From contig NZ_CP047961.1 of assembly GCF_014279775.1 (NCBI RefSeq), forward strand, positions 1,116,001 to 1,180,000: a stretch of DNA of 64,000 nucleotides, written 5' to 3'. Below, piece by piece: positions 1 through 64,000 of the stretch. The stretch's first letter is position 1, and the number at the start of each line of letters is the position of its first letter. The position numbers and the translations under genes were made by a program. The notes beneath the pieces are model-generated. The model was not told the origin of the DNA. It ran no database searches and worked only from the letters and a program-made list of their open reading frames with translations. The stretch comes from Synechococcus sp. PROS-9-1 (GTDB taxonomy: Bacteria; Cyanobacteriota; Cyanobacteriia; PCC-6307; Cyanobiaceae).

Positions 1-1
1 A

Positions 2-277
2 AAGCAGCTATTTCTGAAGCATGGCTATACACCAACACAACAAAGTGTTTTTGATGATCCTCAACTACTACAAGATAAACCAATCTTGGCGGAATTTGGC
101 CAAGCCCTAAAAGTTGTTAAGGCGAGGCCTGAAACACCCTTGTATGCTCAAATTAGTGATGTCTTAACTCGCCAACTTAGTAGCATTCTTACCCGTGAGA
201 CGACTCCAAAGGATGGGATGAATGTAGCTACCTCACACACCAATCAAATCCTGATCTCAGCAGGTGAGAAATTGTGA
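2..277 (+). CDS. ggtB: C-terminal end of ABC transporter solute-binding protein (GgtB-like)
   Basis: The frame is open from the window edge and ends in TGA, leaving the last 91 residues. The piece contains the VKARPETPLYAQISDVLTRQ stretch, which resembles the C-terminal region of family 1 (sugar/glycosyl) extracellular solute-binding proteins. Its stop overlaps the GTG start of the next permease by 4 bases, so it is the first visible gene of an importer operon. By analogy with the glucosylglycerol/sucrose importer of cyanobacteria, it would capture the solute in the periplasm. The 5' part, including the signal peptide, lies outside the window. The substrate is inferred from family and gene order only. 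Confidence 0.75.
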   Translation, partial: KQLFLKHGYTPTQQSVFDDPQLLQDKPILAEFGQALKVVKARPETPLYAQISDVLTRQLSSILTRETTPKDGMNVATSHTNQILISAGEKL

Positions 278-1155
278 CTGTCTTTCTGCTATTACCATCA
301 CTACTTTTTCTTCTAGTTGTTTTTGTTGGCCCCTTATTTCGTTATGCGTGGCTGAGTTTCCATGCCGACTCCGTGATGACTGGCTTAATTGCCATTCCGA
401 ATGGTAGTGCGAATTGGCTGCGCTTGGTGCAGGATCAACGCTATTGGCAAGATCTTGGCCAAACACTACGTTTTGCTGGAGCCTCTGTTGGACTTGAGCT
501 CTTTCTTGCTCTGATTATCGCTCTGCTTTTGGATCAGCGCTGGCGTGGACGAGATCTCGTTCGCACCCTGGCCTTGATCCCTTGGGCCTTACCAACCACG
601 GTGATGGCGCTTGGTTGGCGTTGGATCTTCAATACACCTTATGGTCCTATTGATTATTTTACCAACTTGGTTGGCATTGGTTCACTAAATATTCTCGGAG
701 ACCCTAACCTTACATGGATGGCCACGGTATGGGCAGATGTTTGGAAAACAACGCCATTTGCAGCATTAATTCTGTTGGCTGGGTTACAGACGATTCCCGT
801 TGACCTTTATGAAGCAGTACGACTAGAAGGTGGTAATCCCCTCATCTGTTTACGACGAATCACGCTTCCGTTGCTGCGACCATATATTCTTCTTGCCTTA
901 TTATTTAGACTGGCTCAAGCATTCGGAGTCTTTGATTTAATTCAAGTTCTCACGGGAGGTGGTCCTGCCAGTAGTACCGAAAGTGTTGCTTTATATGCTT
1001 ATTGGAATGCACTGAGATTTTTAGACTTTGGATACAGTTCCACTATCATTATGGGAAGTTTTTTACTCATCAGTGTGATTTGTTTAATTGCCTGGATCGG
1101 TTTGCAAATTCTTATTCCTACCCATTCAGAATCCAGAGGAGTCATTAAATCATGA
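274..1155 (+). CDS. ggtC: ABC transporter permease, MalF type (GgtC-like)
   Basis: 293 residues with about six hydrophobic segments. A cytoplasmic EAA loop (YEAVRLEGG, near residue 179) docks on the ATPase, as in MalF/UgpA-type sugar permeases. The start is GTG, overlapping the stop of the binding protein by 4 bases (GTGA). Its own stop overlaps the next permease start, again by 4 bases. It would form one half of the inner-membrane channel of the importer. Gene order binding protein, permease, permease, ATPase matches the cyanobacterial compatible-solute importer Ggt. Assignment to glucosylglycerol or sucrose rather than another sugar is inference. Confidence 0.8.
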   Translation: MTVFLLLPSLLFLLVVFVGPLFRYAWLSFHADSVMTGLIAIPNGSANWLRLVQDQRYWQDLGQTLRFAGASVGLELFLALIIALLLDQRWRGRDLVRTLALIPWALPTTVMALGWRWIFNTPYGPIDYFTNLVGIGSLNILGDPNLTWMATVWADVWKTTPFAALILLAGLQTIPVDLYEAVRLEGGNPLICLRRITLPLLRPYILLALLFRLAQAFGVFDLIQVLTGGGPASSTESVALYAYWNALRFLDFGYSSTIIMGSFLLISVICLIAWIGLQILIPTHSESRGVIKS

Positions 1156-1964
1156 ATCGTCGTTTTCTGATTGCTCTTCTTTTATTATGGTCATTAGGTC
1201 CATTGCTATGGCAGGTTTATACGTCCTTTTGTAGTGATCAAGCGCTGATTCAACCCTTCGTCTCCAACGACCATCGTTGGACATTAATTCACTACCAAAA
1301 TGTTCTCAATGCCAATCCATCATTTTGGCGGTATCTCATTAATAGTTTGATTGTAGGAGCAACAAGCACATTTCTATGCTTGGTGCTTGCACTCCCTGCT
1401 GCCTATGCTCTGAATCGAATTCCGAGACAATTGTCGGTTCTCACTCGTTTGGCACTCGTTGGTGCAGCATTATTCCCTTATGTATTATTGTTCTTGGCTT
1501 TGCTTGAATTAGCCCGTGCATTAAATCTGGGTAATCAACTCTTGGCTTTAAGCCTTCCTTACGCAGCTCTATCTCAACCTCTTGCGATCCTTTTGCTCAA
1601 TAGCGCATTTAATGATCTTCCACCTGAATTAGAAGATGCTGCAAAGCTAGAAGGTCTTTCTCTTTTTCAACGATTTCGTTGGATTTTGATCCCACTGATA
1701 TCACCTGCTACAGCTAGTACTGCAATCCTTGTATTCCTTTTTTCTTGGAATGAGTATCCAATTGCTTTAACTTGGATTAGTGATTCAAACAAATTAACTT
1801 TACCTGTTGCGATGGCAAGAATTGCAGGTTCATCTATTTATTCTGTTCCCTATGGAGCCTATGCAGCAGCTACCGTACTTGGATCGATTCCCTTGGTCTT
1901 ACTTGTTTTAATCTTCCAAAAACCAATTGTTTCTGGTCTTACTAGTGGAGCAGTAAAAGGATGA
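1152..1964 (+). CDS. ggtD: ABC transporter permease, MalG type (GgtD-like)
   Basis: 270 residues, hydrophobic. A second EAA-type loop (EDAAKLEGLS, near residue 160) is followed by a conserved region typical of MalG/UgpE permeases. The ATG overlaps the stop of the preceding permease, and the TGA overlaps the ATG of the ATPase gene (ATGA), so translation is probably coupled. It would pair with the MalF-type subunit to form the heterodimeric channel. The N-terminus carries the first membrane segment directly from the start, as usual in this family. Confidence 0.8.
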   Translation: MNRRFLIALLLLWSLGPLLWQVYTSFCSDQALIQPFVSNDHRWTLIHYQNVLNANPSFWRYLINSLIVGATSTFLCLVLALPAAYALNRIPRQLSVLTRLALVGAALFPYVLLFLALLELARALNLGNQLLALSLPYAALSQPLAILLLNSAFNDLPPELEDAAKLEGLSLFQRFRWILIPLISPATASTAILVFLFSWNEYPIALTWISDSNKLTLPVAMARIAGSSIYSVPYGAYAAATVLGSIPLVLLVLIFQKPIVSGLTSGAVKG

Positions 1965-2932
1965 CTCTTCAAATTCAAAATTTAGGTCGTAGTGTTGGTC
2001 AACATTGGATTGTCAGGCATCTCAATCTTCAAGTTGAAGATGGTGAATGTGTTGCATTAGTGGGTCCTTCTGGATGTGGGAAGAGTAGTACTTTGAGGCT
2101 GATTGCTGGGCTGGATCCAGTCTCTGAAGGTGAGATTATTCTCAATGAGGCAAACGTAACGCATTCTTCTGCCGCAAAGAGAGCTGTTGGAATGGTTTTT
2201 CAAAGTTATGCCTTGCTTCCACATTTGAGTGTCTTTGCCAATTTGGAACTAGGCCTGCGGGTAAGAGGAGTTCGTCCATTCGACCGGCAACAACGTATTC
2301 AAGCAATGCTTGAACTTGTGCAGTTGCAAGATCGAGCAAATGTTTTGCCGGCTGAGCTGTCTGGAGGTCAAAGGCAACGGGTGGCATTAGCAAGAGCTTT
2401 GTTGCGCGATCCAGATGTGTATTTGCTCGATGAGCCCATGAGTAATTTAGATGCCCAACTGCGCGAGGAATTGAGGCCAGAGCTTCGTCGACTTGTGCTC
2501 GACCGGCAAAAACCTGTAATACATGTCACCCACGACCAGCATGAAGCGATGGCGATTGCTGACCGTATTGCCGTGTTGCATTCCGGGAAAATTCAACAGG
2601 TTGCGACCCCTGAAGATCTCTATCATCATCCCGAAACTTTATTTATTGCCAAATTTATTGGACGCCCTCAAATTAATTGTTTACGGCCTAAGAATGGTGT
2701 TATTTGTGCCGTAAGGCCAGAGTCTCTTTTCTTTGCTAAGGAGGGTCTCCCTTGCAAAATAACCGCTCGTGAATGGCTAGGAAGTTCTCAGCTTCTTTAT
2801 CTTGATTCGCCTGAAGGTTTCTTGAGATTGTCTTGCTCGACGGCTGTTGATATTCCTGAAGCACCTCACGTTTCATGGGATGTTTCCGATGAGCATCATT
2901 TTGCTCTAGAAAGTGGCCATCGTCTTCCATAA
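1961..2932 (+). CDS. ggtA: ABC transporter ATP-binding protein (GgtA/MalK-like)
   Basis: 323 residues. The Walker A motif GPSGCGKSS lies near residues 35-43, the LSGGQRQR signature near 133, Walker B LLDEP near 155 and the switch histidine in HVTHDQ near 190. The tail after residue about 235 is short compared with MalK (about 370 residues), so the regulatory OB-type domain is probably reduced. It hydrolyses ATP to drive the two upstream permeases. It is the last gene of the operon and is followed by a strong hairpin. Function as an importer ATPase is secure; substrate is by context. Confidence 0.82.
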   Translation: MTLQIQNLGRSVGQHWIVRHLNLQVEDGECVALVGPSGCGKSSTLRLIAGLDPVSEGEIILNEANVTHSSAAKRAVGMVFQSYALLPHLSVFANLELGLRVRGVRPFDRQQRIQAMLELVQLQDRANVLPAELSGGQRQRVALARALLRDPDVYLLDEPMSNLDAQLREELRPELRRLVLDRQKPVIHVTHDQHEAMAIADRIAVLHSGKIQQVATPEDLYHHPETLFIAKFIGRPQINCLRPKNGVICAVRPESLFFAKEGLPCKITAREWLGSSQLLYLDSPEGFLRLSCSTAVDIPEAPHVSWDVSDEHHFALESGHRLP

Positions 2933-2976
2933 GCATGGACCGATTCATATTCCCGATTGTGTTCGTTTTACATGTT

Positions 2977-3003
2977 TGATGTGAATATAATTTATTCACA
3001 TCA
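2977..3003 (+). terminator. Stem-loop between convergent ggtA and csaB
   Basis: An 11-bp perfect stem (TGATGTGAATA / TATTCACATCA) with a 5-base loop is followed on the + strand by a T-rich run. It sits between two converging genes, so it most likely ends the ggt operon transcript. Confidence 0.6.
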
Positions 3004-3018
3004 TATTTGATTTCTTGT

Positions 3019-4095
3019 TTATAGCTCTTTTAGTGAAGATCTTAGTGCTCTTTCATGTTCGTAGGCTTGTTGACGGATTCTTTGAAGCCGTGACGTTGCA
3101 GGCGAATGTGACATACATTCTTTCCATTGCAATACCACCCTTTCAAGATTTGGCAGGTGGGTTAAATCAAGCCATGGCACGCCTGCTGTTCGTGCAGCAG
3201 CCTCTACTTTTGGATCATAACTAAGTCCTACGGTTGGGCATTGACTGACAATTGATAGGATAAGAGCGTGCAATCGCATCGCAATGACCAGGCTTGCATC
3301 ACTAAATATGTTTTGCGCATGTTCAATATTCTTTGCGATGATTGTGCTTGAATTTGCTTCGAGTCCATGAGGCACTAATCCTTGCTCGTTCAGTGTTTTT
3401 AGCAAATTGGCATCTTGATTGGCATGAAAAGCGAACCAAGTCACCGAGAGTCCTGTGCTTTCTCTCAGCTGATCCACGGCTCCTAGCAAGAGTGACCATC
3501 CACTTGCTGTTAACAAACGCGTTGGTCGCCAACACAGCACAATATTTCCTCCTCCCTGATAATCATTTGTCTGATGGGTCCACACTGGATCAGGAGCCTC
3601 TGACATCGACGTTTTGATTCCGATGCGTTTGGCTAGTTGCATCGATGCACTATCTCTCCAGGTAATTGATCTAGTTCTGTTAAGAACTCGACCCACCAGA
3701 TAGCGGCTCCATGGATGCTTCAGAGGACCAAGACCTTGTCCCCATAGCAACACTGGCTTGCGTTTGATTCGTGACACAACAATCAAAATCATGTAATAAA
3801 CAAGACTTCGAAAACTTGTGCTGTCTTGGAGCAGGCTGCCGCCGCCTAGCACCACCACTTGCACATGTTTGAGGCTGTACAGGACGCTTTTCAACGACCT
3901 CCTGTTCACCACCGTTCCATTGGGAACGATCGTTTGAACAGCTGACGGGTCATGGGCAGTAATCCACGGTTGCCATCCTCGGGGCAACTGTTTGTTCAAG
4001 ACTTCAAGAAGGGCGTCGTCTCCCAGGTTGTGCTCTCCGTAATAGCCACAGAGGAGAATGCCCCTCGGCGATGAAGACGGAGCCGGGCCAGACAT
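3019..4095 (-). CDS. csaB: Polysaccharide pyruvyl transferase, CsaB family
   Basis: 358 residues. The N-terminal CGYYGEHNLGDDALL motif, then VVVLGGGSLLQD and WGQGLGPL, are typical of CsaB-type polysaccharide pyruvyl transferases. The family has a GT-B-like fold and adds a pyruvyl ketal from phosphoenolpyruvate to a cell-wall polysaccharide. In Bacillus, CsaB products anchor S-layer (SLH) proteins. Marine Synechococcus carry SLH-domain surface proteins, so an envelope-anchoring role is plausible but inferred. The gene runs convergent to ggtA, and no partner CsaA is visible nearby. Confidence 0.8.
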   Translation of the reverse strand: MSGPAPSSSPRGILLCGYYGEHNLGDDALLEVLNKQLPRGWQPWITAHDPSAVQTIVPNGTVVNRRSLKSVLYSLKHVQVVVLGGGSLLQDSTSFRSLVYYMILIVVSRIKRKPVLLWGQGLGPLKHPWSRYLVGRVLNRTRSITWRDSASMQLAKRIGIKTSMSEAPDPVWTHQTNDYQGGGNIVLCWRPTRLLTASGWSLLLGAVDQLRESTGLSVTWFAFHANQDANLLKTLNEQGLVPHGLEANSSTIIAKNIEHAQNIFSDASLVIAMRLHALILSIVSQCPTVGLSYDPKVEAAARTAGVPWLDLTHLPNLERVVLQWKECMSHSPATSRLQRIRQQAYEHERALRSSLKEL

Positions 4096-4167
4096 TCAGA
4101 ACACCAGGGGTGCATTCATTATCCGCGCTTAGGGCGCCTACGTTGGTGAATCGCTTGGTTGTGATGC

Positions 4168-4470
4168 ATGCATGCCCTTTCGCTCGGTACATGGTGGATT
4201 CATGTGGCTTCTGTTTTTGAGTGGCTGTTAGCGATGGTGTTGATCGCTAAGCGCGGTTCACTGCGCTCTCAAACGAGCATGATCTGGCTCTCCGCAGCAA
4301 TGATTCCTGCCTTGATCAGTGCCATGGCTGCATGCACTTGGCACCTCTATGACAATTCCGAGAGCCTTCGTTGGCTCGTGACTCTGCAAGCCAGCACAAC
4401 CCTGCTTGGGAATGTCACGTTGGCCTTTGCTGCCTGGAATCTGCAACGCGACGCCATGGTGAAGGGATGA
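4168..4470 (+). CDS. DUF2499 family membrane protein
   Basis: 100 residues with three probable membrane segments. WWIHVASVFEWLLAM near the start is typical of the cyanobacterial/plastid DUF2499 family. Function is unknown. The stop overlaps the start of the next gene by 4 bases (ATGA), and that gene is DUF3593. I recall these two families as neighbours in cyanobacteria, so they probably act as a pair in the thylakoid or plasma membrane. Confidence 0.75.
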   Translation: MHALSLGTWWIHVASVFEWLLAMVLIAKRGSLRSQTSMIWLSAAMIPALISAMAACTWHLYDNSESLRWLVTLQASTTLLGNVTLAFAAWNLQRDAMVKG

Positions 4471-4796
4471 CATCGAATTTTGACCCTGCCCCCCTCTTTG
4501 CCCTGTCCTTACTCCCTTATTTGGTGTTTTTGTATCACCTAGGGCGCAGCAAGCAGCTTCCAAAATTGACCGTTCTCGGGTTTCAGCTCACCCTCTTGTT
4601 TGTTGCTGTCACCATTGCTGCTGCGGTGTTTGCCCTCGTTCGATACGACTCTGAACTGGTGGCTGTGGATTGGCTTCATGGTGGCGCTGAAGCCTTTCTC
4701 ACCTTGAGCAATGCCTGCATTGTTGCCGGGCTGCTTCGATCGAAGCCGCAAGAGCCAGTGAATAACTCTTACGAGGAGGAGATCTTGGGGCGTTGA
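4467..4796 (+). CDS. DUF3593 family membrane protein
   Basis: 109 residues from the ATG that overlaps the DUF2499 stop. The frame stays open further upstream, but that part is shadow. Three hydrophobic segments are visible, with FDPAPLFALSLLPYLVFLYH at the N-terminus and a polar acidic C-terminal tail. DUF3593 is restricted to cyanobacteria and plastid-bearing eukaryotes and has no known function. The coupled start and the neighbouring psaK hint at a photosynthetic-membrane role; this is inference. Confidence 0.75.
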   Translation: MTSNFDPAPLFALSLLPYLVFLYHLGRSKQLPKLTVLGFQLTLLFVAVTIAAAVFALVRYDSELVAVDWLHGGAEAFLTLSNACIVAGLLRSKPQEPVNNSYEEEILGR

Positions 4797-4829
4797 AATC
4801 GGAAGATGAGGTGTCGCTTGTTGCGTTGC

Positions 4830-5087
4830 ATGTTTACTCCTCTTCTGGCTATAGCTCCAGCCACTCTTTCCTGGTCACCCAAGGTTGCCCTTGTGATGGT
4901 GATCTGCAATGTCATTGCCATCGGGATTGGCAAAGCCACGATTAAGCATCAAGACGTCGGTCTCAAGCTGCCCGGCTCCAATTTCTTTGGGGGTATGAGT
5001 CACGGCAGCATGCTCGCCACCACAAGCCTGGGTCACATCATTGGCTTTGGCGCGATCCAGGGACTCGCAGCCCGAGGCGTTCTTTAA
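4830..5087 (+). CDS. psaK: Photosystem I subunit PsaK
   Basis: 85 residues from the chosen ATG; an in-frame ATG 24 bases upstream is possible but adds an arginine/cysteine-rich stretch unlike the family. PsaK is a peripheral photosystem I subunit with two membrane helices. Both are visible: residues about 14-35 (WSPKVALVMVICNVIAIGIG) and the C-terminal glycine-rich helix ending LAARGVL. The loop carries the KLPGSNFFGGMSHGSMLATTSLGH pattern region typical of PsaK. It binds chlorophyll at the edge of PSI in the thylakoid membrane. Convergent to dxs. Confidence 0.88.
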   Translation: MFTPLLAIAPATLSWSPKVALVMVICNVIAIGIGKATIKHQDVGLKLPGSNFFGGMSHGSMLATTSLGHIIGFGAIQGLAARGVL

Positions 5088-5106
5088 AATTCCCTCGATG
5101 CATGAG

Positions 5107-5139
5107 TTCAGCTGTTGCAGCAGTGCTGCACCAGCTGAA
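5107..5139. terminator. Inverted repeat between psaK and dxs
   Basis: Near-perfect palindrome TTCAGCTG-T-TGCAGCA / TGCTGCA-C-CAGCTGAA in the gap between two convergent genes. No clear T-run follows on either strand, so its action as a terminator is probable rather than certain. Confidence 0.45.
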
Positions 5140-5150
5140 TCAACTTAACT

Positions 5151-7094
5151 TCAGCCAGCTGAGGACACCTCAGCTGGTGCTTTCTGCTCGAGGGTGAGAG
5201 AACCTGTTGTTGCAAGCAGGAAATGCTGCTTGATCCGGACTGCCATTTGATCCGGTGTCAAACCCAAGGCTTCAAAACTTTGCTGGGGAGTTGCGTGATC
5301 CACCAGCCGGTCAGGAATGCCAATGCGAAGCATGGGAATCGCTAGCCCTTTCTCCTGGAGCGATTCAAGAACAGCTGAGCCGAAGCCGCCAGCTAATGCT
5401 CCCTCCTCCATCGTGACAATCTTTCCGATCTGCTTGGCCATGGGATGAATGAGTGCTTCATCCAGGGGACGTAAATATCGGGCATTAATCACAGCAACCT
5501 CAACGCCAACTGCTGCTAAACATTTCGCCGTAGCCACTGCCTTTGGCACCATGGCTCCATAGGCAACGATCAAGACATCATTGCCTTCACGTACGACTTC
5601 ACCACAGCCAATCGGGAGGGCCTCCCAGCCTTCCTCCATCAATGGCACACCTTCACCTGGACCGCGAGGAATTCTCAGAGCTGTTGGTCCATCGTGGTTG
5701 AGGCAAGTCACCAACATCCTCTGCAGCTCCGCCTCATCTTTAGGTGCCATCACGGTGAAATTAGGAATCGCACGCATGTAGCTGATGTCGTATTGGCCTT
5801 GGTGCGTTGGACCATCGGCTCCGACAATGCCCGCCCTATCTAGAACAAACGTCACCGGAAGTTTTTGAATCCCTACATCGTGGATGAGCTGATCGAAGGC
5901 CCTCTGTAAAAACGTGCTGTAGATCGCCACAACTGGCCTCAGCCCATCGCAAGCCATGCCAGCGGACAGGGTGACGGCATGCTGCTCAGCAATGCCAACG
6001 TCGATGTATTGGTCGGGGAGTGCTTTTTGCAGGATATCCAGGCCAGTTCCAGTCGCCATGGCGGCTGTGATCCCAACAACCTTTGGATTCTGTTCGCAAA
6101 GTTTGACAAGGGTTTGTCCAAACACCTTGCTGTAGCTCGGTGGTTTTGGAGTTTTGCTGGGCCTTGCTTTACCGGTATTGAGGTTGAAAGCTGACTGCGC
6201 GTGGTAGCCGACTTGATCGGCTTCTGCGTAGGGATACCCCTTCCCTTTTTTTGTAACAACATGAACCATGACCGGACCACCCACGCGATGAGCGGATTGG
6301 AACGTTCGAGTCATTTCAGCCATGTCATGGCCATCGATCGGACCCATGTAGGTGAATCCAAGCTCCTCAAAAACGGCACCAACTTTTGGAACAGCCAGTC
6401 GGCGCATGCTCTCTTTGAGACGATTCAGCTCCGGTGGTATCTCTCCCCCCATAAAGGGAAGATGACGCACGCTTTCCTCAACGCTTCCAGATATAAATTG
6501 AAGAGGCGGGCTCAATCGCATCCGGTTGAGATAGGTCGAGAGAGCGCCAACAGGTGGAGAAATCGACATGTCGTTGTCATTTAAAACAACGAGTAGTGGA
6601 GTGGATGGAAGATGGCCGGCATGGTTGATCGCCTCTAAGGCCATGCCACCGGTAAGGGCCCCATCACCAATCACGGCAACGCATTTGTAGTTAAGACCTT
6701 GCCGATCACGGGCAATTGCCATTCCGAGGGCTGCAGAGATGGATGTGCTGGCGTGGCCTGCACCGAAATGATCAAAACGACTTTCCGCTCTCTTGAGATA
6801 TCCGGCAACTCCTCCCTGCTGACGTAGGGAGTCGAAGCTTCCATAGCGTCCAGTGATTAATTTGTGCGGATAGGCCTGATGCCCCACATCCCAAACGACC
6901 TTGTCTTGATCCAGATCAAGTGTTTGGTAGAGGGCCAGGGTTAATTCAACGACGCCTAGTCCAGGTCCAAGATGTCCGCCGCTGTTGGACACCACTTCCA
7001 AATGGCGTTCACGAATTTGCTTGGCCACATCCTCAAGCTGCGCAGCGGACAGTCCGTGCAGCTGATTGGGATGGGTTAATTCGCTCAGATGCAT
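5151..7094 (-). CDS. dxs: 1-deoxy-D-xylulose-5-phosphate synthase
   Basis: 647 residues from the second ATG (MHLSELTHP); the ATG six bases upstream is also possible. It condenses pyruvate and glyceraldehyde-3-phosphate, the first step of the MEP isoprenoid pathway feeding carotenoids, phytol and quinones. The N-terminal GGHLGPGLG and [11 protein letters not shown] are visible, with the thiamine-diphosphate motif GDGALTGG near residue 145. The catalytic glutamate region AEQHAVT lies near residue 370, with a transketolase C-terminal domain after it. Length is normal. It diverges from ilvA with about 80 bases between starts. Confidence 0.95.
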
Positions 7095-7173
7095 ACCCAT
7101 CCCCAGACCGATTCAGTCAATCTACGGGCCCTACCGACCCTTCGCGATGGTGAGTGGTTGTCAGACTGCAGTG

Positions 7174-8700
7174 ATGGATCATTATTTGCCGCGGATCCTG
7201 CGCGCCCGTGTCTATGACGTGGCCCGGGAAACCCCTTTAGAACTCGCTAACAACCTGAGCCGAAGGTTGAGCAACAGCGTTTGGTTGAAACGGGAAGACC
7301 TTCAACCCGTTTTTTCTTTCAAGCTGCGTGGTGCCTACAACCGCATGGCTCAACTTTCGAAAGCTGAGCTGCAACTCGGGGTGATCGCTTCAAGTGCTGG
7401 GAATCATGCACAGGGTGTGGCCCTCAGCGCATCCCATCTCGGCTGTAGAGCAGTGATCGTGATGCCAGTCACAACCCCTGGCGTGAAAGTTGATGCTGTG
7501 CGCCAGTTGGGAGCAGAGGTGGTGCTTCATGGTGAGACCTATGACGAGGCCTATGCCGAGGCCAGGTCACGCAGTGAAGCGGAACAACTTTGCTTTATCC
7601 ATCCGTTTGACGATCCGGAGGTGATTGCAGGACAGGGAACGGTGGGCATGGAAATCCTGCGCCAGTGCCATCAGCCACCCGATGCGATCTATGTGGCTGT
7701 GGGTGGTGGTGGTTTGATCGGCGGAATCGCCGTGTATGTGAAAAGTCTCTGGCCTGACGTTCAAATCATCGGCGTTGAACCCCACGATGCTGCCGCCATG
7801 ACCCTGTCCTTAGAGGCAGGTGAACGCATCCGATTGCCACAAGTGGGGCTCTTTGCAGATGGAGTGGCTGTACGTGAGGTGGGGGAGCACACCTTTGCTT
7901 TGGCCCAAAAGTATGTCGATGACATCGTCACCGTGAGCACCGATGAAATCTGTGCCGCGATTAAGGATGTTTTTGAAGACACCCGATCGATTCTCGAACC
8001 GGCAGGCGCCCTTGCTATTGCAGGTCTCAAGGCTGATGTAAACCGACGGTCGCTGCAGAATCAAAACCTCGTTGCTGTGGCCTGTGGGGCGAACATCAAT
8101 TTTGCGCGCCTGCGCTTCGTTGCTGAGCGTGCGGAATTAGGTGAAGAGCGCGAAGCGATGCTCGCCGTAGAAATTCCGGAGCGTCCAGGGAGTCTTCGCT
8201 GCCTGTGTGAATTACTTGCAGATCGCAGCCTCACAGAATTTTCCTATCGGATGAGGGCTGGTGATCAGGCCCACATTTTTATGGGCGTTCAGGTGAGCGG
8301 GCCCGATGACAGAGCGTCCTTAATCAACCATCTCAAGACGCAAGGGTATGCCTGCCTAGATCTCAGTGACGATGAACTGTCGAAGGTGCATCTCCGGCAC
8401 ATGGTTGGAGGCCGTCTCCCTGCGAGTTCAACGGCCAGCAATGTGAAGGAGCTGCTTTATCGCTTCGAGTTTCCAGAGCGCCCAGGGGCCTTAATGCGCT
8501 TCGTGACGGCCTTGCATCGGGATTGGAGCATCAGCATTTTCCATTACAGAAATCATGGAGCCGATGTGGGTCGAATTGTGGTTGGCGTTCTTGTCAGCAC
8601 CGACGATCTCAAGGCCTGGCAGTCCTTCCTGCGCGACCTTGGTTACAGCAGTTGGGAAGAAACGAGTAATCCGGCTTACCAACTTTTTCTTGGTGGATGA
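7174..8700 (+). CDS. ilvA: Threonine ammonia-lyase (threonine deaminase), biosynthetic
   Basis: 508 residues from ATG at 7174; the longer frame upstream overlaps the dxs start and looks non-coding. It converts threonine to 2-oxobutanoate, committing carbon to isoleucine. The PLP lysine is in FSFKLRGAYNR (residue about 50), and the phosphate-binding glycine loop VGGGGLIGG lies near residue 176-184. Two C-terminal regulatory ACT-like domains (EIPERPGSLR and EFPERPGALM) mark the long, isoleucine-regulated form. Length fits IlvA of the biosynthetic type. Confidence 0.93.
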   Translation: MDHYLPRILRARVYDVARETPLELANNLSRRLSNSVWLKREDLQPVFSFKLRGAYNRMAQLSKAELQLGVIASSAGNHAQGVALSASHLGCRAVIVMPVTTPGVKVDAVRQLGAEVVLHGETYDEAYAEARSRSEAEQLCFIHPFDDPEVIAGQGTVGMEILRQCHQPPDAIYVAVGGGGLIGGIAVYVKSLWPDVQIIGVEPHDAAAMTLSLEAGERIRLPQVGLFADGVAVREVGEHTFALAQKYVDDIVTVSTDEICAAIKDVFEDTRSILEPAGALAIAGLKADVNRRSLQNQNLVAVACGANINFARLRFVAERAELGEEREAMLAVEIPERPGSLRCLCELLADRSLTEFSYRMRAGDQAHIFMGVQVSGPDDRASLINHLKTQGYACLDLSDDELSKVHLRHMVGGRLPASSTASNVKELLYRFEFPERPGALMRFVTALHRDWSISIFHYRNHGADVGRIVVGVLVSTDDLKAWQSFLRDLGYSSWEETSNPAYQLFLGG

Positions 8701-8710
8701 AGAGGAGTGA

Positions 8711-8764
8711 ATGGCCAAAAGCTGCACCAGCGTTACTTTGAAACCTGTTCGTAAGGGGAGGTAA
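8711..8764 (+). CDS. Possible 17-codon leader ORF before scpB
   Basis: ATG with a strong AGAGGAG ribosome-binding site, reading MAKSCTSVTLKPVRKGR and stopping in TAA whose last base is the A of the scpB ATG (TAATG). The good ribosome site and the stop-start overlap suggest translational coupling to scpB. No homolog is known to me, and a 17-codon frame can arise by chance. Confidence 0.3.
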   Translation: MAKSCTSVTLKPVRKGR

Positions 8765-9294
8765 TGGCACAAGGATTGGAGCGAAGCAACATGCAGGAGT
8801 TCTCTCTCTCCCTTCCAGCTCGCTTAGAGGCCATCCTTTACCTAAAGGGAAAAGCCCTGTCCCTTTCGGAATTGGCCGAGTTGGCTGACGCCAGTAACAA
8901 AGAAGCAGAACAGGGTTTACTCGCCTTGGTCGCTGGTTATGCCCAACGGGATACGGCCTTGGAAATTCACGAAAACAGCGGTCGGTACAGCCTTCAGCTC
9001 CGGGCTGGTCTTGGGGAACTGGTTCGTAATCTCTTGCCGGTCAATCTGTCCACGGCAACGCTGAGAACGCTGGCAACGATTGCATTGAAGCGACGGATTC
9101 TTCAGTCGGAGCTTGTTGAATTAAGGGGGTCAGGCGCCTACGACCACATCAAAGAGCTGCTCAATCAGAACTTTATTGAACGCAAACGCCAAAGCGAAGG
9201 ACGCTCGTATTGGCTCAGTCTTTCTGAAAAGTTTCACCGTACTTTTTCTGTGCTTCCTGATAGAGGGATCTCAGAACCAGATCAGGCTGCATAA
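8764..9294 (+). CDS. scpB: Segregation and condensation protein B
   Basis: 176 residues with two winged-helix regions. LEAILYLKGKALSLSELAE opens the first, and the TLRTLATIALKRRILQSELVELRGS region is the conserved core of ScpB. ScpB dimers bind ScpA and SMC in the condensin that organises the chromosome. An internal ATG at codon 10 (8791) is an alternative start, but the first ATG is coupled to the upstream 17-codon frame. A ycf19-like gene follows after 33 bases. Confidence 0.85.
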   Translation: MAQGLERSNMQEFSLSLPARLEAILYLKGKALSLSELAELADASNKEAEQGLLALVAGYAQRDTALEIHENSGRYSLQLRAGLGELVRNLLPVNLSTATLRTLATIALKRRILQSELVELRGSGAYDHIKELLNQNFIERKRQSEGRSYWLSLSEKFHRTFSVLPDRGISEPDQAA

Positions 9295-9327
9295 AGTTCA
9301 TTCATTAGTCACGCTTGAGAAGCACCA

Positions 9328-9630
9328 ATGGATTTGAGTTTTGTTTCCACCTTCCTTCAGATCATTGCCCAGACACTGCAGATTTATTCGTTTGTTTTGA
9401 TCGTTCGAGTGCTGCTCACCTGGTTCCCAAATGTGGATATGGGGAACCCAGTGCTCAGCACGGTGAGTTCGATCACCGACCCCTACCTCAATGCCTTTCG
9501 TGGCCTGATCCCCCCGTTAGGAGGCCTAGATCTGTCCGCCATTCTCGCGTTCGTTGCCCTGAGCTTGATGCAGCAGCTCTTGGTGTCAGCCAGCTACGCA
9601 TTTGCCGGTGGATTTGGCAACTACGGCTAA
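9328..9630 (+). CDS. YggT family membrane protein (Ycf19/YlmG-like)
   Basis: 100 residues with two YggT-type membrane segments: one opens the protein, the other lies near residues 70-90. The loop VLLTWFPNVDMGNPVLSTV and ITDPYLNAFRGLIPP are hallmark YggT/YlmG motifs. Cyanobacterial and plastid YlmG proteins affect nucleoid or thylakoid organisation and division. Here the gene follows scpB on the same strand, which fits a cell-cycle association, but a direct role is inferred. Confidence 0.85.
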   Translation: MDLSFVSTFLQIIAQTLQIYSFVLIVRVLLTWFPNVDMGNPVLSTVSSITDPYLNAFRGLIPPLGGLDLSAILAFVALSLMQQLLVSASYAFAGGFGNYG

Positions 9631-9653
9631 GGGGTGTACTTGAGTCAGCATCC

Positions 9654-9983
9654 TCAGCGGTGATCGCCACTCCCTTTCAGCTGCCCACGCGCTGAACGGT
9701 CACGCAATTTCTGAAGGTTTTGGTTGGCCACATCATCCAGGTCATAGCCCAGTTCACTGGCTAGCTGAGCGACGTACCAGAGCACATCACCGAGCTCCAG
9801 CGCGATCTCAGCTCTGACCTCATCGTCAAAGTGTCCTGCTCGATCGCGCAGAACCTTCTTCACTTTGTCTGCGACTTCCCCTGCTTCACCAGTTAGGCCC
9901 AAGGTTGGATAGATGGGATTGCTGCCAGCATCTGGGTAAAGAGCCGTTAGCCGTGCAGCGGTCTGATAAGCATTCAGGTCCAT
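9654..9983 (-). CDS. MazG-like nucleotide pyrophosphohydrolase
   Basis: 109 residues from the ATG giving MDLNAYQTAARLTALYP; upstream in-frame starts exist but encode unlikely sequence. The all-alpha NTP pyrophosphohydrolase signature is visible: GLTGEAGEVADKVKKVLRD, then EIALELGDVLWYVAQLASELG, with the EExxE/ExxD-type metal-binding acids. It probably hydrolyses non-canonical or excess NTPs to NMP and pyrophosphate. The protein is a single short domain, unlike full MazG. It diverges from pyk. Confidence 0.82.
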   Translation of the reverse strand: MDLNAYQTAARLTALYPDAGSNPIYPTLGLTGEAGEVADKVKKVLRDRAGHFDDEVRAEIALELGDVLWYVAQLASELGYDLDDVANQNLQKLRDRSARGQLKGSGDHR

Positions 9984-10072
9984 ACGATTCATGTTGAAGA
10001 GAGTCATCATCCAACAAGTCTTTGAGTCCAAAAGGGCAAGACGGTAGATTCCGCAAGCTTCAAGACCTGTGG

Positions 10073-11857
10073 ATGGCCCAGATCGATCTAACCCGTAGAA
10101 CCAAGATCGTGGCCACCATTGGGCCCGCAACGGAAAGTCCCGAAAGGATCCGTGAACTCATCCAAGCCGGAGCGACCACGTTTCGACTGAACTTTTCTCA
10201 TGGAGATCACAGCGAGCACGCCGAAAGGATGGCCACAATTCGACAGGTGGCCCACGAATTGGGCGCCCACATCGGCATCCTTCAGGATCTTCAGGGTCCG
10301 AAGATTCGCTTAGGTCGCTTCGAAGAAGGTCCGATCACGCTCGCAAAAGGTGATCAATTCGCACTCACGGCTAAGCAGGTGCGTTGTAATCAGACGGTGG
10401 CAACAGTCACCTACGACAAACTGGCCGAAGAAGTGTCTGCTGGTAGTCGCATCCTTCTTGATGATGGCCGCGTCGAGATGAAGGTTGAGCGCGTGGATGC
10501 CGCCGACCAGACCCTCCACTGCTCAGTCACGGTTCCTGGCGTGCTGTCCAACAACAAAGGGGTGAATTTCCCAGACGTGCAGCTCTCTGTAAGGGCGCTG
10601 ACTCCAAAAGATCGACAAGATTTGGCCTTTGGCCTTCAGCAGGGCGTGGACTGGGTCGCGCTGAGCTTTGTGCGCAATCCCTCTGACATGCAAGAGATCA
10701 GAGAACTGATTCGTAAGCACGGTCACACCACTCCTGTGATCGCCAAAATTGAAAAGTTCGAAGCGATTGATCAAATTGACGCGATCTTGCCGCTTTGTGA
10801 TGGCGTGATGGTGGCCCGTGGTGACCTAGGGGTTGAAATGCCTGCTGAAGAGGTCCCGCTTCTTCAAAAAGATCTGATCCACAAAGCAAACAGCCTCGGG
10901 ATTCCGATCATTACGGCGACCCAGATGCTCGATTCCATGGCTTCGAGCCCTAGACCGACGCGTGCAGAGGTAAGTGACGTTGCCAACGCCATCCTGGATG
11001 GCACTGATGCGGTGATGCTGTCCAATGAGACGGCTGTTGGTGACTTTCCTGTTGAGGCTGTTGAAACCATGGCGACGATCGCCGTGCGGATCGAACGGGA
11101 TTACCCCCAACGGCCCATCGATACTCATCTGCCGAGCACAATCCCGAATGCGATTAGTGGGGCGGTGAGCAGCATTGCCCGACAGCTCAATGCGGCAGCG
11201 ATTTTGCCCTTAACCAAAAGTGGTGCCACCGCTCATAACGTCAGCAAATTCAGGCCCTCCACTCCCATCCTTGCGATCACCAGCGAAGTCAACGTGGCGC
11301 GCAAGCTTCAGTTGGTTTGGGGTGTGTCACCACTGTTGATTGAAACCCAAAAGAGCACCACAGCCACCTTCACGTTGGCGATGGCTTATGCCCAAGAGCT
11401 TGGTGTGGTGAAAGACGGTGATCTTTGCGTGCAAACAGCAGGTACGCTCGCTGGAATTAGTGGCTCTACAGACCTGATCAAAGTGGGCATCGTGAGTGCT
11501 GTACTCGGTCGTGGGACGGGCTTTGGCAGTGGCTCTGTTAGCGGAAAAGTGCGTATAGCGATGTCTGCTAGTGATTGCGCTCGGCTCGAACCAGGAGACA
11601 TCCTTGTGGCTCGGGATACCTCAGCCGACTACCTCGACGGCATTCGTGAAGCTGCTGCTGTCATCACAGAACAACCTGGCGAGGACTCTCACGCTGCAGT
11701 AATCGCCAAGCGCCTAGGCGTTCCTGTGATTACCGGGGTGACCAATGCCACGCAAGATCTCAGAGAAGGCGAAGTTGTCACCTTGCACGTGAGAGATGGT
11801 TTGGTTCATCGGGGTACAGGCAGCAACATGGCAATGAAATTAGACACCATGCTCTGA
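10073..11857 (+). CDS. pyk: Pyruvate kinase with C-terminal PEP-utiliser domain
   Basis: 594 residues from ATG at 10073 (MAQIDLTRRTKIVATIGPATES). It transfers phosphate from phosphoenolpyruvate to ADP, the last step of glycolysis. The barrel motifs include FRLNFSHGDH, DLQGPKIRLG, IAKIEKFEA, MVARGDLGVE and ITATQMLDSM. Beyond the usual about 470 residues there is an added domain around 500-590 ending with EQPGEDSHAAVIAKRLGVP. It resembles the phosphohistidine domain of PEP-utilising enzymes, as in many cyanobacterial and Bacillus pyruvate kinases. Confidence 0.95.
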   Translation: MAQIDLTRRTKIVATIGPATESPERIRELIQAGATTFRLNFSHGDHSEHAERMATIRQVAHELGAHIGILQDLQGPKIRLGRFEEGPITLAKGDQFALTAKQVRCNQTVATVTYDKLAEEVSAGSRILLDDGRVEMKVERVDAADQTLHCSVTVPGVLSNNKGVNFPDVQLSVRALTPKDRQDLAFGLQQGVDWVALSFVRNPSDMQEIRELIRKHGHTTPVIAKIEKFEAIDQIDAILPLCDGVMVARGDLGVEMPAEEVPLLQKDLIHKANSLGIPIITATQMLDSMASSPRPTRAEVSDVANAILDGTDAVMLSNETAVGDFPVEAVETMATIAVRIERDYPQRPIDTHLPSTIPNAISGAVSSIARQLNAAAILPLTKSGATAHNVSKFRPSTPILAITSEVNVARKLQLVWGVSPLLIETQKSTTATFTLAMAYAQELGVVKDGDLCVQTAGTLAGISGSTDLIKVGIVSAVLGRGTGFGSGSVSGKVRIAMSASDCARLEPGDILVARDTSADYLDGIREAAAVITEQPGEDSHAAVIAKRLGVPVITGVTNATQDLREGEVVTLHVRDGLVHRGTGSNMAMKLDTML

Positions 11858-11876
11858 GTTAGGTCCCTAACCGTTC

Positions 11877-13106
11877 ATGGCCAGCAAGCTGCCTCTTGCC
11901 GACACCGTCGGCATGGCTCTCACCACACTGAAGGCAAATCGCTTACGCAGTTTGCTCACGATGCTGGGCATCGTGATTGGTAATGCCTCCGTGATCACCC
12001 TTGTTGGTGTGGGTCGAGGTGCCCAAAATTTGGCGGAGGACCAGCTCAGCAGTCTTGGAGCCAACGTGTTGTTTGTGGTTCCTGGAAGCAATGACACGCG
12101 AAGGCAGGGGGTGGCCTTTCCGCGCACCTTGGTGCTGGAGGATGCCAGCGCCATTGCTGCGCAAGTGCCAAGCGTGAAACGCGTTGCTCCCCAGATCTCA
12201 GCCAATGAAGTTGTTCAGGCTGGGGCGAGGAGCACGAGCGCCTCGATCTCAGGGGTAACGCCAGCTTTTTTACCGGTGCGCAGTTTTGAGGTTGCCCGTG
12301 GTCGATTCATCAGTTCCGAGGATGAACAGAGCGCGAAGACCGTTGTGGTGATTGGTCCAGATCTTCGTGACAAGCTCTTTCCTTCTGGTGCAGCCGTTGG
12401 TCAAAGCATCCGGATTAGAGACCAGAGCTTCTCTGTCATTGGCGTGATGGAGCCCAAAGGAGCGGTCTTTGGTTCAAACCAGGATGAAAACGCCTACATC
12501 CCGCTAACAACCATGGTGAGTCGTCTCACTGGCCGGGACCCAACCTATGGAATCAGTCTCAGCTTTATCAGTGTTGAAGCGAAGGATGAGCAAAGCACTG
12601 GGCCAGCCAAGTTTCAAATCACCAATTTGCTGCGTCAACGGCATCGCATTTTGCGCAAGGACGATTTTGCCGTCAGATCTCAGAAGGATGCTCTCACCAT
12701 CGTTGGCACGATTACAGGCGGCCTAACTCTGATGCTTGGTGCGATCGGAGGCGTTTCGTTGCTCGTTGGTGGCATCGGAATCATGAACATCATGTTGGTG
12801 TCGGTCAGCGAGCGCACGGAAGAAATCGGCTTACGCAAGGCATTGGGTGCGCGTAGTTCCGACGTTCTCCGACAGTTTTTGGTTGAAAGTCTTGTTTTGG
12901 CGAGCCTCGGTGGCGTAATTGGAACCGCCGTAGGACTTGGCACCGTGACAGCTGTTGCCTTCTTCTCGCCCTTACCAGCAGCGATTGGTGCATCAACAAT
13001 TTTGGTCACGGTGGGGTTATCTGGATCCATCGGTCTGTTTTTTGGCGTTGTACCTGCCAAGCGTGCAGCGATGCTCGATCCGATCGTTGCATTAAGAAGC
13101 CTCTAA
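11877..13106 (+). CDS. MacB/FtsX-family ABC permease
   Basis: 409 residues in the MacB layout. One N-terminal membrane helix (ALTTLKANRLRSLLTMLGIVIG) is followed by a large extracytoplasmic domain and then three C-terminal helices. The conserved VGGIGIMNIMLVSVSERTEEIG stretch links to GLRKALGA. Such proteins work with a separate ATPase and often a membrane-fusion protein in mechanotransmission or export. No ATPase gene is adjacent here, so the partner must be encoded elsewhere. It follows pyk by 19 bases and may share its transcript. Confidence 0.82.
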   Translation: MASKLPLADTVGMALTTLKANRLRSLLTMLGIVIGNASVITLVGVGRGAQNLAEDQLSSLGANVLFVVPGSNDTRRQGVAFPRTLVLEDASAIAAQVPSVKRVAPQISANEVVQAGARSTSASISGVTPAFLPVRSFEVARGRFISSEDEQSAKTVVVIGPDLRDKLFPSGAAVGQSIRIRDQSFSVIGVMEPKGAVFGSNQDENAYIPLTTMVSRLTGRDPTYGISLSFISVEAKDEQSTGPAKFQITNLLRQRHRILRKDDFAVRSQKDALTIVGTITGGLTLMLGAIGGVSLLVGGIGIMNIMLVSVSERTEEIGLRKALGARSSDVLRQFLVESLVLASLGGVIGTAVGLGTVTAVAFFSPLPAAIGASTILVTVGLSGSIGLFFGVVPAKRAAMLDPIVALRSL

Positions 13107-13174
13107 ATCGCCTTGCCTTGAAACAGCGGTTTAGGTAAGGAAACTCTTACAGTCGTGGGAATTGCGAAGAATCC

Positions 13175-15106
13175 ATGAATCAACGCTGGCGTCAGATAGC
13201 CCTCTGGATTCTTCCCATCGGCGTCGCGTTGCTGCTTGTTTGGCAGCTGGTTGGAAGCGGAGCTCTCAATAATCTTCGTAGTAATAGTGCTTCCACTAGC
13301 GGAAGCACCACGGTTGCTCCCCGCAATGCTGCTGTGGCTCGGATGAGCTACGGACGTTTCTTGGACTACGTCGCAGCTGGTCGCGTCACGGCGGTTGATA
13401 TTTACGACGGCGGCCGTAACGCGGTTGTGGAAGCGGTTGATCCTGATCTTGATAATCGGGTTCAAAGGCTCCGCGTAGACCTTCCTGGCTTAGCCCCTGA
13501 GCTGATCAACACCCTCAAAGAAGAGGGCATCAGTTTCGATATTCATCCACCGAAGACAGCTCCCCCTGCCCTTGGAATTCTTGGAAATCTTCTGTTCCCC
13601 CTGTTGCTTATCGGATCTTTGATCTTTTTGGCTCGTCGTGGCAACTCCATGCCTGGAGGCCCTGGTCAAGCCATGCAATTCGGTAAGACAAAAGCTCGTT
13701 TTGCAATGGAAGCTGATACCGGTGTGAAATTTGATGATGTTGCCGGTGTTAGCGAAGCCAAGCAAGACTTGCAGGAAGTGGTCACCTTTTTGAAGCAACC
13801 TGAACGTTTCACCTCGGTTGGTGCTCAAATTCCTAAGGGTGTTTTGTTAGTGGGCCCTCCAGGAACCGGCAAGACTCTTCTTGCCAAAGCCATTGCTGGA
13901 GAAGCTGGTGTTCCTTTCTTCTCTCTTTCTGGTTCAGAATTCGTTGAAATGTTTGTGGGTGTCGGTGCTAGCCGAGTTCGCGATCTTTTCAAACGTGCGA
14001 AAGAAAATAGCCCTTGTCTCATCTTTATCGATGAAATTGATGCCGTAGGTCGGCAGCGTGGTGCTGGAGTTGGTGGAGGCAACGATGAGCGTGAGCAAAC
14101 GCTCAATCAGCTGCTGACAGAAATGGATGGTTTTGAAGGAAATAGCGGAATCATCATTCTTGCCGCTACCAATAGACCTGACGTTCTGGACTCCGCGCTA
14201 ATGCGTCCTGGTCGTTTTGACCGTCAAGTCACCGTGGATGCTCCTGATATCAAAGGTCGTCTTTCGATCCTTGAGGTTCACTCCAGAAACAAAAAGCTTG
14301 ACGAGAATCTAACTCTCGACAGCATTGCCAGAAGGACGCCTGGTTTTACAGGTGCAGATCTTGCCAACTTGTTGAATGAAGCGGCAATCCTTACCGCGCG
14401 ACGTCGCAAAGAGAGTATCGGAATTTCAGAAATTGATGATGCCGTTGATCGCATCATTGCTGGTATGGAAGGCCATCCCCTCACCGATGGTCGAAGCAAA
14501 CGATTAATTGCTTATCACGAAGTTGGGCATGCCCTAGTTGGCACCCTCGTGAAAGATCACGATCCTGTTCAAAAGGTCACGTTGATTCCCCGTGGACAGG
14601 CCCAGGGTTTGACCTGGTTCTCACCAGACGAAGAGCAGATGCTCGTCTCTCGCGCCCAACTCAAAGCTCGCATCATGGGAGCTTTGGGAGGTCGCGCCGC
14701 TGAAGATGTTGTGTTTGGTCACTCCGAAGTCACAACTGGTGCCGGAGGTGACATCCAAATGGTGGCCTCGATGGCCCGTCAAATGGTGACGCAATTTGGA
14801 ATGAGCCAATTGGGTCCGATGGCACTTGAGGGAGGCAGCCAAGAAGTTTTTCTTGGCCGAGATCTGATGACGCGCAAAGATGTTTCCGATTCCATCGCTA
14901 AACAGATTGATGAGCAAGTGCGGTTGATCGTGATGAAGTGCTACGAGGAAACTGTTGCACTCGTTGGTCAACATCGCCAAGCCATGGACAAATTGGTGGA
15001 ACAGTTGATTGAGCAAGAAACTTTGGACGGGGATGAATTCCGTGTTGTTGTTGCTGAATTTGCTGAAATACCTGAAAAGGAGCGTTTCTCTCCTTTGCTT
15101 GCTTAA
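13175..15106 (+). CDS. ftsH: ATP-dependent zinc metalloprotease FtsH
   Basis: 643 residues. An N-terminal signal-anchor and periplasmic part precede a second helix (near residue 135-150). The AAA module carries Walker A GPPGTGKT near 227, Walker B LIFIDEID near 284 and the pore motif FVGVGA. The zinc site HEVGH is at about residue 448, followed by a normal-length C-terminus. FtsH removes damaged membrane proteins; in cyanobacteria, thylakoid FtsH complexes degrade photodamaged D1. Which of the cyanobacterial paralogs this is cannot be settled here. Two strong terminators follow. Confidence 0.95.
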
Positions 15107-15108
15107 AT

Positions 15109-15146
15109 AAAAAAGACCAGGATTTTCATAAATCCTGGTCTTTTTT
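15109..15146. terminator. Bidirectional terminator after ftsH
   Basis: A 16-bp perfect stem (AAAAAAGACCAGGATT / AATCCTGGTCTTTTTT) with a 6-base loop starts 2 bases after the ftsH stop. A-run and T-run flank both sides, so it can act on both strands. Confidence 0.88.
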
Positions 15147-15164
15147 ATCGGTTGGTGATCTTTT

Positions 15165-15191
15165 AAAAGACCCTCATCACGAGGGTCTTTT
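15165..15191. terminator. Bidirectional terminator after clpP
   Basis: An 11-bp perfect stem (AAAAGACCCTC / GAGGGTCTTTT) with a 5-base loop lies immediately past the clpP stop. Together with the preceding stem it gives each of the two convergent genes its own intrinsic terminator. Confidence 0.85.
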
Positions 15192-15192
15192 T

Positions 15193-15783
15193 TTATACAG
15201 AGCGAACAGGGCTCTTATCAATCACGTTGTCGATCAAGCCATATTCCATAGCCTGTTGTGGAGACATAAAGAAATCTCGGTCGGTATCGGCTTGAATTTT
15301 GTCTAGAGGTTGTCCAGTGCGGTCTGCCAATTCATGATTCAAGCGATCTTTAAGAAACAAGATTTCGTCGGCTTGGATTCGAATATCACTGGCCTGACCA
15401 CTTGCGCCGCCCAAAGGCTGGTGAATCATGATCCGAGAATGCTGCAAACTGCTGCGCTTTCCTTTCGCGCCAGCACATAGCAAGAATGCACCCATGCTCG
15501 CAGCAAGGCCAACACAGACGGTGTGCACATCTGGCTTGATGTGCTGCATGGTGTCAAAGATCCCAAGCCCGTCGTAAACCGAGCCACCGGGAGAATTCAC
15601 ATATAAGAAGATCTCTTTTTCGGGATCCTCCGCTTCCAGAAAAAGAAGCTGAGCAACGATTCGATTGGCGGAATCGCTGGTAACAGGCTCGCCTAAGAAA
15701 ATGATTCGCTCCCTTAAGAGACGAGAATAAATATCAAAAGCCCTTTCTCCTCGTCCTGATTCCTCGATCACGATCGGGATCAT
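15193..15783 (-). CDS. clpP: ATP-dependent Clp protease proteolytic subunit
   Basis: 196 residues. The serine protease triad is complete: serine in GLAASMGAF (residue about 96), histidine in MIHQP (about 121) and aspartate in DTDRDFFMS (about 170). This is therefore an active ClpP and not a ClpR. It begins [23 protein letters not shown]. ClpP forms tetradecameric chambers fed by ClpC/ClpX. Cyanobacteria have several clpP paralogs, and this copy stands apart from clpX. It diverges from thf1 with an 81-base gap. Confidence 0.93.
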
Positions 15784-15864
15784 GTTGCATAGCTTCAGTT
15801 AGAACAATCCTAACGGCGGCGGCAGCAGCGCTATGGTCTTGATTCAAAGTGGGGTGGAAGGACC

Positions 15865-16608
15865 TTGACGGATCAACGGACGATCGCTGACAGCAAGCGG
15901 GCCTTCCATAAAGCTTTTCCTTATGTGATTCCATCTCTGTACAGGAGAACGGCAGACGAGCTCTTGGTTGAGCTGCACCTCCTCAGTCATCAGCAGCATT
16001 TCAAGAGCGACGCCTTGTTTGCTGTGGGTTTGCGTCAGGTGTTTAAGGCGTTCACACAGGGCTACAAACCTGAAACACACCTCGATGAGCTCTATGCGGC
16101 CATTTGCAGCTGCAATGGTTTCGATCCGGAGGTTTTGAAAAAGCTTGCAGAGGGATCGACCTCAGCCGTCTCAGGACACACCGTCAGTGAAGTGCGTGAA
16201 TGGCTTTCCAATCGCGGAGCTGGGGCTCCAGAGCCCTTGTCCGCGGGCATCTCGAGTGTTGGTGGTGAATCATTTCACTACTCACGATTGATGGCTGTGG
16301 GCTTGTTGAGCCTGCTCTCATCCGCTCAAGGTGGTGAACCTTCCGATCCTGATGAACTCAAAACCCTTGCCCATGAAATTGGTGAGCAACTAGGACTATC
16401 CAAACCTCGCCTGGACAAGGACCTCAGCCTGTACACATCCAATCTTGAAAAGATGGCTCAGGCAGTGGAGCTGATTGAAGAAACCTTGGCCGCAGAACGT
16501 CGTAAACGCGATCGTCAACTGGCTGATTCTCAAGCCAGCGAATCAAAACCACCCGAAGCTCAATCTGAGTCTTCCGATGAATCAGCAGCAGAAGAGAGAC
16601 CTAACTGA
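15865..16608 (+). CDS. thf1: Thf1/Psb29 photosystem II biogenesis protein
   Basis: 247 residues, TTG start with a GGAAGGA ribosome site seven bases before it. The N-terminal TIADSKRAFHKAFPYVIPSLYRR and LLVELHLLSHQ blocks are diagnostic of Thf1/Psb29. The C-terminus is a charged, coiled-coil-like tail ending in a Ser/Glu-rich stretch. Thf1 is peripherally associated with thylakoids and in cyanobacteria and plants affects PSII assembly and the level of FtsH proteases. The presence of ftsH and clpP just upstream fits that role. The last 49 bases overlap the 3' end of the opposite-strand gene. Confidence 0.93.
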   Translation: MTDQRTIADSKRAFHKAFPYVIPSLYRRTADELLVELHLLSHQQHFKSDALFAVGLRQVFKAFTQGYKPETHLDELYAAICSCNGFDPEVLKKLAEGSTSAVSGHTVSEVREWLSNRGAGAPEPLSAGISSVGGESFHYSRLMAVGLLSLLSSAQGGEPSDPDELKTLAHEIGEQLGLSKPRLDKDLSLYTSNLEKMAQAVELIEETLAAERRKRDRQLADSQASESKPPEAQSESSDESAAEERPN

Positions 16609-18008
16609 CCACTGATCTCCCACCATGTTTGTTGGCCTGAAGCCTTCAGATGTGGTGAGGTGATTGCCGGTTTGATTTGAACTTGTACGAAATCGGCCTG
16701 CTTCAAAAGTGCAGGCCACGATCCATTCATCAGTCCAAGCGACACAAGATTTCGCGGACGGGCATTGAGCTTCAGTGCTGAAAGCGTCGACGCTGGAAGT
16801 GCTTGATAAAACGGTTTTGTGTCAGGAAGACTTGCCAGTCCAGCACTCAAAAGAGTGGGATTGGGGTGGGGTTGAAGCAACCAACGCCAACCACCCACAA
16901 TCTTGTTTTGCCCTTCTCGCTTATCTTTCCAAATCACAGCATCAGCTTTTTTGGCGTTGTCTTCAGCTGGTTTGAAGCGTTGAAAGCCACGTTCTTCTAA
17001 ATGGTTGCTCACTCGATCAAGAACTGAGACCCAAGCGGAAGCTCCTCCAGGCAATGGTGCCTGAAATTGAAGACCTGCTCGGTAAGAACCTTTGGCTTGC
17101 TGCTGGAGACGGAGCGAAAACGGTGAGAGCGCAAGCCTTGATCGGATCGATTGATTCACTCCGTACTGAGATTCCAAAGGCTGCTGGATGATTTGTCGAC
17201 TCAGCAATGTGCCCAGGATTAAATCAACACGGGCTCCATGTACTTCTAAAAGGCTGTCCTGATCAAAGTTTTCTGGCTTCTGACGATCATGAACTGCAAG
17301 ATTCCAACCTTGTTTGGGTTGTGATGCGGCAAGTGCGATCGATCGGTCGCCTACGACTCCGCCCCAATGGAGGGTGTCGCCGGTTAGGCGAAGTGCAAGG
17401 CAACCGTGACTCCCTTGCTGAAGCAACGAAGCTGTTGTTCCACTAATTGCAGCAAGGGCATCGCTCGTCCAAAAAACAGCTGGAGCATTAGCAAGACGCT
17501 GCATGCAACGTCTTTGAAGAGATGTTGGTTGAGCTGGGCGCTCGGGTTGGCGTTGAAGTCTTTGAATGAGTTGTTGACGATGCAGCTCATCAGAGCCGAG
17601 AAACGTCAATCCCAAAACTTGGTGTTTGCGTAAATTTTTGGTGTCGGTGGGGAGCAGTTGATCCTGAAGAATTAAATAGGCATCGCCATCATCCGACCAT
17701 CCCTGCCACCAGATCGAGCGCCCTTGCCGTTTCCATAGGTTTGCAGCTCGAACAAGTCCAAGGCGTTGGTTCCAAAGCTGGGGAGCTGGGCGTTTCGAAT
17801 CTCCATGAAAAGACTGAATCAAACTGAATGCGCCTGAGACGCGGCTCAGTGATGCATGTATTCCATCGTCTTTACGTGATGGCTGATTCAGAAGGACGCC
17901 GATCAAACCGCTCAATAAAACAGCCCCTAACCCCAATGACGTGATTGGGAGGGACTGAACGATGGATCTGTAGGTGGAGATCTTCAGGAGTGAGTCAGCT
18001 GCGGTCAC
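16560..18008 (-). CDS. Uncharacterised cyanobacterial membrane-anchored protein
   Basis: 482 residues, GTG start. One membrane helix near residues 20-40 (LGLGAVLLSGLIGVLL) is followed by a large soluble domain of about 440 residues, rich in Gln, Leu and Trp, with no catalytic motif I recognise. It may be related to periplasmic/lumenal DUF3352-like proteins, but I cannot support that firmly. Its start overlaps the end of a 49-residue gene that itself follows petN by one base, so it is probably the third gene of a petN operon. Its tail overlaps thf1 on the other strand. Confidence 0.65.
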   Translation of the reverse strand: MTAADSLLKISTYRSIVQSLPITSLGLGAVLLSGLIGVLLNQPSRKDDGIHASLSRVSGAFSLIQSFHGDSKRPAPQLWNQRLGLVRAANLWKRQGRSIWWQGWSDDGDAYLILQDQLLPTDTKNLRKHQVLGLTFLGSDELHRQQLIQRLQRQPERPAQPTSLQRRCMQRLANAPAVFWTSDALAAISGTTASLLQQGSHGCLALRLTGDTLHWGGVVGDRSIALAASQPKQGWNLAVHDRQKPENFDQDSLLEVHGARVDLILGTLLSRQIIQQPLESQYGVNQSIRSRLALSPFSLRLQQQAKGSYRAGLQFQAPLPGGASAWVSVLDRVSNHLEERGFQRFKPAEDNAKKADAVIWKDKREGQNKIVGGWRWLLQPHPNPTLLSAGLASLPDTKPFYQALPASTLSALKLNARPRNLVSLGLMNGSWPALLKQADFVQVQIKPAITSPHLKASGQQTWWEISGQLGLSSAADSSEDSD

Positions 18009-18144
18009 GAGAACGCCTGCGACGACGATCTTTCCACTCGATCGTGGAGAGGTAAACCACTATCACGCTGACAAAGACCAAAAGAACCGCAGCGGTCATC
18101 GCCAATCCCTGACTGACGATGGGAGCTTGCAGTGCTTCGTTCAC
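17995..18144 (-). CDS. Small single-helix membrane protein downstream of petN
   Basis: 49 residues from a GTG, reading VNEALQAPIVSQGLAM then a helix of about 22 residues (TAAVLLVFVSVIVVYLST), then a strongly basic tail (KDRRRRRSRDRS). It begins one base after the petN stop and overlaps the next gene by 14 bases. Topology by the positive-inside rule puts the arginine tail on the cytoplasmic side. No function known. Tight packing between petN and a larger membrane protein suggests a thylakoid role. Confidence 0.65.
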   Translation of the reverse strand: MNEALQAPIVSQGLAMTAAVLLVFVSVIVVYLSTIEWKDRRRRRSRDRS

Positions 18145-18145
18145 T

Positions 18146-18247
18146 TCAGAAATTCACGGTGCCATCGCCATTACGGCCCCAGACCACCATCGCGATCGAG
18201 AAACTGAAGACAGCAGCGAGTGATGCCCAGGCAATCGTGAACAGCAT
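18146..18247 (-). CDS. petN: Cytochrome b6f subunit PetN
   Basis: 33 residues: [20 protein letters not shown] followed by [13 protein letters not shown]. This matches PetN (subunit VIII), a single-helix protein needed for stability of the cytochrome b6f complex in the thylakoid membrane. The [21 protein letters not shown] core is near invariant in cyanobacteria. It heads an apparent operon with two uncharacterised membrane proteins. Confidence 0.93.
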
Positions 18248-18320
18248 TGAAATGACGCTTGAATGTAAAGAGCTTACCTAGGCTGCCCCGCGGAACTGAC
18301 TGGTTGATTCATTACTTCTT

Positions 18321-18617
18321 ATGACTATGGCAACTCCTGGAACCGCGAGCGTTCTCAATCCGGAACGCACAACCCTGCGTTACCCGAATGCCAGAGTGAT
18401 CGTTCTCAACGATGACGTGAATACGTTTGAACACGTGGTTGAGTGTTTATGCAAAATCATCCCTGGGATGAATAGTGATAAGGCTTGGACACTTGCCCAT
18501 CAAATCGATGGAGAAGGTGCTGCAGAAGTGTGGGCCGGCCCCCTTGAGCCTGCAGAGCTTTACCACCAACAACTCAGCAGTGAGGGACTCACGATGGCTC
18601 CATTGGAACGCAATTAA
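18321..18617 (+). CDS. clpS: ATP-dependent Clp protease adaptor ClpS
   Basis: 98 residues. The core VIVLNDDVNTFEHVVECLCKIIPGM contains the N-degron pocket NDDxN-F, and the second half has AEVWAGPLEPAELYHQQL. ClpS delivers N-end-rule substrates to ClpC. The second ATG at codon 3 is an equally good start. The TAA shares one base with the ATG of the following PucC-like gene (TAATG), so the two are translationally coupled, an unusual pairing of a protease adaptor with a pigment-protein carrier. Confidence 0.92.
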   Translation: MTMATPGTASVLNPERTTLRYPNARVIVLNDDVNTFEHVVECLCKIIPGMNSDKAWTLAHQIDGEGAAEVWAGPLEPAELYHQQLSSEGLTMAPLERN

Positions 18618-20023
18618 TGTCTATAGCCCCATCCATTGAGATGAATGACGTTCCAGGTCTTCGCTGGCCAACCCTGCTGCGGTTGAGTCTCTTTCAGGCC
18701 TGTCTTGGAACCCTTGCGGTGCTTTTCACTGGCACCTTTAATCGCATTCTGATTACAGAACTTGCCTTTCCTGCATTACTGGCAGGTGGAGGCTTGGGAT
18801 TTGAGCAGCTGGTCTCACCAGCACGGGTGCTGTTCGGACACCTCAGTGATTCTCATCCCTTATGGGGTAAACATCGAACGCCCTATGTCCTACTCGGAAC
18901 CGTCGCTATTTGTCTTTTGGCGATTCTTAGCGTTCCGGTTAGTTTCAAGGTGAAGGAAGCTCTAGACAGTGGATCACCCTTAGTAGCTGCAGCTGGTATT
19001 GCTGCATTTTGTGGCTTATTTGCTCTCTATGGATTGGGTACTTCTTTAGCGAGCACCTCCTATTTAGCCCTCGTTATTGATCGAACAACCGAAGAGCAAA
19101 GACCGCGATGTATCGGTGTGATTTGGGCAATGCTCACAATAGGAATCATTGTTGGTGCGATTGCCATCAGTCTTGCCGTTCGCTCGATCGATGGCATTTC
19201 AGATCCAGTGATTCTCCAGAGCTGGCTTCAGAAGTTCATGATTTCAATAACTACAATTGTAATGGTGTTGGCCATTGTCTCCACCTGGGGCGTTGAAAAA
19301 CCAGCAAGTCCTGGAAGTGTTCGGGCTGTGCAGGATTTGGTCACACTTAAAGATGCCTGGGGAGTTGTCACATCAAGTCGTCAAATAGTTATCTTTTTTG
19401 GATTTTTAGTTTTATTTACTCTTGGACTATTTTTGCAGGATCCAATTCTGGAAAGTTTTGGTGCAGAAGTGTTTGGAATGCCAGTATCTAAAACAACTTT
19501 GCTTAATGCTTGGTGGGGATCAGGAACCCTTGTTGGTTTGCTTTTAGCCGGCTGGTTTATCACACCAAAGCTAGGAAAGTTGGCCACTGCCAGGTTGGGA
19601 TGCTGGATGGTGATGGGTTCATTATTTCTATTAGTGGTCAGTGGCTGGCAACAAGCTTCTGGACTCCTTCCTGTTGTGATGGTGCTGTTTGGCTTAGCTG
19701 CAGGAGTTGGCACCAATAGCGCACTCACTTTGATGCTTGACCTCACTCTTCCAGCGATGGCAGGAACCTTTGTAGGCATTTGGGGGTTAGCGCAAGCTCT
19801 CTCTCGAGGCTTTGGCAAGGTCGTGGGTGGTGGGCTGCTTGATCTAGGTCGTCAGCTTTTACCCAATGCTGGTCCGATGGCTGGGTATGGCTTGGTTTTT
19901 ACGATTGAAATTCTTGTGATGGCAGGCGCTTTGATTGTTCTTAATCAGCTCAGCGTCGCTCAATTCAGGGAATCCACCACGCAACGACTCGACATGGTGT
20001 TGATGGCCGAAATCGACGGTTGA
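18617..20023 (+). CDS. PucC-like MFS protein (bacteriochlorophyll-delivery family)
   Basis: 468 residues with about 12 membrane segments. The N-terminal TLLRLSLFQACLGTLAVLFTGTFNRILI and SPARVLFGHLSDSHPLWGKHRTPY blocks are typical of the PUCC/BCD branch of the major facilitator superfamily. In phototrophs these are proposed to shepherd or insert chlorophylls during light-harvesting assembly. Translation is coupled to clpS. Substrate and direction are not established. Confidence 0.85.
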   Translation: MSIAPSIEMNDVPGLRWPTLLRLSLFQACLGTLAVLFTGTFNRILITELAFPALLAGGGLGFEQLVSPARVLFGHLSDSHPLWGKHRTPYVLLGTVAICLLAILSVPVSFKVKEALDSGSPLVAAAGIAAFCGLFALYGLGTSLASTSYLALVIDRTTEEQRPRCIGVIWAMLTIGIIVGAIAISLAVRSIDGISDPVILQSWLQKFMISITTIVMVLAIVSTWGVEKPASPGSVRAVQDLVTLKDAWGVVTSSRQIVIFFGFLVLFTLGLFLQDPILESFGAEVFGMPVSKTTLLNAWWGSGTLVGLLLAGWFITPKLGKLATARLGCWMVMGSLFLLVVSGWQQASGLLPVVMVLFGLAAGVGTNSALTLMLDLTLPAMAGTFVGIWGLAQALSRGFGKVVGGGLLDLGRQLLPNAGPMAGYGLVFTIEILVMAGALIVLNQLSVAQFRESTTQRLDMVLMAEIDG

Positions 20024-20024
20024 A

Positions 20025-20252
20025 TCAAGCAGCAGGTTTACGAGTGGAACGAGTCAGTGACAACAACGCTTTGGTACGCAGCCGTTGGGTTTGAGCAGCA
20101 AAGACATACCGAATCACTTTTCCTGGGCAAAGAGCGAGCCCCCGCACCTCATCACCATGCACCTCGGCCGTGAGGATCTTGGCTTTTGGGCCCAATCGAG
20201 ATGTCAACGGAGCTGAAATTTCAGTCGTAACAGAATCGACAGATCGGAGCAT
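20025..20252 (-). CDS. Small conserved-looking hypothetical protein
   Basis: 75 residues from MLRSVDSVTTEI (an ATG three codons upstream is also possible). It is a basic protein without membrane segments; the middle has VHGDEVRGLALCPGKVIRYVFA and the tail is Ser/Arg/Lys rich. It ends one base after the PucC-like gene on the opposite strand. Codon use resembles neighbouring real genes. Function unknown. Confidence 0.5.
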   Translation of the reverse strand: MLRSVDSVTTEISAPLTSRLGPKAKILTAEVHGDEVRGLALCPGKVIRYVFAAQTQRLRTKALLSLTRSTRKPAA

Positions 20253-20325
20253 GGCTCGCAAGGAACTCTTCCCTAATCTCTAGCCAGAGCAGCTAACTTA
20301 AACAAGCTTTACTTCTGATCCCTTC

Positions 20326-20610
20326 GTGGGCCGTCTTGTCGTTACCCACAGCACCTATGTGAAGGGACTCATTCCCTGGCTGAAGGTTTTGGCGAATGAC
20401 CCACAGATCCAGACCATCACCCCTGGGGTGATTGCAAGGGTGAAGGGTCGTTGCCAAGAGCTAACGCTGAGGCCATCTGTTGCGATCCGCGGTGGATTCA
20501 AGCTGATGGCACGTCGTGGCAGGACGGCTCAGGAAGTGTTTGTTATTACAACTCTAGAAAAATCAGATTTAATTGACCGTTTAGCTAGCTCGAGGTCTTC
20601 GATTCTTTAA
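20326..20610 (+). CDS. DUF2103 family protein (predicted metal-binding)
   Basis: 94 residues from GTG. The pattern RLVVTHSTYVKGLIPWL and RCQELTLRPSVAIRGGFKLMARRGRTAQEVFVIT is that of the DUF2103 family, annotated as predicted metal-binding and found mostly in cyanobacteria. It is strongly basic. No adjacent partner suggests a pathway. Confidence 0.72.
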   Translation: MGRLVVTHSTYVKGLIPWLKVLANDPQIQTITPGVIARVKGRCQELTLRPSVAIRGGFKLMARRGRTAQEVFVITTLEKSDLIDRLASSRSSIL

Positions 20611-20894
20611 GCATGAAGAAGGCCCCTATCCGAATAGGCATTCATCGAATCAGATCGTCACTGGTAGCAAAGATTATATATAGCCCCATTCGAATGCTTA
20701 TAACGATTGTCCATATCGCTCTAGCAAGTTTCTCTGTCAATGATACATATCCCTCCGTCCATTCATGTTGAAAGAGCAGTCCGCAAGGGCAACATCCCCC
20801 ATCTCAACAGCTTAGTGCTCAAGAACAACTAAACACCCAGAGGGCTCAACATCCGGCACAGTAAACAACTGATAAAGATGTACAGTTGAAAAAA

Positions 20895-21098
20895 CTATAA
20901 AGTATCAGATTGAAAGGAGGCTAAGTTCTCACGCATTGAATCTAATCTTTCAATGACGTGTTCTTGCATCTGCTCTGGATGACTTCCCCATGCCTCAAGC
21001 AAGACAGTGCTTCCTATCAGGACAAAAAATATTGTAATGAATTTCGAGAGATGATTGTCTCTACTTTTGCTCTTAAAGAGGTAGCGTTCCAAAACCAT
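20895..21098 (-). CDS. Small membrane protein, unknown
   Basis: 67 residues: a basic N-terminus (RYLFKSKSRDNHLSKF), one hydrophobic helix near 20-36 (FITIFFVLIGSTVLLEAW) and a polar helical tail. It lies alone in AT-rich sequence. A GGAG just before the ATG is spaced too tightly to be convincing. No relative recognised. Confidence 0.4.
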   Translation of the reverse strand: MVLERYLFKSKSRDNHLSKFITIFFVLIGSTVLLEAWGSHPEQMQEHVIERLDSMRENLASFQSDTL

Positions 21099-21506
21099 TC
21101 TCCACTTGCTGAGTTGAACTTAAATTAATGACCGATTGGATGCTTGGGTGTTTGCATTGAACTTAATTAGAGATTACTGAGTCGTATAAATACTGGGATG
21201 TAGAGGAATGATTCTTAGAATCGGACCTAGAAGATGGTTGTTAAAAGTGTTTGGCATTAGATTCCCTTTTGCCTACACATCATCTTTCAGGTTCCTCTAG
21301 AGACAGTGATGAAAAGGGCATGACTACTGTTTCCTCTGCTACTTCTGTTGGTATCCTGCACACCAAAGAGATACACATCTGCTCGGTAGAAAGGGTGGGC
21401 CGTTGTTACTTTAAAAAGCAGGAGAAAAATAGGTGTGGAATTCGGTTCTAACTATCCTGACAACATGAGGAGACTTGACAACTTCTGTGAGTTCTTCAAG
21501 AAATAG
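21099..21506. other. Intergenic, no supported gene
   Basis: About 400 bases of mixed composition. Short open frames occur on both strands, but they lack good ribosome sites and protein-like composition. I see no tRNA, repeat or clear terminator. Confidence 0.5.
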
Positions 21507-21701
21507 ATGATGAAAAAGGCATTAATCCTGCTTCCTGCTCTGCTCCTGTTGGTCTCGTGTCAATCGAGAGAAGAGATGTTTAGGGAGACGTGTGCAAGGT
21601 TAAATTCAGGTGGTGTGACTGAGCAAGAAGCGAGAGGCAAGTTAGGGATGAAAGAGGATGAAGGTATGTGGGTGTTCTGCATGTACTACAGACCTAACTA
21701 A
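21507..21701 (+). CDS. Small lipoprotein, unknown
   Basis: 64 residues. The N-terminus MMKKALILLPALLLLVSC is a clear lipoprotein signal peptide with lipobox LVSC, so the mature part (about 46 residues) would be lipid-anchored at Cys18. The mature part is polar, with two further cysteines (ETCARL and VFCMYY) that could form a disulfide. It resembles small cyanobacterial entericidin-like or unknown lipoproteins in form only. Confidence 0.6.
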   Translation: MMKKALILLPALLLLVSCQSREEMFRETCARLNSGGVTEQEARGKLGMKEDEGMWVFCMYYRPN

Positions 21702-22555
21702 CCCCCTCCTTGGATTTTAAAAATAAATTTCCAAATCCTATTCGCTATATCTATGGCGATTCAGCTCACCCGGGCGGGAATCATCTACTAAGACTTTAGA
21801 TTTCGTACTGAGGGTGGTAGCTCTCAATCCTCTTTTCTTATATTTTGCCGCTTATTGGTGGCTGGCTGGGGCCAGTGGTTGATTATTTTCTGTAGTATTG
21901 AGGACTCCGATAGTCAATAACACCAGTAACAGCAATGCCTTTGCATCTGGCGTGAGTTAGTTGATACATCTACATCTATTAACAAGAGCATCACTACTAC
22001 TATCCCTGATCAATTGGCATCACTGTGATCTTGGGGTAGGGCTGTGCAGTATTCCTGCTAGAACACTAGGCACTAAAATGTTATCAGTAGAAATATTTAG
22101 GATGAGTAGATATAATCAGCAATGCCATGAGCATCATGGATTAAGTGTATTTGTTTGTGCATCATATTCTTGCTTTGTATCGGTAAGCGATGACGATCTC
22201 AGCTTCATAGGCGCGTACTCGTTGATGGCTAGAGACGATGCCAGAGGGCTCTGCAAGCGTCCTAGGCATCAATCAGCCGGCAATATAAATTTGTATTCAC
22301 AAGCAATCACTACCACTACTTGTCACCTAGCAATGCTGCTGGCTGTTCTCACCATTCCACTGGTCATCCTTGGGCATGTGACTCTTACTCCACAACAGAA
22401 CGCCAAGTGCCTCCGTTCTGAAGGACACACCTAGATGGCAATCGCTTCACGCCTCAACGTCTCTCTAGCAACAGCAAGGAGGGATGCACTCAGCTATCCC
22501 GTCTTCGACAGCTCGACTAATCCCTACTCCTAAGCAGAAAACCTGATTCTTCTGA
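21702..22555. other. Gene-poor stretch
   Basis: About 850 bases with no convincing gene. The longest + frame (near 21961-22434) has patchy composition and a poor start. A 32-codon frame from ATG at 22435 (MAIASRLNVSLATARRDALS onward, ending NPYS) precedes the hairpin at 22556 but cannot be supported further. This may be a decayed accessory locus. Confidence 0.45.
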
Positions 22556-22595
22556 CACGACCTAATAGCGCTCTGAGTAGTGCTATTAGGTCGTG
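22556..22595. repeat. Perfect 14-bp inverted repeat
   Basis: CACGACCTAATAGC pairs exactly with GCTATTAGGTCGTG across a 12-base spacer. No T-run follows on either strand, so it is either a terminator lacking a U-tail, a binding site or a processing hairpin. It lies about 60 bases from the structured element beside purK. Confidence 0.7.
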
Positions 22596-22639
22596 GTTTG
22601 ACTAATTCAGCAACAGAGGCAATCAGCTTATAAATCTTG

Positions 22640-22800
22640 CTATCACTGGCTTCTTAAGGTGGTGAACCGCTGTGCCGTGCGAGCCCCAGTGTTCGACCTG
22701 GAGTTACCAGAAGGGACGAAAGATTTCGAGAGGATTCGTTTCCGGCTACGAGGCCGGTTTACGGCACCAACACGACAGTCACCCCATATCGAAAGAGAGT
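22640..22800. ncRNA. Candidate 6S RNA (ssaA/Yfr7) next to purK
   Basis: The segment between the hairpin and purK folds back on itself. GGTGA pairs with TCACC at the ends, GTGCCGT with ACGGCAC inside, and CCGGC-GCCGG and CCAG-CTGG hairpins lie in the centre, giving a long rod with an open middle like 6S RNA. In other cyanobacteria 6S RNA is encoded beside purK, which is the main reason for the call. Strand is unsettled. A TATAAA at about 22630 could be a -10 for + transcription, but in freshwater Synechococcus the gene is reported on the purK strand. No similarity search was possible. Confidence 0.45.
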
Positions 22801-22845
22801 CAGATCAGAGCACTAGAGAAAGGCTGTCACCAACACAGCAGTTCT

Positions 22846-24048
22846 CTACCAATTTAGGGGAAGAGGCCAGATTTCACGAATAGCTTGCAGCATTTGCTGT
22901 CCTCGCTCGGCACGCTCATCAGCGCTATGGCCATTGAGAAGGGTGGTGACATGCCCCACTTTGCGTCCAGGGATCTCATCTTTTCCATACCAATGCAGAT
23001 GCAACGCCTCGATCGAGCGTAGTTTTGAAAGGCGTTGCTCAAGTGGTTCTGCCTGGTCGGCATTGAGACCGAGCAAATTGACCATCAAGGAACCATCGGC
23101 AATGAATTCTGGATTGGGGACATCCAGGCCTGCTGCAATGCAGAGTTGTTGATCAAATTGACTGCTTGAACAGGCCTCAATTGAAAAATGGCCTGAATTA
23201 TGCGTTCGGGGAGCTATTTCATTAACAAATAAACCCTCCGATCCATAGAAAAACTCCAATGTCATCACTCCCACGTAGCTGAGCTTTGTGAGAATTGAGG
23301 CTGCAATGTTGTAAGCCGTTGCCTCAACAAGTTGACTCACTGGAGCAGGAGCAATGACCCAGTCGCAAACCTGATTTTTCTGATGCGTTTCGGCTAAGGG
23401 CAGGCTACGAATTCGCCCTTTTGAATCTCGACTTACAACAAGAGCTAGTTCCTGCTCGTAGGAAACCCAGGCTTCGATTAACCACTCATGGGTATCGACG
23501 TTTCGAAGCAACTGAACCAAGCCGTTTAGATCTTCCACAACCCTTGTGCCCTTTCCGTCATAACCGCCGTAGGCAGCCTTCGCCATGACAGGGAATGTCC
23601 ATCCGCTCGGTAAGGATGGCGATCCAGGATTGAGTTCAGCTAATGAAATCCAATCTGGACTTGGAATTAACAGATCATTGAGTAGTCGCCTCTGGGACAA
23701 CTTATTAACGAGAGGGATCAGGCTTGCCAGTGAAGGAGTGAATTGCACTCCCTGTCGCTCAAGAGGCATCAAAGCATCGACAGCGACCCATTCGTTTTCG
23801 AAGGTGATGCCTACGCAATGCGATGAGAGCTCCCTTGTTGCACGGACATCTGTTGATCCCGCAATCACTAAATCCTTAGCCAGTGAGGCAGCAGGGTCTT
23901 CAGCTTTTGACGCTTGAACCGCAAGCGTCAAACCTCGTGTTTGCGCTGCTTCACCAAGCATGAGGGCAAGTTGCCCTCCACCGATCACCCCAATTGTGTT
24001 GTCAGCGTTGGGCATCCGTTGCAGATCGGTCTGGGTGGAGCTTGTCAT
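22846..24048 (-). CDS. purK: N5-carboxyaminoimidazole ribonucleotide synthase
   Basis: 400 residues; an internal ATG at codon 12 is an alternative start. It carboxylates AIR with ATP and bicarbonate in purine biosynthesis. ATP-grasp features are visible: TIGVIGGGQLALMLGEAA near residue 18, then PVMAKAAYGGYDGKGTRVV near 160, and GLFVNEIAPRTHNSGHFSIEAC, the hallmark of PurK. Normal length. It runs toward the structured RNA candidate and is separated from the next upstream gene by 27 bases. Confidence 0.95.
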   Translation of the reverse strand: MTSSTQTDLQRMPNADNTIGVIGGGQLALMLGEAAQTRGLTLAVQASKAEDPAASLAKDLVIAGSTDVRATRELSSHCVGITFENEWVAVDALMPLERQGVQFTPSLASLIPLVNKLSQRRLLNDLLIPSPDWISLAELNPGSPSLPSGWTFPVMAKAAYGGYDGKGTRVVEDLNGLVQLLRNVDTHEWLIEAWVSYEQELALVVSRDSKGRIRSLPLAETHQKNQVCDWVIAPAPVSQLVEATAYNIAASILTKLSYVGVMTLEFFYGSEGLFVNEIAPRTHNSGHFSIEACSSSQFDQQLCIAAGLDVPNPEFIADGSLMVNLLGLNADQAEPLEQRLSKLRSIEALHLHWYGKDEIPGRKVGHVTTLLNGHSADERAERGQQMLQAIREIWPLPLNW

Positions 24049-24075
24049 TCTCTCCTTTTAGCAACGATGACAGCC

Positions 24076-24975
24076 CTAAATCAGGCTTCGTTCTCCTCCG
24101 AACGCAAGTCGAATGGCTGTGAGCAATAAAACGAGTAGGAACAGCGCGAGCCCAACCGTGCAGGCATAGCTGATTTCTAGTTCTGCGAAAGCCTGGTCAT
24201 AGACGTAATAAACGAGGGTGCGGGTGGAGTCTGCAGGGCCACCCTGTGTCATCAGAAACACCTCCTCAAAGACCTTGGTTGCAGCAATCGCGGAGATCAC
24301 AGCCACCAAGGTGACGTAAGGACGCAGCAACGGCAGAGTGATATCAACATGCTTCCGCCAGCCTTCACTTCCATCCAGTTCAGCAGCTTCATAAAGCTCT
24401 GTTGGGATGCCTTGAAGTCCACCCAGGAAAATCACCATGTAGTAGCCCAATCCTTTCCATAGCGTGACGAGCATCACTGAGGGAAGGGCTAAAAACGGAT
24501 TGGTTAAAAAATCAATGGGGATGAATCCTTGACCAATCAAGGCGCCAAGCCATCCGTTAATTAAGCCGTTTTCGGCATAGAGCCATCGAAAGGCGATAGC
24601 AGCTACAACGATCGACACCAAAACTGGCGTATAGAAAGCAGCGCGCAGGATGTGAACACCTGGAAGGACTCGATTAACAAGAACCGCCAGGGTTAGGGCT
24701 CCGATCACAATCGGTGGAACGACACCAAATAAATAAATCAAAGTGGTGCCTAGCACCTGATAAAACATTGGATCGCCAAGGAGCCGCTGAAAATTGGTTA
24801 AGCCAATAAATTTCAGTGGTTCGGTGACATCTAGTCCTGTTTGCGTGAAACTGATCACCAGCGCCATCAATGCTGGAACCAATACGGAAAGGCTCAGAAG
24901 AATGAGGGCAGGAGCTAGAAACCCCCAAGCAATGAGCGTGGACCGCTGTTTGGACGTTGAAGGCAGGGCCATCAC
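24076..24975 (-). CDS. Sugar-type ABC transporter permease without neighbouring partners
   Basis: 299 residues (an ATG at codon 2 is also possible). About six membrane segments are present, with the EAA loop [23 protein letters not shown] near residues 195-215, placing it in the MalF/UgpA permease family. Unlike the importer at the start of the window, no binding protein, second permease or ATPase is adjacent. Neighbours are purK and aroB. It may pair with subunits encoded elsewhere. Substrate unknown. Confidence 0.85.
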
Positions 24976-25022
24976 CAGCGCCAGATGGTTTGAAGGAGAA
25001 TAGATCCGTCACAGCGGGCGGC

Positions 25023-26156
25023 ATGACCCAATCCCAACCGAGCTCCACATCAGCGGTAGCTGTAAGACGTATCAGCGTGGCGCTCGAACACAATCCTTAT
25101 GACGTCGTGATCAACTGCGGAGGTGTGGATCATCTCGGCGCTGAATTGCTTCGAATCGGGATTCGCCCGAACACCAAAATCCTGGTAGTCAGCAATGCAG
25201 ATGTTGCTACGCCCTATGGAGGCCGCTGTCTGTCCAGCCTCACTCAGGAGGGATTTAAAGCCAGTTTGCTGACGATTGCCGCAGGGGAAGATCAAAAAAC
25301 ATTGAACACTTTCAGCACGATCCTTGATGCTGCAAAAGAGAAAGGGTTGGAGCGTCAGTCATTGATGCTCGCTTTAGGTGGAGGTGTTGTTGGAGACATG
25401 ACTGGGTTTGCAGCCTCTTGCTGGCTGCGCGGAATCGGAGTAGTGCAGGTTCCGACAACGCTATTGGCCATGGTGGATGCCGCAATTGGCGGAAAGACGG
25501 GTGTGAATCATCCGGGCGGTAAAAATCTGATCGGCGCCTTTCATCAGCCAAGGCTGGTGATGATTGATCCAGACACGCTTCAGACCCTTCCCGTGCGCGA
25601 ATTCAAGGCTGGTCTCGCTGAGGTGATCAAATACGGAATGATTGGAGATTCAGAATTGTTCGACTTGCTCGAGCGATCCGCCGGCTTTGACGACCCTCTC
25701 TCGATTTCCACCGAGCTGCTGGAAACGATGCTCGAACGGTCTGCACAAGCCAAAGCACTCGTTGTCGCTGCTGATGAAAAAGAGGGTGGTCAGAGGGCCA
25801 TCCTCAATTACGGCCATACGTTTGGACATGTGGTCGAAACACTGACTGGATACGGCACCTGGCTCCATGGCGAAGCGGTTGCGATTGGCATGGTGGCGGT
25901 GGCTTCACTCTCCGTGCAGCGCGGTGTTTTGCCCCAAACCGATGCTGAACGTCAGAAACGTTTGATTCAAAGTGCTGGACTGCCCAGCCAATGGCCTGAT
26001 CTCGATCCAGATCTGGTCTTAAGCACGCTTCAAGGCGACAAGAAAGTCCGCAACGGTCGTCTTCGCTTCGTGCTTCCGACACGTATCGGTGCTGTGTCGA
26101 TCGTGGATGACGTAAGCAGTGATGAAATCAAAGCCTGCCTGGCATCGTTGCGCTGA
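25023..26156 (+). CDS. aroB: 3-dehydroquinate synthase
   Basis: 377 residues from ATG at 25023 ([16 protein letters not shown]); a longer frame upstream overlaps the permease start and is unlikely. It cyclises DAHP to 3-dehydroquinate in the shikimate pathway using NAD and a divalent metal. [39 protein letters not shown] and the metal ligand region [13 protein letters not shown] with [10 protein letters not shown] are all intact. The last 29 bases overlap the MidA-type gene on the opposite strand. Confidence 0.95.
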
Positions 26157-27390
26157 TGTCTGAAGGCTCTTGCAGGAATTGACTCCGCTCACCAGTTCCT
26201 GAATTTGGGAACAACGGGTTGAATCGCAGGAACGACAGCCATCGAAATTCCCCAAGGCAGGCAGGATCGACGAGACGCAGGAGAGCTTCACGACGTTGCA
26301 GCACCTCAGCGAGTTGGTGGCCCGCAAGCTGTTGAAGACTGCTGAATCGCTCAGCAAGGCCTAAGGCCAGTAGAGCCTCACCCTGTCGGCACTGCCCCTC
26401 CAGGGTCCAACCATTGGTAGTGGCTTGATGCACCATGGTCTCAAGACAGAGATGAGCCGTGAGGTCTTGTTTGCCTGCATCAACCAAGACGTTGTTACTG
26501 GCTCGTTGGTTTCGATAGGCCATGAGAGTCCCCTCTCTGCGTTGAGCGGAGTAGTAACGATGTGCCTCGAGGGCATAGTCAACAACAAGGAGATGGCCCG
26601 CGATTAAAGCCTCAGACGCCTCTGCGAACCAATTGGCGCATTCGTCATGCCATTCCGTGGTCCATCCGTCCTCAGCGTCCTCTGGAGGCAAAGCAATCTG
26701 TGTTGCTGACAACGTTGCGTTCATGCGCTCTTGAAGCGTCTGAGGGATGGGTTCAATTCCCCAGTGCAGACCCTGATCGCCATTGTTTTCATCTTGCAGT
26801 TGAACGGTTTGACGATGCAGCCGTCCGTCGTTCAGTTCAAGGCGCTCCACCGGAAAGGCATCGAGGAGCTCATGAGCAATCAAGACACCTATCACCGGGC
26901 TGGTCTTGAGTTCTGATAAAGAGCTCCAGCGTTTCCGAAAGAGTTTATTGAAATCCCCTGACCCCTGGTGCTGCTCTATCCGTTTGCGTTGACGCTGTTC
27001 CATCCCTGGATTGGCTTCAACCAAAACGAGCTCAAGTCGATGGACCAGGTCGGGAAGCTGCTCGCTCAAATAGTCGATGAGATCACAACTCAACTCCGCT
27101 TCACCAGGCCCAACTTCAACGATGGAGAGGGTTTCCGTTGGGTGGTTCAGAGCGAGAGTTCGAAGCCACTGGACAAGCTGACAAGCCATCAAGGCTGAAA
27201 AATCAGGACCCAGGGTGGCTGACGTCACAAAGTCACCTCCCTTGCCAATCTTCAGTTGGCCACTGCCATAGGCCCCATGTTTAGGGTCATGCAAAGCCCA
27301 GGCCATGAACTGGGAGAAGGGGACGGAACCGCCTAATTGCTTTAAACGCTGGTGAAGCCATAAAGGGCAGGGCGCAGCAGGGCCTGTCAT
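26128..27390 (-). CDS. MidA/NDUFAF7-type SAM-dependent methyltransferase
   Basis: 420 residues from the ATG giving [20 protein letters not shown]; a start 14 codons upstream would overlap the divergent gene. [19 protein letters not shown] and [20 protein letters not shown] carry the SAM site, and [19 protein letters not shown] is the conserved DUF185/MidA block. In mitochondria the homolog methylates an arginine of complex I subunit NDUFS2. In cyanobacteria a role in NDH-1 assembly would be a guess. Length is normal for the family. Confidence 0.85.
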
Positions 27391-27420
27391 TGAGGAGAAT
27401 GCCTGTAATGCGACAGAGCT

Positions 27421-28230
27421 ATGGGAACACAACCGCGCTTCACACGATTTTTGTTCCCGCTGTTCAGCTTATTTCTGTTGCTTCTCGTCGCAAGTCCAGT
27501 CCAGGCGATTGACAACCCAGAGCTACTTCCCGACCATCCAACCCCGGTGATCGATCTGGCTCACGCCTTTAGTGACAATCAACTCAAAGAGCTTGAAACG
27601 TCATTGGATGCGTTTGAACAGAGCAGTGGCTGGAAACTGAGAGTTCTTACCCAGTATGAAAAGACTCCTGGTCTCGCCGTTAAAGAGTTTTGGGGCCTCG
27701 ATGAACGGAGTTTGTTGATTATTGGTGATCCTCGCGGTGGGAATTTGCTCAATTTCAACGTGGGCGATGCCTTTTTTGCCTTAATGCCGCGGACCTGGTG
27801 GGTGGAGCTGCAAACGCGTTATGGAAATCAGTTTTACGTCCGCGACAACGGTGAGGACGGTTCACTCTTGGCGACAATCGGAGCCGTAGAACTTTGCCTG
27901 GATCGAGGCGGTTGTCAGTTTGTTCCGGGTTTGCCGCGGGAACAATGGCTCTTAACTTTGGCCACTTCGGTGCTTGGTGGCTTAATCGCCGGATTTGCTG
28001 CCTATCCGCGTAAAGAGGGTGAACGTATCGCCTGGGCTTGGGTACTCCTGTTGTCTCCTTTATGGGTGATGTTGTTTGGCGTGTTTGGCATCGCACCGGT
28101 GGTCACACGAACAAGCGATCTGTTGCCGCTCGTTCGCAACGGGATGGGATTCGTTGGAGGGATGGTGGGTGCCTATCTGATCGCCCAAACAATCGTTGGC
28201 CGAAAATTGGCAGAAGAAAATGACAAATAA
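27421..28230 (+). CDS. TPM-domain protein, Psb32-like
   Basis: 269 residues. A signal peptide or signal anchor (residues about 8-30, ending SPVQA) is followed by a TPM domain (VIDLAHAFSDNQLKELETSLDAF to about 185). Two or three C-terminal membrane segments follow. Cyanobacterial Psb32 is a thylakoid TPM protein linked to photosystem II protection and repair. The domain would face the lumen or periplasm. It diverges from the methyltransferase gene with 30 bases between starts. Confidence 0.85.
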   Translation: MGTQPRFTRFLFPLFSLFLLLLVASPVQAIDNPELLPDHPTPVIDLAHAFSDNQLKELETSLDAFEQSSGWKLRVLTQYEKTPGLAVKEFWGLDERSLLIIGDPRGGNLLNFNVGDAFFALMPRTWWVELQTRYGNQFYVRDNGEDGSLLATIGAVELCLDRGGCQFVPGLPREQWLLTLATSVLGGLIAGFAAYPRKEGERIAWAWVLLLSPLWVMLFGVFGIAPVVTRTSDLLPLVRNGMGFVGGMVGAYLIAQTIVGRKLAEENDK

Positions 28231-28245
28231 ATGGCCCCCATTAAA

Positions 28246-29007
28246 TCAAGATCCTGATAGGGGCATGCCACAAAGAATCGTTGGTCCTGTGCAAACAGGG
28301 GCTTTGGGCCCGTTGCTGCCAATGTCATCGTTGAGAGCTTCTTGGCGTTGATCTCTGATCTGACGCAGCTGACTCAGATTGACCTGATAAAACGATTGAA
28401 GATTGGCGAAACGTTTTACAGGCTGGCCGTAGTAACTGCGGCCGCGAAGCGTAGGGAAAGAGGCCCACTCCGGAGCTAGCTTCGCCGCGAGCTGAGGTGT
28501 CATCACGCCAACATCTGTGAGGCGCAGAGCTTTTCGTCTTTGAACGAGGAACAGAGCACCTTGATCTTGAACTTCAGGTCCAAAACCCTTCACCCCCAAA
28601 CTGCGCTTCACCAGATCCCAGGTGAATGGCATGAACTGATAGGCACCAGCCGCAGCACTCGCATAACGAGAGGAATAAATGACGCGATCGGGATGGCGAT
28701 CCATCGACCCCATCAGCCCCCCGCCAAACATCACGCGATAACCAATATCGAGACCGTTTTTCCAGGTTCCTTCAGCGAAGCGGATCGTATTGAGAAGAGC
28801 CCGTCGCTCTGGGGTAATGATGTATGGGAGGGCACTGACAGACTGATCTCTTGAAGTCATCAGTCCAGAGCGTGATGCTTGAAGCGTTGGCATCGCAGCT
28901 ACAGCAGCTTCAGCAGACTGAGAAGCCATGAATGCTGGACCAAAACTTGCGAGAGCCGCTGGAAGGAGACGACAAACGGTTTTCGCAAGAACAGTCATAC
29001 GTGTCAA
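28246..29007 (-). CDS. Secreted muramidase, lambda-lysozyme-like
   Basis: 253 residues (second ATG at codon 4 possible). A signal peptide ends near residue 35 (AEA-AVAAM). The catalytic domain begins RALLNTIRFAEGTWKNG with the active glutamate in FAEGT, then GYRVMFGG and ASAAAGAYQFMPFTWDLV, as in phage-lambda-type endolysin/GH104 glycosidases. It would cleave peptidoglycan in the periplasm. The C-terminal 50 residues are Gln/Arg rich with two cysteines. Many marine Synechococcus have such a chromosomal muramidase; no phage genes surround it. Confidence 0.78.
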   Translation of the reverse strand: MTRMTVLAKTVCRLLPAALASFGPAFMASQSAEAAVAAMPTLQASRSGLMTSRDQSVSALPYIITPERRALLNTIRFAEGTWKNGLDIGYRVMFGGGLMGSMDRHPDRVIYSSRYASAAAGAYQFMPFTWDLVKRSLGVKGFGPEVQDQGALFLVQRRKALRLTDVGVMTPQLAAKLAPEWASFPTLRGRSYYGQPVKRFANLQSFYQVNLSQLRQIRDQRQEALNDDIGSNGPKAPVCTGPTILCGMPLSGS

Positions 29008-29263
29008 AGAAGCAAGATTGACCGGAAAGGGAGATTAACAGTCCGCAATAAGGCGGCACTCGAAATATCAAATAGAAACGAAATTGAACGAAATTGGCTC
29101 AATAACAGGAACTTTGACGAACGAGCTCGAGAGACCCAAGAGCTGATGTGACAGATGAGCAATTGCCCCTAGTCACTGCCAAGACTCATGTGGGACGCAT
29201 CATGCGCCAAAGCCAGAGCGCACCGACCATCTCGGCAGAGATTAAAAAAAGTAATTGCAACAA

Positions 29264-30358
29264 TCAGACGTGCTGAACTGTGCTCGATGCCACCGTGGCC
29301 AAAGCCTTTGCTGCCTCTTCAGCACCCTGTTTTGAAGCAATCGGGCGGATTGCATCGACAAGTTGTTGATCGAGTTCCCATTCACCTTGATTGAAAGCAT
29401 GGCGACTGAGAATCCTGTGTTGTCCATACAGACGAAGGCCATCCATGAGCACGGAAGCCTCAGCGAAGCCTTCACGCTCCACGACATGCATCCCTAGGTC
29501 TTGGCTTAACGCTTCACAAAACGTGCTGTAACCAGGCTTGCCTAAGTGTCGGTCGCAAAAAGGCATGACATCAAAAGGCCGAACACTTTCGGGCAAAAGA
29601 GTGACATTGCCCTCAGATTGAAAGTTGGCACGCAGATGAGGAGCCACGGGGGCCGGCATCAGAAAATGATGATGGGGCCAAAGACGAAATAAGGCAGGGT
29701 CAATCGCGACACCCAAGCCCCCAAATCCAACAAGCACGAGAGGTTGCTGGATGTGTTCCAAGTGTTGACGCAATGGGCCAGGAAGTTCGCGCAAGGCAGA
29801 GACGGTGACACCTAACGCCTGCTCGTCTATATCCCAGTGCATCGCCAGTGAAAAAGGGCAGCGCAACAGCAGATACCCCTGCCGGTATTGAGCGCGTGCT
29901 GATGCTGCGTATTCGGTGAATCGTCCACCAAGGGGTTCATAAATGTCATCCCAGCCGAAATTACCCATCCAAACCAAAGGAGCGCCGAGCCTTTCAGCCA
30001 GTACTGCTGCTGCCGGTGGGATATCACCAACAACAAGAACTGGGGTGTTCTGCTGAGCAAGCCAGGCAGCCTCTTGATCGAGACGTTGTGGCAACTGAGC
30101 ATCCAGAGCCTTCAAGGACTCCAGGGTTCTCTCTTGATCCACGCCGAGCGCGTCGGCCTGAATCATTCCCACATCCCAACCAACAAGGCGTTGCTCTACG
30201 GGCACAGCACCGCAGACCAGCTTCAGAAAATCAGCAGAGACCAGGGAGCTGACCACAAGCCTCCAGGACGGACGAAGCTGATGCAAAGCGCACAAAACAG
30301 TGGCTTGTCGTGCAGCGTGTCCAAAACCATGACTGCTTAGGCAGACATAAATCAGCAT
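29264..30358 (-). CDS. Glycosyltransferase-like protein (GT-B fold, UGT/MurG-like)
   Basis: 364 residues. The N-terminus MLIYVCLSSHGFGHAARQAT has the glycine-rich SSHGFGH loop of GT-B glycosyltransferases and of the N-terminal domain of some sugar kinases. The C-terminal half has LVGFGGLG, LLPESVRPFDVMPFCDRHLGKPGYSTFCEALS, the usual nucleotide-sugar-binding pattern with the GKPGYSTF loop. Donor and acceptor are unknown. The start overlaps the end of the phosphoesterase gene by 7 bases, suggesting one operon. Confidence 0.75.
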   Translation of the reverse strand: MLIYVCLSSHGFGHAARQATVLCALHQLRPSWRLVVSSLVSADFLKLVCGAVPVEQRLVGWDVGMIQADALGVDQERTLESLKALDAQLPQRLDQEAAWLAQQNTPVLVVGDIPPAAAVLAERLGAPLVWMGNFGWDDIYEPLGGRFTEYAASARAQYRQGYLLLRCPFSLAMHWDIDEQALGVTVSALRELPGPLRQHLEHIQQPLVLVGFGGLGVAIDPALFRLWPHHHFLMPAPVAPHLRANFQSEGNVTLLPESVRPFDVMPFCDRHLGKPGYSTFCEALSQDLGMHVVEREGFAEASVLMDGLRLYGQHRILSRHAFNQGEWELDQQLVDAIRPIASKQGAEEAAKALATVASSTVQHV

Positions 30359-31209
30359 GACCTAGAGCTTTCACTGGGTTGCCTCAACAACGTTTGCTCG
30401 TAGGCAAGCGTTCCATTCGGATGGAACCAGCGATGGCTTACAAGACTGAGTTGACGACCTTCAAATTCAACCCAGGTGAAATGAATCAAAGTCTGTCCCG
30501 CTTCGTCTGATCCCGATCGTGGAACGCACGCGGCATTGACGTAGGCGGTGCCATAACGATCACGATGAAATGTCATCCGTTCTCCCTTCCCCCCTCTGAG
30601 GCTGTGATGCATGTGGCCAAACACCACCAAATCAGCAGCTCGCCGGCGGCGCAGGGTCTCAACAGCAATCGCAAGATCACGATCGCCCCAATCAATGTGG
30701 GGATGTTTCCAATCCCGACCACAGATGCTGGACGCATCAGAACCAAGACCAGTGGGTCCACTGTGGGCGAGAAGCACGAGTGGCCAGTCGTCGGGTGCGT
30801 CTGACGCCGCCTGAACGATCCGATCAACCGATTGCTGCTCAGTGACTGGGCCGAACACACTTTGCACCGCTTCAGACAGCTGATAACCACCTCCTGAACT
30901 GCATGGACGGGCGCCAACAATGGCAACTTCTGGAGTCGACCAATTGCGCAACTTCCAGGAACAGTCGAGATCCCCCAACATGGAAATCTGCTGTCGCAGA
31001 CGTTCACCACTGCGATCTCTCCCTCGGTCGTGATTACCAAGGATCACGGCGCAGGGGAGCTTCAAACGCGTAATGGCTTTCACTAAGCGCAGATCACCAT
31101 CACTCAAGTCGCCCACGAACAACAGAGCATCAGGCCGCAACTGCTCGAGCAGCTGTTCGTCGTGACAGGTCCAGTCACCATGAAGGTCTCCGGCTATGGC
31201 GAGGCGCAA
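30352..31209 (-). CDS. Calcineurin-like metallophosphoesterase
   Basis: 285 residues. The metal motifs are in order: AIAGDLHGDW (residue about 4), LLFVGDLSDGD, VILGNHDRGRD, LLAHSGPTG and VVFGHMHHSL. The last two carry the C-terminal histidine ligands. It matches the cyanobacterial/plant TIGR04168-type phosphoesterases. Substrate unknown. Operon with the glycosyltransferase-like gene; divergent from nadA. Confidence 0.85.
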   Translation of the reverse strand: MRLAIAGDLHGDWTCHDEQLLEQLRPDALLFVGDLSDGDLRLVKAITRLKLPCAVILGNHDRGRDRSGERLRQQISMLGDLDCSWKLRNWSTPEVAIVGARPCSSGGGYQLSEAVQSVFGPVTEQQSVDRIVQAASDAPDDWPLVLLAHSGPTGLGSDASSICGRDWKHPHIDWGDRDLAIAVETLRRRRAADLVVFGHMHHSLRGGKGERMTFHRDRYGTAYVNAACVPRSGSDEAGQTLIHFTWVEFEGRQLSLVSHRWFHPNGTLAYEQTLLRQPSESSRSC

Positions 31210-31252
31210 TCTGGTCAGGAGTGGTGCCTAAGCTTTCAACATCCTGCCCGAT

Positions 31253-32239
31253 GTGGCCAGAATGTCTGAAATCAACCCTGAGACAGAGCTAGGGAACAGG
31301 ATCATGAAAGATACTCCCGGTGATCTGGTCAGCGCAATCAACCAGCTTCGAAGGGATCGCAACGCCATCGTATTGGCGCATTATTACCAGGAACCAGAAA
31401 TACAAGATATCGCTGATTTTATTGGTGATTCCCTAGAACTCTCACGTAAAGCAGCCAGCACAGATGCAGATGTAATTGTATTTTGCGGCGTACATTTCAT
31501 GGCAGAGACAGCAAAGATTTTAAGTCCAGACAAGATTGTCCTGTTGCCTGATAGCGACGCAGGATGCTCACTAGCAGATGATTGTCCAGCCGATGAATTT
31601 GAGGCATTCAAAGCCAAGCATCCTGAACATTTTGTTGTCAGTTATATTAATTGCACCGCAGCTGTAAAAGCACAAAGTGACTTAATATGCACTAGCAGCA
31701 ATGCCGTTGACCTTGTTAATCAACTTCCGTCTGATCAACCTATTTTATTCGCCCCAGATCAAAACCTGGGACGCTGGGTCCAACGGCAAAGTGGGCGTGA
31801 ACTCACATTGTGGCAAGGACGCTGCATCGTTCACGAAACATTTAGCGAAGAGGCTTTATTAAAACTTAAGCTTCAACACCCCTACGGAGAAGTGATTGCT
31901 CACCCTGAGTGCATGGAAAACCTACTTGATATAGCGGATTTCATAGGCTCAACCAGCAAACTCTTGGCGCATGCACAATCGAGTTCTGCAAACACTTTTA
32001 TCGTGCTCACTGAGCCCGGTATATTGCATCAAATGCAGAAGATGGTTCCCAATAAAACCTTCCTCGACGTACCAGGCCTGGACGGATGTAGCTGTAATAC
32101 ATGCCCTTACATGCGGATGAATAACCTTGAAAAACTATGGCAATGTCTGGAGACGCTTGAGCCTAAGATTGAAATGGACGAAGACCTACGAATCAGAGCA
32201 TTGGCTCCAATTGAGCGAATGCTTGAAATGAGTAAGTAA
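31253..32239 (+). CDS. nadA: Quinolinate synthase
   Basis: 328 residues from GTG (ATG at codon 4 is an alternative). It condenses iminoaspartate with dihydroxyacetone phosphate to quinolinate in NAD synthesis and holds a 4Fe-4S cluster. The cysteine-bearing segments are seen: [21 protein letters not shown] with CTSSNA, and [13 protein letters not shown] near the C-terminus. [22 protein letters not shown] opens the fold. Normal length. nadB is not in the window. Confidence 0.95.
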
Positions 32240-33075
32240 TAGAATTCCAATACGATTCTTAGCTTAATCACTAAAAACTCTATTCAATCAAACCATTCAA
32301 CAGTTATGTTCATTTCGGACGTCTAATCTTTAAAAAGATTGTAAATAGCTTTGGTATATTTAATATCTTAAAACCCAATCCAACGTTCAATCCGTGTGGA
32401 AGCCAATGACTTGTTCCATAAGAAATACTAGGTGCTCATAACACTTTGGTGCTACTGACTGTAAGCGAAACAGCCAACTTTGAGAACGACTGTCTCATCA
32501 ATGCTCGAAGTGTTAAAAAGCAAAGGCTACGTAACTGATCCCATGCTGAAAGGAGCATTGATCACCGATACCCATGCAGATCATCAGCCAAAGGCCCTGC
32601 AGAGTCCTGAGCTATTAAACAAGAGAAATCTTTTGCGATTTCAAATTGATCGTGAGCTCAGGATTCACTCGGAAACCGATAGAGAAGCGCTAAAGATGTC
32701 AAGCATAAGTGGTTAACTTACATGATTCAGCTATAAATAGATATTACACAGGACAGTAGCGATCATAAGTATCAAAAGCGAATAACTAGGTCTTATCCAT
32801 AGGCATCTCGCCATTGGTTGATCAATTACCGTCTGAAAAAAACGATGAATCCCGTCTAGACAGACTCACAAAAAGTAGAACAATACGAGCAACATGCTGA
32901 TTAATTTCATTTCACTAGTATCCACAATTGGAGAAATTTTGGGATACTACTTTGTTAATTGACAAGCAAAACCTTGCTAAAGAAACAATTGGCAAATGAA
33001 TAACAAAAACGATGTAAGGTAAACCCACAACCAAGCATCAATAATGCCTAAAGTAGTAAATGGTGACGTGCCTAA
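32240..33075. other. Gene-poor AT-rich interval
   Basis: About 830 bases. One + frame from ATG at 32501 to 32716 (MLEVLKSKGYVTDPMLKGA onward, 71 residues, charged, no membrane segment) is the only candidate gene and is weak. The rest shows stop codons in all frames and no repeats that I could detect. Confidence 0.45.
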
Positions 33076-33558
33076 ATGCCAACTGAAGAAAGAGTATCCA
33101 ACTACCCAAGGCCGCCATTGGTTGAACTCATCAATGGCGGCGTCTCAGTTCGTGTTGCCGATGAGATTATTGCTGAGGATAACCGCTACGTACGTGTGTG
33201 CGAAACCTTTCATCCGCCAACGATCTATATCCATCAAGACGCTTTTATCAAGGGATCGCTCCATCAGACCACTGGAAGGGCCACATTTTGTGAATGGAAG
33301 GGAGTGGCAGAGTACTGGTCACTAAGTAAAGCCGATGGGTCTGAGCTCCGACCACGTGCTGGATGGAGTTATCCGAAACCAACGGAGCGTTTTGCACTCC
33401 TTGAGGACTGGATCAGTCTGTACCCCCAATTAGTTGATGCTTGTATTTTGGAAGGTGAAAAGGTATTCCCACAGCCTGGAACCTTTTATGGAGGATGGAT
33501 CACAAGTTGGACCATCGGTCCTTTTAAAGGCGACCCAAATCATCCTGAACTAATTTAA
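33076..33558 (+). CDS. DUF427 domain protein
   Basis: 160 residues from ATG at 33076. The beta-tent DUF427 pattern is clear: PRPPLVELINGGVSVRVADEIIAE, FHPPTIYIHQDAFIKGSLHQT, CEWKGVAEYWSL and a C-terminal FYGGWITSWTIGPFKG. DUF427 proteins form dimers and may bind a small ligand or act as lyase-like enzymes; no cyanobacterial function is known. It is coupled (TAATG) to the next gene, a fibrillin-like protein. Confidence 0.85.
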   Translation: MPTEERVSNYPRPPLVELINGGVSVRVADEIIAEDNRYVRVCETFHPPTIYIHQDAFIKGSLHQTTGRATFCEWKGVAEYWSLSKADGSELRPRAGWSYPKPTERFALLEDWISLYPQLVDACILEGEKVFPQPGTFYGGWITSWTIGPFKGDPNHPELI

Positions 33559-34112
33559 TGAATTGCACAGATCAATTAATGGAGCTTCTGCGCTCAGATC
33601 CTGGGAATGGTTTGATTCCTTCATTGATCATGCAGATTGAAACGAATTCGAACGTAGATCTTGAATCTGATCTGTTGCTACTTAAAGGAGTATGGGAATT
33701 GAGATGGAGTAGCTCAACCCAGCCATGGCTGAAACAAGCCAATTGGCTAGAAAACCTGCAGATTCTTGATCCAGAACAGAAAAAAGGTGTCAATCTTTTG
33801 CGTTTAAGTTCACCCATTGGTGCAGTGGCAGGCATTGCTGTTGAAGCTGAGCTATCAATCAACAGTTCCAATCAAGTTGGCGTACAATTTAAAAAAGGTG
33901 GTTGGCTTGGTCCATCTCTTCGTAATGGTTGGAGACCTAAATTACTTACTAAAATCAATCAATCGTTTCCTGCTTGGCTAGATATCACAGGACTTGATAA
34001 CACACTTCGGATTTGCCGTGGTAATGCAGGAACTTGCTTTGCACTAGTTAAGAGACCCGACCTAGCAGTTTCCGACTGGATTCCTGCAACCATCGAGAAG
34101 ATGGTGTCATAA
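33558..34112 (+). CDS. PAP/fibrillin-family lipid-associated protein
   Basis: 184 residues. LLLLKGVWELRWSSSTQPWLKQ and the C-terminal beta-strand region DNTLRICRGNAGTCFALVKR match the PAP/fibrillin lipocalin-like family. In plastids and cyanobacteria these bind lipids or carotenoids at thylakoids and lipid droplets and matter under light stress. The ATG shares one base with the DUF427 stop, so the two are likely co-translated. Confidence 0.8.
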   Translation: MNCTDQLMELLRSDPGNGLIPSLIMQIETNSNVDLESDLLLLKGVWELRWSSSTQPWLKQANWLENLQILDPEQKKGVNLLRLSSPIGAVAGIAVEAELSINSSNQVGVQFKKGGWLGPSLRNGWRPKLLTKINQSFPAWLDITGLDNTLRICRGNAGTCFALVKRPDLAVSDWIPATIEKMVS

Positions 34113-34335
34113 CGGGAAGGCATTTGGTCGTTACCATTTTTCTAATGATCATTGTCATTCAGATGCCCAATGGATCTGCTTCAGGGTCCAGTCATGGCTC
34201 TATGAGACGCAGACATTAGGACAGAATTTTGAGTGACCAGCCGATTGCGTGATGATCCAGCTCAGCAAGTATAAACACCTATCAACATCATATAAAGTTT
34301 GATGTAGAATTATTGAGATTTAATAGGTCTAGGGC

Positions 34336-34458
34336 ATGGCCAATCGCTCATCAGCATTTTGTTCGCTGATTGCTTTCACTGCTTCGATCACGGCAGAAGC
34401 GGTCTTAGTGCTGGCACAGCCCTCAGATTTGGCCACAGTCAAAAAAGGACTAAATTAA
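34336..34458 (+). CDS. Possible 40-residue secreted peptide
   Basis: ATG after an AGGG ribosome site, reading MANRSSAFCSLIAFTASITA then EAVLVLAQPSDLATVKKGLN. The first 30 residues look like a signal peptide ending VLAQ. It ends 3 bases before the next small ORF. Size and composition permit a real gene, but there is no independent support. Confidence 0.35.
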   Translation: MANRSSAFCSLIAFTASITAEAVLVLAQPSDLATVKKGLN

Positions 34459-34461
34459 ACC

Positions 34462-34662
34462 ATGTCTATTGAACAAAGGTGCAGGAATCAACAAGCTATA
34501 GCAGACAGAATATTTATGGATTTTAAATATACAAAACCAGGCTCAGACGAACAAATACGCGCACTCGAAACATTTTATTTCCTTGTTTGCATGTGGGCTG
34601 ATTTCTTCCTTGTAGAGGAAAGGACTCAATCGAAACCGAAAAAAGTCTACGTTGTTAGCTAG
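34462..34662 (+). CDS. Small hypothetical protein
   Basis: 66 residues, MSIEQRCRNQQAIADRIFMD onward, with an aromatic-rich middle (FYFLVCMWADFFLVEE) and a lysine-rich tail. It directly follows the 40-residue peptide ORF, so the two may be one transcript. No family recognised. Confidence 0.45.
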   Translation: MSIEQRCRNQQAIADRIFMDFKYTKPGSDEQIRALETFYFLVCMWADFFLVEERTQSKPKKVYVVS

Positions 34663-34720
34663 GCATTCTTATATTATTAAATCACTGGTCCAATAAAGAA
34701 ATTTTAAATTTACGTATAGA

Positions 34721-34975
34721 CTATAAATAATTCGACAGCTTGAGAACGAGTACTATTACTGCGGGAACTAATGTAATTAGGTTTGCAATTAACACCGGAC
34801 CATCACCTACCATCCACCCATAGATTGACCAGAACATTACACCGGTAGTAAATAGCAAATACATTCTTAGTGAGATGGAATGCGTATCTCTACTGCGAAG
34901 CGTTTTGAGAGCTTGTGGAAAGAAGCTCAATGTCGTTAGAAATGCTGCAATGTACCCTATTAGATCAGGTGACAT
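34721..34975 (-). CDS. SemiSWEET-type sugar transporter
   Basis: 84 residues with three membrane helices, the size of a bacterial SemiSWEET. The PQ-loop motif FFPQALKTLRSRDTHSIS lies in helix 1, and helix 2 has YLLFTTGVMFWSIYGW. SemiSWEETs dimerise to make a facilitated sugar (often sucrose) channel. In marine cyanobacteria the substrate may be sucrose, used as a compatible solute; that is inference. Confidence 0.88.
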   Translation of the reverse strand: MSPDLIGYIAAFLTTLSFFPQALKTLRSRDTHSISLRMYLLFTTGVMFWSIYGWMVGDGPVLIANLITLVPAVIVLVLKLSNYL

Positions 34976-35088
34976 TGTTTGCTGTCAATGGATTTCTCAT
35001 TTTATCAGGAGTATCGAAAATAGTTTGTGTATAGCTTACCTATTTGATAAGCATGATAAGAAACAGTTAAAGAACATATGGAAGCTAT

Positions 35089-35574
35089 TTACTGGGAAGA
35101 ATCCATCCTTCGCCCATCGTTAGAAGGAGGTGAAACCAATAACAAATCTGCTCTGCACTCACCCATTTGAACAATTAACATTTTTCGTGGGGTTGCATTG
35201 AAACCATTGGATGCAACATTTATCGCATAAAGGATGTCATCAATATGACCTAAAGTATCATTACGTGCCTGCTTTTTAATCAAATCTAGTTCCTCAAAAA
35301 AGCTCAGAATGTTGCTTTGATGAGTATCCAGCATTTTCACCTTTGTAGCCTCTACTCCTATCTGCATGGCGGTTTCAAGATATTCAATTATCTGCGAATT
35401 TGACATTGTTGAAGGCATTTCTATGTGGCCTGTCAACCCCCATAAATTTATTTCAAACAAATCTCCATCTTTATCAATCAATATGCAGGGTGTACTCAAA
35501 CTGAACAATGGTTGATCTCTGAGTTGAATCCAATGATTCTCAATATCTTTCCAGCTGTTAGACATCAGATTCAA
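35089..35574 (-). CDS. Hypothetical protein
   Basis: 161 residues (ATG at codon 4 possible), soluble and mildly acidic, with several predicted helices and no recognised domain. The N-terminus SWKDIENHWIQLRDQPLF, a middle of STPCILIDKDGDLFEINLWG, and a C-terminal KMLIVQMGECRADLLLVSPP are the best-ordered parts. It lies in AT-rich accessory sequence between SemiSWEET and a membrane protein. Confidence 0.6.
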   Translation of the reverse strand: MNLMSNSWKDIENHWIQLRDQPLFSLSTPCILIDKDGDLFEINLWGLTGHIEMPSTMSNSQIIEYLETAMQIGVEATKVKMLDTHQSNILSFFEELDLIKKQARNDTLGHIDDILYAINVASNGFNATPRKMLIVQMGECRADLLLVSPPSNDGRRMDSSQ

Positions 35575-35829
35575 TTCTCCACAAATTAATAGATACTCAT
35601 AAGCTAATCAAGAATAAAAATACTACTTTTCTTGCTTAATTGGATTCCCATTTCGTAAACAACTATTTTTAACATAATAAGCAATTTTTGACTCATCCAT
35701 TCGAAATATTTGATTCTCAACACAAATGCTGATCTTTACTCAAGATTCCAAGACCTCAACAATCAATCGTACCAACTAATATTGTTTAGAAGTAAATGAT
35801 ATAATTTAAAATTGAAGACATTGAGACCT

Positions 35830-35919
35830 ATGGCTCATCAATTCATGGTGCCCATCGACACCATAGCTTCTTGGTATTCACAGAGCTATTATAGACAAGC
35901 AGCTTTAGCAAATCAGTGA
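35830..35919 (+). CDS. Possible 29-residue peptide coupled to the next gene
   Basis: ATG to TGA reads MAHQFMVPIDTIASWYSQSY then YRQAALANQ. Its TGA overlaps the GTG start of the downstream membrane protein by 4 bases (GTGA), the same coupling used in real operons in this window. It is aromatic-rich and looks protein-like, but it is too short for composition tests. Confidence 0.4.
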   Translation: MAHQFMVPIDTIASWYSQSYYRQAALANQ

Positions 35920-36245
35920 TCTTTTCGTACTTAACCGTATTCCTGATAGTTTCACTATTTTTCAAGCCTTTCTGGAATCTTTATCGGTTGCTAATCCACT
36001 GGTCATTTTTACTTATTTTATCACCTTGGATTGTAGGTAAAGCGCTAAGTGCACGCTGGGCCGAAGATGATTATGGAAATGGACCACGACTGATTGCTCT
36101 ACCAATAGCATTAGGAGGGTATTGGCTCTTGTATGGTTCGTATGTACATCCTGAATATTCATTATTCCCACTATTCATTTATTACTTTGTGGCTTGGCCA
36201 GCATTTCGTCACAGCGACGCTTGGGAAAAATTGAATAGAAAATAA
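35916..36245 (+). CDS. Small membrane protein, unknown
   Basis: 109 residues from GTG, with three to four hydrophobic segments: an N-terminal one (SYLTVFLIVSLFFKPFW), one near 28-45, one near 62-76 (LIALPIALGGYWLLYG) and one near 82-98. The short cytoplasmic-looking loop RWAEDDYGNGPR is polar. No family recognised. Start choice rests on overlap with the 29-codon ORF. Confidence 0.55.
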   Translation: MIFSYLTVFLIVSLFFKPFWNLYRLLIHWSFLLILSPWIVGKALSARWAEDDYGNGPRLIALPIALGGYWLLYGSYVHPEYSLFPLFIYYFVAWPAFRHSDAWEKLNRK

Positions 36246-36592
36246 TACAAACTAAACTGGCTGCATTTCTCAAGCCTATCTTTAATTGAAGAAGATTATA
36301 AGAACTGTATTTAATGAGCATTGCCTCTGCAACCCGAAAGCCTGTACTTGTCTGCCGCTGCGTCAGCAAAATAGGAATTAAGAGACTAGTGCACCCCTCA
36401 CGTTCTCCAATTAGATAAACTTCCTCAACTTTGATCACTTGAACAGTATCGCGAAGAATCGTACGGATTGGTCTAAGCTTTTTTAAGTAGAATCGTCTCT
36501 TGGCATCAAGAACCAAACGTCCCTATGATTCAACATGATCAGGTGGGCCTTATGGATTTATCGCGATATAGTTAACATCACACTAGGTCCAT
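36246..36592. other. Intergenic between convergent genes
   Basis: About 350 bases. A - strand frame (36175-36516, TTG start) runs through it and overlaps the preceding gene by 71 bases. It is basic and hydrophobic with an AGGGA-like site upstream, but I judge it unlikely. No terminator-like hairpin stands out. Confidence 0.4.
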
Positions 36593-37405
36593 TCAGCTAT
36601 TCATTATGAGTTGCTGATATGCCTCATTGAGCTTCCGGAATTCTTCAGCTGATCCGCCTATATCAGGGTGATGTTGTTTGACTAAACGGCGGTAGGACTT
36701 TTTAATAGAGTCTTGCGATGCACCAGGTTTGAGGCCTAAAACGTGGAGTGCCTCGCTGATCGAAAACTCTGAGGGGTTGTTGTCTCTGCCGTAGGACTGA
36801 GAGTGACGATCAGAAGCGCGCTGATCAGACCTGGTTCTGCGATTTTTACGCGAGCTCTGTTGTCTGTTTTTTAATTCAATGACCACCCGTTGAGGGTCTT
36901 CGTCAAGCCATTCACGAGACCTAATTCCATACAGAGCAAAAGCTGCAAGCACTGCACATCGTTTTTTCGTGATCGGCTTAAGCGTGGCAACAAATAAATC
37001 AGTACCCAGGCCAGGCATCAGCCGATCCAACCGCTGTTGAAGATTGAGATGAGGGTGAAAACTGGCGCGATTCAAGGCAGCGATTAGATGTTCAAGTTCA
37101 CTGAGGCGAAGGGCATTCCAACCCTGCTGCTTTGCGAGGGCTTCTCCCCATCGTTCAACCTGTTCAGGGGAGACAGATGGGATTGTCTCTCCATGCTCTT
37201 GTCTGCGCGCATCTGAGCGCTGTTGTTGTCTTGACTGGGATGGTGTCCATTGACGCTGACGAAGCAAATCAAGCTGGCGTTTCAGCTGCAGCACCTGCCT
37301 ACGCAGACTGTCATTTTCGGCCAAGAGGGCATCAACGTTGCTTGTAACGGTCTGACGACGACGCGGTTCAGCCGCTGACGACCAACGCCGAGGATCAAAT
37401 CCCAT
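36593..37405 (-). CDS. Protein with C-terminal J domain
   Basis: 270 residues from the ATG giving MGFDPRRW. Residues about 25-50 form a coiled coil (NDSLRRQVLQLKRQLDLLRQ). The middle is Gln/Arg rich, and an ordered part (about 85-165) looks helical. The C-terminal J domain (about 215-270) has the HPD tripeptide in KQHHPDIGG. J proteins stimulate DnaK ATPase, and a C-terminal J domain after a unique region suggests targeting of DnaK to a specific client. The basic linker may bind nucleic acid. Confidence 0.82.
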   Translation of the reverse strand: MGFDPRRWSSAAEPRRRQTVTSNVDALLAENDSLRRQVLQLKRQLDLLRQRQWTPSQSRQQQRSDARRQEHGETIPSVSPEQVERWGEALAKQQGWNALRLSELEHLIAALNRASFHPHLNLQQRLDRLMPGLGTDLFVATLKPITKKRCAVLAAFALYGIRSREWLDEDPQRVVIELKNRQQSSRKNRRTRSDQRASDRHSQSYGRDNNPSEFSISEALHVLGLKPGASQDSIKKSYRRLVKQHHPDIGGSAEEFRKLNEAYQQLIMNS

Positions 37406-37490
37406 TAGCAACCAACAGAACCCACGGCATACTCAGCCATTTTCGTTTGATCACCATAGGTTGTACAAGCAGCATCTCAATGAGGTTGTT

Positions 37491-37622
37491 GTGATCTCCA
37501 AAATCCAGACCGTATTGTCTGTGCAGCAGCCATCTGTGCAGCAGCCATCTGTGCAGCAGCCATCCTTGCAGCGACCTTCCTTGCATAACTACCAATTCAG
37601 CGTGCTTGGCTCCAAGTCGTAA
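37491..37622 (+). CDS. Candidate small protein with VQQPS repeats
   Basis: 43 residues from a GTG preceded by GAGG at good spacing: VISKIQTVLSVQQPSVQQPS, then VQQPSLQRPSLHNYQFSVLG and SKS. The pentapeptide VQQPS occurs three times exactly, plus a variant LQRPS, encoded by 15-base tandem repeats. The opposite strand also stays open here but reads as Trp/Leu/His repeats, which is less likely. It diverges from the J-domain gene and precedes rsmE by 52 bases. Function unknown. Confidence 0.4.
   Translation: MISKIQTVLSVQQPSVQQPSVQQPSLQRPSLHNYQFSVLGSKS
37518..37577 (+). repeat. 15-base tandem repeat
   Basis: Three exact copies of TCTGTGCAGCAGCCA and one diverged copy (TCCTTGCAGCGACCT). The unit is a multiple of three and keeps the VQQPS reading frame, so copy number could vary without frameshift. 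Confidence 0.9.
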
Positions 37623-37674
37623 AGTGAATAAGAGCAGCAGAGTTGTTCAACGTTGAAAAGACTTCTCATTCTCC

Positions 37675-38400
37675 ATGAATATTATTCTTCTCAAACAACA
37701 AGATTTCATCCATGATTCAAATACAGCCCTAATCAGTGATTATCGCTTAACACATATTCTGAAAATCTTAAATCCAAGCATTGGACAATCCTTGAAAGTT
37801 GGCCTGGTAGGTGGAAGTTGCGGATATGGCATTGTCGAATGCATTGATACACAAGTCGTGAAACTCAAGGTTATCCTAAACGAAAATGCGCCATCTAGGC
37901 ATAAATTTGATATCGTTCTTGCTTTACCACGCCCCAAAATGTTACGTCGTATTTTGCGTACAATTGCGGAGTATGGGGTAGAAAATCTACATTTAGTTAA
38001 CAGTGCAAGAGTAGAAAAAAGCTACTGGCAGAGCCCGCTATTACAACCAGAAAAAATAGATGATGCACTGATGGCTGGCATGGAGCGCTCAAAAGATACA
38101 TTGATGACCAATGTACACTTACATAAAAGGTTTCGACCATTTGTTGAAGACCAATTGTCCCATCTATGTGCTAATCGCAACTGCTGGATTACAGACATGA
38201 ATGCAGCCAAATCAGCTATTGAACTTGATATTGCTTCAACACCTGCTGTTGTCCTGATCGGTCCTGAAGGTGGGTTCGTTCCTTTTGAAGTTGAACTGGC
38301 TACCTCAAAGATTGCAAGATCTATACATCTAGGGAGAAGAGTTCTTAGTGTCGATACGGCAGTAACCACGGTTCTAGCTCAGGCCTTACCAAGCGCTTGA
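37675..38400 (+). CDS. rsmE: 16S rRNA m3U1498 methyltransferase RsmE
   Basis: 241 residues. The SPOUT-fold knot motifs are clear: KFDIVLALPRPKMLRRILRTIAEYGV, then VVLIGPEGGFVPFEVELA and HLGRRVLSVDTAVTTVLA at the C-terminus, which forms the SAM-binding trefoil knot. The N-terminal PUA-like part is a little short. It methylates N3 of U1498 in the decoding centre. Base composition is more AT-rich than the core blocks. Confidence 0.88.
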   Translation: MNIILLKQQDFIHDSNTALISDYRLTHILKILNPSIGQSLKVGLVGGSCGYGIVECIDTQVVKLKVILNENAPSRHKFDIVLALPRPKMLRRILRTIAEYGVENLHLVNSARVEKSYWQSPLLQPEKIDDALMAGMERSKDTLMTNVHLHKRFRPFVEDQLSHLCANRNCWITDMNAAKSAIELDIASTPAVVLIGPEGGFVPFEVELATSKIARSIHLGRRVLSVDTAVTTVLAQALPSA

Positions 38401-38495
38401 CATAAAATAATCAAATGGTTCTTATCAAGAAATAGACAAGGCCAATAAATTATCACAGCGAAGGGGCAAATGACTGCTTTAAAATATATGCAATA

Positions 38496-38524
38496 AAAAG
38501 CCTCCATATCATTGGATATGGAGG
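38496..38524 (-). terminator. Terminator of hupE
   Basis: A 10-bp perfect stem CCTCCATATC / GATATGGAGG with loop ATTG. On the - strand it is followed by CTTTTTATTG, so it terminates the hupE transcript. Confidence 0.85.
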
Positions 38525-38561
38525 TGACAGCATGCGTTTGTTTATATTGATGAAAACGTAG

Positions 38562-39161
38562 TTAGTCGATCAGGGCCACCCAGGCAAAGGCAATTCCAAT
38601 ACCCATCCAGATTCCAGCACTGAGTCGACGCCCTTGCTCTCCCAGGCGAGCGATCACAGTTTGCGATAAGGAGCAAACAAGCGCTAATAGAACGCCTTGA
38701 CCAATGAGTAAACCTAAGAAATAGGTGATCAGAGGAGTCGGCTCCGCTCCAACAATGGTGGTACCAAGCAGAAAACCATGGAGGCCGAAGAGCGGCAGAA
38801 GCCAGGCGGCTGGAGCTAGTGAAAGAGCAATCAGGCCCTCAACAACAAGGCTTAGCGACACAAGAGCTTCAGCCCAGGGCGCAATCAAATCTGGTAGGGG
38901 GATGAACTGAGAGATCAGGCTCCCGCCCAGGCCGATGGCCAGCATTGGGATGATCCAGGCGATCGGCCGCTTCAGGCCAATGAATGCGATGGCCAGCAGA
39001 AAGAGCAAATGGTCTGGCCCAAGAAGAGGATGACCAATGCCACTCACTAGACCTGACCATCCACTGAGCTGGCTGCTGTCGCCCATTCCAAACGGGTGGT
39101 GAGCGAAGGCGGGGCTTCCAAGCAGAAGCAAAGGAATTATTCCTAGGGAAGCCCACTTCAT
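38562..39161 (-). CDS. hupE: HupE/UreJ-family metal permease under B12 riboswitch
   Basis: 199 residues from ATG at 39161; the frame stays open upstream but that part is the riboswitch. A signal peptide (KWASLGIIPLLLLGSPAFA) is followed by a mature HHPFGMG and six membrane segments. The metal motif GHPLLGPDHLLFLLAIAF (HPxxGxDH) is the family signature. HupE proteins move nickel or cobalt; in cyanobacteria those behind cobalamin riboswitches are predicted cobalt importers feeding B12 synthesis. A Fur/Zur-like box upstream adds a second control. Confidence 0.88.
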   Translation of the reverse strand: MKWASLGIIPLLLLGSPAFAHHPFGMGDSSQLSGWSGLVSGIGHPLLGPDHLLFLLAIAFIGLKRPIAWIIPMLAIGLGGSLISQFIPLPDLIAPWAEALVSLSLVVEGLIALSLAPAAWLLPLFGLHGFLLGTTIVGAEPTPLITYFLGLLIGQGVLLALVCSLSQTVIARLGEQGRRLSAGIWMGIGIAFAWVALID

Positions 39162-39204
39162 CGGCCGCAGGAAGGCCTGGTTTGAAAGAGTCAAATGTCG
39201 ATCC

Positions 39205-39335
39205 TCGTCGGTTGGAGTTCTGGCGGGCGTTCTGACTGACGACTCCCGAGGAGACGCTTCACAGCTGCGGGACAGCGACGGGGTTTCACCGTTCTTTCCC
39301 CGTTTCCTTCTCAGGCTGACCCCTGAGAAACCAAT
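39205..39335 (-). promoter_or_regulatory. Cobalamin riboswitch
   Basis: On the - strand the core GGTGAAACC (39282-39290), GCTGTCCCGCAGCTGTGA (39259-39276) and the B12 box AGTCAGAACGCCCGCC (39222-39237) occur in the standard order. The stem GGTTTCTCAGG...CCTGAGAAGG lies at the 5' end. It ends 44 bases before the hupE ATG, so control is likely through translation or termination in the leader when adenosylcobalamin binds. Confidence 0.92.
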
Positions 39336-39341
39336 CATCCA

Positions 39342-39347
39342 ATCTTA
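39342..39347 (-). promoter_or_regulatory. Probable -10 box for hupE leader
   Basis: TAAGAT on the - strand lies just upstream of the riboswitch 5' end, placing transcription start near 39335. The matching -35 region would fall inside the Fur/Zur-like box. Confidence 0.45.
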
Positions 39348-39361
39348 GCTCGCGTATTCGC

Positions 39362-39380
39362 GATGAGAATCATTTTCATC
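39362..39380. promoter_or_regulatory. Fur/Zur-type operator
   Basis: GATGAGAATCATTTTCATC is a nearly perfect palindrome with the 7-1-7 core TGAGAAT-C-ATTTTCA, two bases from the TGATAAT-N-ATTATCA consensus of Fur-family regulators. It overlaps the expected -35 of the hupE promoter, a position suited to repression. Fur and Zur cannot be told apart by the site alone. Confidence 0.7.
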
Positions 39381-39388
39381 CTTGTGTT

Positions 39389-39565
39389 CTATGACGTTTT
39401 GTCGAGGGAATCATGGTTCCCCCCACGCCCGTCCTCTTGATGCCCTCGCTGCCGTAACCACGCACTGCCGGAACATGCACCGTTGTCCAAAAGCTCTCCA
39501 CAAACCTTTTCAATCAACAGTGAGGGAACTACAGTCAGGCCGCCGAATCCAATGAGAAGGCACAT
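39389..39565 (-). CDS. Doubtful small ORF upstream of the operator
   Basis: 58 residues from ATG, MCLLIGFGGLTVVPSLLIEK onward, hydrophobic at the N-terminus with two later cysteines and a polar glycine-rich tail. It ends 9 bases before the Fur/Zur-like box and reads toward hupE. It could instead be untranslated; the surrounding sequence has no other evidence of coding. Confidence 0.25.
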   Translation of the reverse strand: MCLLIGFGGLTVVPSLLIEKVCGELLDNGACSGSAWLRQRGHQEDGRGGNHDSLDKTS

Positions 39566-39975
39566 TCTCGTTATTGGAGAACCCACTAACACCTAAGCCA
39601 GAAGCGGTAAGCAACGCCGCAAACATTTGGCAAGCATGTTATTGACTGGTTTCTATACAATAGAAGTGACTAACAAGAATAATTTTAAAATACTTAGAGA
39701 TCCTGAGATTTATTTTCATCCACCCAACCTCTCATTATCGTATTATCTATTCCAAAAATGCACGACCACTTCATCAAGATTGGATCAGCATGCTCGTCCC
39801 CATCTAGGCATTAGATTAGCGCTTCCTTTTAGGCGATAACATCAAGCTGAAGGACCAAATTTAATCGCATCTGAAGGATCGACAACACCGAACCAGTGGC
39901 TAGCGATAACCTGTGCTTAAGCTCATTTCAACAGAGAAGCTCTGAACACTGCGTTCAACATGATGAGAAAGGCAC
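39566..39975. other. Intergenic, no supported gene
   Basis: About 400 bases with stops in all frames and one weak + frame (39627-39839). A small stem GAGAA...TTCTC occurs near 39560-39575. No tRNA or clear promoter seen. Confidence 0.45.
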
Positions 39976-40257
39976 ATGAGTCTTGACGAGTTCCAGCAAG
40001 ATCTTTCCAAACGGATTGGGAAGCGGGTTATCGAGATCTTCACAAGAGATGGCGAACCAGTTCAGGGTTTAACTGATCTCTACCAACCATCTCCAGCTGG
40101 TTTTGCTGGACAGCTGATTGTGGTGAATGGCTCTCGATACTCATGGGAACTGTGGCAAGAGGCCGGAGAAATGTGGAACTTTCAATCAACACTCATCTCT
40201 TCATCAATGATCTCTGATTCTGGTTTGATGACTGATAGCAAAAGTGAAACCCCCTAG
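39976..40257 (+). CDS. Small hypothetical protein
   Basis: 93 residues, MSLDEFQQDLSKRIGKRVIE onward, soluble. A compact beta-rich middle (LIVVNGSRYSWELWQEAGEMW) is followed by a Ser-rich tail. The start has an AGAAAGG site upstream. No family recognised; composition is protein-like. Confidence 0.55.
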   Translation: MSLDEFQQDLSKRIGKRVIEIFTRDGEPVQGLTDLYQPSPAGFAGQLIVVNGSRYSWELWQEAGEMWNFQSTLISSSMISDSGLMTDSKSETP

Positions 40258-40305
40258 AGCGATCTGGGATGTAAGCCAAGCCCCTCGCTCCGTTTCAGAT
40301 CGCTC
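40257..40305. terminator. Stem-loop after the 93-residue gene
   Basis: GAGCGATCTG pairs with CAGATCGCTC over 10 bp with a 29-base loop, starting at the last base of the stop codon. No T-run follows, so terminator action is uncertain. Confidence 0.4.
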
Positions 40306-40414
40306 AGCCAATGCTGACCGTCATACCCCAAGCGATTCAGTGAATGTGACACTCATCAATCAGCGAGGGAATTCCTTGCTGGTGATCGCACCCTCATGAT
40401 TCCGAACCAAACTG

Positions 40415-41101
40415 TTGTCTGATTCAGAGGACTCTTTGGCGACCTTTCTTGTTACAGGCGCAAATAGGGGCATCGGGCTTGAGTTCTGCCTTCAACTGCA
40501 GGCTCGCCATGACCAGGTGATTGCTGTGTGCCGACAGCCTTCTCCAGATCTTGAGGCCATCGGTGTGGAGATTCAGTCCGGCATCGAACTCACCAGTGAA
40601 GCCTCCATCGCCGCGTTAGTTCAGAACCTGAATGGTCGGCGGTTGGATGGAGTGATCCTCAATGCTGGGACTTTGCAATCCATGGGTCTCGAGAACCTGG
40701 ATATCGAAGGAATCAAACGTCAATTTGAGGTGAATGCCTTAGCACCATTGATGTTGGCCCAATCGCTGATGGGACAGATGCCCCACGGCGCAAAGCTGGC
40801 CCTGATTACCAGTCGTATGGGATCAATCGACGACAACACCTCGGGTGGCTCCTACGGGTACCGCATGTCAAAAGTGGCTCTCAACATCGCTGGCCGATCA
40901 CTATCGATCGATCTGAAGCCACGCGGAATCTCGGTGGCCATCCTCCACCCAGGGCTCGTGAGCACGCGCATGATCAACTTCAATCCAAACGGGATCAGCC
41001 CAAAAACAGCAGTATTAGGGCTCTTAACAAGGATTGATGAGCTTCAACTCGAGACCAGCGGGACGTTTTGGCATTCCAATGGTCAGAAGCTTCCCTGGTG
41101 A
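40415..41101 (+). CDS. Short-chain dehydrogenase/reductase
   Basis: 228 residues from TTG. The NAD(P) motif TGANRGIG lies near residue 15, then LNAGTL near 82, and the catalytic SYGYRMSK (Tyr-x-x-x-Lys) near 147. It is a classical SDR of the CsgA/sniffer type, small and without a cofactor-specificity hint. Substrate unknown. Start choice is weak because no ATG lies near and in frame. Confidence 0.85.
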   Translation: MSDSEDSLATFLVTGANRGIGLEFCLQLQARHDQVIAVCRQPSPDLEAIGVEIQSGIELTSEASIAALVQNLNGRRLDGVILNAGTLQSMGLENLDIEGIKRQFEVNALAPLMLAQSLMGQMPHGAKLALITSRMGSIDDNTSGGSYGYRMSKVALNIAGRSLSIDLKPRGISVAILHPGLVSTRMINFNPNGISPKTAVLGLLTRIDELQLETSGTFWHSNGQKLPW

Positions 41102-41260
41102 ATTGATAAGCCTCAATTCCTGATTGTGTTGATCCAGGTGTTGCATAGAGCTGTTCATCGTTGTGGGCGATCCTTTTTTGGACGTCCCGCAAACAGCCTG
41201 AGAAACTGCCATGAGAGCGCTGGTCGAGCTAGCAAAAGAGATGACTAGCTCTAAACATTG

Positions 41261-42109
41261 CTAAACAGGTGTAGGTAGGAGCATGGAAGGTGAACTCAAA
41301 CGAAATCCCTCTAATTTAATTTTTTGATTGCTTACTTTGGCATTCATCGCTCGAGCGCCTGGGGTATTTTCATTAGCCCAAATCACAGGAGGCAAACCAT
41401 CAATGTCACAAATTTCGTTTGACAACTCACGCCTACTGAGCTGCATGTCGTCTACAAGATTGTAGGTTCCAACAAGCTGGTTGCTGAAAGCAAAGCTCAC
41501 TCCATTAGTGATGTCAAAGATGCCGCTCCAAGCAGGGACATCATTGCCATTTTTGGGGATCTGTTCACCAGCCGCCTGTTTGATCATGGCAACCATGTCA
41601 CGTCCTGGGCCATAAATTCCACCTAGACGCAGTACACAGATTTTCGTATCAGGGCGATCAATTGTGAGCAAAACATTTTCTGCTTCAACCAACATCGCAT
41701 TCACAGGATTCAAAGAATCCACAGCCGATTCTTCAGAGACAAGCTCACCTTGCTGATCTCCGTACACACCAGCAGAACTGATGTAAGTCACATGGAGAGG
41801 CTCGGTGGACTGACGACAACGCAGAGCCCGGGCCAGATTGCGAATTCCACTTGAAAAAACGGATTGATATCCATCACCGTTTTGTGTTGGTGCCACGCTG
41901 ATCAGCAAACCCTGCTGATCCTCAAGGAATGAAAAGTCGCAATCTTGCTGAGCAAGATCAAGGCTGATGGGTTCATTGACAACGTTGCGTAACTCAGCAA
42001 AACGTTGTGAGCTGCGGGTTGTGCCAACGACGTAATGCCCTTGGTTTTTCATGCTTGCTGCAACGAAGCTGCCGACGTAGCCACAGCCAATGACGGAGTA
42101 GGAAGACAT
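41261..42109 (-). CDS. NAD-dependent epimerase/dehydratase-like protein (YeeZ type)
   Basis: 282 residues. The N-terminal Rossmann motif VIGCGYVGSFVAASM has the GxGxxG form seen in the YeeZ subgroup. VTYISSAGVYGDQQGELVSEES and LRLGGIYGPGRD mark the extended-SDR fold, although the usual Tyr-x-x-x-Lys is not in its normal form. It may act on a nucleotide sugar. It diverges from the methyltransferase that starts the PKS operon, about 200 bases away. Confidence 0.78.
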   Translation of the reverse strand: MSSYSVIGCGYVGSFVAASMKNQGHYVVGTTRSSQRFAELRNVVNEPISLDLAQQDCDFSFLEDQQGLLISVAPTQNGDGYQSVFSSGIRNLARALRCRQSTEPLHVTYISSAGVYGDQQGELVSEESAVDSLNPVNAMLVEAENVLLTIDRPDTKICVLRLGGIYGPGRDMVAMIKQAAGEQIPKNGNDVPAWSGIFDITNGVSFAFSNQLVGTYNLVDDMQLSRRELSNEICDIDGLPPVIWANENTPGARAMNAKVSNQKIKLEGFRLSSPSMLLPTPV

Positions 42110-42313
42110 CAGGACAACAACGAGTCAATACCTTTTTACAACTCTTTACCCATCAAGCGTGAGTCGGTCGATACCGTATCGAGGATGTGGGAGGTTGCTG
42201 ATGGGGCTTCATCAAATCTCCATCCGTGAATTGTGAACAGCCAGAAGCCCCACTGAGAGCGGCGTCTCCAGCCCTTATTTTTCCTAGCTTGTTGACGCAA
42301 GAAGGGGCGATCG

Positions 42314-43033
42314 ATGATCTGGGGTGCAGCTCTCAATAACCGCGATCGTCAACCGGAAGTGATGGATCAGCCTGGGCTCGATCCCAAGGAGCATGCAAAA
42401 GCACTCATGGGCTTGCGGCGCATCAATGCGATCAGCCGCTGTTCTGCAGGCCTGTTTCGTCCCATCGAAGCCCTAGCAATCACTCAGCCAGCCAAGCCAC
42501 TTCGTGTTCTTGAACTTGCCTGCGGAGGAGGGGATACAGCCATTGACCTTGCTCTGATGGCCAAGCGAAAAGGTTTATCGCTCGACATTCATGCCTGTGA
42601 TCTGAACCCAGAAGCCGTTGCAATTGCACAGACCAATGCAGTGAGAAGACAGGCAGCCTTAACTGTTTTTACTGCTGATGCATTGGCAAAACCAACAGAC
42701 CGCAACAGCTTTGATGTGGTGTATTGCACGCTATTTGCGCATCACCTAGACGAGCTTGACGTGGTGCGCCTTTTAGAGGTGATGGCGCTTCGCTCTCGGA
42801 AACTCGTCCTCGTGGATGACTTAATTCGTAGCCGACTTGGTTTTGCACTCGCCTGGATAGGCACCCGTCTGTTGAGCCGTTCCTGGGTGGTTCATACCGA
42901 TGGTCTCCTCTCTGTACGCGCCGCCTTGCAACCCGATGAAATGAAGAGCATCGCCATGCAAGCGGGACTGAAAGATGCCCAGATCAAACGCTCATGGCCG
43001 GAGCGATACCTGTTGAACTGGGCCCATTCTTGA
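42314..43033 (+). CDS. SAM-dependent methyltransferase of type III PKS cluster
   Basis: 239 residues from the first ATG; ATG at 42362 (MDQPGLDPKEHAKALMGLRR) has a better ribosome site and may be the true start. SAM motif I VLELACGGGDTAIDLA lies near residue 65, then HACDLNPEAV and FDVVYCTLFAHHL. It resembles the methyltransferases found beside bacterial type III PKSs. It is one base upstream of the FAD oxidoreductase gene, so the three form one operon. Confidence 0.83.
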   Translation: MIWGAALNNRDRQPEVMDQPGLDPKEHAKALMGLRRINAISRCSAGLFRPIEALAITQPAKPLRVLELACGGGDTAIDLALMAKRKGLSLDIHACDLNPEAVAIAQTNAVRRQAALTVFTADALAKPTDRNSFDVVYCTLFAHHLDELDVVRLLEVMALRSRKLVLVDDLIRSRLGFALAWIGTRLLSRSWVVHTDGLLSVRAALQPDEMKSIAMQAGLKDAQIKRSWPERYLLNWAHS

Positions 43034-43034
43034 G

Positions 43035-44195
43035 ATGCAAACGTTGTGGGATGTCCTGATCATTGGAGGTGGGCCTGCTGGAGGTCTTGCTGCTCTGGAT
43101 TGTGCGAAGCAAGGAATGCGCGTACTGCTCGTTGAGCAACGATCGTTTCCCCGCTGGAAAGTGTGTGGATGCTGTTTCAACAATCAGGCACAAGCAATTC
43201 TTAGTTCTCGAGGTGAGAGCAACTTGATTGTGGATTGCGGCGGACAAACACTGGACAGCTTGCGCCTTGGACTGCGTGGACGTGAAGCAACGTTGTCTTT
43301 ACCGAATGGCTATGTACTTTCGCGGGAACGATTCGATCAAGCCCTGATCCACGCAGCCATCAAAGCTGGAGCGACAGCACGCTTCGCGATCACAGCTCAA
43401 ATTGAAGCAACGAGCCCTGGCTACAGACGAGTGCGCCTGAAAGATCATCAAAGTGGGGCTACGAGCCATGTCAAGGCGCGCGTTGTACTTGTGGCCGCTG
43501 GCCTTTGTCAGCGTTGTCTTCCCAAAAACGAAGCGGGGCAAAGCCGGATTCGCAAGCAATCAAGGCATGGTGCTGGTTGCGTCGTAGATGATGACTCCGA
43601 TCACTACCCCAGTGGAGCCATTCACATGGCCATTGGAGATCAGGGTTATGTGGGCTTGGTGCGCAGGGAAGACGGATTGCTCAATCTTGCCGGAGCCTTT
43701 GATCGTGACGCCCTATCCCAAGGTCGAGGTGCAGTCGATGCGGCTCAACATGTTTTGAATCAGGCAGGATTTCCTGTGCCACCAACACTTCAACGGGGCC
43801 AACGCTGGCAACTCACTCCTGCTCTAAGCCGCAATGCAGATGTAGTGGCAGGGGAACGCTTTCTTGTGATGGGCGATGCGGCGGGATATGTCGAGCCATT
43901 CACCGGTGAGGGGATGGCCTGGGCCTTAACGGCAGGTGCTGCTGCTGCACCATTCGTTCTAGAAGGACTGGAACGATGGACTGGGGACTTAGAAACTCGC
44001 TGGAAGACAACACTTCAGGTGCATATCGGCAGGCGGCAAATGGTTTGCAGAGCCTTGTCCTCGGTCTTAAAACGACCAGTCCCCACAACAGTTTTATTTG
44101 AACTCGTGACACGCTGGCCCTCTGTTGCTGAATCCATCGTTTCCAGTCTGAACGAGGAAAAGCTGCCATCGGCCAAAGGTGAGCCATGCCTCTGA
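43035..44195 (+). CDS. FAD-dependent oxidoreductase, geranylgeranyl-reductase-like
   Basis: 386 residues. The dinucleotide motif LIIGGGPAGGLAALDCA lies near residue 9, RSFPRWKVCGCCFNNQA near 37 and the second FAD motif FLVMGDAAGYVEPFTGEGMAWAL near 280. This layout belongs to the PHBH/geranylgeranyl reductase group that includes PKS-tailoring hydroxylases and reductases. It overlaps the PKS gene by 10 bases. It likely oxidises or reduces the polyketide. Confidence 0.85.
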   Translation: MQTLWDVLIIGGGPAGGLAALDCAKQGMRVLLVEQRSFPRWKVCGCCFNNQAQAILSSRGESNLIVDCGGQTLDSLRLGLRGREATLSLPNGYVLSRERFDQALIHAAIKAGATARFAITAQIEATSPGYRRVRLKDHQSGATSHVKARVVLVAAGLCQRCLPKNEAGQSRIRKQSRHGAGCVVDDDSDHYPSGAIHMAIGDQGYVGLVRREDGLLNLAGAFDRDALSQGRGAVDAAQHVLNQAGFPVPPTLQRGQRWQLTPALSRNADVVAGERFLVMGDAAGYVEPFTGEGMAWALTAGAAAAPFVLEGLERWTGDLETRWKTTLQVHIGRRQMVCRALSSVLKRPVPTTVLFELVTRWPSVAESIVSSLNEEKLPSAKGEPCL

Positions 44196-45280
44196 TTTTT
44201 CGCGGGCTGGGGACCGCAGTCCCCGAGCAAACCGTCAATCAAACAGAGTCCACAACACTGTCTGAATGGGTGAGTGCAGATCGTCCCGATCGGGCCTCGC
44301 TTGTACGCCGTATTCAAAGACGCTCGCAAGTTCAAACCAGGGGCAGTGTTTTATTGACAGGCGATACCAAGCAAGCGATCGATCAACGCTTGCCGTTTTA
44401 CGGCGTTGAAAGCCCAAGCACGGCAGAACGGATGGAGGCGTATCGCCTGAATGCTTCCTTGTTGGCCCTCAAAGCATGCAAACGCGCTCTCGCAGAGTCA
44501 CAAATCTCTGCTGGTGTGATCACACATCTAATCACCATCAGCTGTACAGGATTTCATGCTCCTGGCGTTGATTGTGATCTTATGGATCAACTTGAGCTGT
44601 CTCCCCATATCCAGCGCACCCATCTTGGATTTATGGGCTGTCACGCGGCATTAAATGGTTTACGCGTTGCCCACGCCTTTGTAGACGCTGATCCCAATGC
44701 TGTTGTTCTCCTATGTGCTGTGGAATTGTGCAGTATTCATATGCAATACGGCTGGAATCCTGAGCATGTAGTGGCCAACACTTTATTTGCAGACGGTGCT
44801 GCTGCTTTAGTCGCAACTGATTCTGAGTCATCCACTCAGAAACCAACTTCAGCAGGCATAAGCCTGAAGGCCTCTGGATCCACACTCATACCAGGGACCC
44901 ACGATTTAATGCATTGGCAAATTGGAGATCACGGGTTCTCCATGGGCTTATCCCCCAAAGTGCCGGAAGCGATTGCCAGTGCATTGCAACCATGGCTGAG
45001 CGAATGGCTCGATGCCCATGGCACAGATCTCAACAGTATTCAACATTGTGCCATTCACCCTGGAGGTCCAAGAATTCTTCAAGTTTGTGCTGATTCCTTG
45101 TCTCTCAAAGAAGATCAACTCTCTCATTCGAGACATATTCTGAGTCATTATGGGAATATGTCGTCAGCAACAATATTATTTGTTCTTGAGCATATGCGAC
45201 AACACGGTTGCCACGGACCATGCGTCGCGCTTGCTTTCGGGCCAGGTTTATGCGCTGAAGTTGCTTTGATGACACTGTAG
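44186..45280 (+). CDS. Type III polyketide synthase
   Basis: 364 residues. The catalytic triad is complete: Cys152 in GFMGCHAAL, His291 in AIHPGGPR and Asn324 in HYGNMSSAT. The spacing (139 and 33) equals that of plant chalcone synthase (164, 303, 336). The N-terminal thiolase-like half and the FGPGL(C)AE end are intact. It condenses a starter acyl-CoA with malonyl-CoA; the starter cannot be read from sequence. The product is probably a pyrone, resorcinol or phloroglucinol that the two upstream enzymes modify. Confidence 0.92.
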   Translation: MPLIFRGLGTAVPEQTVNQTESTTLSEWVSADRPDRASLVRRIQRRSQVQTRGSVLLTGDTKQAIDQRLPFYGVESPSTAERMEAYRLNASLLALKACKRALAESQISAGVITHLITISCTGFHAPGVDCDLMDQLELSPHIQRTHLGFMGCHAALNGLRVAHAFVDADPNAVVLLCAVELCSIHMQYGWNPEHVVANTLFADGAAALVATDSESSTQKPTSAGISLKASGSTLIPGTHDLMHWQIGDHGFSMGLSPKVPEAIASALQPWLSEWLDAHGTDLNSIQHCAIHPGGPRILQVCADSLSLKEDQLSHSRHILSHYGNMSSATILFVLEHMRQHGCHGPCVALAFGPGLCAEVALMTL

Positions 45281-45379
45281 AAACATTCAAAGTATCTGCT
45301 TAGTCGGACCTTTTAATGATCAAAATTCCATTGGAAGGCTCCCGCTTATTATCATTGGGGTGTTGTTGAGCAGATAGAG

Positions 45380-45877
45380 ATGAAACGGTTTTATGCAGGG
45401 ATTTTGATCGCGCTATTTTTTGCCAGCTTGCCTCTTTCAGTGGATGCACAGCAGACAGCTTTAGACGTGTTGCCATCGCTGAATTCGGAGCCCCTCCCTG
45501 AAATTGCCATTTATCGCTCTGAGAGTTGTGGATGCTGCACGAAATGGGGAGAGCACGTGGAATCAGCAGGGTTCCCGATCCAAGACAAGATGATCGAAAC
45601 GATGGAAACTTTCAAACAAGCCAATGGCATCACCCCGGAGTTGTCGTCTTGCCACACTGCGGTTGTTGATGGCTATGTCGTAGAGGGACATGTTCCCGCG
45701 GTATCCATCAAAAAAATGTTGCGCGAGCGTCCATACATCAGAGGTCTCACAGCACCTGGAATGCCCATGGGATCTCCTGGAATGGAAACAGCAGGCGTCA
45801 AAGCTGAAGCCTTTGATGTTCTTGCTATTGAGCACGATGGTACGACTACTGTCTTTGATCAGATCAGGCCTGAGTGA
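45380..45877 (+). CDS. DUF411 metal-binding protein, secreted
   Basis: 165 residues. A signal peptide ends near residue 24 (VDA-QQ). The core IAIYRSESCGCCTKWGEHVES has the CxCC metal motif, followed by VVDGYVVEGHVPAVSIKKMLRERP and TAPGMPMGSPGME. DUF411 proteins bind copper in periplasm or on the cell surface and often sit near copper-resistance genes. Here no copper pump is adjacent. A decayed second copy lies at 60436. Confidence 0.85.
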   Translation: MKRFYAGILIALFFASLPLSVDAQQTALDVLPSLNSEPLPEIAIYRSESCGCCTKWGEHVESAGFPIQDKMIETMETFKQANGITPELSSCHTAVVDGYVVEGHVPAVSIKKMLRERPYIRGLTAPGMPMGSPGMETAGVKAEAFDVLAIEHDGTTTVFDQIRPE

Positions 45878-45880
45878 TGC

Positions 45881-46031
45881 TGCGCTCCAGGCGAACGAAC
45901 GGTTCAACTGCTTCCACGACACCCAAACCATCGATTCACTGGCCAGAGAGTTGTCCGTAGCCGATCGGCAGTGGCTGGGGTGTCTGAGGGATCAATTCAG
46001 TTTCAAGCTGATCGGGGTGGATAGCGCGTGA
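45881..46031 (+). pseudogene. Unidentified gene fragment after DUF411
   Basis: The frame reads DAALQANERFNCFHDTQT and then DSLARELSVADRQWLGCLRD, FSFKLIGVDSA to a TGA. It is clearly protein-like but has no start of its own, because its upstream part lies in the DUF411 gene in another frame. It overlaps the 3' end of the ureidoglycolate lyase-like gene on the other strand by 40 bases. Probably the C-terminal remnant of a lost gene. Confidence 0.25.
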
Positions 46032-46468
46032 AAATTGTGGTCGGTGAGATTCGTATCGGCCAACTCCAGGTTGTAAAACAGGGCAGATGGTGCATTAAAA
46101 AAAGGCCCGGCGTGCCAGGTGCCCTGATGGAGCTTTACACCCTCACCGGGGTGGACTTTCACCAAATGCACATACGCAGCACTGAGCTCCTCGGGGTGAA
46201 GCTCTGGAGCGGCTACAGCCAACCACCAAGGCTGAGCATCGGCAGAACCTAAGCACTGGGTAGCCCGCTGATGGCGGGTCATGCATGCCAGCACCGGCGG
46301 TCGATGGCGTAGCCGCATCACGTAGTAGCGCAGGTCAGCTCCCTCAAATTTGAGTTGGGCATCAATGTCGCGATGGGGCGTCATGTCGTCCACAGGAAGG
46401 ATCGCAGTGCCAAACCGCTCAAACTTGCAGTTCAGCAAGGAATGGGAGGTCAGGGTTCCTGCAGTCAT
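45992..46468 (-). CDS. Ureidoglycolate lyase-family protein
   Basis: 158 residues from ATG at 46468. RYYVMRLRHRPPVLACMTRHQRATQCLGSADAQPWW and the C-terminal GVKLHQGTWHAGPFFNAPSALFYNLEL match the AllA cupin family. The conserved histidines are in TRH, LHQG and TWHAG. Canonical AllA releases glyoxylate and urea from ureidoglycolate. No other allantoin-pathway gene is visible, and cyanobacterial members may have another substrate. Confidence 0.8.
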   Translation of the reverse strand: MTAGTLTSHSLLNCKFERFGTAILPVDDMTPHRDIDAQLKFEGADLRYYVMRLRHRPPVLACMTRHQRATQCLGSADAQPWWLAVAAPELHPEELSAAYVHLVKVHPGEGVKLHQGTWHAGPFFNAPSALFYNLELADTNLTDHNFHALSTPISLKLN

Positions 46469-46513
46469 AACGCGTTGATCTCTTGCTATCAGCCATAGCT
46501 CATCCCTTGGCAT

Positions 46514-46855
46514 GATTAAGGATTCAAGTCTGAAAACTGCAAAGAGCAGTGGTTATATCATCCAACGAGAAATGATGACAAGATTCTCTGATTAGCATCT
46601 TTAATAGAGCCTGGATAAAACTGATCGCCAGGTTGCATCTGCACTGTCATGAAACACAAACTTTGGCAAGCTTCTTTGACATGACACTCCAAGCATTGAC
46701 CCATGAGAACCATGGATGGACCTCAAGATCCAAGGTGTGCCAGCAAAGTCTCCGCCTCCATTAGATTTGTCAGACATCCCAAACAAATTATTTCTGAAAT
46801 ATCAAGACAAAGTCTGCATTGATGCATTAAAAAGAATAGAGCTGACTGGTTTCAA
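46514..46855. other. Intergenic, no supported gene
   Basis: About 340 bases. Short frames on both strands look non-coding. No obvious hairpin or binding site stands out. Confidence 0.45.
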
Positions 46856-47236
46856 ATGACCACAAAACAAGAGGCACATACAATTATCAAGGATTGCCTC
46901 GAGACCAACAGCGCATGGGTTGAAACCTTTAATGAACTCGGCTGTGTACTGGCATTCGACCTTGACCCGATGCTTGAAGGGACCGTTACTGTGGACTTCA
47001 TCGTTAAAGATCTCTGGGAAAAAGGAATTAGAGCAACTCAAGATGAAGTGGTTAAAAGTATTTGCAGTTACGCCATTGAAAATGATTATGTCTGGTCAGT
47101 AGAAACTATTTTCGACAATTATGACTACACGGCCAAGACTTTGGAGAATCTTGGCGAAGACAGCAAAGCGCTCTTGACAGACTTGGCTGATGAGTCGGGA
47201 AATGAAGAATTTAAAACAATGGTCACATCAGGCTGA
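46856..47236 (+). CDS. Acidic hypothetical protein
   Basis: 126 residues, strongly acidic and soluble. MTTKQEAHTIIKDCLETNSA opens it, VTVDFIVKDLWEKGIRATQDEVVKSICSYA forms the best-ordered helical part, and LTDLADESGNEEF closes it. No family recognised. A hairpin begins within the last codons. The ribosome site is weak, so the start is uncertain. Confidence 0.6.
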   Translation: MTTKQEAHTIIKDCLETNSAWVETFNELGCVLAFDLDPMLEGTVTVDFIVKDLWEKGIRATQDEVVKSICSYAIENDYVWSVETIFDNYDYTAKTLENLGEDSKALLTDLADESGNEEFKTMVTSG

Positions 47237-47257
47237 TCATTCATTGAATGATCAGCC
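47231..47257. terminator. 12-bp hairpin at the stop of the acidic protein gene
   Basis: GGCTGATCATTC / GAATGATCAGCC, perfect, loop ATT. It includes the TGA stop. The following bases are A-rich and not a T-run, so it may stabilise or terminate the transcript. Confidence 0.5.
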
Positions 47258-47315
47258 ATTAGAAAGAGCACGTCATCTGAAAGCAAATAATCAGAGATCT
47301 AGAATGACGTCCCGG

Positions 47316-47893
47316 TCATCCAAATCCGAGGTTAAATCTTCCAGATCTGCCTGACACGCTGAGAAATTCGATGTGATCACTTGCTGGGTCATAAAGGGTG
47401 TAATTCGCCCCAGAGCCGATACCGATCACGCTGCGTTTTGGCACGGTGTGCTCTTGTTGATCTTCACCTGCATGATCCTTCACCTTTGACTGAATCGTCC
47501 CACCGTTGAGTTGCAGATGGAATTGACGACCACTGCGAGCGGTGAACAGCCGATTGACATCGAGTCGCGTAAGCCGATCCAAAAGAATCAAGGGTGACGT
47601 GGTTTCAAGAAGCTGATCACCAACGTCTGCAGAGCTTCAGTGGATTAAACCGCAATCCAGTTCAATAAAGCCAAACTGCAGGGAAGCCAACCAATTGAGA
47701 TGGTCCACGTTCACCGCTTCACGCAACTTCTGAAGCGTGATGGCTTCGTTTTCATGATCAAATGCTTCTGGCTTTTGACCGCCTCGGTAGCCGTGTTCAG
47801 CCAGAAGCTGCTCTTCTCCATCCAGTAGTTATGCCAACTCAGTCGATCAATATGAAAATACCTTCTTTTATTAACCGGGTACTGCTTTCCCAT
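47316..47893 (-). pseudogene. Decayed metallophosphoesterase-like gene
   Basis: Two reading stretches lie in one frame: the first (47828 to 47640) contains LAEHGYRGGQKPEAFDHENE and NVDHLNWLASL and ends LIH. It is followed by an in-frame TGA at 47637-47639, where a glycine of an LIHG metal motif would be expected. Reading resumes as SSADVGDQLLETTSPLILLD and on to SVIGIGSGANYTLYDP. Upstream, FHIDRLSWHNYW lies in another frame, implying a frameshift, and the N-terminus is missing. Pattern resembles Metallophos_2/YfcE-type phosphoesterases. Confidence 0.6.
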
Positions 47894-47982
47894 TCACTCT
47901 CTTGAAAACTGCATTGATCGGTCATGCGTCACTTATTCATGTATTTATTTAAACAGATTTTTATTGCTCCTTACATGGAGGA

Positions 47983-48615
47983 TTGTTGAGCTTCATCGTT
48001 TTCACAATGAGATTTGTGTTCAGATTTAATGTTTCCTTAAATCGACTTTCTTCTCTATTCAATGCCATTCATAATGGGCACATGTCATTAGACGGTGAGA
48101 TGGTGAAAGGCACATCAGACAATCAAGATGATTTGCCGTTCAAGGAACCAGAGGACGTCTCAACAATTAAGTCAGATGTCTTGGAAGGAGAAGCATTTCA
48201 ATCGATCCCTGAGCCAGTCATTGGAGCTGCTCCAGGAACTGGTGATCTAAGTGTTCTCCCTTCGCAAGAGCAAGACAGCAAGAACATTGAGACTAATCAA
48301 TCTCAACTCTTCGGCTATCTTCAGCAGGCTATGGAAACATTACGGGGGCTTAATCTTGAGGGATTTAGGCAACTCTATCCGGTTTTTCTCGCCATCTTTG
48401 CAGCATGCCTGCTTGGTTTAGCGTTGTCGCTGTCGGGTAATATGTTGCAATCAATCAATCAATTACCTCTGCTTGGTGGTGTACTTCAAGGGGTTATGGA
48501 GGTCGTTGGTTTAGTAGCATTTGCAAGATTCATCTCAATCAATTTGTTGCGACAACACAAAAGGGCTGAATTATTTACGCGCATTGCACTCTTAAAAAAA
48601 GAGCTTCTAGGTTGA
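47983..48615 (+). CDS. CAAD-domain membrane protein
   Basis: 210 residues from TTG (a second TTG follows at once), with GGAGGA upstream; ATG at 48007 or 48082 are alternatives. The N-terminal 110 residues are acidic and low-complexity. The C-terminal CAAD domain (about 110-205) has FRQLYPVFLAIFAACLLGLALS and QSINQLPLLGGVLQGVMEVVGL helices, then a basic amphipathic end. CAAD is the cyanobacterial domain also appended to aminoacyl-tRNA synthetases and anchors them to thylakoids; here it stands alone. Confidence 0.78.
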   Translation: MLSFIVFTMRFVFRFNVSLNRLSSLFNAIHNGHMSLDGEMVKGTSDNQDDLPFKEPEDVSTIKSDVLEGEAFQSIPEPVIGAAPGTGDLSVLPSQEQDSKNIETNQSQLFGYLQQAMETLRGLNLEGFRQLYPVFLAIFAACLLGLALSLSGNMLQSINQLPLLGGVLQGVMEVVGLVAFARFISINLLRQHKRAELFTRIALLKKELLG

Positions 48616-48620
48616 ACTCA

Positions 48621-48746
48621 TCAATCACACCGGTATTTTTTGCTGGTGTGATTCAAGATTGATAACAGCCAGAGTCCATCGTAATGAGTGCCGATTGCTT
48701 TGAAGCTCTCCGGGGTGAGCTGACCTTCCTTGAAGGAGTGTTTTGA
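48621..48746 (-). pseudogene. Possible gene remnant, unknown
   Basis: The - strand frame reads HSFKEGQLTPESFKAIGTHY then DGLWLLSILNHTSKKYRCD to a TGA, with a stop upstream and no start codon. Composition is convincing for the first part. The 3' end is a stem AATCACACC / GGTGTGATT (48623-48653) that may end the CAAD transcript. Likely the C-terminal piece of a lost gene. Confidence 0.3.
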
Positions 48747-48760
48747 TCAATCCAAGTGCA

Positions 48761-49330
48761 TCAACGGGGTGAAAACAACTCACACTCATAAATGGTGGTA
48801 CAAGCAGCGATATCGGCGAGGTTTGTGATCGTGGATGGGTGAATCACCGCACTGACGCGCTCAAACAGCAGCGGATCTTCTGGAAGCGGTATCTGCTTAG
48901 CGAGCTTTTGCCTTTGCTCGAGAGGAGCTTCGCTATACAAAAGGCTTAGGTGCGGATCGAGCCGATAACCAAGCTCAACGCGAGAGCTTGTGCACAACTG
49001 CGTCAACCAGGGAAGCAATTCCACCCTGGCCTCGGCGTTGAAGCGCATCACAAGACTCTGCGTCAACAACGCACTCGCTTCAAAGGCTTTCGGACAAAGC
49101 TGCACGGGCCTGCGGCGATCGGCGAGCTGATGGAGTCGATCGATGGCCTGCTCTTGGCTATCAGGGTCATCATCCTTGAGATGATCGCTGTAAAGGGTGA
49201 CGTGCGGCGGCAACCTGCAGACCCCTCCAGTTTCCCGAATTCCCTCACAAGCCAGGGCCGAAAGCTGCTCCAACACCGCCTGCGCCTCCGGGCCGGGTAG
49301 TAACCAGTACGACACGGCAAGTAGGGACAT
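48761..49330 (-). CDS. 2H phosphoesterase, cyclic phosphodiesterase-like
   Basis: 189 residues. Two HxT/S motifs of the 2H superfamily are seen: PPHVTLYS near residue 42 and DPHLSLLYS near 128. The CPDase subgroup opens ADP-ribose 1'',2''-cyclic phosphate or other 2',3'-cyclic nucleotides. A role in RNA-end metabolism is plausible. The gene is GC-richer than the preceding region. Confidence 0.82.
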   Translation of the reverse strand: MSLLAVSYWLLPGPEAQAVLEQLSALACEGIRETGGVCRLPPHVTLYSDHLKDDDPDSQEQAIDRLHQLADRRRPVQLCPKAFEASALLTQSLVMRFNAEARVELLPWLTQLCTSSRVELGYRLDPHLSLLYSEAPLEQRQKLAKQIPLPEDPLLFERVSAVIHPSTITNLADIAACTTIYECELFSPR

Positions 49331-49416
49331 AACAGAACTGGTTGCAAAGGTTTTGAAGGTAAACGTCCTGTGATCGAAGTCCGATCGTTGCTCTGTCGTG
49401 GGGGGTTCATCGCTGA

Positions 49417-49533
49417 TGGATAGGCTGCGCCGGCATCACCTACTGCATTCGCCGCGAAACTCTGGAGCAGGACTTCACCATTGATGAAAAGCGAGATGGC
49501 GAATGGATTGTTTGCGGAATCGATCAGCCCTGA
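49417..49533 (+). pseudogene. Possible small gene or remnant
   Basis: Frame WIGCAGITYCIRRETLEQDF then TIDEKRDGEWIVCGIDQP to TGA looks strongly protein-like but has no start codon after the preceding stop. It lies between the 2H phosphoesterase and the P450, on the opposite strand. May be a truncated or frameshifted gene. Confidence 0.3.
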
Positions 49534-49584
49534 AAGACCTGAACTTTGCCGAGTTGAAGCGCCTTGACTTACTGAGCAAAACAT

Positions 49585-50859
49585 TCATGGATGTTGATCA
49601 GTGGTTGGCGTGGCGCTCACCATCAGGCCGCTACGAGGCGATGGGCTGGGCACAAGTTGCAACGAGAGATCCTGATCCGGTTCCAGCTGCAGATGCACCT
49701 TCTGCAGCAGACCCACCGCCATCAAGCGAATCTCCAGTTCCGCCAGGGCCTTACCTAGGCACACCCTTTCACCTCCTCCAAAAGGAAGCAGGGTTTGATC
49801 AAACGAACCATCGAGATGGCGTTGGGGGCGAAATTGGGCAAGATCGCTGTTATCCGCTTGCCCTGAGGGGCTCAGGGCCACCTGGATCACGCTGTTCTCT
49901 GGCACCTCCACATCCGCTAGCTCAATCTTGTGCAGGCTGCGGCGGAAGAACCCACCCACTGGCGGGGTCTGGCGCATCACTTCCAGCACCGTGGCATCTA
50001 GACGCGCTGATTGAGGTGTTGTGGTGGCTGGCCACGACAACTTCAAAAGCTCAGGACGCAACCATTGCATCACCTCCGGGTGGATCAGCAGGGCGCGAAA
50101 CAGACAGCTCAGAGATGAGGCTGTGGTTTCGTAGCCAGCGAATAGTAGGAGCAACAGTTGTTCCGCAAGGTCGTCGTCATCGAGGGGAATTCCAGCCTCA
50201 TCAAGACCGCCACTGATCAGATCAAGGCCCCCCTTGTTGTTGCCCTGTTGCAACACCTGTTTGATGCGAGTGACGAGGCGCTGGCGTGCGGCCATCGCGC
50301 GGGCAAAGGGAGTGCCGGGGATCGCCAAAGGAATCGAAAACAGAGCCTTGGTCCAGATCTCGAAATCAGCGAAGAGCACCTCTCGGCTGTCGCGATCCAG
50401 CCCCAGAACAGTGGTGGCGATCACTGCAAAAGCAAAGCGTCGCATTTTGGTTGACAGCGCCACGCAACCAGCGCTTTGAATCAGATCATTGACGAGCTCC
50501 TCGATCAGGGCGGTGATCGACGGGGTGTAGCGAACCAATGCAGCACTTGAAAACAACTGACCAACAACCCGACGGCGGGCTTTATGACCAGGCCCGTTGC
50601 GATTGGCCAAAGAGCGGCTGCCGAGCAACTGCTTCACACTTTCGGGCCACCAGCCCTCTAAGGCATCGCCCTGATACAACAACTCAGTGATCGCTCGTTC
50701 GCCGCGGATGAACACGATGCGCTGCGCCAGTAATTTGGTGGAAAACACATCCCCATAGGCATCAAAACGCCGCTGCGCAAAGGACGGGTCATTAAAGAAA
50801 TCGAGGGTCTCCTTCAGGCCGGTCACGGCACCGGTGCTGGGCAAAGGCTTGGCAGTCAT
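49585..50859 (-). CDS. Cytochrome P450, CYP120-like
   Basis: 424 residues, soluble, no N-terminal anchor. The I-helix oxygen motif LLFAGYETTAS lies near residue 240, ExxR in EVMRQTP near 295, and the heme ligand Cys367 in PFGGGERVCLGKALAELE. The whole pattern is like cyanobacterial CYP120 enzymes, which hydroxylate retinoids. No redox partner is adjacent; ferredoxin would serve. A retinoid substrate is inference. Confidence 0.88.
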   Translation of the reverse strand: MTAKPLPSTGAVTGLKETLDFFNDPSFAQRRFDAYGDVFSTKLLAQRIVFIRGERAITELLYQGDALEGWWPESVKQLLGSRSLANRNGPGHKARRRVVGQLFSSAALVRYTPSITALIEELVNDLIQSAGCVALSTKMRRFAFAVIATTVLGLDRDSREVLFADFEIWTKALFSIPLAIPGTPFARAMAARQRLVTRIKQVLQQGNNKGGLDLISGGLDEAGIPLDDDDLAEQLLLLLFAGYETTASSLSCLFRALLIHPEVMQWLRPELLKLSWPATTTPQSARLDATVLEVMRQTPPVGGFFRRSLHKIELADVEVPENSVIQVALSPSGQADNSDLAQFRPQRHLDGSFDQTLLPFGGGERVCLGKALAELEIRLMAVGLLQKVHLQLEPDQDLSLQLVPSPSPRSGLMVSATPTTDQHP

Positions 50860-51116
50860 GGGCCCGGACGATTGGAGGCGTTCAAGCTATCGATTCGGCG
50901 TGGTCAACGCTCCAATGGCCCAACAGAACCCCCACGATGACAGTGCTGGTTCTCAATCGAGTGATCGCTGTAAACAACTACGTTTTTAGAAGGAAGACGG
51001 CGCGTCCAACGGTTCTGTAGAGAATAAATAAAGCAATGAGTGACGTCCTGGTAAAGAAGCAAATCACTGTGATTTATACGATCTAAATTACAAACAGAGA
51101 AGAGAGAGGGTTTGTC

Positions 51117-52505
51117 ATGAACAAGAAGGTGGTTGTACTCGATACCAATGTTCTCCTGCATGATCCAGAAGCGCCAAGCAGCTTCGGATCGGATCGCATT
51201 GTTCTACCGATTCAGGTGATCGAGGAAATTGATCGTTTCAAGCGGGATCCCTCTGAGAAGGGTCGCAACTCCCGTCGGATCGCCCGTCTGCTCGATAGTC
51301 TGCGGGAGCGGGGCAACCTCGCAGATGGTGTTCCGTTAACGCCCAATAGCGACGGCACCCTCGAGGTAGCGTTCTGCCGCGCTGAAACCTTGGCCCAGTT
51401 GCCACCGGAACTAAGGGGTGGCGGGGGCGACAACAACATCCTGGCTGTGGCTCTGGAACAGATGCGGGCTAAAGGCCTAAGCGAAGCTCCAGAGGTGGTG
51501 TTGATCACCAAGGACACCAATTTGCGCATCAAAGCTGATGCCGTAGGCCTGGCGGCGCAGGATTACGCCAACGACAAAGTGGCGATCTCCGACCTCTATC
51601 CGGGGGCAAGAGGCGTGAAGGTCTCAGCTGATCTGATCGATGAGCTGCACCAAAACGGACGTCTTTCCTTGAAGGCCCTGCCAACTGAAACGGTGGCGTC
51701 TCTGCAGCCCAATGAGGGCGTGACCCTGATTGATCGCGATAGCTCAGACCACACATTTTTGGCGCGACAACACGGTGATTCGGGAGAACTAGAACCTCTG
51801 GTTTGGCTCAAACGAGCCCGCCTCGGTCGCCTAAAGCCACGCAATCGCGAACAGAACTTTGCCCTCGATTTGCTGCTGGATCCATCCGTAGAACTCGTCA
51901 CCCTTGTGGGTAAAGCCGGCACCGGCAAAACCTTGCTGGCGATTGCGGCTGGCTTGCATCAGGTTGCTGATGAGCATCGCTATGCCCGACTGCTGGTAAC
52001 CCGTCCACCAATCTCACTCGGCAAAGAGATCGGCTTTTTGCCGGGAACTCTGGACGAGAAACTTGCTCCTTGGATGCAACCGATCGTGGACAACCTTGAT
52101 TTCCTTACCGGTGATGCGATGAGCAATGAGCAAAAGGATGATCGCCGCCGCCATGGTGGTGGTCCTAAAAGCTCCTGGTCTGATCTCCGCGAGATGGGGC
52201 TCCTAGAAGTAGAAGCCATTAATTACATCCGTGGTCGATCGATTCCTCATCAATTCATGGTGGTCGATGAAGCACAAAATCTCACCCCTCATGAGGTGAA
52301 AACAATCGTGACTCGTGTTGGGGAAGGGACGAAAATCGTGTTCACCGGTGACCCCTATCAGATTGACAACCCCTACGTGGATGCCGAGAGCAACGGGCTC
52401 ACTTGGCTTGCTGAGCGCTTAAAAGGTCAAGCCCTAGTGGGTCATATGACCTTGACGCGGGGAGAACGTAGTGCTTTGGCTGAACTGGCCGCCAACATGT
52501 TGTGA
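51117..52505 (+). CDS. PIN-domain / PhoH-like ATPase
   Basis: 462 residues. The N-terminal PIN domain begins VVVLDTNVLLHDPEAP with the Asp-rich nuclease centre, to about residue 150. The PhoH ATPase follows, with Walker A VGKAGTGKT near 265 and Walker B FMVVDEAQNLTPHEVKTIV near 380. In mycobacteria, PhoH2 with a PIN partner unwinds and cuts RNA. Here both are fused in one protein, the YlaK type. An AGAGAGAGGG site precedes the ATG. Confidence 0.9.
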   Translation: MNKKVVVLDTNVLLHDPEAPSSFGSDRIVLPIQVIEEIDRFKRDPSEKGRNSRRIARLLDSLRERGNLADGVPLTPNSDGTLEVAFCRAETLAQLPPELRGGGGDNNILAVALEQMRAKGLSEAPEVVLITKDTNLRIKADAVGLAAQDYANDKVAISDLYPGARGVKVSADLIDELHQNGRLSLKALPTETVASLQPNEGVTLIDRDSSDHTFLARQHGDSGELEPLVWLKRARLGRLKPRNREQNFALDLLLDPSVELVTLVGKAGTGKTLLAIAAGLHQVADEHRYARLLVTRPPISLGKEIGFLPGTLDEKLAPWMQPIVDNLDFLTGDAMSNEQKDDRRRHGGGPKSSWSDLREMGLLEVEAINYIRGRSIPHQFMVVDEAQNLTPHEVKTIVTRVGEGTKIVFTGDPYQIDNPYVDAESNGLTWLAERLKGQALVGHMTLTRGERSALAELAANML

Positions 52506-52516
52506 GGGAGTAGCCG

Positions 52517-53410
52517 ATGATGACTTCAAATATTATGGATCCAGGTTTGCCCAGTGATGATCCAGCCCGAGTGGCTGGAAATCTTGAACAGATCATTCAC
52601 TCGGACAATTATCGGCTCGCGCATCAGGATCTTGATCTTCTGAACAGTTCCTCAATGCGTGGCGTGAGGATGTTGCTGGAAATCAGCAAGCCTGAGCTTT
52701 ACTTCGCAGAGGCTGGCATTACCTCCACGATCATTGTGTTTGGAGGCGCACGCTTACAGGAAAAGTCAGCTGCAGAAGCAAGCCTCAAAGAAGCGATTCG
52801 GGAGCTGGATGCAGATCCAGATTCAACAGCATGGAAGCGAAAGGTGAGCCGTGCCAGAAAGATGCTGGAGCTGTCTTCGTTTTACGATGCAGCAAGGGAA
52901 TTCGCTTTTTTGGCCTCTCATTTTGGTCAGTCAGGCTCAAACTCAGGTCCTTGTTGTTCATCCCATGTGATTGTGACAGGAGGCGGACCTGGAATTATGG
53001 AAGCGGCTAATCGTGGTGCTTTTGATGCTGGTTGCCGTTCGATCGGACTCAACATTGAACTGCCCAATGAACAAAATCCAAACCCCTACATCACTCCAGA
53101 TCTCTGCTTTAAATTTAATTATTTTGCGCTGCGTAAATTTCACTTTGTGATGCGTGCCGTAGGCGCAGTGTTATTTCCAGGTGGTTATGGCACGCTCGAT
53201 GAACTTTTTGAGCTGCTAACGCTGCGGCAGGTGGGAACGCAACATGCGATGCCCATTGTTCTCTTCGGAAAAGACTATTGGTCACGCTTGGTTGATTTTG
53301 AGTTTATGGCTGATTCCGGACTGATTGACGATGAGGATCTTCAATTGATTCAGTTTGCAGACACAGCTGCTGAGGCATGGGATCTCATTCGCGAATGCTC
53401 GTCTTCCTAA
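52517..53410 (+). CDS. LOG-family Rossmann protein
   Basis: 297 residues. Motifs IIVFGGARLQ, VIVTGGGPGIMEAANRGAFDAG and LFPGGYGTLDELFELLTLRQVG are those of the LOG/TIGR00730 family, in which GGxGTxxE is catalytic for releasing cytokinin bases from nucleotides. Many bacterial members are nucleotide nucleosidases of unclear role. Residues 80-145 form a longer N-terminal insertion than usual. It follows the PhoH-like gene by 11 bases, likely the same transcript. Confidence 0.88.
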   Translation: MMTSNIMDPGLPSDDPARVAGNLEQIIHSDNYRLAHQDLDLLNSSSMRGVRMLLEISKPELYFAEAGITSTIIVFGGARLQEKSAAEASLKEAIRELDADPDSTAWKRKVSRARKMLELSSFYDAAREFAFLASHFGQSGSNSGPCCSSHVIVTGGGPGIMEAANRGAFDAGCRSIGLNIELPNEQNPNPYITPDLCFKFNYFALRKFHFVMRAVGAVLFPGGYGTLDELFELLTLRQVGTQHAMPIVLFGKDYWSRLVDFEFMADSGLIDDEDLQLIQFADTAAEAWDLIRECSSS

Positions 53411-53598
53411 CAGCTTTCCTATGTCTTTGAATCAATTTACCCTTCAATCCTTAGCGTCGATGACATCCACACCAGCCGCTGAAAACCAACCATTTTAGTG
53501 GTATAAAGCAGATAAAAGCGCCGTGACCGAGTCGTGCGTTACTAAACGCCAACTGAACCGGGTCGATCAACCAACGGCTGGATGACAAAGACCACTGA

Positions 53599-53742
53599 TC
53601 AGGCGGCCTCAGCGTCTAGCTCCTCATACAACTGTTTGATCTGATCCAATTCAGCCATTAGGTATTGAATCTCAAGCCAGTCAGAAGACAGCTCAATAGC
53701 GGTTTCAAGCCGCTCAATCTGACGCTTTAGAAGCAAGGACAT
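53599..53742 (-). CDS. Small coiled-coil protein
   Basis: 47 residues: MSLLLKRQIERLETAIELSS then DWLEIQYLMAELDQIKQLYE and ELDAEAA. Heptad-like leucines and isoleucines suggest a coiled coil. It is too short for usual ORF cut-offs, but codon use and composition look real. Isolated downstream of the LOG gene; function unknown. Confidence 0.6.
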   Translation of the reverse strand: MSLLLKRQIERLETAIELSSDWLEIQYLMAELDQIKQLYEELDAEAA

Positions 53743-54037
53743 CAGCTAAAGAACGGGTTCCGCTATAAAAACGCGCTTAGAAAGTTTTGCAAGCCCCGCA
53801 GTGCCAGAGAACAGCTGCGGATTGAGTGATCGGCAGCGGAAGATGCACTGTCATCTGGGTTTGGAGATGTCAACCACCCTGCCAAAATCGGTAGGCAACG
53901 CAACTCAACAACCAAGTCAATCAACATATTGAATGATCGAAGGTCTGGCATTCTGCCTTCCAACGATCAGTTCTTGATCGATAAAGTTCGAACAATCAAC
54001 CCAAGATTAGAGAGAGTGGAGAATTTCGCCGAACGAA

Positions 54038-54271
54038 TTAAATCTCCCTGAGTATCAACCTAGTACGAATATATTTATAGAAAAGATATTCAGGTGAGTG
54101 GTAAATCTTGGGTAGTGAAGAGTGCAGACGCTGTAAGCAGTCCCAGCATATTGTTCGTTTAACTTTTTCAAGACTACTGCCGGCCTCAACTAACAATCGC
54201 AAGGCTTTGCAGTAGGAGGGGAAACCACTTTCCAGGTCTGCAATGGTTCTTGGCTTTATGGTCTTAGTCAT
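54038..54271 (-). CDS. Small hypothetical protein
   Basis: 77 residues, basic: MTKTIKPRTIADLESGFPSY, then CKALRLLVEAGSSLEKVKRT and a Tyr/Arg-rich end. No membrane segment. It resembles uncharacterised picocyanobacterial small proteins in style, but no family is recognised. Confidence 0.5.
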   Translation of the reverse strand: MTKTIKPRTIADLESGFPSYCKALRLLVEAGSSLEKVKRTICWDCLQRLHSSLPKIYHSPEYLFYKYIRTRLILREI

Positions 54272-54498
54272 TGGTGATGACTAAAGGCAAATTCAGTTTG
54301 ATCTAACGATTAGCTCATTAACTGTGTCAGAGATCACTTGATCGAGTATCAGAATTTTAGTTGTAGTAACAGCTACTTTTTATCGTGTCTTTTAATACGT
54401 GGATAATCTGGAAGTCACGGATGACGCTCTGAGGTCACTGAAGGTTTCGTCGGACAATCAGACCTCCTCCCTTCCATGCAACTGACTTAAAGGAAGAA

Positions 54499-54561
54499 AT
54501 GACACAGGCCATCAAGGAAACTCTTGAACCTCATGAGCTCACCTTGATCTGGTGGTGTTGA
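54499..54561 (+). CDS. Possible 20-codon leader ORF
   Basis: ATG preceded by AAAGGAAGAA, reading MTQAIKETLEPHELTLIWWC then TGA. It lies upstream of pstS and its last codons form one arm of a strong stem-loop. It could be a leader peptide or a gene remnant. Confidence 0.3.
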   Translation: MTQAIKETLEPHELTLIWWC

Positions 54562-54580
54562 CGCAATCAGATCAAGGTGA
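54539..54580. repeat. 13-bp stem-loop
   Basis: TCACCTTGATCTG pairs perfectly with CAGATCAAGGTGA across 16 bases. It covers the end and stop of the 20-codon ORF. No T-run follows, so it is not a classical terminator. Confidence 0.6.
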
Positions 54581-54670
54581 TGGTCGCAGGCAACTAGCGT
54601 CTATAAGAATTCAGAAAATGAATAACAGCATGCAAGCTTGTAACCTAGACGACACCATGAAGTCGCAGTA

Positions 54671-54706
54671 TTAACAACGCGTTAACAGCTTAACCGAGAG
54701 TTAACA
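54671..54706 (+). promoter_or_regulatory. PHO boxes upstream of pstS
   Basis: Four TTAAC-containing repeats start at 54671, 54682, 54690 and 54701. They form two pairs, each with an 11-base period (for example CTTAACCGAG-AGTTAACA). This matches the cyanobacterial PHO box of two 8-base direct repeats with a 3-base gap, bound by PhoB. The distance to the pstS ATG is about 90 bases. Confidence 0.8.
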
Positions 54707-54793
54707 ATACCTTCATCTGTTCTTATCAGTGCTTGGAGCTACTCGGGCCTAGTTTTGAAATGTGTCAAAAATGGCATCACCAAGTCATCAATC

Positions 54794-55774
54794 ATGAACT
54801 CATTTAAGAAGCTTTCAATTGCCACTATTTTGGTTGCATTTGGAGCTGGAGTCTCTACACATGCAGCTCCTCGCCTTACAGGAGCTGGCGCTTCATTCCC
54901 AGCCAAGATTTACACCCGCTGGCTTGCAGACCTAGCTAACTCAGGTGGCCCACAGGTCAATTACCAATCCGTTGGTTCAGGGTCTGGTCGCCGTCAGTTC
55001 ATGGCAAACACAGTTGATTTCGGTGCATCGGACGATCCGATGAAAAAGAAGGACATGGCCAAGGTGACCCGCGGCGTGGTCCAAATTCCTATGGTTGGTG
55101 GCACGATTGCGTTCGGCTACAACAAGCCAGGCTGCGACGTGAAACTGACTCAAACTCAGGCCGTGCGCATTGCAATTGGCAAGCTCACCAATTGGAAGGA
55201 TCTTGGTTGTGCCGCTGGCACGATTACTTGGGTGCATCGCTCAGACGGCTCTGGCACCACCAAGGCTTTCACCAATTCCATGCAGGCTTTTTCTCCTGAA
55301 TGGACCTTAGGAACTGGTAAGTCTGTGAAGTGGCCTGGTAAGAATGCTGTAGGCGGCAAAGGTAACGAAGGTGTTGCAGCCGTCATTAAAAATAAAGTTG
55401 GAGCAATCGGTTATGTCAACCAGTCCTATATCAAGGGCAAAGTTGTAGCCGCAGCACTTCAGAACAAATCTGGTGAGTACCTGAAGCCCTCAGTTATTGC
55501 TGGCGCCAAGGCACTCAATGGGATCACCCTCGATAAGGACTTAGCAGGTAAGAACCCCAATCCAACTGCAAGAGGTGCTTACCCCATTGCAACCTTGACA
55601 TGGATCCTGGCTTACAAGACTGGGAATGGTGCTAAGACCCAGACTGTTCAAGACACCTTGAACTACATGCTGAGCAGCAAAGCTCAGAATGTTGCTCCCT
55701 CACTTGGCTTTGTTCCACTGAAGGGCAACATCCTGGCCAAGTCCAAAGCAGCCGTAAAAATGATCGGCAAATAA
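54794..55774 (+). CDS. pstS: Phosphate ABC transporter substrate-binding protein
   Basis: 326 residues from ATG at 54794; a start 13 codons upstream is less likely. A signal peptide ends near residue 24 (STHAAP). The mature protein starts with RLTGAGASFPAKIYTRW and contains YQSVGSGSGRRQF and WVHRSDGSGTTKAF, which form the phosphate site. Binds orthophosphate in the periplasm for PstCAB, none of which is in this window. Marine cyanobacteria often have several pstS copies. PHO boxes precede it and a terminator follows, so it is transcribed alone. Confidence 0.93.
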   Translation: MNSFKKLSIATILVAFGAGVSTHAAPRLTGAGASFPAKIYTRWLADLANSGGPQVNYQSVGSGSGRRQFMANTVDFGASDDPMKKKDMAKVTRGVVQIPMVGGTIAFGYNKPGCDVKLTQTQAVRIAIGKLTNWKDLGCAAGTITWVHRSDGSGTTKAFTNSMQAFSPEWTLGTGKSVKWPGKNAVGGKGNEGVAAVIKNKVGAIGYVNQSYIKGKVVAAALQNKSGEYLKPSVIAGAKALNGITLDKDLAGKNPNPTARGAYPIATLTWILAYKTGNGAKTQTVQDTLNYMLSSKAQNVAPSLGFVPLKGNILAKSKAAVKMIGK

Positions 55775-55807
55775 TCAAAGCAACCTGAGCAAATTGCATA
55801 CGTTAAG

Positions 55808-55830
55808 CCCCGCTACATGCGGGGTTTTTT
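55808..55830 (+). terminator. Terminator of pstS
   Basis: CCCCGC / GCGGGG stem with loop TACAT, followed by six T: a classical intrinsic terminator 34 bases after the pstS stop. Confidence 0.9.
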
Positions 55831-55948
55831 ATTGCCTACTTGACTTCTACAAGCATCAGAAACTTGGCTTGGGAGTGGAACTATGTGTTCTAACTATCAA
55901 GGTATGTTTTTAGATTCACTAGCGTCTAGAAGAGACGTTTCCTCCGCT

Positions 55949-57136
55949 ATGTCTGCCTTACTGGAGGTATTCCTTCAGTTTTTTGCCTTGGGCTGCACAT
56001 CCTTTGGAGGTCCTGTTGCCCACCTTGGCTACTTCTATGAGCGCTTTGTGCAGCGCGAACGGTGGCTCACGGCAGATGCCTACACCGATCTCGTCGCGCT
56101 GTGTCAATTGCTACCAGGACCATCGAGTTCCCAGGTGGGGATGGGTATTGGCTTGATCAGGGCTGGATGGCTGGGAGGTCTAGCAGCCTGGGTTGGCTTC
56201 ACTCTGCCGTCTGCAGTGTTGATGGTCTTAGCCGCAGCCTTGCTCTCGTCTCAAGCGCGCTGGTTCGGCGATGGCTGGATCCACGGCCTTCTGGTGGCTG
56301 CAGTGGCTGTCGTGGCCCAGGCAGTTCTGTCACTCCAGAAGAAACTCGCCCCAGATCGGGAGCGGGCCACCTTGATGGCTTTGTCTGCCGTTCTTGTTCT
56401 GATCGTCCCTCATGCCTGGGCGCAACTACTGGCCTTATTCATTGGCGGGCTGGCAGGCCTTTTGGTCCTCACACCACCAGAACACGCGTCATTGCAGTCG
56501 GAGCGACTTGCCGTTCCGCTCAGGCGGTCGCTTGCTTTGGTGTTGTTGGGGTTTCTGTTGGTGTTATTGCTGGCTCTGCCTTGGCTTTCGGCGGCGGATA
56601 GGCCACTCGTTATTCAACAGCTCAGTGGATTTCTAAGGACCGGTGCGTTGGTCTTCGGGGGTGGGCACGTGGTGCTGCCCCTCTTGGAGCAGTCCCTTGT
56701 TCCCCACGGTTGGATCGGGCTAGATCAATTTTTAGCGGGGTATGGGTTTGCACAAGCCTTACCCGGGCCGATGTTCAGCTTTGCTGCATTCCTCGGCTTT
56801 GACCTACAGGCGGGGCTTCATGGCATCGGTGGCGCAATGGCGGCACTCATCGCTTTGTTTGCTCCAGCATTTCTATTAATCGGAGGCATCTTGCCCTTCT
56901 GGAGTGACCTTGGCCGCCTCTCGTCGATGCGTCGGGCTTTAAGGGGGGTCAATGCAGCGGTGGTTGGAATTCTGCTGGCCACGCTGTATCAGCCGCTTTG
57001 GCAGGTGGGGATCGTTGGCGGCGAAGAGTTTTGCTTGGTGATGGTTGCTTTTGTGTTGTTGGTGGGATGGCAACAACCCGCCTGGCGAGTGGTGATCTTT
57101 TGTGCCGCGATGGGACGTGTGTTTTTAAGCCATTAG
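55949..57136 (+). CDS. chrA: Chromate transporter, ChrA family
   Basis: 395 residues from ATG at 55949, with an upstream in-frame ATG (55883) possible. It is long-chain ChrA with two homologous halves. The N-half has FFALGCTSFGGPVAHLGYF and LCQLLPGPSSSQVGMGIG. The C-half has TGALVFGGGHVVLPLLEQ and GYGFAQALPGPMFSFAAF. CHR proteins export chromate, an oxyanion analogue of sulfate; here, between pstS and phoX, a different anion could be the true substrate. About ten hydrophobic segments. Confidence 0.88.
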   Translation: MSALLEVFLQFFALGCTSFGGPVAHLGYFYERFVQRERWLTADAYTDLVALCQLLPGPSSSQVGMGIGLIRAGWLGGLAAWVGFTLPSAVLMVLAAALLSSQARWFGDGWIHGLLVAAVAVVAQAVLSLQKKLAPDRERATLMALSAVLVLIVPHAWAQLLALFIGGLAGLLVLTPPEHASLQSERLAVPLRRSLALVLLGFLLVLLLALPWLSAADRPLVIQQLSGFLRTGALVFGGGHVVLPLLEQSLVPHGWIGLDQFLAGYGFAQALPGPMFSFAAFLGFDLQAGLHGIGGAMAALIALFAPAFLLIGGILPFWSDLGRLSSMRRALRGVNAAVVGILLATLYQPLWQVGIVGGEEFCLVMVAFVLLVGWQQPAWRVVIFCAAMGRVFLSH

Positions 57137-57243
57137 ATCAATCAGGGATGACCTGCTTGCCTCTGTTTCGTTCCAGCAAATGCGGTTTGATCTGTAGACA
57201 GAATTGACTATTCAGCACCCATCACTACTTTTGAGTTGAATCA

Positions 57244-58242
57244 GTGCACTCCGTTGATGCAACGGTTGCGCCTCGCAACTTGATTTCTATGGACCTGCCA
57301 CTGCCCTGTCCGCTCCAGGCTGGCTGGGAGTTGGTGCGGACGATTGAGCTGCCCAGGACCCTCGCCGATGGCCTGCCCCTGGGTGGTTTCTCTGCTGCGG
57401 CATACCAACAGAAGCATGATCGCCTCTGGCTGCTCAGCGATGCACCCACCGGGCATCTGGTGCCGTGGGGGGGACTGGCCAAGCTGCTCAAGGGCAAACA
57501 TGACACACTCCGACCTGGCCGCAGAGTGCTGGTAAGGGGAGGTGATGGCCAGCCGCTGCCGAAGGGCTTCGATGGGGAGGGTTTGGTGATTGAGGGCGGG
57601 CAGGCCTGGATCGCCAGTGAAGGTCGCCGCTCGTTGGAACGCCCGGCCCGGTTGATCCGCATCGATCTAGGCAGCGGCCGGCTGGAGAAGGAGCTGCCGT
57701 TGCCCCAGGGCTGGCTCGCCACCCCGGGGAAGGGCCTTGGCTCCAACAAAGGCCCGGAATCACTGACGGCCCTTGGACCAGGGGATCTGTTGCTGGCAGC
57801 GGAGGCGCCGTTGCTGCAGAACCAAGCTGGGGAAGGGATCAGCCTGATGCGCCGCCGTCCTGGGGAGGCAATCCGATCCACCGGGGCACTCGATCCGGGT
57901 GCCTTAGGGCGCCATGACGGAGTGACGGAGCTGCTAGCCCTGCCAACTCGACAGCTGCTGATGAGCCTGAAACGAGGGTTTAATCCGCCTGATGAATGGA
58001 CGGCCCGCCTTCAGTTGTTTGCCTTACCTGACCCGCAAGGTCCACCGGTGCAGCCGATCATTGGCTGGGATCTGCTGGACGCAGGTTTGCCTCCGGACAA
58101 CTGGGAGGCCATGGCGCTGGGCCCCGAGCTGTCGGATGGACGACAGACACTGGTATTAGCCAGTGATGACAACTTCAATCCGCTTCAGTCAAGCTGGGTA
58201 GCGGTGTTGACTCCACGCCGCACCGCCGCTTGCACTGATTGA
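57244..58242 (+). CDS. Phytase/esterase-like beta-propeller protein
   Basis: 332 residues from GTG (ATG at 57289 also possible). Pattern GFSAAAYQQKHDRLWLLSDAP, GFDGEGLVIEGGQAWIASEG, NKGPESLTALGPGDLLLAAEA and NWEAMALGPEL is that of the esterase-like-phytase (PF13449) fold. The conserved acids bind metal. No clear signal peptide is seen with either start. It ends 10 bases before phoX, so the two form a transcript. The gene is GC-rich compared with pstS. Confidence 0.75.
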   Translation: MHSVDATVAPRNLISMDLPLPCPLQAGWELVRTIELPRTLADGLPLGGFSAAAYQQKHDRLWLLSDAPTGHLVPWGGLAKLLKGKHDTLRPGRRVLVRGGDGQPLPKGFDGEGLVIEGGQAWIASEGRRSLERPARLIRIDLGSGRLEKELPLPQGWLATPGKGLGSNKGPESLTALGPGDLLLAAEAPLLQNQAGEGISLMRRRPGEAIRSTGALDPGALGRHDGVTELLALPTRQLLMSLKRGFNPPDEWTARLQLFALPDPQGPPVQPIIGWDLLDAGLPPDNWEAMALGPELSDGRQTLVLASDDNFNPLQSSWVAVLTPRRTAACTD

Positions 58243-58252
58243 GGGTTGACCG

Positions 58253-60400
58253 ATGCGCCGACGTTCCGTGCTCTCCCTGCTCGGCTTCGGCGGAGTCGGT
58301 GTGTTGACGACCAAGGGACTGTCGGGATGCGTGTTAGATGGGCGCAATATCAGCGCTGCCAGGGATTTTCCCTTTCAGCCTGTGCGGGTGCCGCTGCCGG
58401 TGAATAGCGATGGCCTCAATGCTGATCAGCAACAGGCGACCTACCGCGAGCAGGTTCTGGAGGATCGGTTAACCGTTCCAGAAGGGTTCCGATCCGATCT
58501 GCTTGCGGCCTGGGGTGATCCTCTCGGCACTAGTCGTTTTGGCTACAACAACGATCACCTTGGCTTTCTGCAGCACGATCCGAAGCGGGCCTCGATGACC
58601 GTAAATTTTGAGTACATCAGTGCCATGCCCTGGGTACAGGGCTTTGAGGAGGTGGTGGGCAGGCCCCTACCCTTTGCCGCCCTGGTATCGGCTCTGCAGC
58701 CCAGAGATGGCGTCATCGACTGCGGTGCACTCCCTGCCGGTGACCTCCTTCTGCAGCAGATCCGTGTCGTCGCCGATGAAGCGATGACCGACCTAGGGAT
58801 TGGGGTAATGACCCTGCAGCGGGATGATCAGGGCAACTGGACACGGGCGCAGGGCGCCCAGGATCGCCGTATCACGGGCATCAGTGGTCTGGAGGATCCT
58901 CTGCAGCAGCTACTCAGCAGCGGTCCGGCCACCGCGGTGTTTACGGCCAGCAACCGGCAGGGCTACGACGACGGCCTGGGCGACAGGATCATCGGCACCT
59001 TCGCCAACTGCGGCGGCGGCACCACGCCCTGGGGAACCGTGCTCAGCGCTGAGGAAAACTTTCAATCGCAGGTGCCAGAACCGGTCTATGCCGATGGCAG
59101 CGCAGCGGCGCCATCGCAGCAACCGTTTGTCTGCAGGGAGGGAAAACTAGGTGGGCTTGGCAATGTCTACGGACTGGCAGGCAATAAGTACGGCTGGATG
59201 GTGGAGGTGGATCCGATGTCACCCGATCAGCCCGTTGTGAAGCACACAGCCCTTGGTCGCTTCCGCCATGAAGCCGTGGCGGTGCGGGCCGAAGCCGGCA
59301 AGCCGCTTCAGGTCTATTCGGGGTGTGACCGCCGCGGCGGGCATCTCTATCGCTTCGTCAGTGCTGACAGCATCGAAACGATCCAGGACAAGCGGAATTC
59401 ACGCTTATTCGAGAACGGCGAACTCCAAGTGGCGCGTTTCCATGCCGATGGCAGTGGTGAATGGCTGGCGGTTACACCGGAGGCGGTGGTCGATCCTTTC
59501 CTCCCAAGCCGCTTCAGCGATCGGGGTCTCGGCTGCCCGGTGGAGCTGCCTCACCGTGATCGCAACCAGCCTGGAGCGGAACTCTTCCGTGAGGACTCCG
59601 CTGTCGAGGACTACTGCCGTCGTTTCAACAGCTTGGCTGATCTCTATCGCGGTGAGGGCGATGCTCTGCAGGGCGCGATTCTGGTGGACGCTTACCTGGC
59701 AGCCAGTGCGATCGGAGCGACCCCTACCGCTCGTCCAGAGGACACCAAGATTGATCCGATCACTGGTGATCTGTTAATCGCATTCACCTCAGGCTCCCCT
59801 GGGTCTTCTGGTGGGGCTGACCCCGCGGTGTTTCGAGGGCCAGATGGTCAAAACAGCTGGCCTAACGGTTGGGTGATGCGTCTTAGTGATTCAGGAGAAA
59901 AGGACTTCACCTGGCGTATGGCAGTGACTGGTGGCACGCCATGGGCCGGTGGTCTCGGCTTCACCAATCCAGACAATGTGGCATTGGACAGCCAAGGCAA
60001 TCTGTGGATTGTGACTGATCGCTCGATGAAATCCTCGGCAGGGGATGTCTTTGGGAACAACAGCTGTTGGTTCGTGCCTCGCAATGGCAATGGTGATGAA
60101 ACGGCCGCTTGTTTCGCCACTGGTCCCATGGAGTGCGAAGTCACAGGAGTCTGCCTTGACCAGGCAGAGGCGTCGCTATTTCTGGCGGTACAGCATCCCG
60201 GTGAGGTGTATGGCACCCGAGCCAAAGGAGATGATGAATTTCAGGCCCATGACCTGGTGGATCGCGCTGGCCGAACCTTTCAACAACTACGCAAGGTGCC
60301 GCTTGGATCAAATTGGCCTGCTCAGGCCCCTGGTCGACCACCTCGACCAGGCGTGGTGGCCATCCGCAGACAGAATGGTGAGGCTCTTCTGAAGGCCTAA
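58253..60400 (+). CDS. phoX: PhoX-type alkaline phosphatase (DUF839)
   Basis: 715 residues. A twin-arginine-like signal (MRRRSVLSLLGFGG) precedes a possible lipobox cysteine (LSGC near residue 26). The PhoX core has FANCGGGTTPWGTVLSAEENF near 250 with the cysteine and glutamates, then HEAVAVRAEAG, VYSGCDRRGGHLYRF and FTNPDNVALDSQGNLWIVTD. PhoX cleaves phosphate esters and carries iron and calcium. Length and motif order fit the DUF839 family. High GC and co-transcription with the phytase-like gene support an organophosphate-use unit. Confidence 0.85.
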   Translation: MRRRSVLSLLGFGGVGVLTTKGLSGCVLDGRNISAARDFPFQPVRVPLPVNSDGLNADQQQATYREQVLEDRLTVPEGFRSDLLAAWGDPLGTSRFGYNNDHLGFLQHDPKRASMTVNFEYISAMPWVQGFEEVVGRPLPFAALVSALQPRDGVIDCGALPAGDLLLQQIRVVADEAMTDLGIGVMTLQRDDQGNWTRAQGAQDRRITGISGLEDPLQQLLSSGPATAVFTASNRQGYDDGLGDRIIGTFANCGGGTTPWGTVLSAEENFQSQVPEPVYADGSAAAPSQQPFVCREGKLGGLGNVYGLAGNKYGWMVEVDPMSPDQPVVKHTALGRFRHEAVAVRAEAGKPLQVYSGCDRRGGHLYRFVSADSIETIQDKRNSRLFENGELQVARFHADGSGEWLAVTPEAVVDPFLPSRFSDRGLGCPVELPHRDRNQPGAELFREDSAVEDYCRRFNSLADLYRGEGDALQGAILVDAYLAASAIGATPTARPEDTKIDPITGDLLIAFTSGSPGSSGGADPAVFRGPDGQNSWPNGWVMRLSDSGEKDFTWRMAVTGGTPWAGGLGFTNPDNVALDSQGNLWIVTDRSMKSSAGDVFGNNSCWFVPRNGNGDETAACFATGPMECEVTGVCLDQAEASLFLAVQHPGEVYGTRAKGDDEFQAHDLVDRAGRTFQQLRKVPLGSNWPAQAPGRPPRPGVVAIRRQNGEALLKA

Positions 60401-60435
60401 ATCAAGCTCAAATCCGTGTCTACTAGATAGCGGAG

Positions 60436-60587
60436 GCAGAAGGGTTTGTTGTCGAAGGTCATGGCCCTGACTTAGCCATTAAAGGCTTTTGACTGAAGGG
60501 CCTGATATCCGAGGTCTTGCTGTTTCAGAAATGCCCTTGATGGCCATCGCCCACGACGGCACTACATCAGTATTTGAATGCTATTAA
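60436..60587 (+). pseudogene. Decayed DUF411 gene
   Basis: One frame reads AEGFVVEGHGPDLAIKGF then a stop; after a frame change PDIRGLAVSEMPLMAIAHDG and TTSVFECY follow. These match the intact DUF411 protein at 45380 (GYVVEGHVPAVSIK, PYIRGLTAPGMPMG, VLAIEHDGTTTVF). The N-terminal half with the CxCC motif is gone. Confidence 0.65.
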
Positions 60588-60609
60588 TCTCATAGCAAAG
60601 CGATCGCTC

Positions 60610-60882
60610 TTATCTGGAGGGTTTCAAAAGCATGGCAAGCCCTGACACTGTCACCAAGATGGTGAGCACCCCCAGCAGCATTGGATAAACAGGTTGGAGA
60701 TTGAGCCAGCCAAACTGCCCGGTATGGACTTTGAGGAGCCAAAAGGCATCAATTCCTTGCTCAAGAAGAAGGCTGTAAAGCGAGCCTGTGCTCGCTGTAA
60801 GCAAAAGCGGTAGAGCAGCGAGAGGCACCAACCACCTGTGGATCCGTCGTGCTTTTCGCTGGGTCTGGACTCCCGGTTTCAT
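60610..60882 (-). CDS. Small membrane protein, PepSY-associated-like
   Basis: 90 residues with two hydrophobic helices (WLVPLAALPLLLTASTGSLY near 17-36 and YPMLLGVLTILVTVSGLAMLL near 66-86). The RKARRIHRW basic start and LLKVHTGQFG between them resemble PepSY-associated TM domains, where a helix is followed by LxxLHxG. It overlaps the preceding DUF3721 gene by 4 bases (ATGA). Redox or metal-uptake role is inferred only. Confidence 0.65.
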   Translation of the reverse strand: MKPGVQTQRKARRIHRWLVPLAALPLLLTASTGSLYSLLLEQGIDAFWLLKVHTGQFGWLNLQPVYPMLLGVLTILVTVSGLAMLLKPSR

Positions 60883-61100
60883 TGCTTGCGTAGTTGTTGG
60901 TGCAGTTCTCGTTCATCCGCACAAGGCATCCATTTCCCATTGTTTTGATGGACGGTTATACAGCCAATTTCATCGGCTCGCGCTTGAGCCTCGGCCTCAG
61001 TGGAGTAGAGGCCTTTGCCATGGGCAAGCGCTGGGCTGCTCCCTACAAAGACTGCCACCAGAGCAATCGCAACTGACATCAATGTCTCGGTCTTGTTCAT
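60879..61100 (-). CDS. DUF3721 family secreted protein
   Basis: 73 residues from MNKTETLMSVAIAL; an ATG seven codons upstream overlaps the previous gene. A signal peptide ends ALA-HG. The mature part has STEAEAQARADEIGCITVHQNN then GKWMPCADERELHQ, with the G-C and WMPC pattern of DUF3721. The two cysteines likely form a disulfide. It is a short cyanobacterial family of unknown function. Confidence 0.72.
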   Translation of the reverse strand: MNKTETLMSVAIALVAVFVGSSPALAHGKGLYSTEAEAQARADEIGCITVHQNNGKWMPCADERELHQQLRKQ

Positions 61101-61105
61101 CGCAT

Positions 61106-61363
61106 TCAAAAGCCTTCGCAATGTTCCACGGCCTTGAGATAATTCATTTTGCCGGGAGTTGTTAGCCCCTTGGGGTTGATCGCTTCACGCAAAGCAACCT
61201 GCGCATCAACGCAACGGTTGTAGCGATCGATCTTGACGGCTTGTGGAATCAAAAGAATGGCGATTGACAGCAAGCTGATGCTGCTGATGAATGCCAACAC
61301 CGGGTAGGCATGCACCCGAACCATTTCCCGCGCGGTCAATCTTTGCTCGGTGTGATCACTCAT
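61106..61363 (-). CDS. Small membrane-anchored protein, unknown
   Basis: 85 residues. A cytoplasmic start (MSDHTEQRLTAREMVRVHAY) is followed by one helix (PVLAFISSISLLSIAILLIP), then a polar domain with two cysteines (YNRCVDAQVAL and EHCEGF). First gene of a three-gene set with DUF3721 and the PepSY-like protein. No family recognised. Confidence 0.6.
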   Translation of the reverse strand: MSDHTEQRLTAREMVRVHAYPVLAFISSISLLSIAILLIPQAVKIDRYNRCVDAQVALREAINPKGLTTPGKMNYLKAVEHCEGF

Positions 61364-61445
61364 GAAACATGTCGACTGTCCTCAACATGACCTAGATCAT
61401 CAAATTCTGAGTCATGCCAGTTAGTTTAAGTGGAATGAATGACTG

Positions 61446-62675
61446 TTGGATTTCTGTGTCTGCGTGACTCAATCCGGTTCTGTAACGAAAACCGATCAAC
61501 ACTGGCCTTGGTGGCCGCTGCTGCCGCTGTATCCCTACGGCAAGCGCGCCACCCACGTTGAAGAGCTGATTCCCGGCCAGGTGTGGAGCTTTGAGCAACT
61601 CCAGGGCATCTATTACGTAGCGGTGCCAATTCGGCTCACCGTGGTGAAGGTCCCTGGCGGCTTGATGCTGGTGAATCCGCTCCCCCCCACTGCTGAATTG
61701 CTCACTGGCCTTAGGGCCCTAGAAGCGGAGCATGGGCCCGTGTGCACGATCGTGTTGCCCACCGCATCCGGCCTAGAGCACAAGCTGCCGCTCGGCCCGC
61801 TCGCTCGCAAGTTTCCTAAGGCTGAAGTCTGGGTGTGTCCAGGCCAGTGGAGTTTTCCGGTGCGGCTTCCCCTGAGCTGGCTCGGGGTGCCGGCAGCACG
61901 CACCAAAGTTTTTCTCAGCGATGGCGTTCCCCATCCCGAGGTCTGCCAATGGATCTCGCTTGGCCCCCTCGATCTCGGTGTAGGCCGTTTTCAGGAGATC
62001 AGCTGCCTGCATCAACCCAGTGGCGCCCTGTTGATTACGGATGCCCTAGTGGGCATTCACGCCTCACCACCCGCGATCTTTGATCGCGATCCCACGCCTC
62101 TGCTGTTTCATGCGCGCGATCGGGGTGATCAACCCCTCACTGATTCGCCAGAGGCGCGCCGGCGTGGTTGGGCCCGGTTGGTGCTGTTTGCCTCCTATCT
62201 CCGGCCCCATTGCTTGCACGTGCCGCCGATCGCCGAGCTGTTGCGTCATGCCTTCCGGCCAGGGTTGCGGTCATGGAAAACCCACTTCGGGGTGTATCCC
62301 TTCGATTGGCAAACCGGCTGGCATGAAGATGCTGCGGCCTTAATGGGGGACGAAACCGCCAAGTTGCAGGTGGCTCCAGTGCTGGAACGGCTGGTGTTAC
62401 CGCGAGCCCAACAAGCGATCAACACTTGGCTTCAAGAACTGGAATCCAAATCGAATCTGCGCTGGTTGATCCCCGCTCACTACAGCGCGCCGCTTGCGTT
62501 TAGCACGCAACAGGCATCCGCGTTGCGATCGGAACTACAACAGAAAAACTGGGCACCCAATGAAGGAAATTGGACCTTCCTCAGTGGTATCGATCAGCGG
62601 CTTTTAGAGCTTGGATTTGTGCCGAAAAATCCGTTAAAAAAGACTGATCTTTCTACAAACCAGTCCATCGATTAA
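61446..62675 (+). CDS. DUF4336 domain protein
   Basis: 409 residues from TTG. The pattern YYVAVPIRLTVVKVPGGLMLVNPLPPT, EHGPVCTIVLPTASGLEHK and RKFPKAEVWVCPGQWSFPV is that of DUF4336, a metallo-beta-lactamase-like fold in cyanobacteria and plants. HxD-type metal ligands are only partly visible (TASGLEHK). C-terminal WLIPAHYSAPLAF fits the fold. Function unknown. Locally GC-rich. Confidence 0.8.
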   Translation: MDFCVCVTQSGSVTKTDQHWPWWPLLPLYPYGKRATHVEELIPGQVWSFEQLQGIYYVAVPIRLTVVKVPGGLMLVNPLPPTAELLTGLRALEAEHGPVCTIVLPTASGLEHKLPLGPLARKFPKAEVWVCPGQWSFPVRLPLSWLGVPAARTKVFLSDGVPHPEVCQWISLGPLDLGVGRFQEISCLHQPSGALLITDALVGIHASPPAIFDRDPTPLLFHARDRGDQPLTDSPEARRRGWARLVLFASYLRPHCLHVPPIAELLRHAFRPGLRSWKTHFGVYPFDWQTGWHEDAAALMGDETAKLQVAPVLERLVLPRAQQAINTWLQELESKSNLRWLIPAHYSAPLAFSTQQASALRSELQQKNWAPNEGNWTFLSGIDQRLLELGFVPKNPLKKTDLSTNQSID

Positions 62676-62731
62676 ACAATTGGAAATCATTCAAAGTGGG
62701 CTATTGCAGCCTTAGACCAAAGCGAAAACAC

Positions 62732-63085
62732 TTAAAGATTGAGATCATCGTCTGGATTTACAGCCATTTCATCGTCAGCGAAAAGCGTTTCTTCTAATTC
62801 CTTGCGCTGTTCCATCTGACGCAGAAAATATCCAGTCATCATCGCGGAAGCCAACATGTTCGCCAGGTTGTCGCGATTCGCCGTGACTTTCACCTCAAAC
62901 TGCTCGCCGGGAAGCATGCCAAGTAAACCCTGCACGTTGTGGCGAATGATGTCTTGAATATCGTTGCTAGCTGAACGTGCCACACGCTGCAACACGTCCG
63001 GCGATTGGTCCTGGAGATATTGGATCAAGCTGTTAACGGGCTGGCCGTCCTGGCTATCCGTGGTTAGGAACTCTGGATTGAACAT
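62732..63085 (-). CDS. DUF760 family protein
   Basis: 117 residues from MFNPEFLTT (ATG three codons upstream possible). SLIQYLQDQSPDVLQRVARSAS, IIRHNVQGLLGMLPGEQFEVKVTANRDNLANMLASAMMTGYFLRQMEQR are diagnostic of DUF760, found in cyanobacteria and plastids. An acidic tail closes the protein. In plants a DUF760 protein is a substrate of chloroplast Clp protease; bacterial function unknown. Confidence 0.85.
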   Translation of the reverse strand: MFNPEFLTTDSQDGQPVNSLIQYLQDQSPDVLQRVARSASNDIQDIIRHNVQGLLGMLPGEQFEVKVTANRDNLANMLASAMMTGYFLRQMEQRKELEETLFADDEMAVNPDDDLNL

Positions 63086-63100
63086 CCTGCCCACCTGTCG

Positions 63101-63715
63101 TCAGTCGTTTGACCCTATCGCAGCTGCAATCTGCGACACCTCTGAATCTTGGTGTGAGAACCGAATCGGACCGAACCGGTTCAAGGGCCAATAACGCCAT
63201 ACCGCGGTTCCAATCACCCGCTCATCAGGCAGCGCTCCCCAAATATGGGAATCGAGGCTGGCATTGCGGTTGTCACCCAGCACCCAGTACTGCCCTTCCG
63301 GCACGCTCAGCGTCCCCTGGTCGTAATCCATCGCCGCAGGCTTCCAGTTTTCTGGCACTGGAGTGTTGTTGCGCAGCAACTGGCCGCCACGCACTTCAAT
63401 CGTGTCTCCAGGCCGTCCAACCACACGCTTGATTAGGGCAGCATTGGCGTCGTAGCCAGCCTCCACAAGCTGGGGGGGCACGGCAAACACCACGATTTGG
63501 TCCAGGCCAATCGGTTTGTGGCGCTGCCGATTGAGCCGAGGTGTGATTTTCTCCACCAGGATCCGGTCTTGCAACTGCAAGGTGGGCAACATCGAACCGG
63601 AAGGAATCCAGCGGGGTTCGATCACCTGCCAACGCAGGAGCAGGGCCAACGCCACCCACACCAGCAGACCTTTCCAACTGTTGCGCTTGGGTTCTGAGTT
63701 GGGAGTGGGTGCCAT
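63101..63715 (-). CDS. lepB: Signal peptidase I
   Basis: 204 residues from ATG giving MAPTPNSEPKRNSWKGLL; the longer frame upstream overlaps menD. One N-terminal helix (LLVWVALALLLRWQVI) precedes the catalytic serine in PSGSMLPTL near residue 40, the catalytic lysine in ALIKRVVGRPGD near 95, and the GDNRNASLDSHIWG box near 150. It cleaves secretory signal peptides on the outer face of the membrane. Diverges from menD. Confidence 0.93.
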   Translation of the reverse strand: MAPTPNSEPKRNSWKGLLVWVALALLLRWQVIEPRWIPSGSMLPTLQLQDRILVEKITPRLNRQRHKPIGLDQIVVFAVPPQLVEAGYDANAALIKRVVGRPGDTIEVRGGQLLRNNTPVPENWKPAAMDYDQGTLSVPEGQYWVLGDNRNASLDSHIWGALPDERVIGTAVWRYWPLNRFGPIRFSHQDSEVSQIAAAIGSND

Positions 63716-63732
63716 GGCAGGTTCTGCGTTAG

Positions 63733-64000
63733 CCGAGGATCGCATTAGCCATCGCCGATTCCCTGACTCAGGCCCTCGCCAATCTGCAGGCTGCTGTCCT
63801 GTTGCTCCAGACCCTGCAGCAACAGGGTCTACGCCACGTGGTGCTTTGTCCTGGCAGTCGCTCCGGTCCATTAGCCCTTGCCGCCGCTGGCTTAAAGCGC
63901 TCTGGGCTGATCACGCTCAGTACGGCGATCGATGAACGCTCTGCTGGATTTCATGCCCTCGGTCGCTCCACCGCCTCTGGTGTGGCCACGGCCGTGATCA
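63733..64000 (+). CDS. menD: MenD, 5' part (SEPHCHC synthase)
   Basis: The frame opens after a TAG at 63730-63732 and runs to the window edge. It reads ADSLTQALANLQAAVLLLQT, then HVVLCPGSRSGPLALAAA and TAIDERSAGFHALG, the thiamine-enzyme start typical of MenD. The enzyme acts in phylloquinone synthesis, the secondary acceptor of photosystem I. No ATG or GTG precedes these motifs in frame; the first standard start is TTG at 63802, which would cut into the first helix. The real start may be rare (for example ATC or CTG) or altered. Confidence 0.85.

Follow-up and report, generated by a model that had tools for sequence, protein, structure and literature searches.

The closest described counterparts of the locus considered here are the B12-riboswitch-controlled hupE genes of marine cyanobacteria and the HupE of Synechocystis, which belong to the same carrier family and are likewise placed under riboswitch control according to the available portions of PMC4284471 and PMC7689651. 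In these portions no protein operator is named, whereas the hupE described below carries a Zur-type box on its promoter; the B12 riboswitch on hupE was thus already known, and the Zur-type box beside it is rare. The same review (PMC4284471), in the part available, calls the cyanobacterial cobalt regulatory system unknown.

A second relevant system is the Zur regulon of Synechococcus WH8102 (znuA/znuC, bmtA), in which, as far as the accessible text of PMC9337993 goes, Zur represses znuA and activates bmtA, the first bmtA box partly overlapping the -10 and -35 elements. The regulator is homologous and the box is of the same kind and likewise lies over promoter elements, a likeness that is judged on the znuA boxes of relatives and not on the box letters given in PMC9337993 itself. 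In that accessible text the word hupE does not occur and the few genes reported as Zur-dependent do not include it, while the target in the present case is a carrier of the cobalt type with a riboswitch as a further control. The third system is the Bc1 c-di-GMP riboswitch of Bacillus thuringiensis, where a Zur site and a riboswitch share one leader; however, in the available part of PMC11218506 the Zur site lies within the leader, flanked by two terminators, and Zur binding has a minor effect, and neither the ligand nor the target is metal-related. No account linking hupE and a B12 riboswitch to either Zur or Fur was found in the literature searched, which covered few subscription journals and many sources in partial text.

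The window, i.e. the whole stretch of 64,000 nucleotides that was analyzed, belongs to a genome of 2.27 Mb in one contig (Synechococcus sp. PROS-9-1) and contains the following features around hupE:

38562 to 39194, minus strand: hupE, encoding a HupE/UreJ-type cobalt/nickel permease of 210 aa (PF04955 match), with a TTG start at 39194
39202 to 39206, minus strand: Shine-Dalgarno sequence GAGGA at the 3' edge of the aptamer, with the TTG start 7 bases downstream
39205 to 39350, minus strand: cobalamin riboswitch aptamer (RF00174; 54.4 bits, gathering score 31.5, E 9.3e-11, model positions 1-189 of 189)
39342 to 39347, minus strand: -10 element TAAGAT; 18 of 19 leaders have a TANNNT 12-13 bases ahead of the aptamer core
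39363 to 39379, minus strand: predicted Zur-type operator ATGAAAATGATTCTCAT, 25.5 bits with a znuA-trained matrix, identical at 17 of 17 positions in genome G101
39365 to 39370, minus strand: expected -35 position, at a spacer of 17 and inside the operator, derived from spacing only

Read along the minus strand, the order is therefore operator (39379-39363), -10 (39347-39342), riboswitch (39350-39205), ribosome-binding site (39206-39202) and hupE, with the unpaired 5' flank of the RF00174 match overlapping the -10. At the level of sequence, this arrangement bears out the double control of one carrier of the cobalt/nickel type that an earlier note on this DNA had described, by a riboswitch and a predicted operator; the riboswitch is complete over the full model and lies between hupE and the operator, and the hupE stop falls at 38562, both as that note had placed them. 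A 6S RNA (87.1 bits) is located elsewhere in the window, at 22660-22847 on the minus strand.

In a profile search, the product scores 59.4 bits against PF04955 (cut-off 23) when computed on a shorter form beginning at 39158, and its translation contains HPLLGPDH, which fits the signature HPXXGXDH quoted in the available text of PMC7689651. From the riboswitch and from the Synechocystis HupE treated in the same partial source, we infer that the substrate would be cobalt rather than nickel. The closest named relative found is the metagenome-assembled genome Synechococcus sp. SP2, with a HupE 98% identical to that of the window, and the HupE of G101 is 94.6% identical to it.

The start of hupE is most likely the TTG at 39194, as judged by comparison of 19 leaders, in 18 of which the block G(A/C)GGATCG is followed at 1-4 bases by an in-frame TTG or ATG, with the frame open into HupE; in the exceptional one, L013, a stop follows the start at this block. 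The Shine-Dalgarno block itself reads GAGGATCG in 18 of the 19 leaders and GCGGATCG in the remaining one. An ATG at 39161, considered as another possible start, is disfavored by the conserved ribosome-binding block with its in-frame start in those 18 leaders. Because the ribosome-binding site abuts the aptamer, all but one of the 19 leaders keep the in-frame start, and a search of the hupE leader for intrinsic terminators yielded none, the riboswitch most likely acts on translation, and terminator-type action was set aside on account of the latter finding. Folding of the isolated leader was no better than that of shuffled sequences (z 0.76).

With regard to the promoter, transcription should start at the aptamer edge, since the spacing between the TANNNT and the aptamer core stays at 12-13 bases in nearly all of the leaders. 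A sigma-70 consensus scan of the hupE leader returned no promoter. The overlap of the operator with a predicted -35, as claimed earlier, holds insofar as the spacer-17 position falls inside the box, but there is no consensus -35 in the leader and the element is placed by spacing only.

The operator comprises 17 bp with the half-sites TGAAAAT and TGAGAAT, symmetric at 6 of 7 positions. It had been presented in the earlier note as a near-consensus 7-1-7 Fur-family operator, and while a box of this build is indeed present at 39363-39379, its closeness to the consensus alone is at the chance level: four sites with at most two mismatches to TGATAATNATTATCA, the hupE box included, occur in the 2.27 Mb among the matches listed, and chance would give 3.4-6.6 of them at 54-51% GC. 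As the four sites lie within this expectation, a plain consensus match proves nothing, and the counting of matches to TGATAATNATTATCA was rejected as proof of an operator. This chance-level match could speak for the box being non-functional or belonging to another transcript, in which case the riboswitch would be the sole control of hupE, like in the majority of the picocyanobacteria examined, whose hupE leaders have the riboswitch without a box. Two candidates for such a transcript lie to the right of the box, a doubtful 70-aa ORF from 39627 and a 93-aa ORF from 39976 with counterparts in SP2 and G101, but their starts are about 250 and 600 bases distant from it.

A more discriminating measure was obtained from a matrix built on 10 boxes at the znuA promoters of nine relatives, with the window genome left out. 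The training sites are the best Fur-type matches upstream of one ZnuA type, whose best NCBIfam match is AztC (131 bits, below the curated cut-off of 350) and which would correspond to the znuA under Zur control in WH8102; the other, ZnuA/MntC-like type is mostly without a site, a match of 11-12 of 14 being present at three (L161, L162, and L166) of its 11 loci (L157-L167). In a leave-one-out test by genome, the training sites score 13.7-27.7 bits, the lowest being L170 with 13.7. In the window genome, among the matches listed, this matrix gives 25.72 bits to the genome's own znuA box, 25.48 to the hupE box, and 20.51 to a third site, and the second-best site within the whole window reaches 15.2 bits. 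The probability of at least 25.48 bits is 2.8e-9 per position at 54% GC and 5.5e-9 at the 51% of the window, which corresponds to 0.006-0.012 expected sites per genome.

Conservation points in the same direction. Between G101 and the window the box is identical at all 17 positions, whereas the flanks agree at 53 of 129 (41%; 39/100 upstream and 14/29 downstream), and such an agreement at 41% background identity has a probability of about 3e-7 if positions are taken as independent. The box of SP2 (16/17 identical, 20.2 bits) adds little, because its flanks are also near-identical to those of the window (85/100 and 28/29). By the znuA-trained matrix and by its conservation in G101 against diverged flanks, the hupE operator is more than a chance match, and with so few sites of this score expected per genome, control of hupE by the riboswitch only appears highly improbable.

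As to the protein that reads the box, Zur is the likely candidate. Fur-family proteins have near-identical boxes and the window genome encodes three of them, which leaves room for a reading in which the iron regulator Fur, or PerR, binds and hupE answers to iron. One of the three has as its best solved-chain match 7ne9 (E 2.5e-60), which we take to be the Zur of WH8102, and is regarded as the Zur homologue of the window genome; Zur matches of at least 51% identity were found in 15 of 16 genomes (G152 is without one, and G151 and G286 are near-identical records). In the Prochlorococcus genomes G095 and G153, the site at the znuA promoter (L182, L183) reads ATGAAAATGATTATCAT and is identical to the hupE box at 16 of 17 positions, with zur lying about 0.9 kb upstream of it. 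For comparison with iron genes, ten upstream regions of futA and one isiB promoter, these genes being presumed to be futA and isiB from their sequence, were scored with the Zur matrix, not a Fur matrix, and gave at most 12.2 bits and 7.3 bits, respectively; no Fur motif was seen in the futA upstream regions, the loci having been gathered with PF13416 (PF13343 brought no futA). The motif of the hupE box is thus absent upstream of the ten futA and the isiB genes and present at znuA of nine relatives and of the window genome, which makes control by Fur or PerR quite unlikely. Of the iron or zinc control that the earlier note had proposed, zinc emerges as the most likely from the match to znuA sites, while the iron part finds no counterpart in the tested futA and isiB promoters; the possible zinc-cobalt link suggested there stays the most interesting reading.

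Further sites scored by the Zur matrix were noted in passing. Those of 20.2 bits at L210:2440 and L216:2445 lie about 940 bases past the start of the futA match and probably behind futA. A palindrome CGAGAATGATTCTCG at L148:1491 (G000:C1:582991; 20.5 bits) stands about 118 bases before a 242-aa ORF that has no NCBIfam match. L227 of G216 has sites at 1000 (25.6 bits) and 1538 (23.3 bits), of which the latter coincides with the start of what by eye is a COG0523-like GTPase, a classical type of Zur target. At the znuA promoter of G123 (L178) two Zur-like boxes occur in tandem, the second of which differs from the core of the hupE box at the centre base only.

In the model that we consider probable and the best explanation of the arrangement, a Zur operator over the -35 and a cobalamin riboswitch would together restrict HupE to conditions in which both zinc and cobalamin are low. 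Zinc-loaded Zur would occupy the -35 region and block RNA polymerase, so that hupE would be transcribed only at zinc shortage, and plentiful (pseudo)cobalamin would close the ribosome-binding site, so that the message would be translated only at a shortage of the cofactor; with both gates joined, the importer would be produced when zinc and cobalamin are low, and the imported cobalt would serve B12 and, in low-zinc water, perhaps substitute for zinc. Repression would be the simplest reading, because the box covers the expected -35 and would fit a block of the polymerase. Counted in favor of this model is the cluster of G101, where hupE is followed by a porin and a ZnuACB-like transporter on the same strand, together with the Prochlorococcus arrangement described further below; counted against it are the absence of hupE from the Zur-dependent genes given for WH8102, relatives with a HupE 89-90% identical in which the box is missing, as well as the activation of bmtA by Zur in WH8102 (accessible text of PMC9337993), which makes repression uncertain.

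That same precedent, with its box partly over the promoter elements, lends itself to a model in which Zur binds and activates hupE at high zinc, so that a dedicated cobalt importer is made when zinc competes for shared uptake. Competition of zinc with cobalt uptake has in fact been described for Prochlorococcus MIT9215 (Hawco and Saito 2018, as cited in the available part of PMC8374608), and in Prochlorococcus the boxes, often in 2 or 3 copies, precede the gene of a Cys-rich, metallothionein-like peptide beside hupE. However, the window has one strong box over the expected -35, which is a repressor position, and this box most resembles the znuA-type sites that are Zur-repressed in WH8102, which renders activation unlikely.

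Returning to the zinc-and-cobalamin gate, the gene neighborhood of G101 (L217:3921-8915) places hupE in a row with a porin and an ABC transporter, the third of ZnuACB-like type, on the same strand behind the box and the riboswitch, a gene order that may represent a cobalt or zinc uptake operon. The window and SP2 are without the porin and ZnuACB-like genes, and their hupE is directly followed by a gene for an RNA methyltransferase that is likewise found at the border of the G101 cluster. An OprB-type porin resembling the one in G101 follows hupE at 12 Synechococcus-type loci (L005-L010, L035-L038, L040, and L051), partly contig-cut or broken; within 1.5 kb of hupE none is present at L012 and L013. 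Downstream of hupE in Synechococcus MU1642 an IsrR match was observed (L037:4888-5059, 57.8 bits). A second cobalamin riboswitch exists in G101, SP2, and G123, in G101 before a second hupE beside zinc-transporter genes. Whole-genome searches of the window genome found a single match to its HupE and one cobalamin riboswitch; as a second riboswitch is missing there, the doubly controlled hupE is its sole copy.

Among relatives the two elements are distributed very differently. The hupE loci collected are those with a closer HupE, i.e. 70 of the 137 matches of one search (the weaker 66 and one twin being left out) and 20 from a second, and 80 of these 90 were scanned with Rfam; the remainder are L042, L043, L046, L048, L050, L056, and L079, identical upstream to a scanned locus, and the distinct L078, L082, and L084. 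The cobalamin riboswitch is present at 73 of the 80 (19, 17, 18, and 19 of 20). The seven loci without it are L047, L049, L052, and L077, which have Zur-like boxes and the peptide gene, and L021, L026, and L063, which have neither riboswitch, Zur-like box nor peptide gene, so that loss of the riboswitch is not always paired with a box. Of 83 distinct leaders, taken as the 600 bases upstream of the HHP codons, seven score at least 18 bits and an eighth 17.9; these are the window, G101, SP2, and the Prochlorococcus loci L047, L049, L052, L077, and L078, the last having no riboswitch by motif. The box is paired with the riboswitch in three of the 83 leaders, those of the window, G101, and SP2. 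A strict pattern of riboswitch start plus box, which requires GAAACCA and the exact core and would miss other variants, gave eight matches in 400 family genomes, three of them true (G000, G101, and G286, the last with the same sequence as SP2); by eye, those in G109, G112, and G329 were taken as chance, that in G216 is the box at the COG0523-like gene, and that in G341 is a znuA promoter.

Asked whether both elements recur upstream of hupE in other Synechococcus, as the earlier note had suggested checking, one may say that the riboswitch does and that the box is restricted to a narrow group; the combined control is therefore not a general trait of Synechococcus, and its riboswitch part was already known on hupE (PMC4284471, available part). 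It was also observed that the HupE of G089, from another genus-level group (L006, L035), is 89% identical to that of the window, and those of G123, G141, and G075 from the same genus (L010, L012, and L066) are 77, 76, and 62% identical. Transfer of the hupE locus between groups is one possible explanation, its duplication and loss another.

A different arrangement is found in some Prochlorococcus. In MIT 9314, for example, presumably a high-light adapted strain, hupE lies behind the gene of a 45-residue Cys-rich peptide, with the AHHP codons 109 bases past the peptide stop, and sites of 17.4-20.1 bits stand upstream of a peptide gene preceding hupE in eight genomes. In three of three whole genomes of this peptide-hupE type (G095, G136, and G153) the cobalamin riboswitch is absent. 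In the genus-level group g56 (AG-402-A21, AG-402-G06), the order is boxes, peptide, riboswitch, and hupE, with best sites of 14.8-20.3 bits in five genomes.

The peptide (...CPGCGCVCPCECTDCEECSPCKDH), which is about 45-50 residues long, occurs in 26 of 400 genomes (at L047, L049, L077, L231-L238, L243-L246, and others), with some copies away from hupE. Its promoters reach at least 17.4 bits in 19 of the 28 scored, many of which are from near-identical genomes, and stay below in 9; by chance, 17.4 bits would be attained in about 0.3-0.4% of AT-rich 300-base promoters. The peptide has no Pfam or PHROG match and one NCBIfam match far below its cut-off, and is a candidate metallothionein of Prochlorococcus; MIT9312 and NATL2A are described as being without a metallothionein gene in the available text of PMC8374608.

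Since the peptide-hupE arrangements with Zur-like boxes are separate from the stacked controls of Synechococcus, hupE may have come under zinc control on more than one occasion. On this basis a broader model can be put forward tentatively, which we hold to be possible but somewhat short of an even chance: the cobalt importer would have come repeatedly under Zur, in Synechococcus as a zinc-and-B12 gate, and in some high-light Prochlorococcus by exchange of B12 control for Zur control, with HupE made together with the as yet undescribed peptide.

The replacement of zinc by cobalt and the decisions on cobalt uptake in picocyanobacteria are questions of ocean trace-metal biology, and the operator and riboswitch on hupE suggest that a small group of marine cyanobacteria adjusts its cobalt uptake to the supply of zinc. 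An operator for Zur at this gene would provide a concrete, testable wire from zinc status to cobalt uptake, and the Prochlorococcus arrangement offers an abundant group in which to test it, together with a candidate metallothionein. If the repeated capture of hupE by Zur is true, zinc status would govern cobalt uptake in abundant ocean lineages, as a circuit for cobalt-for-zinc substitution or for protection from cobalt.
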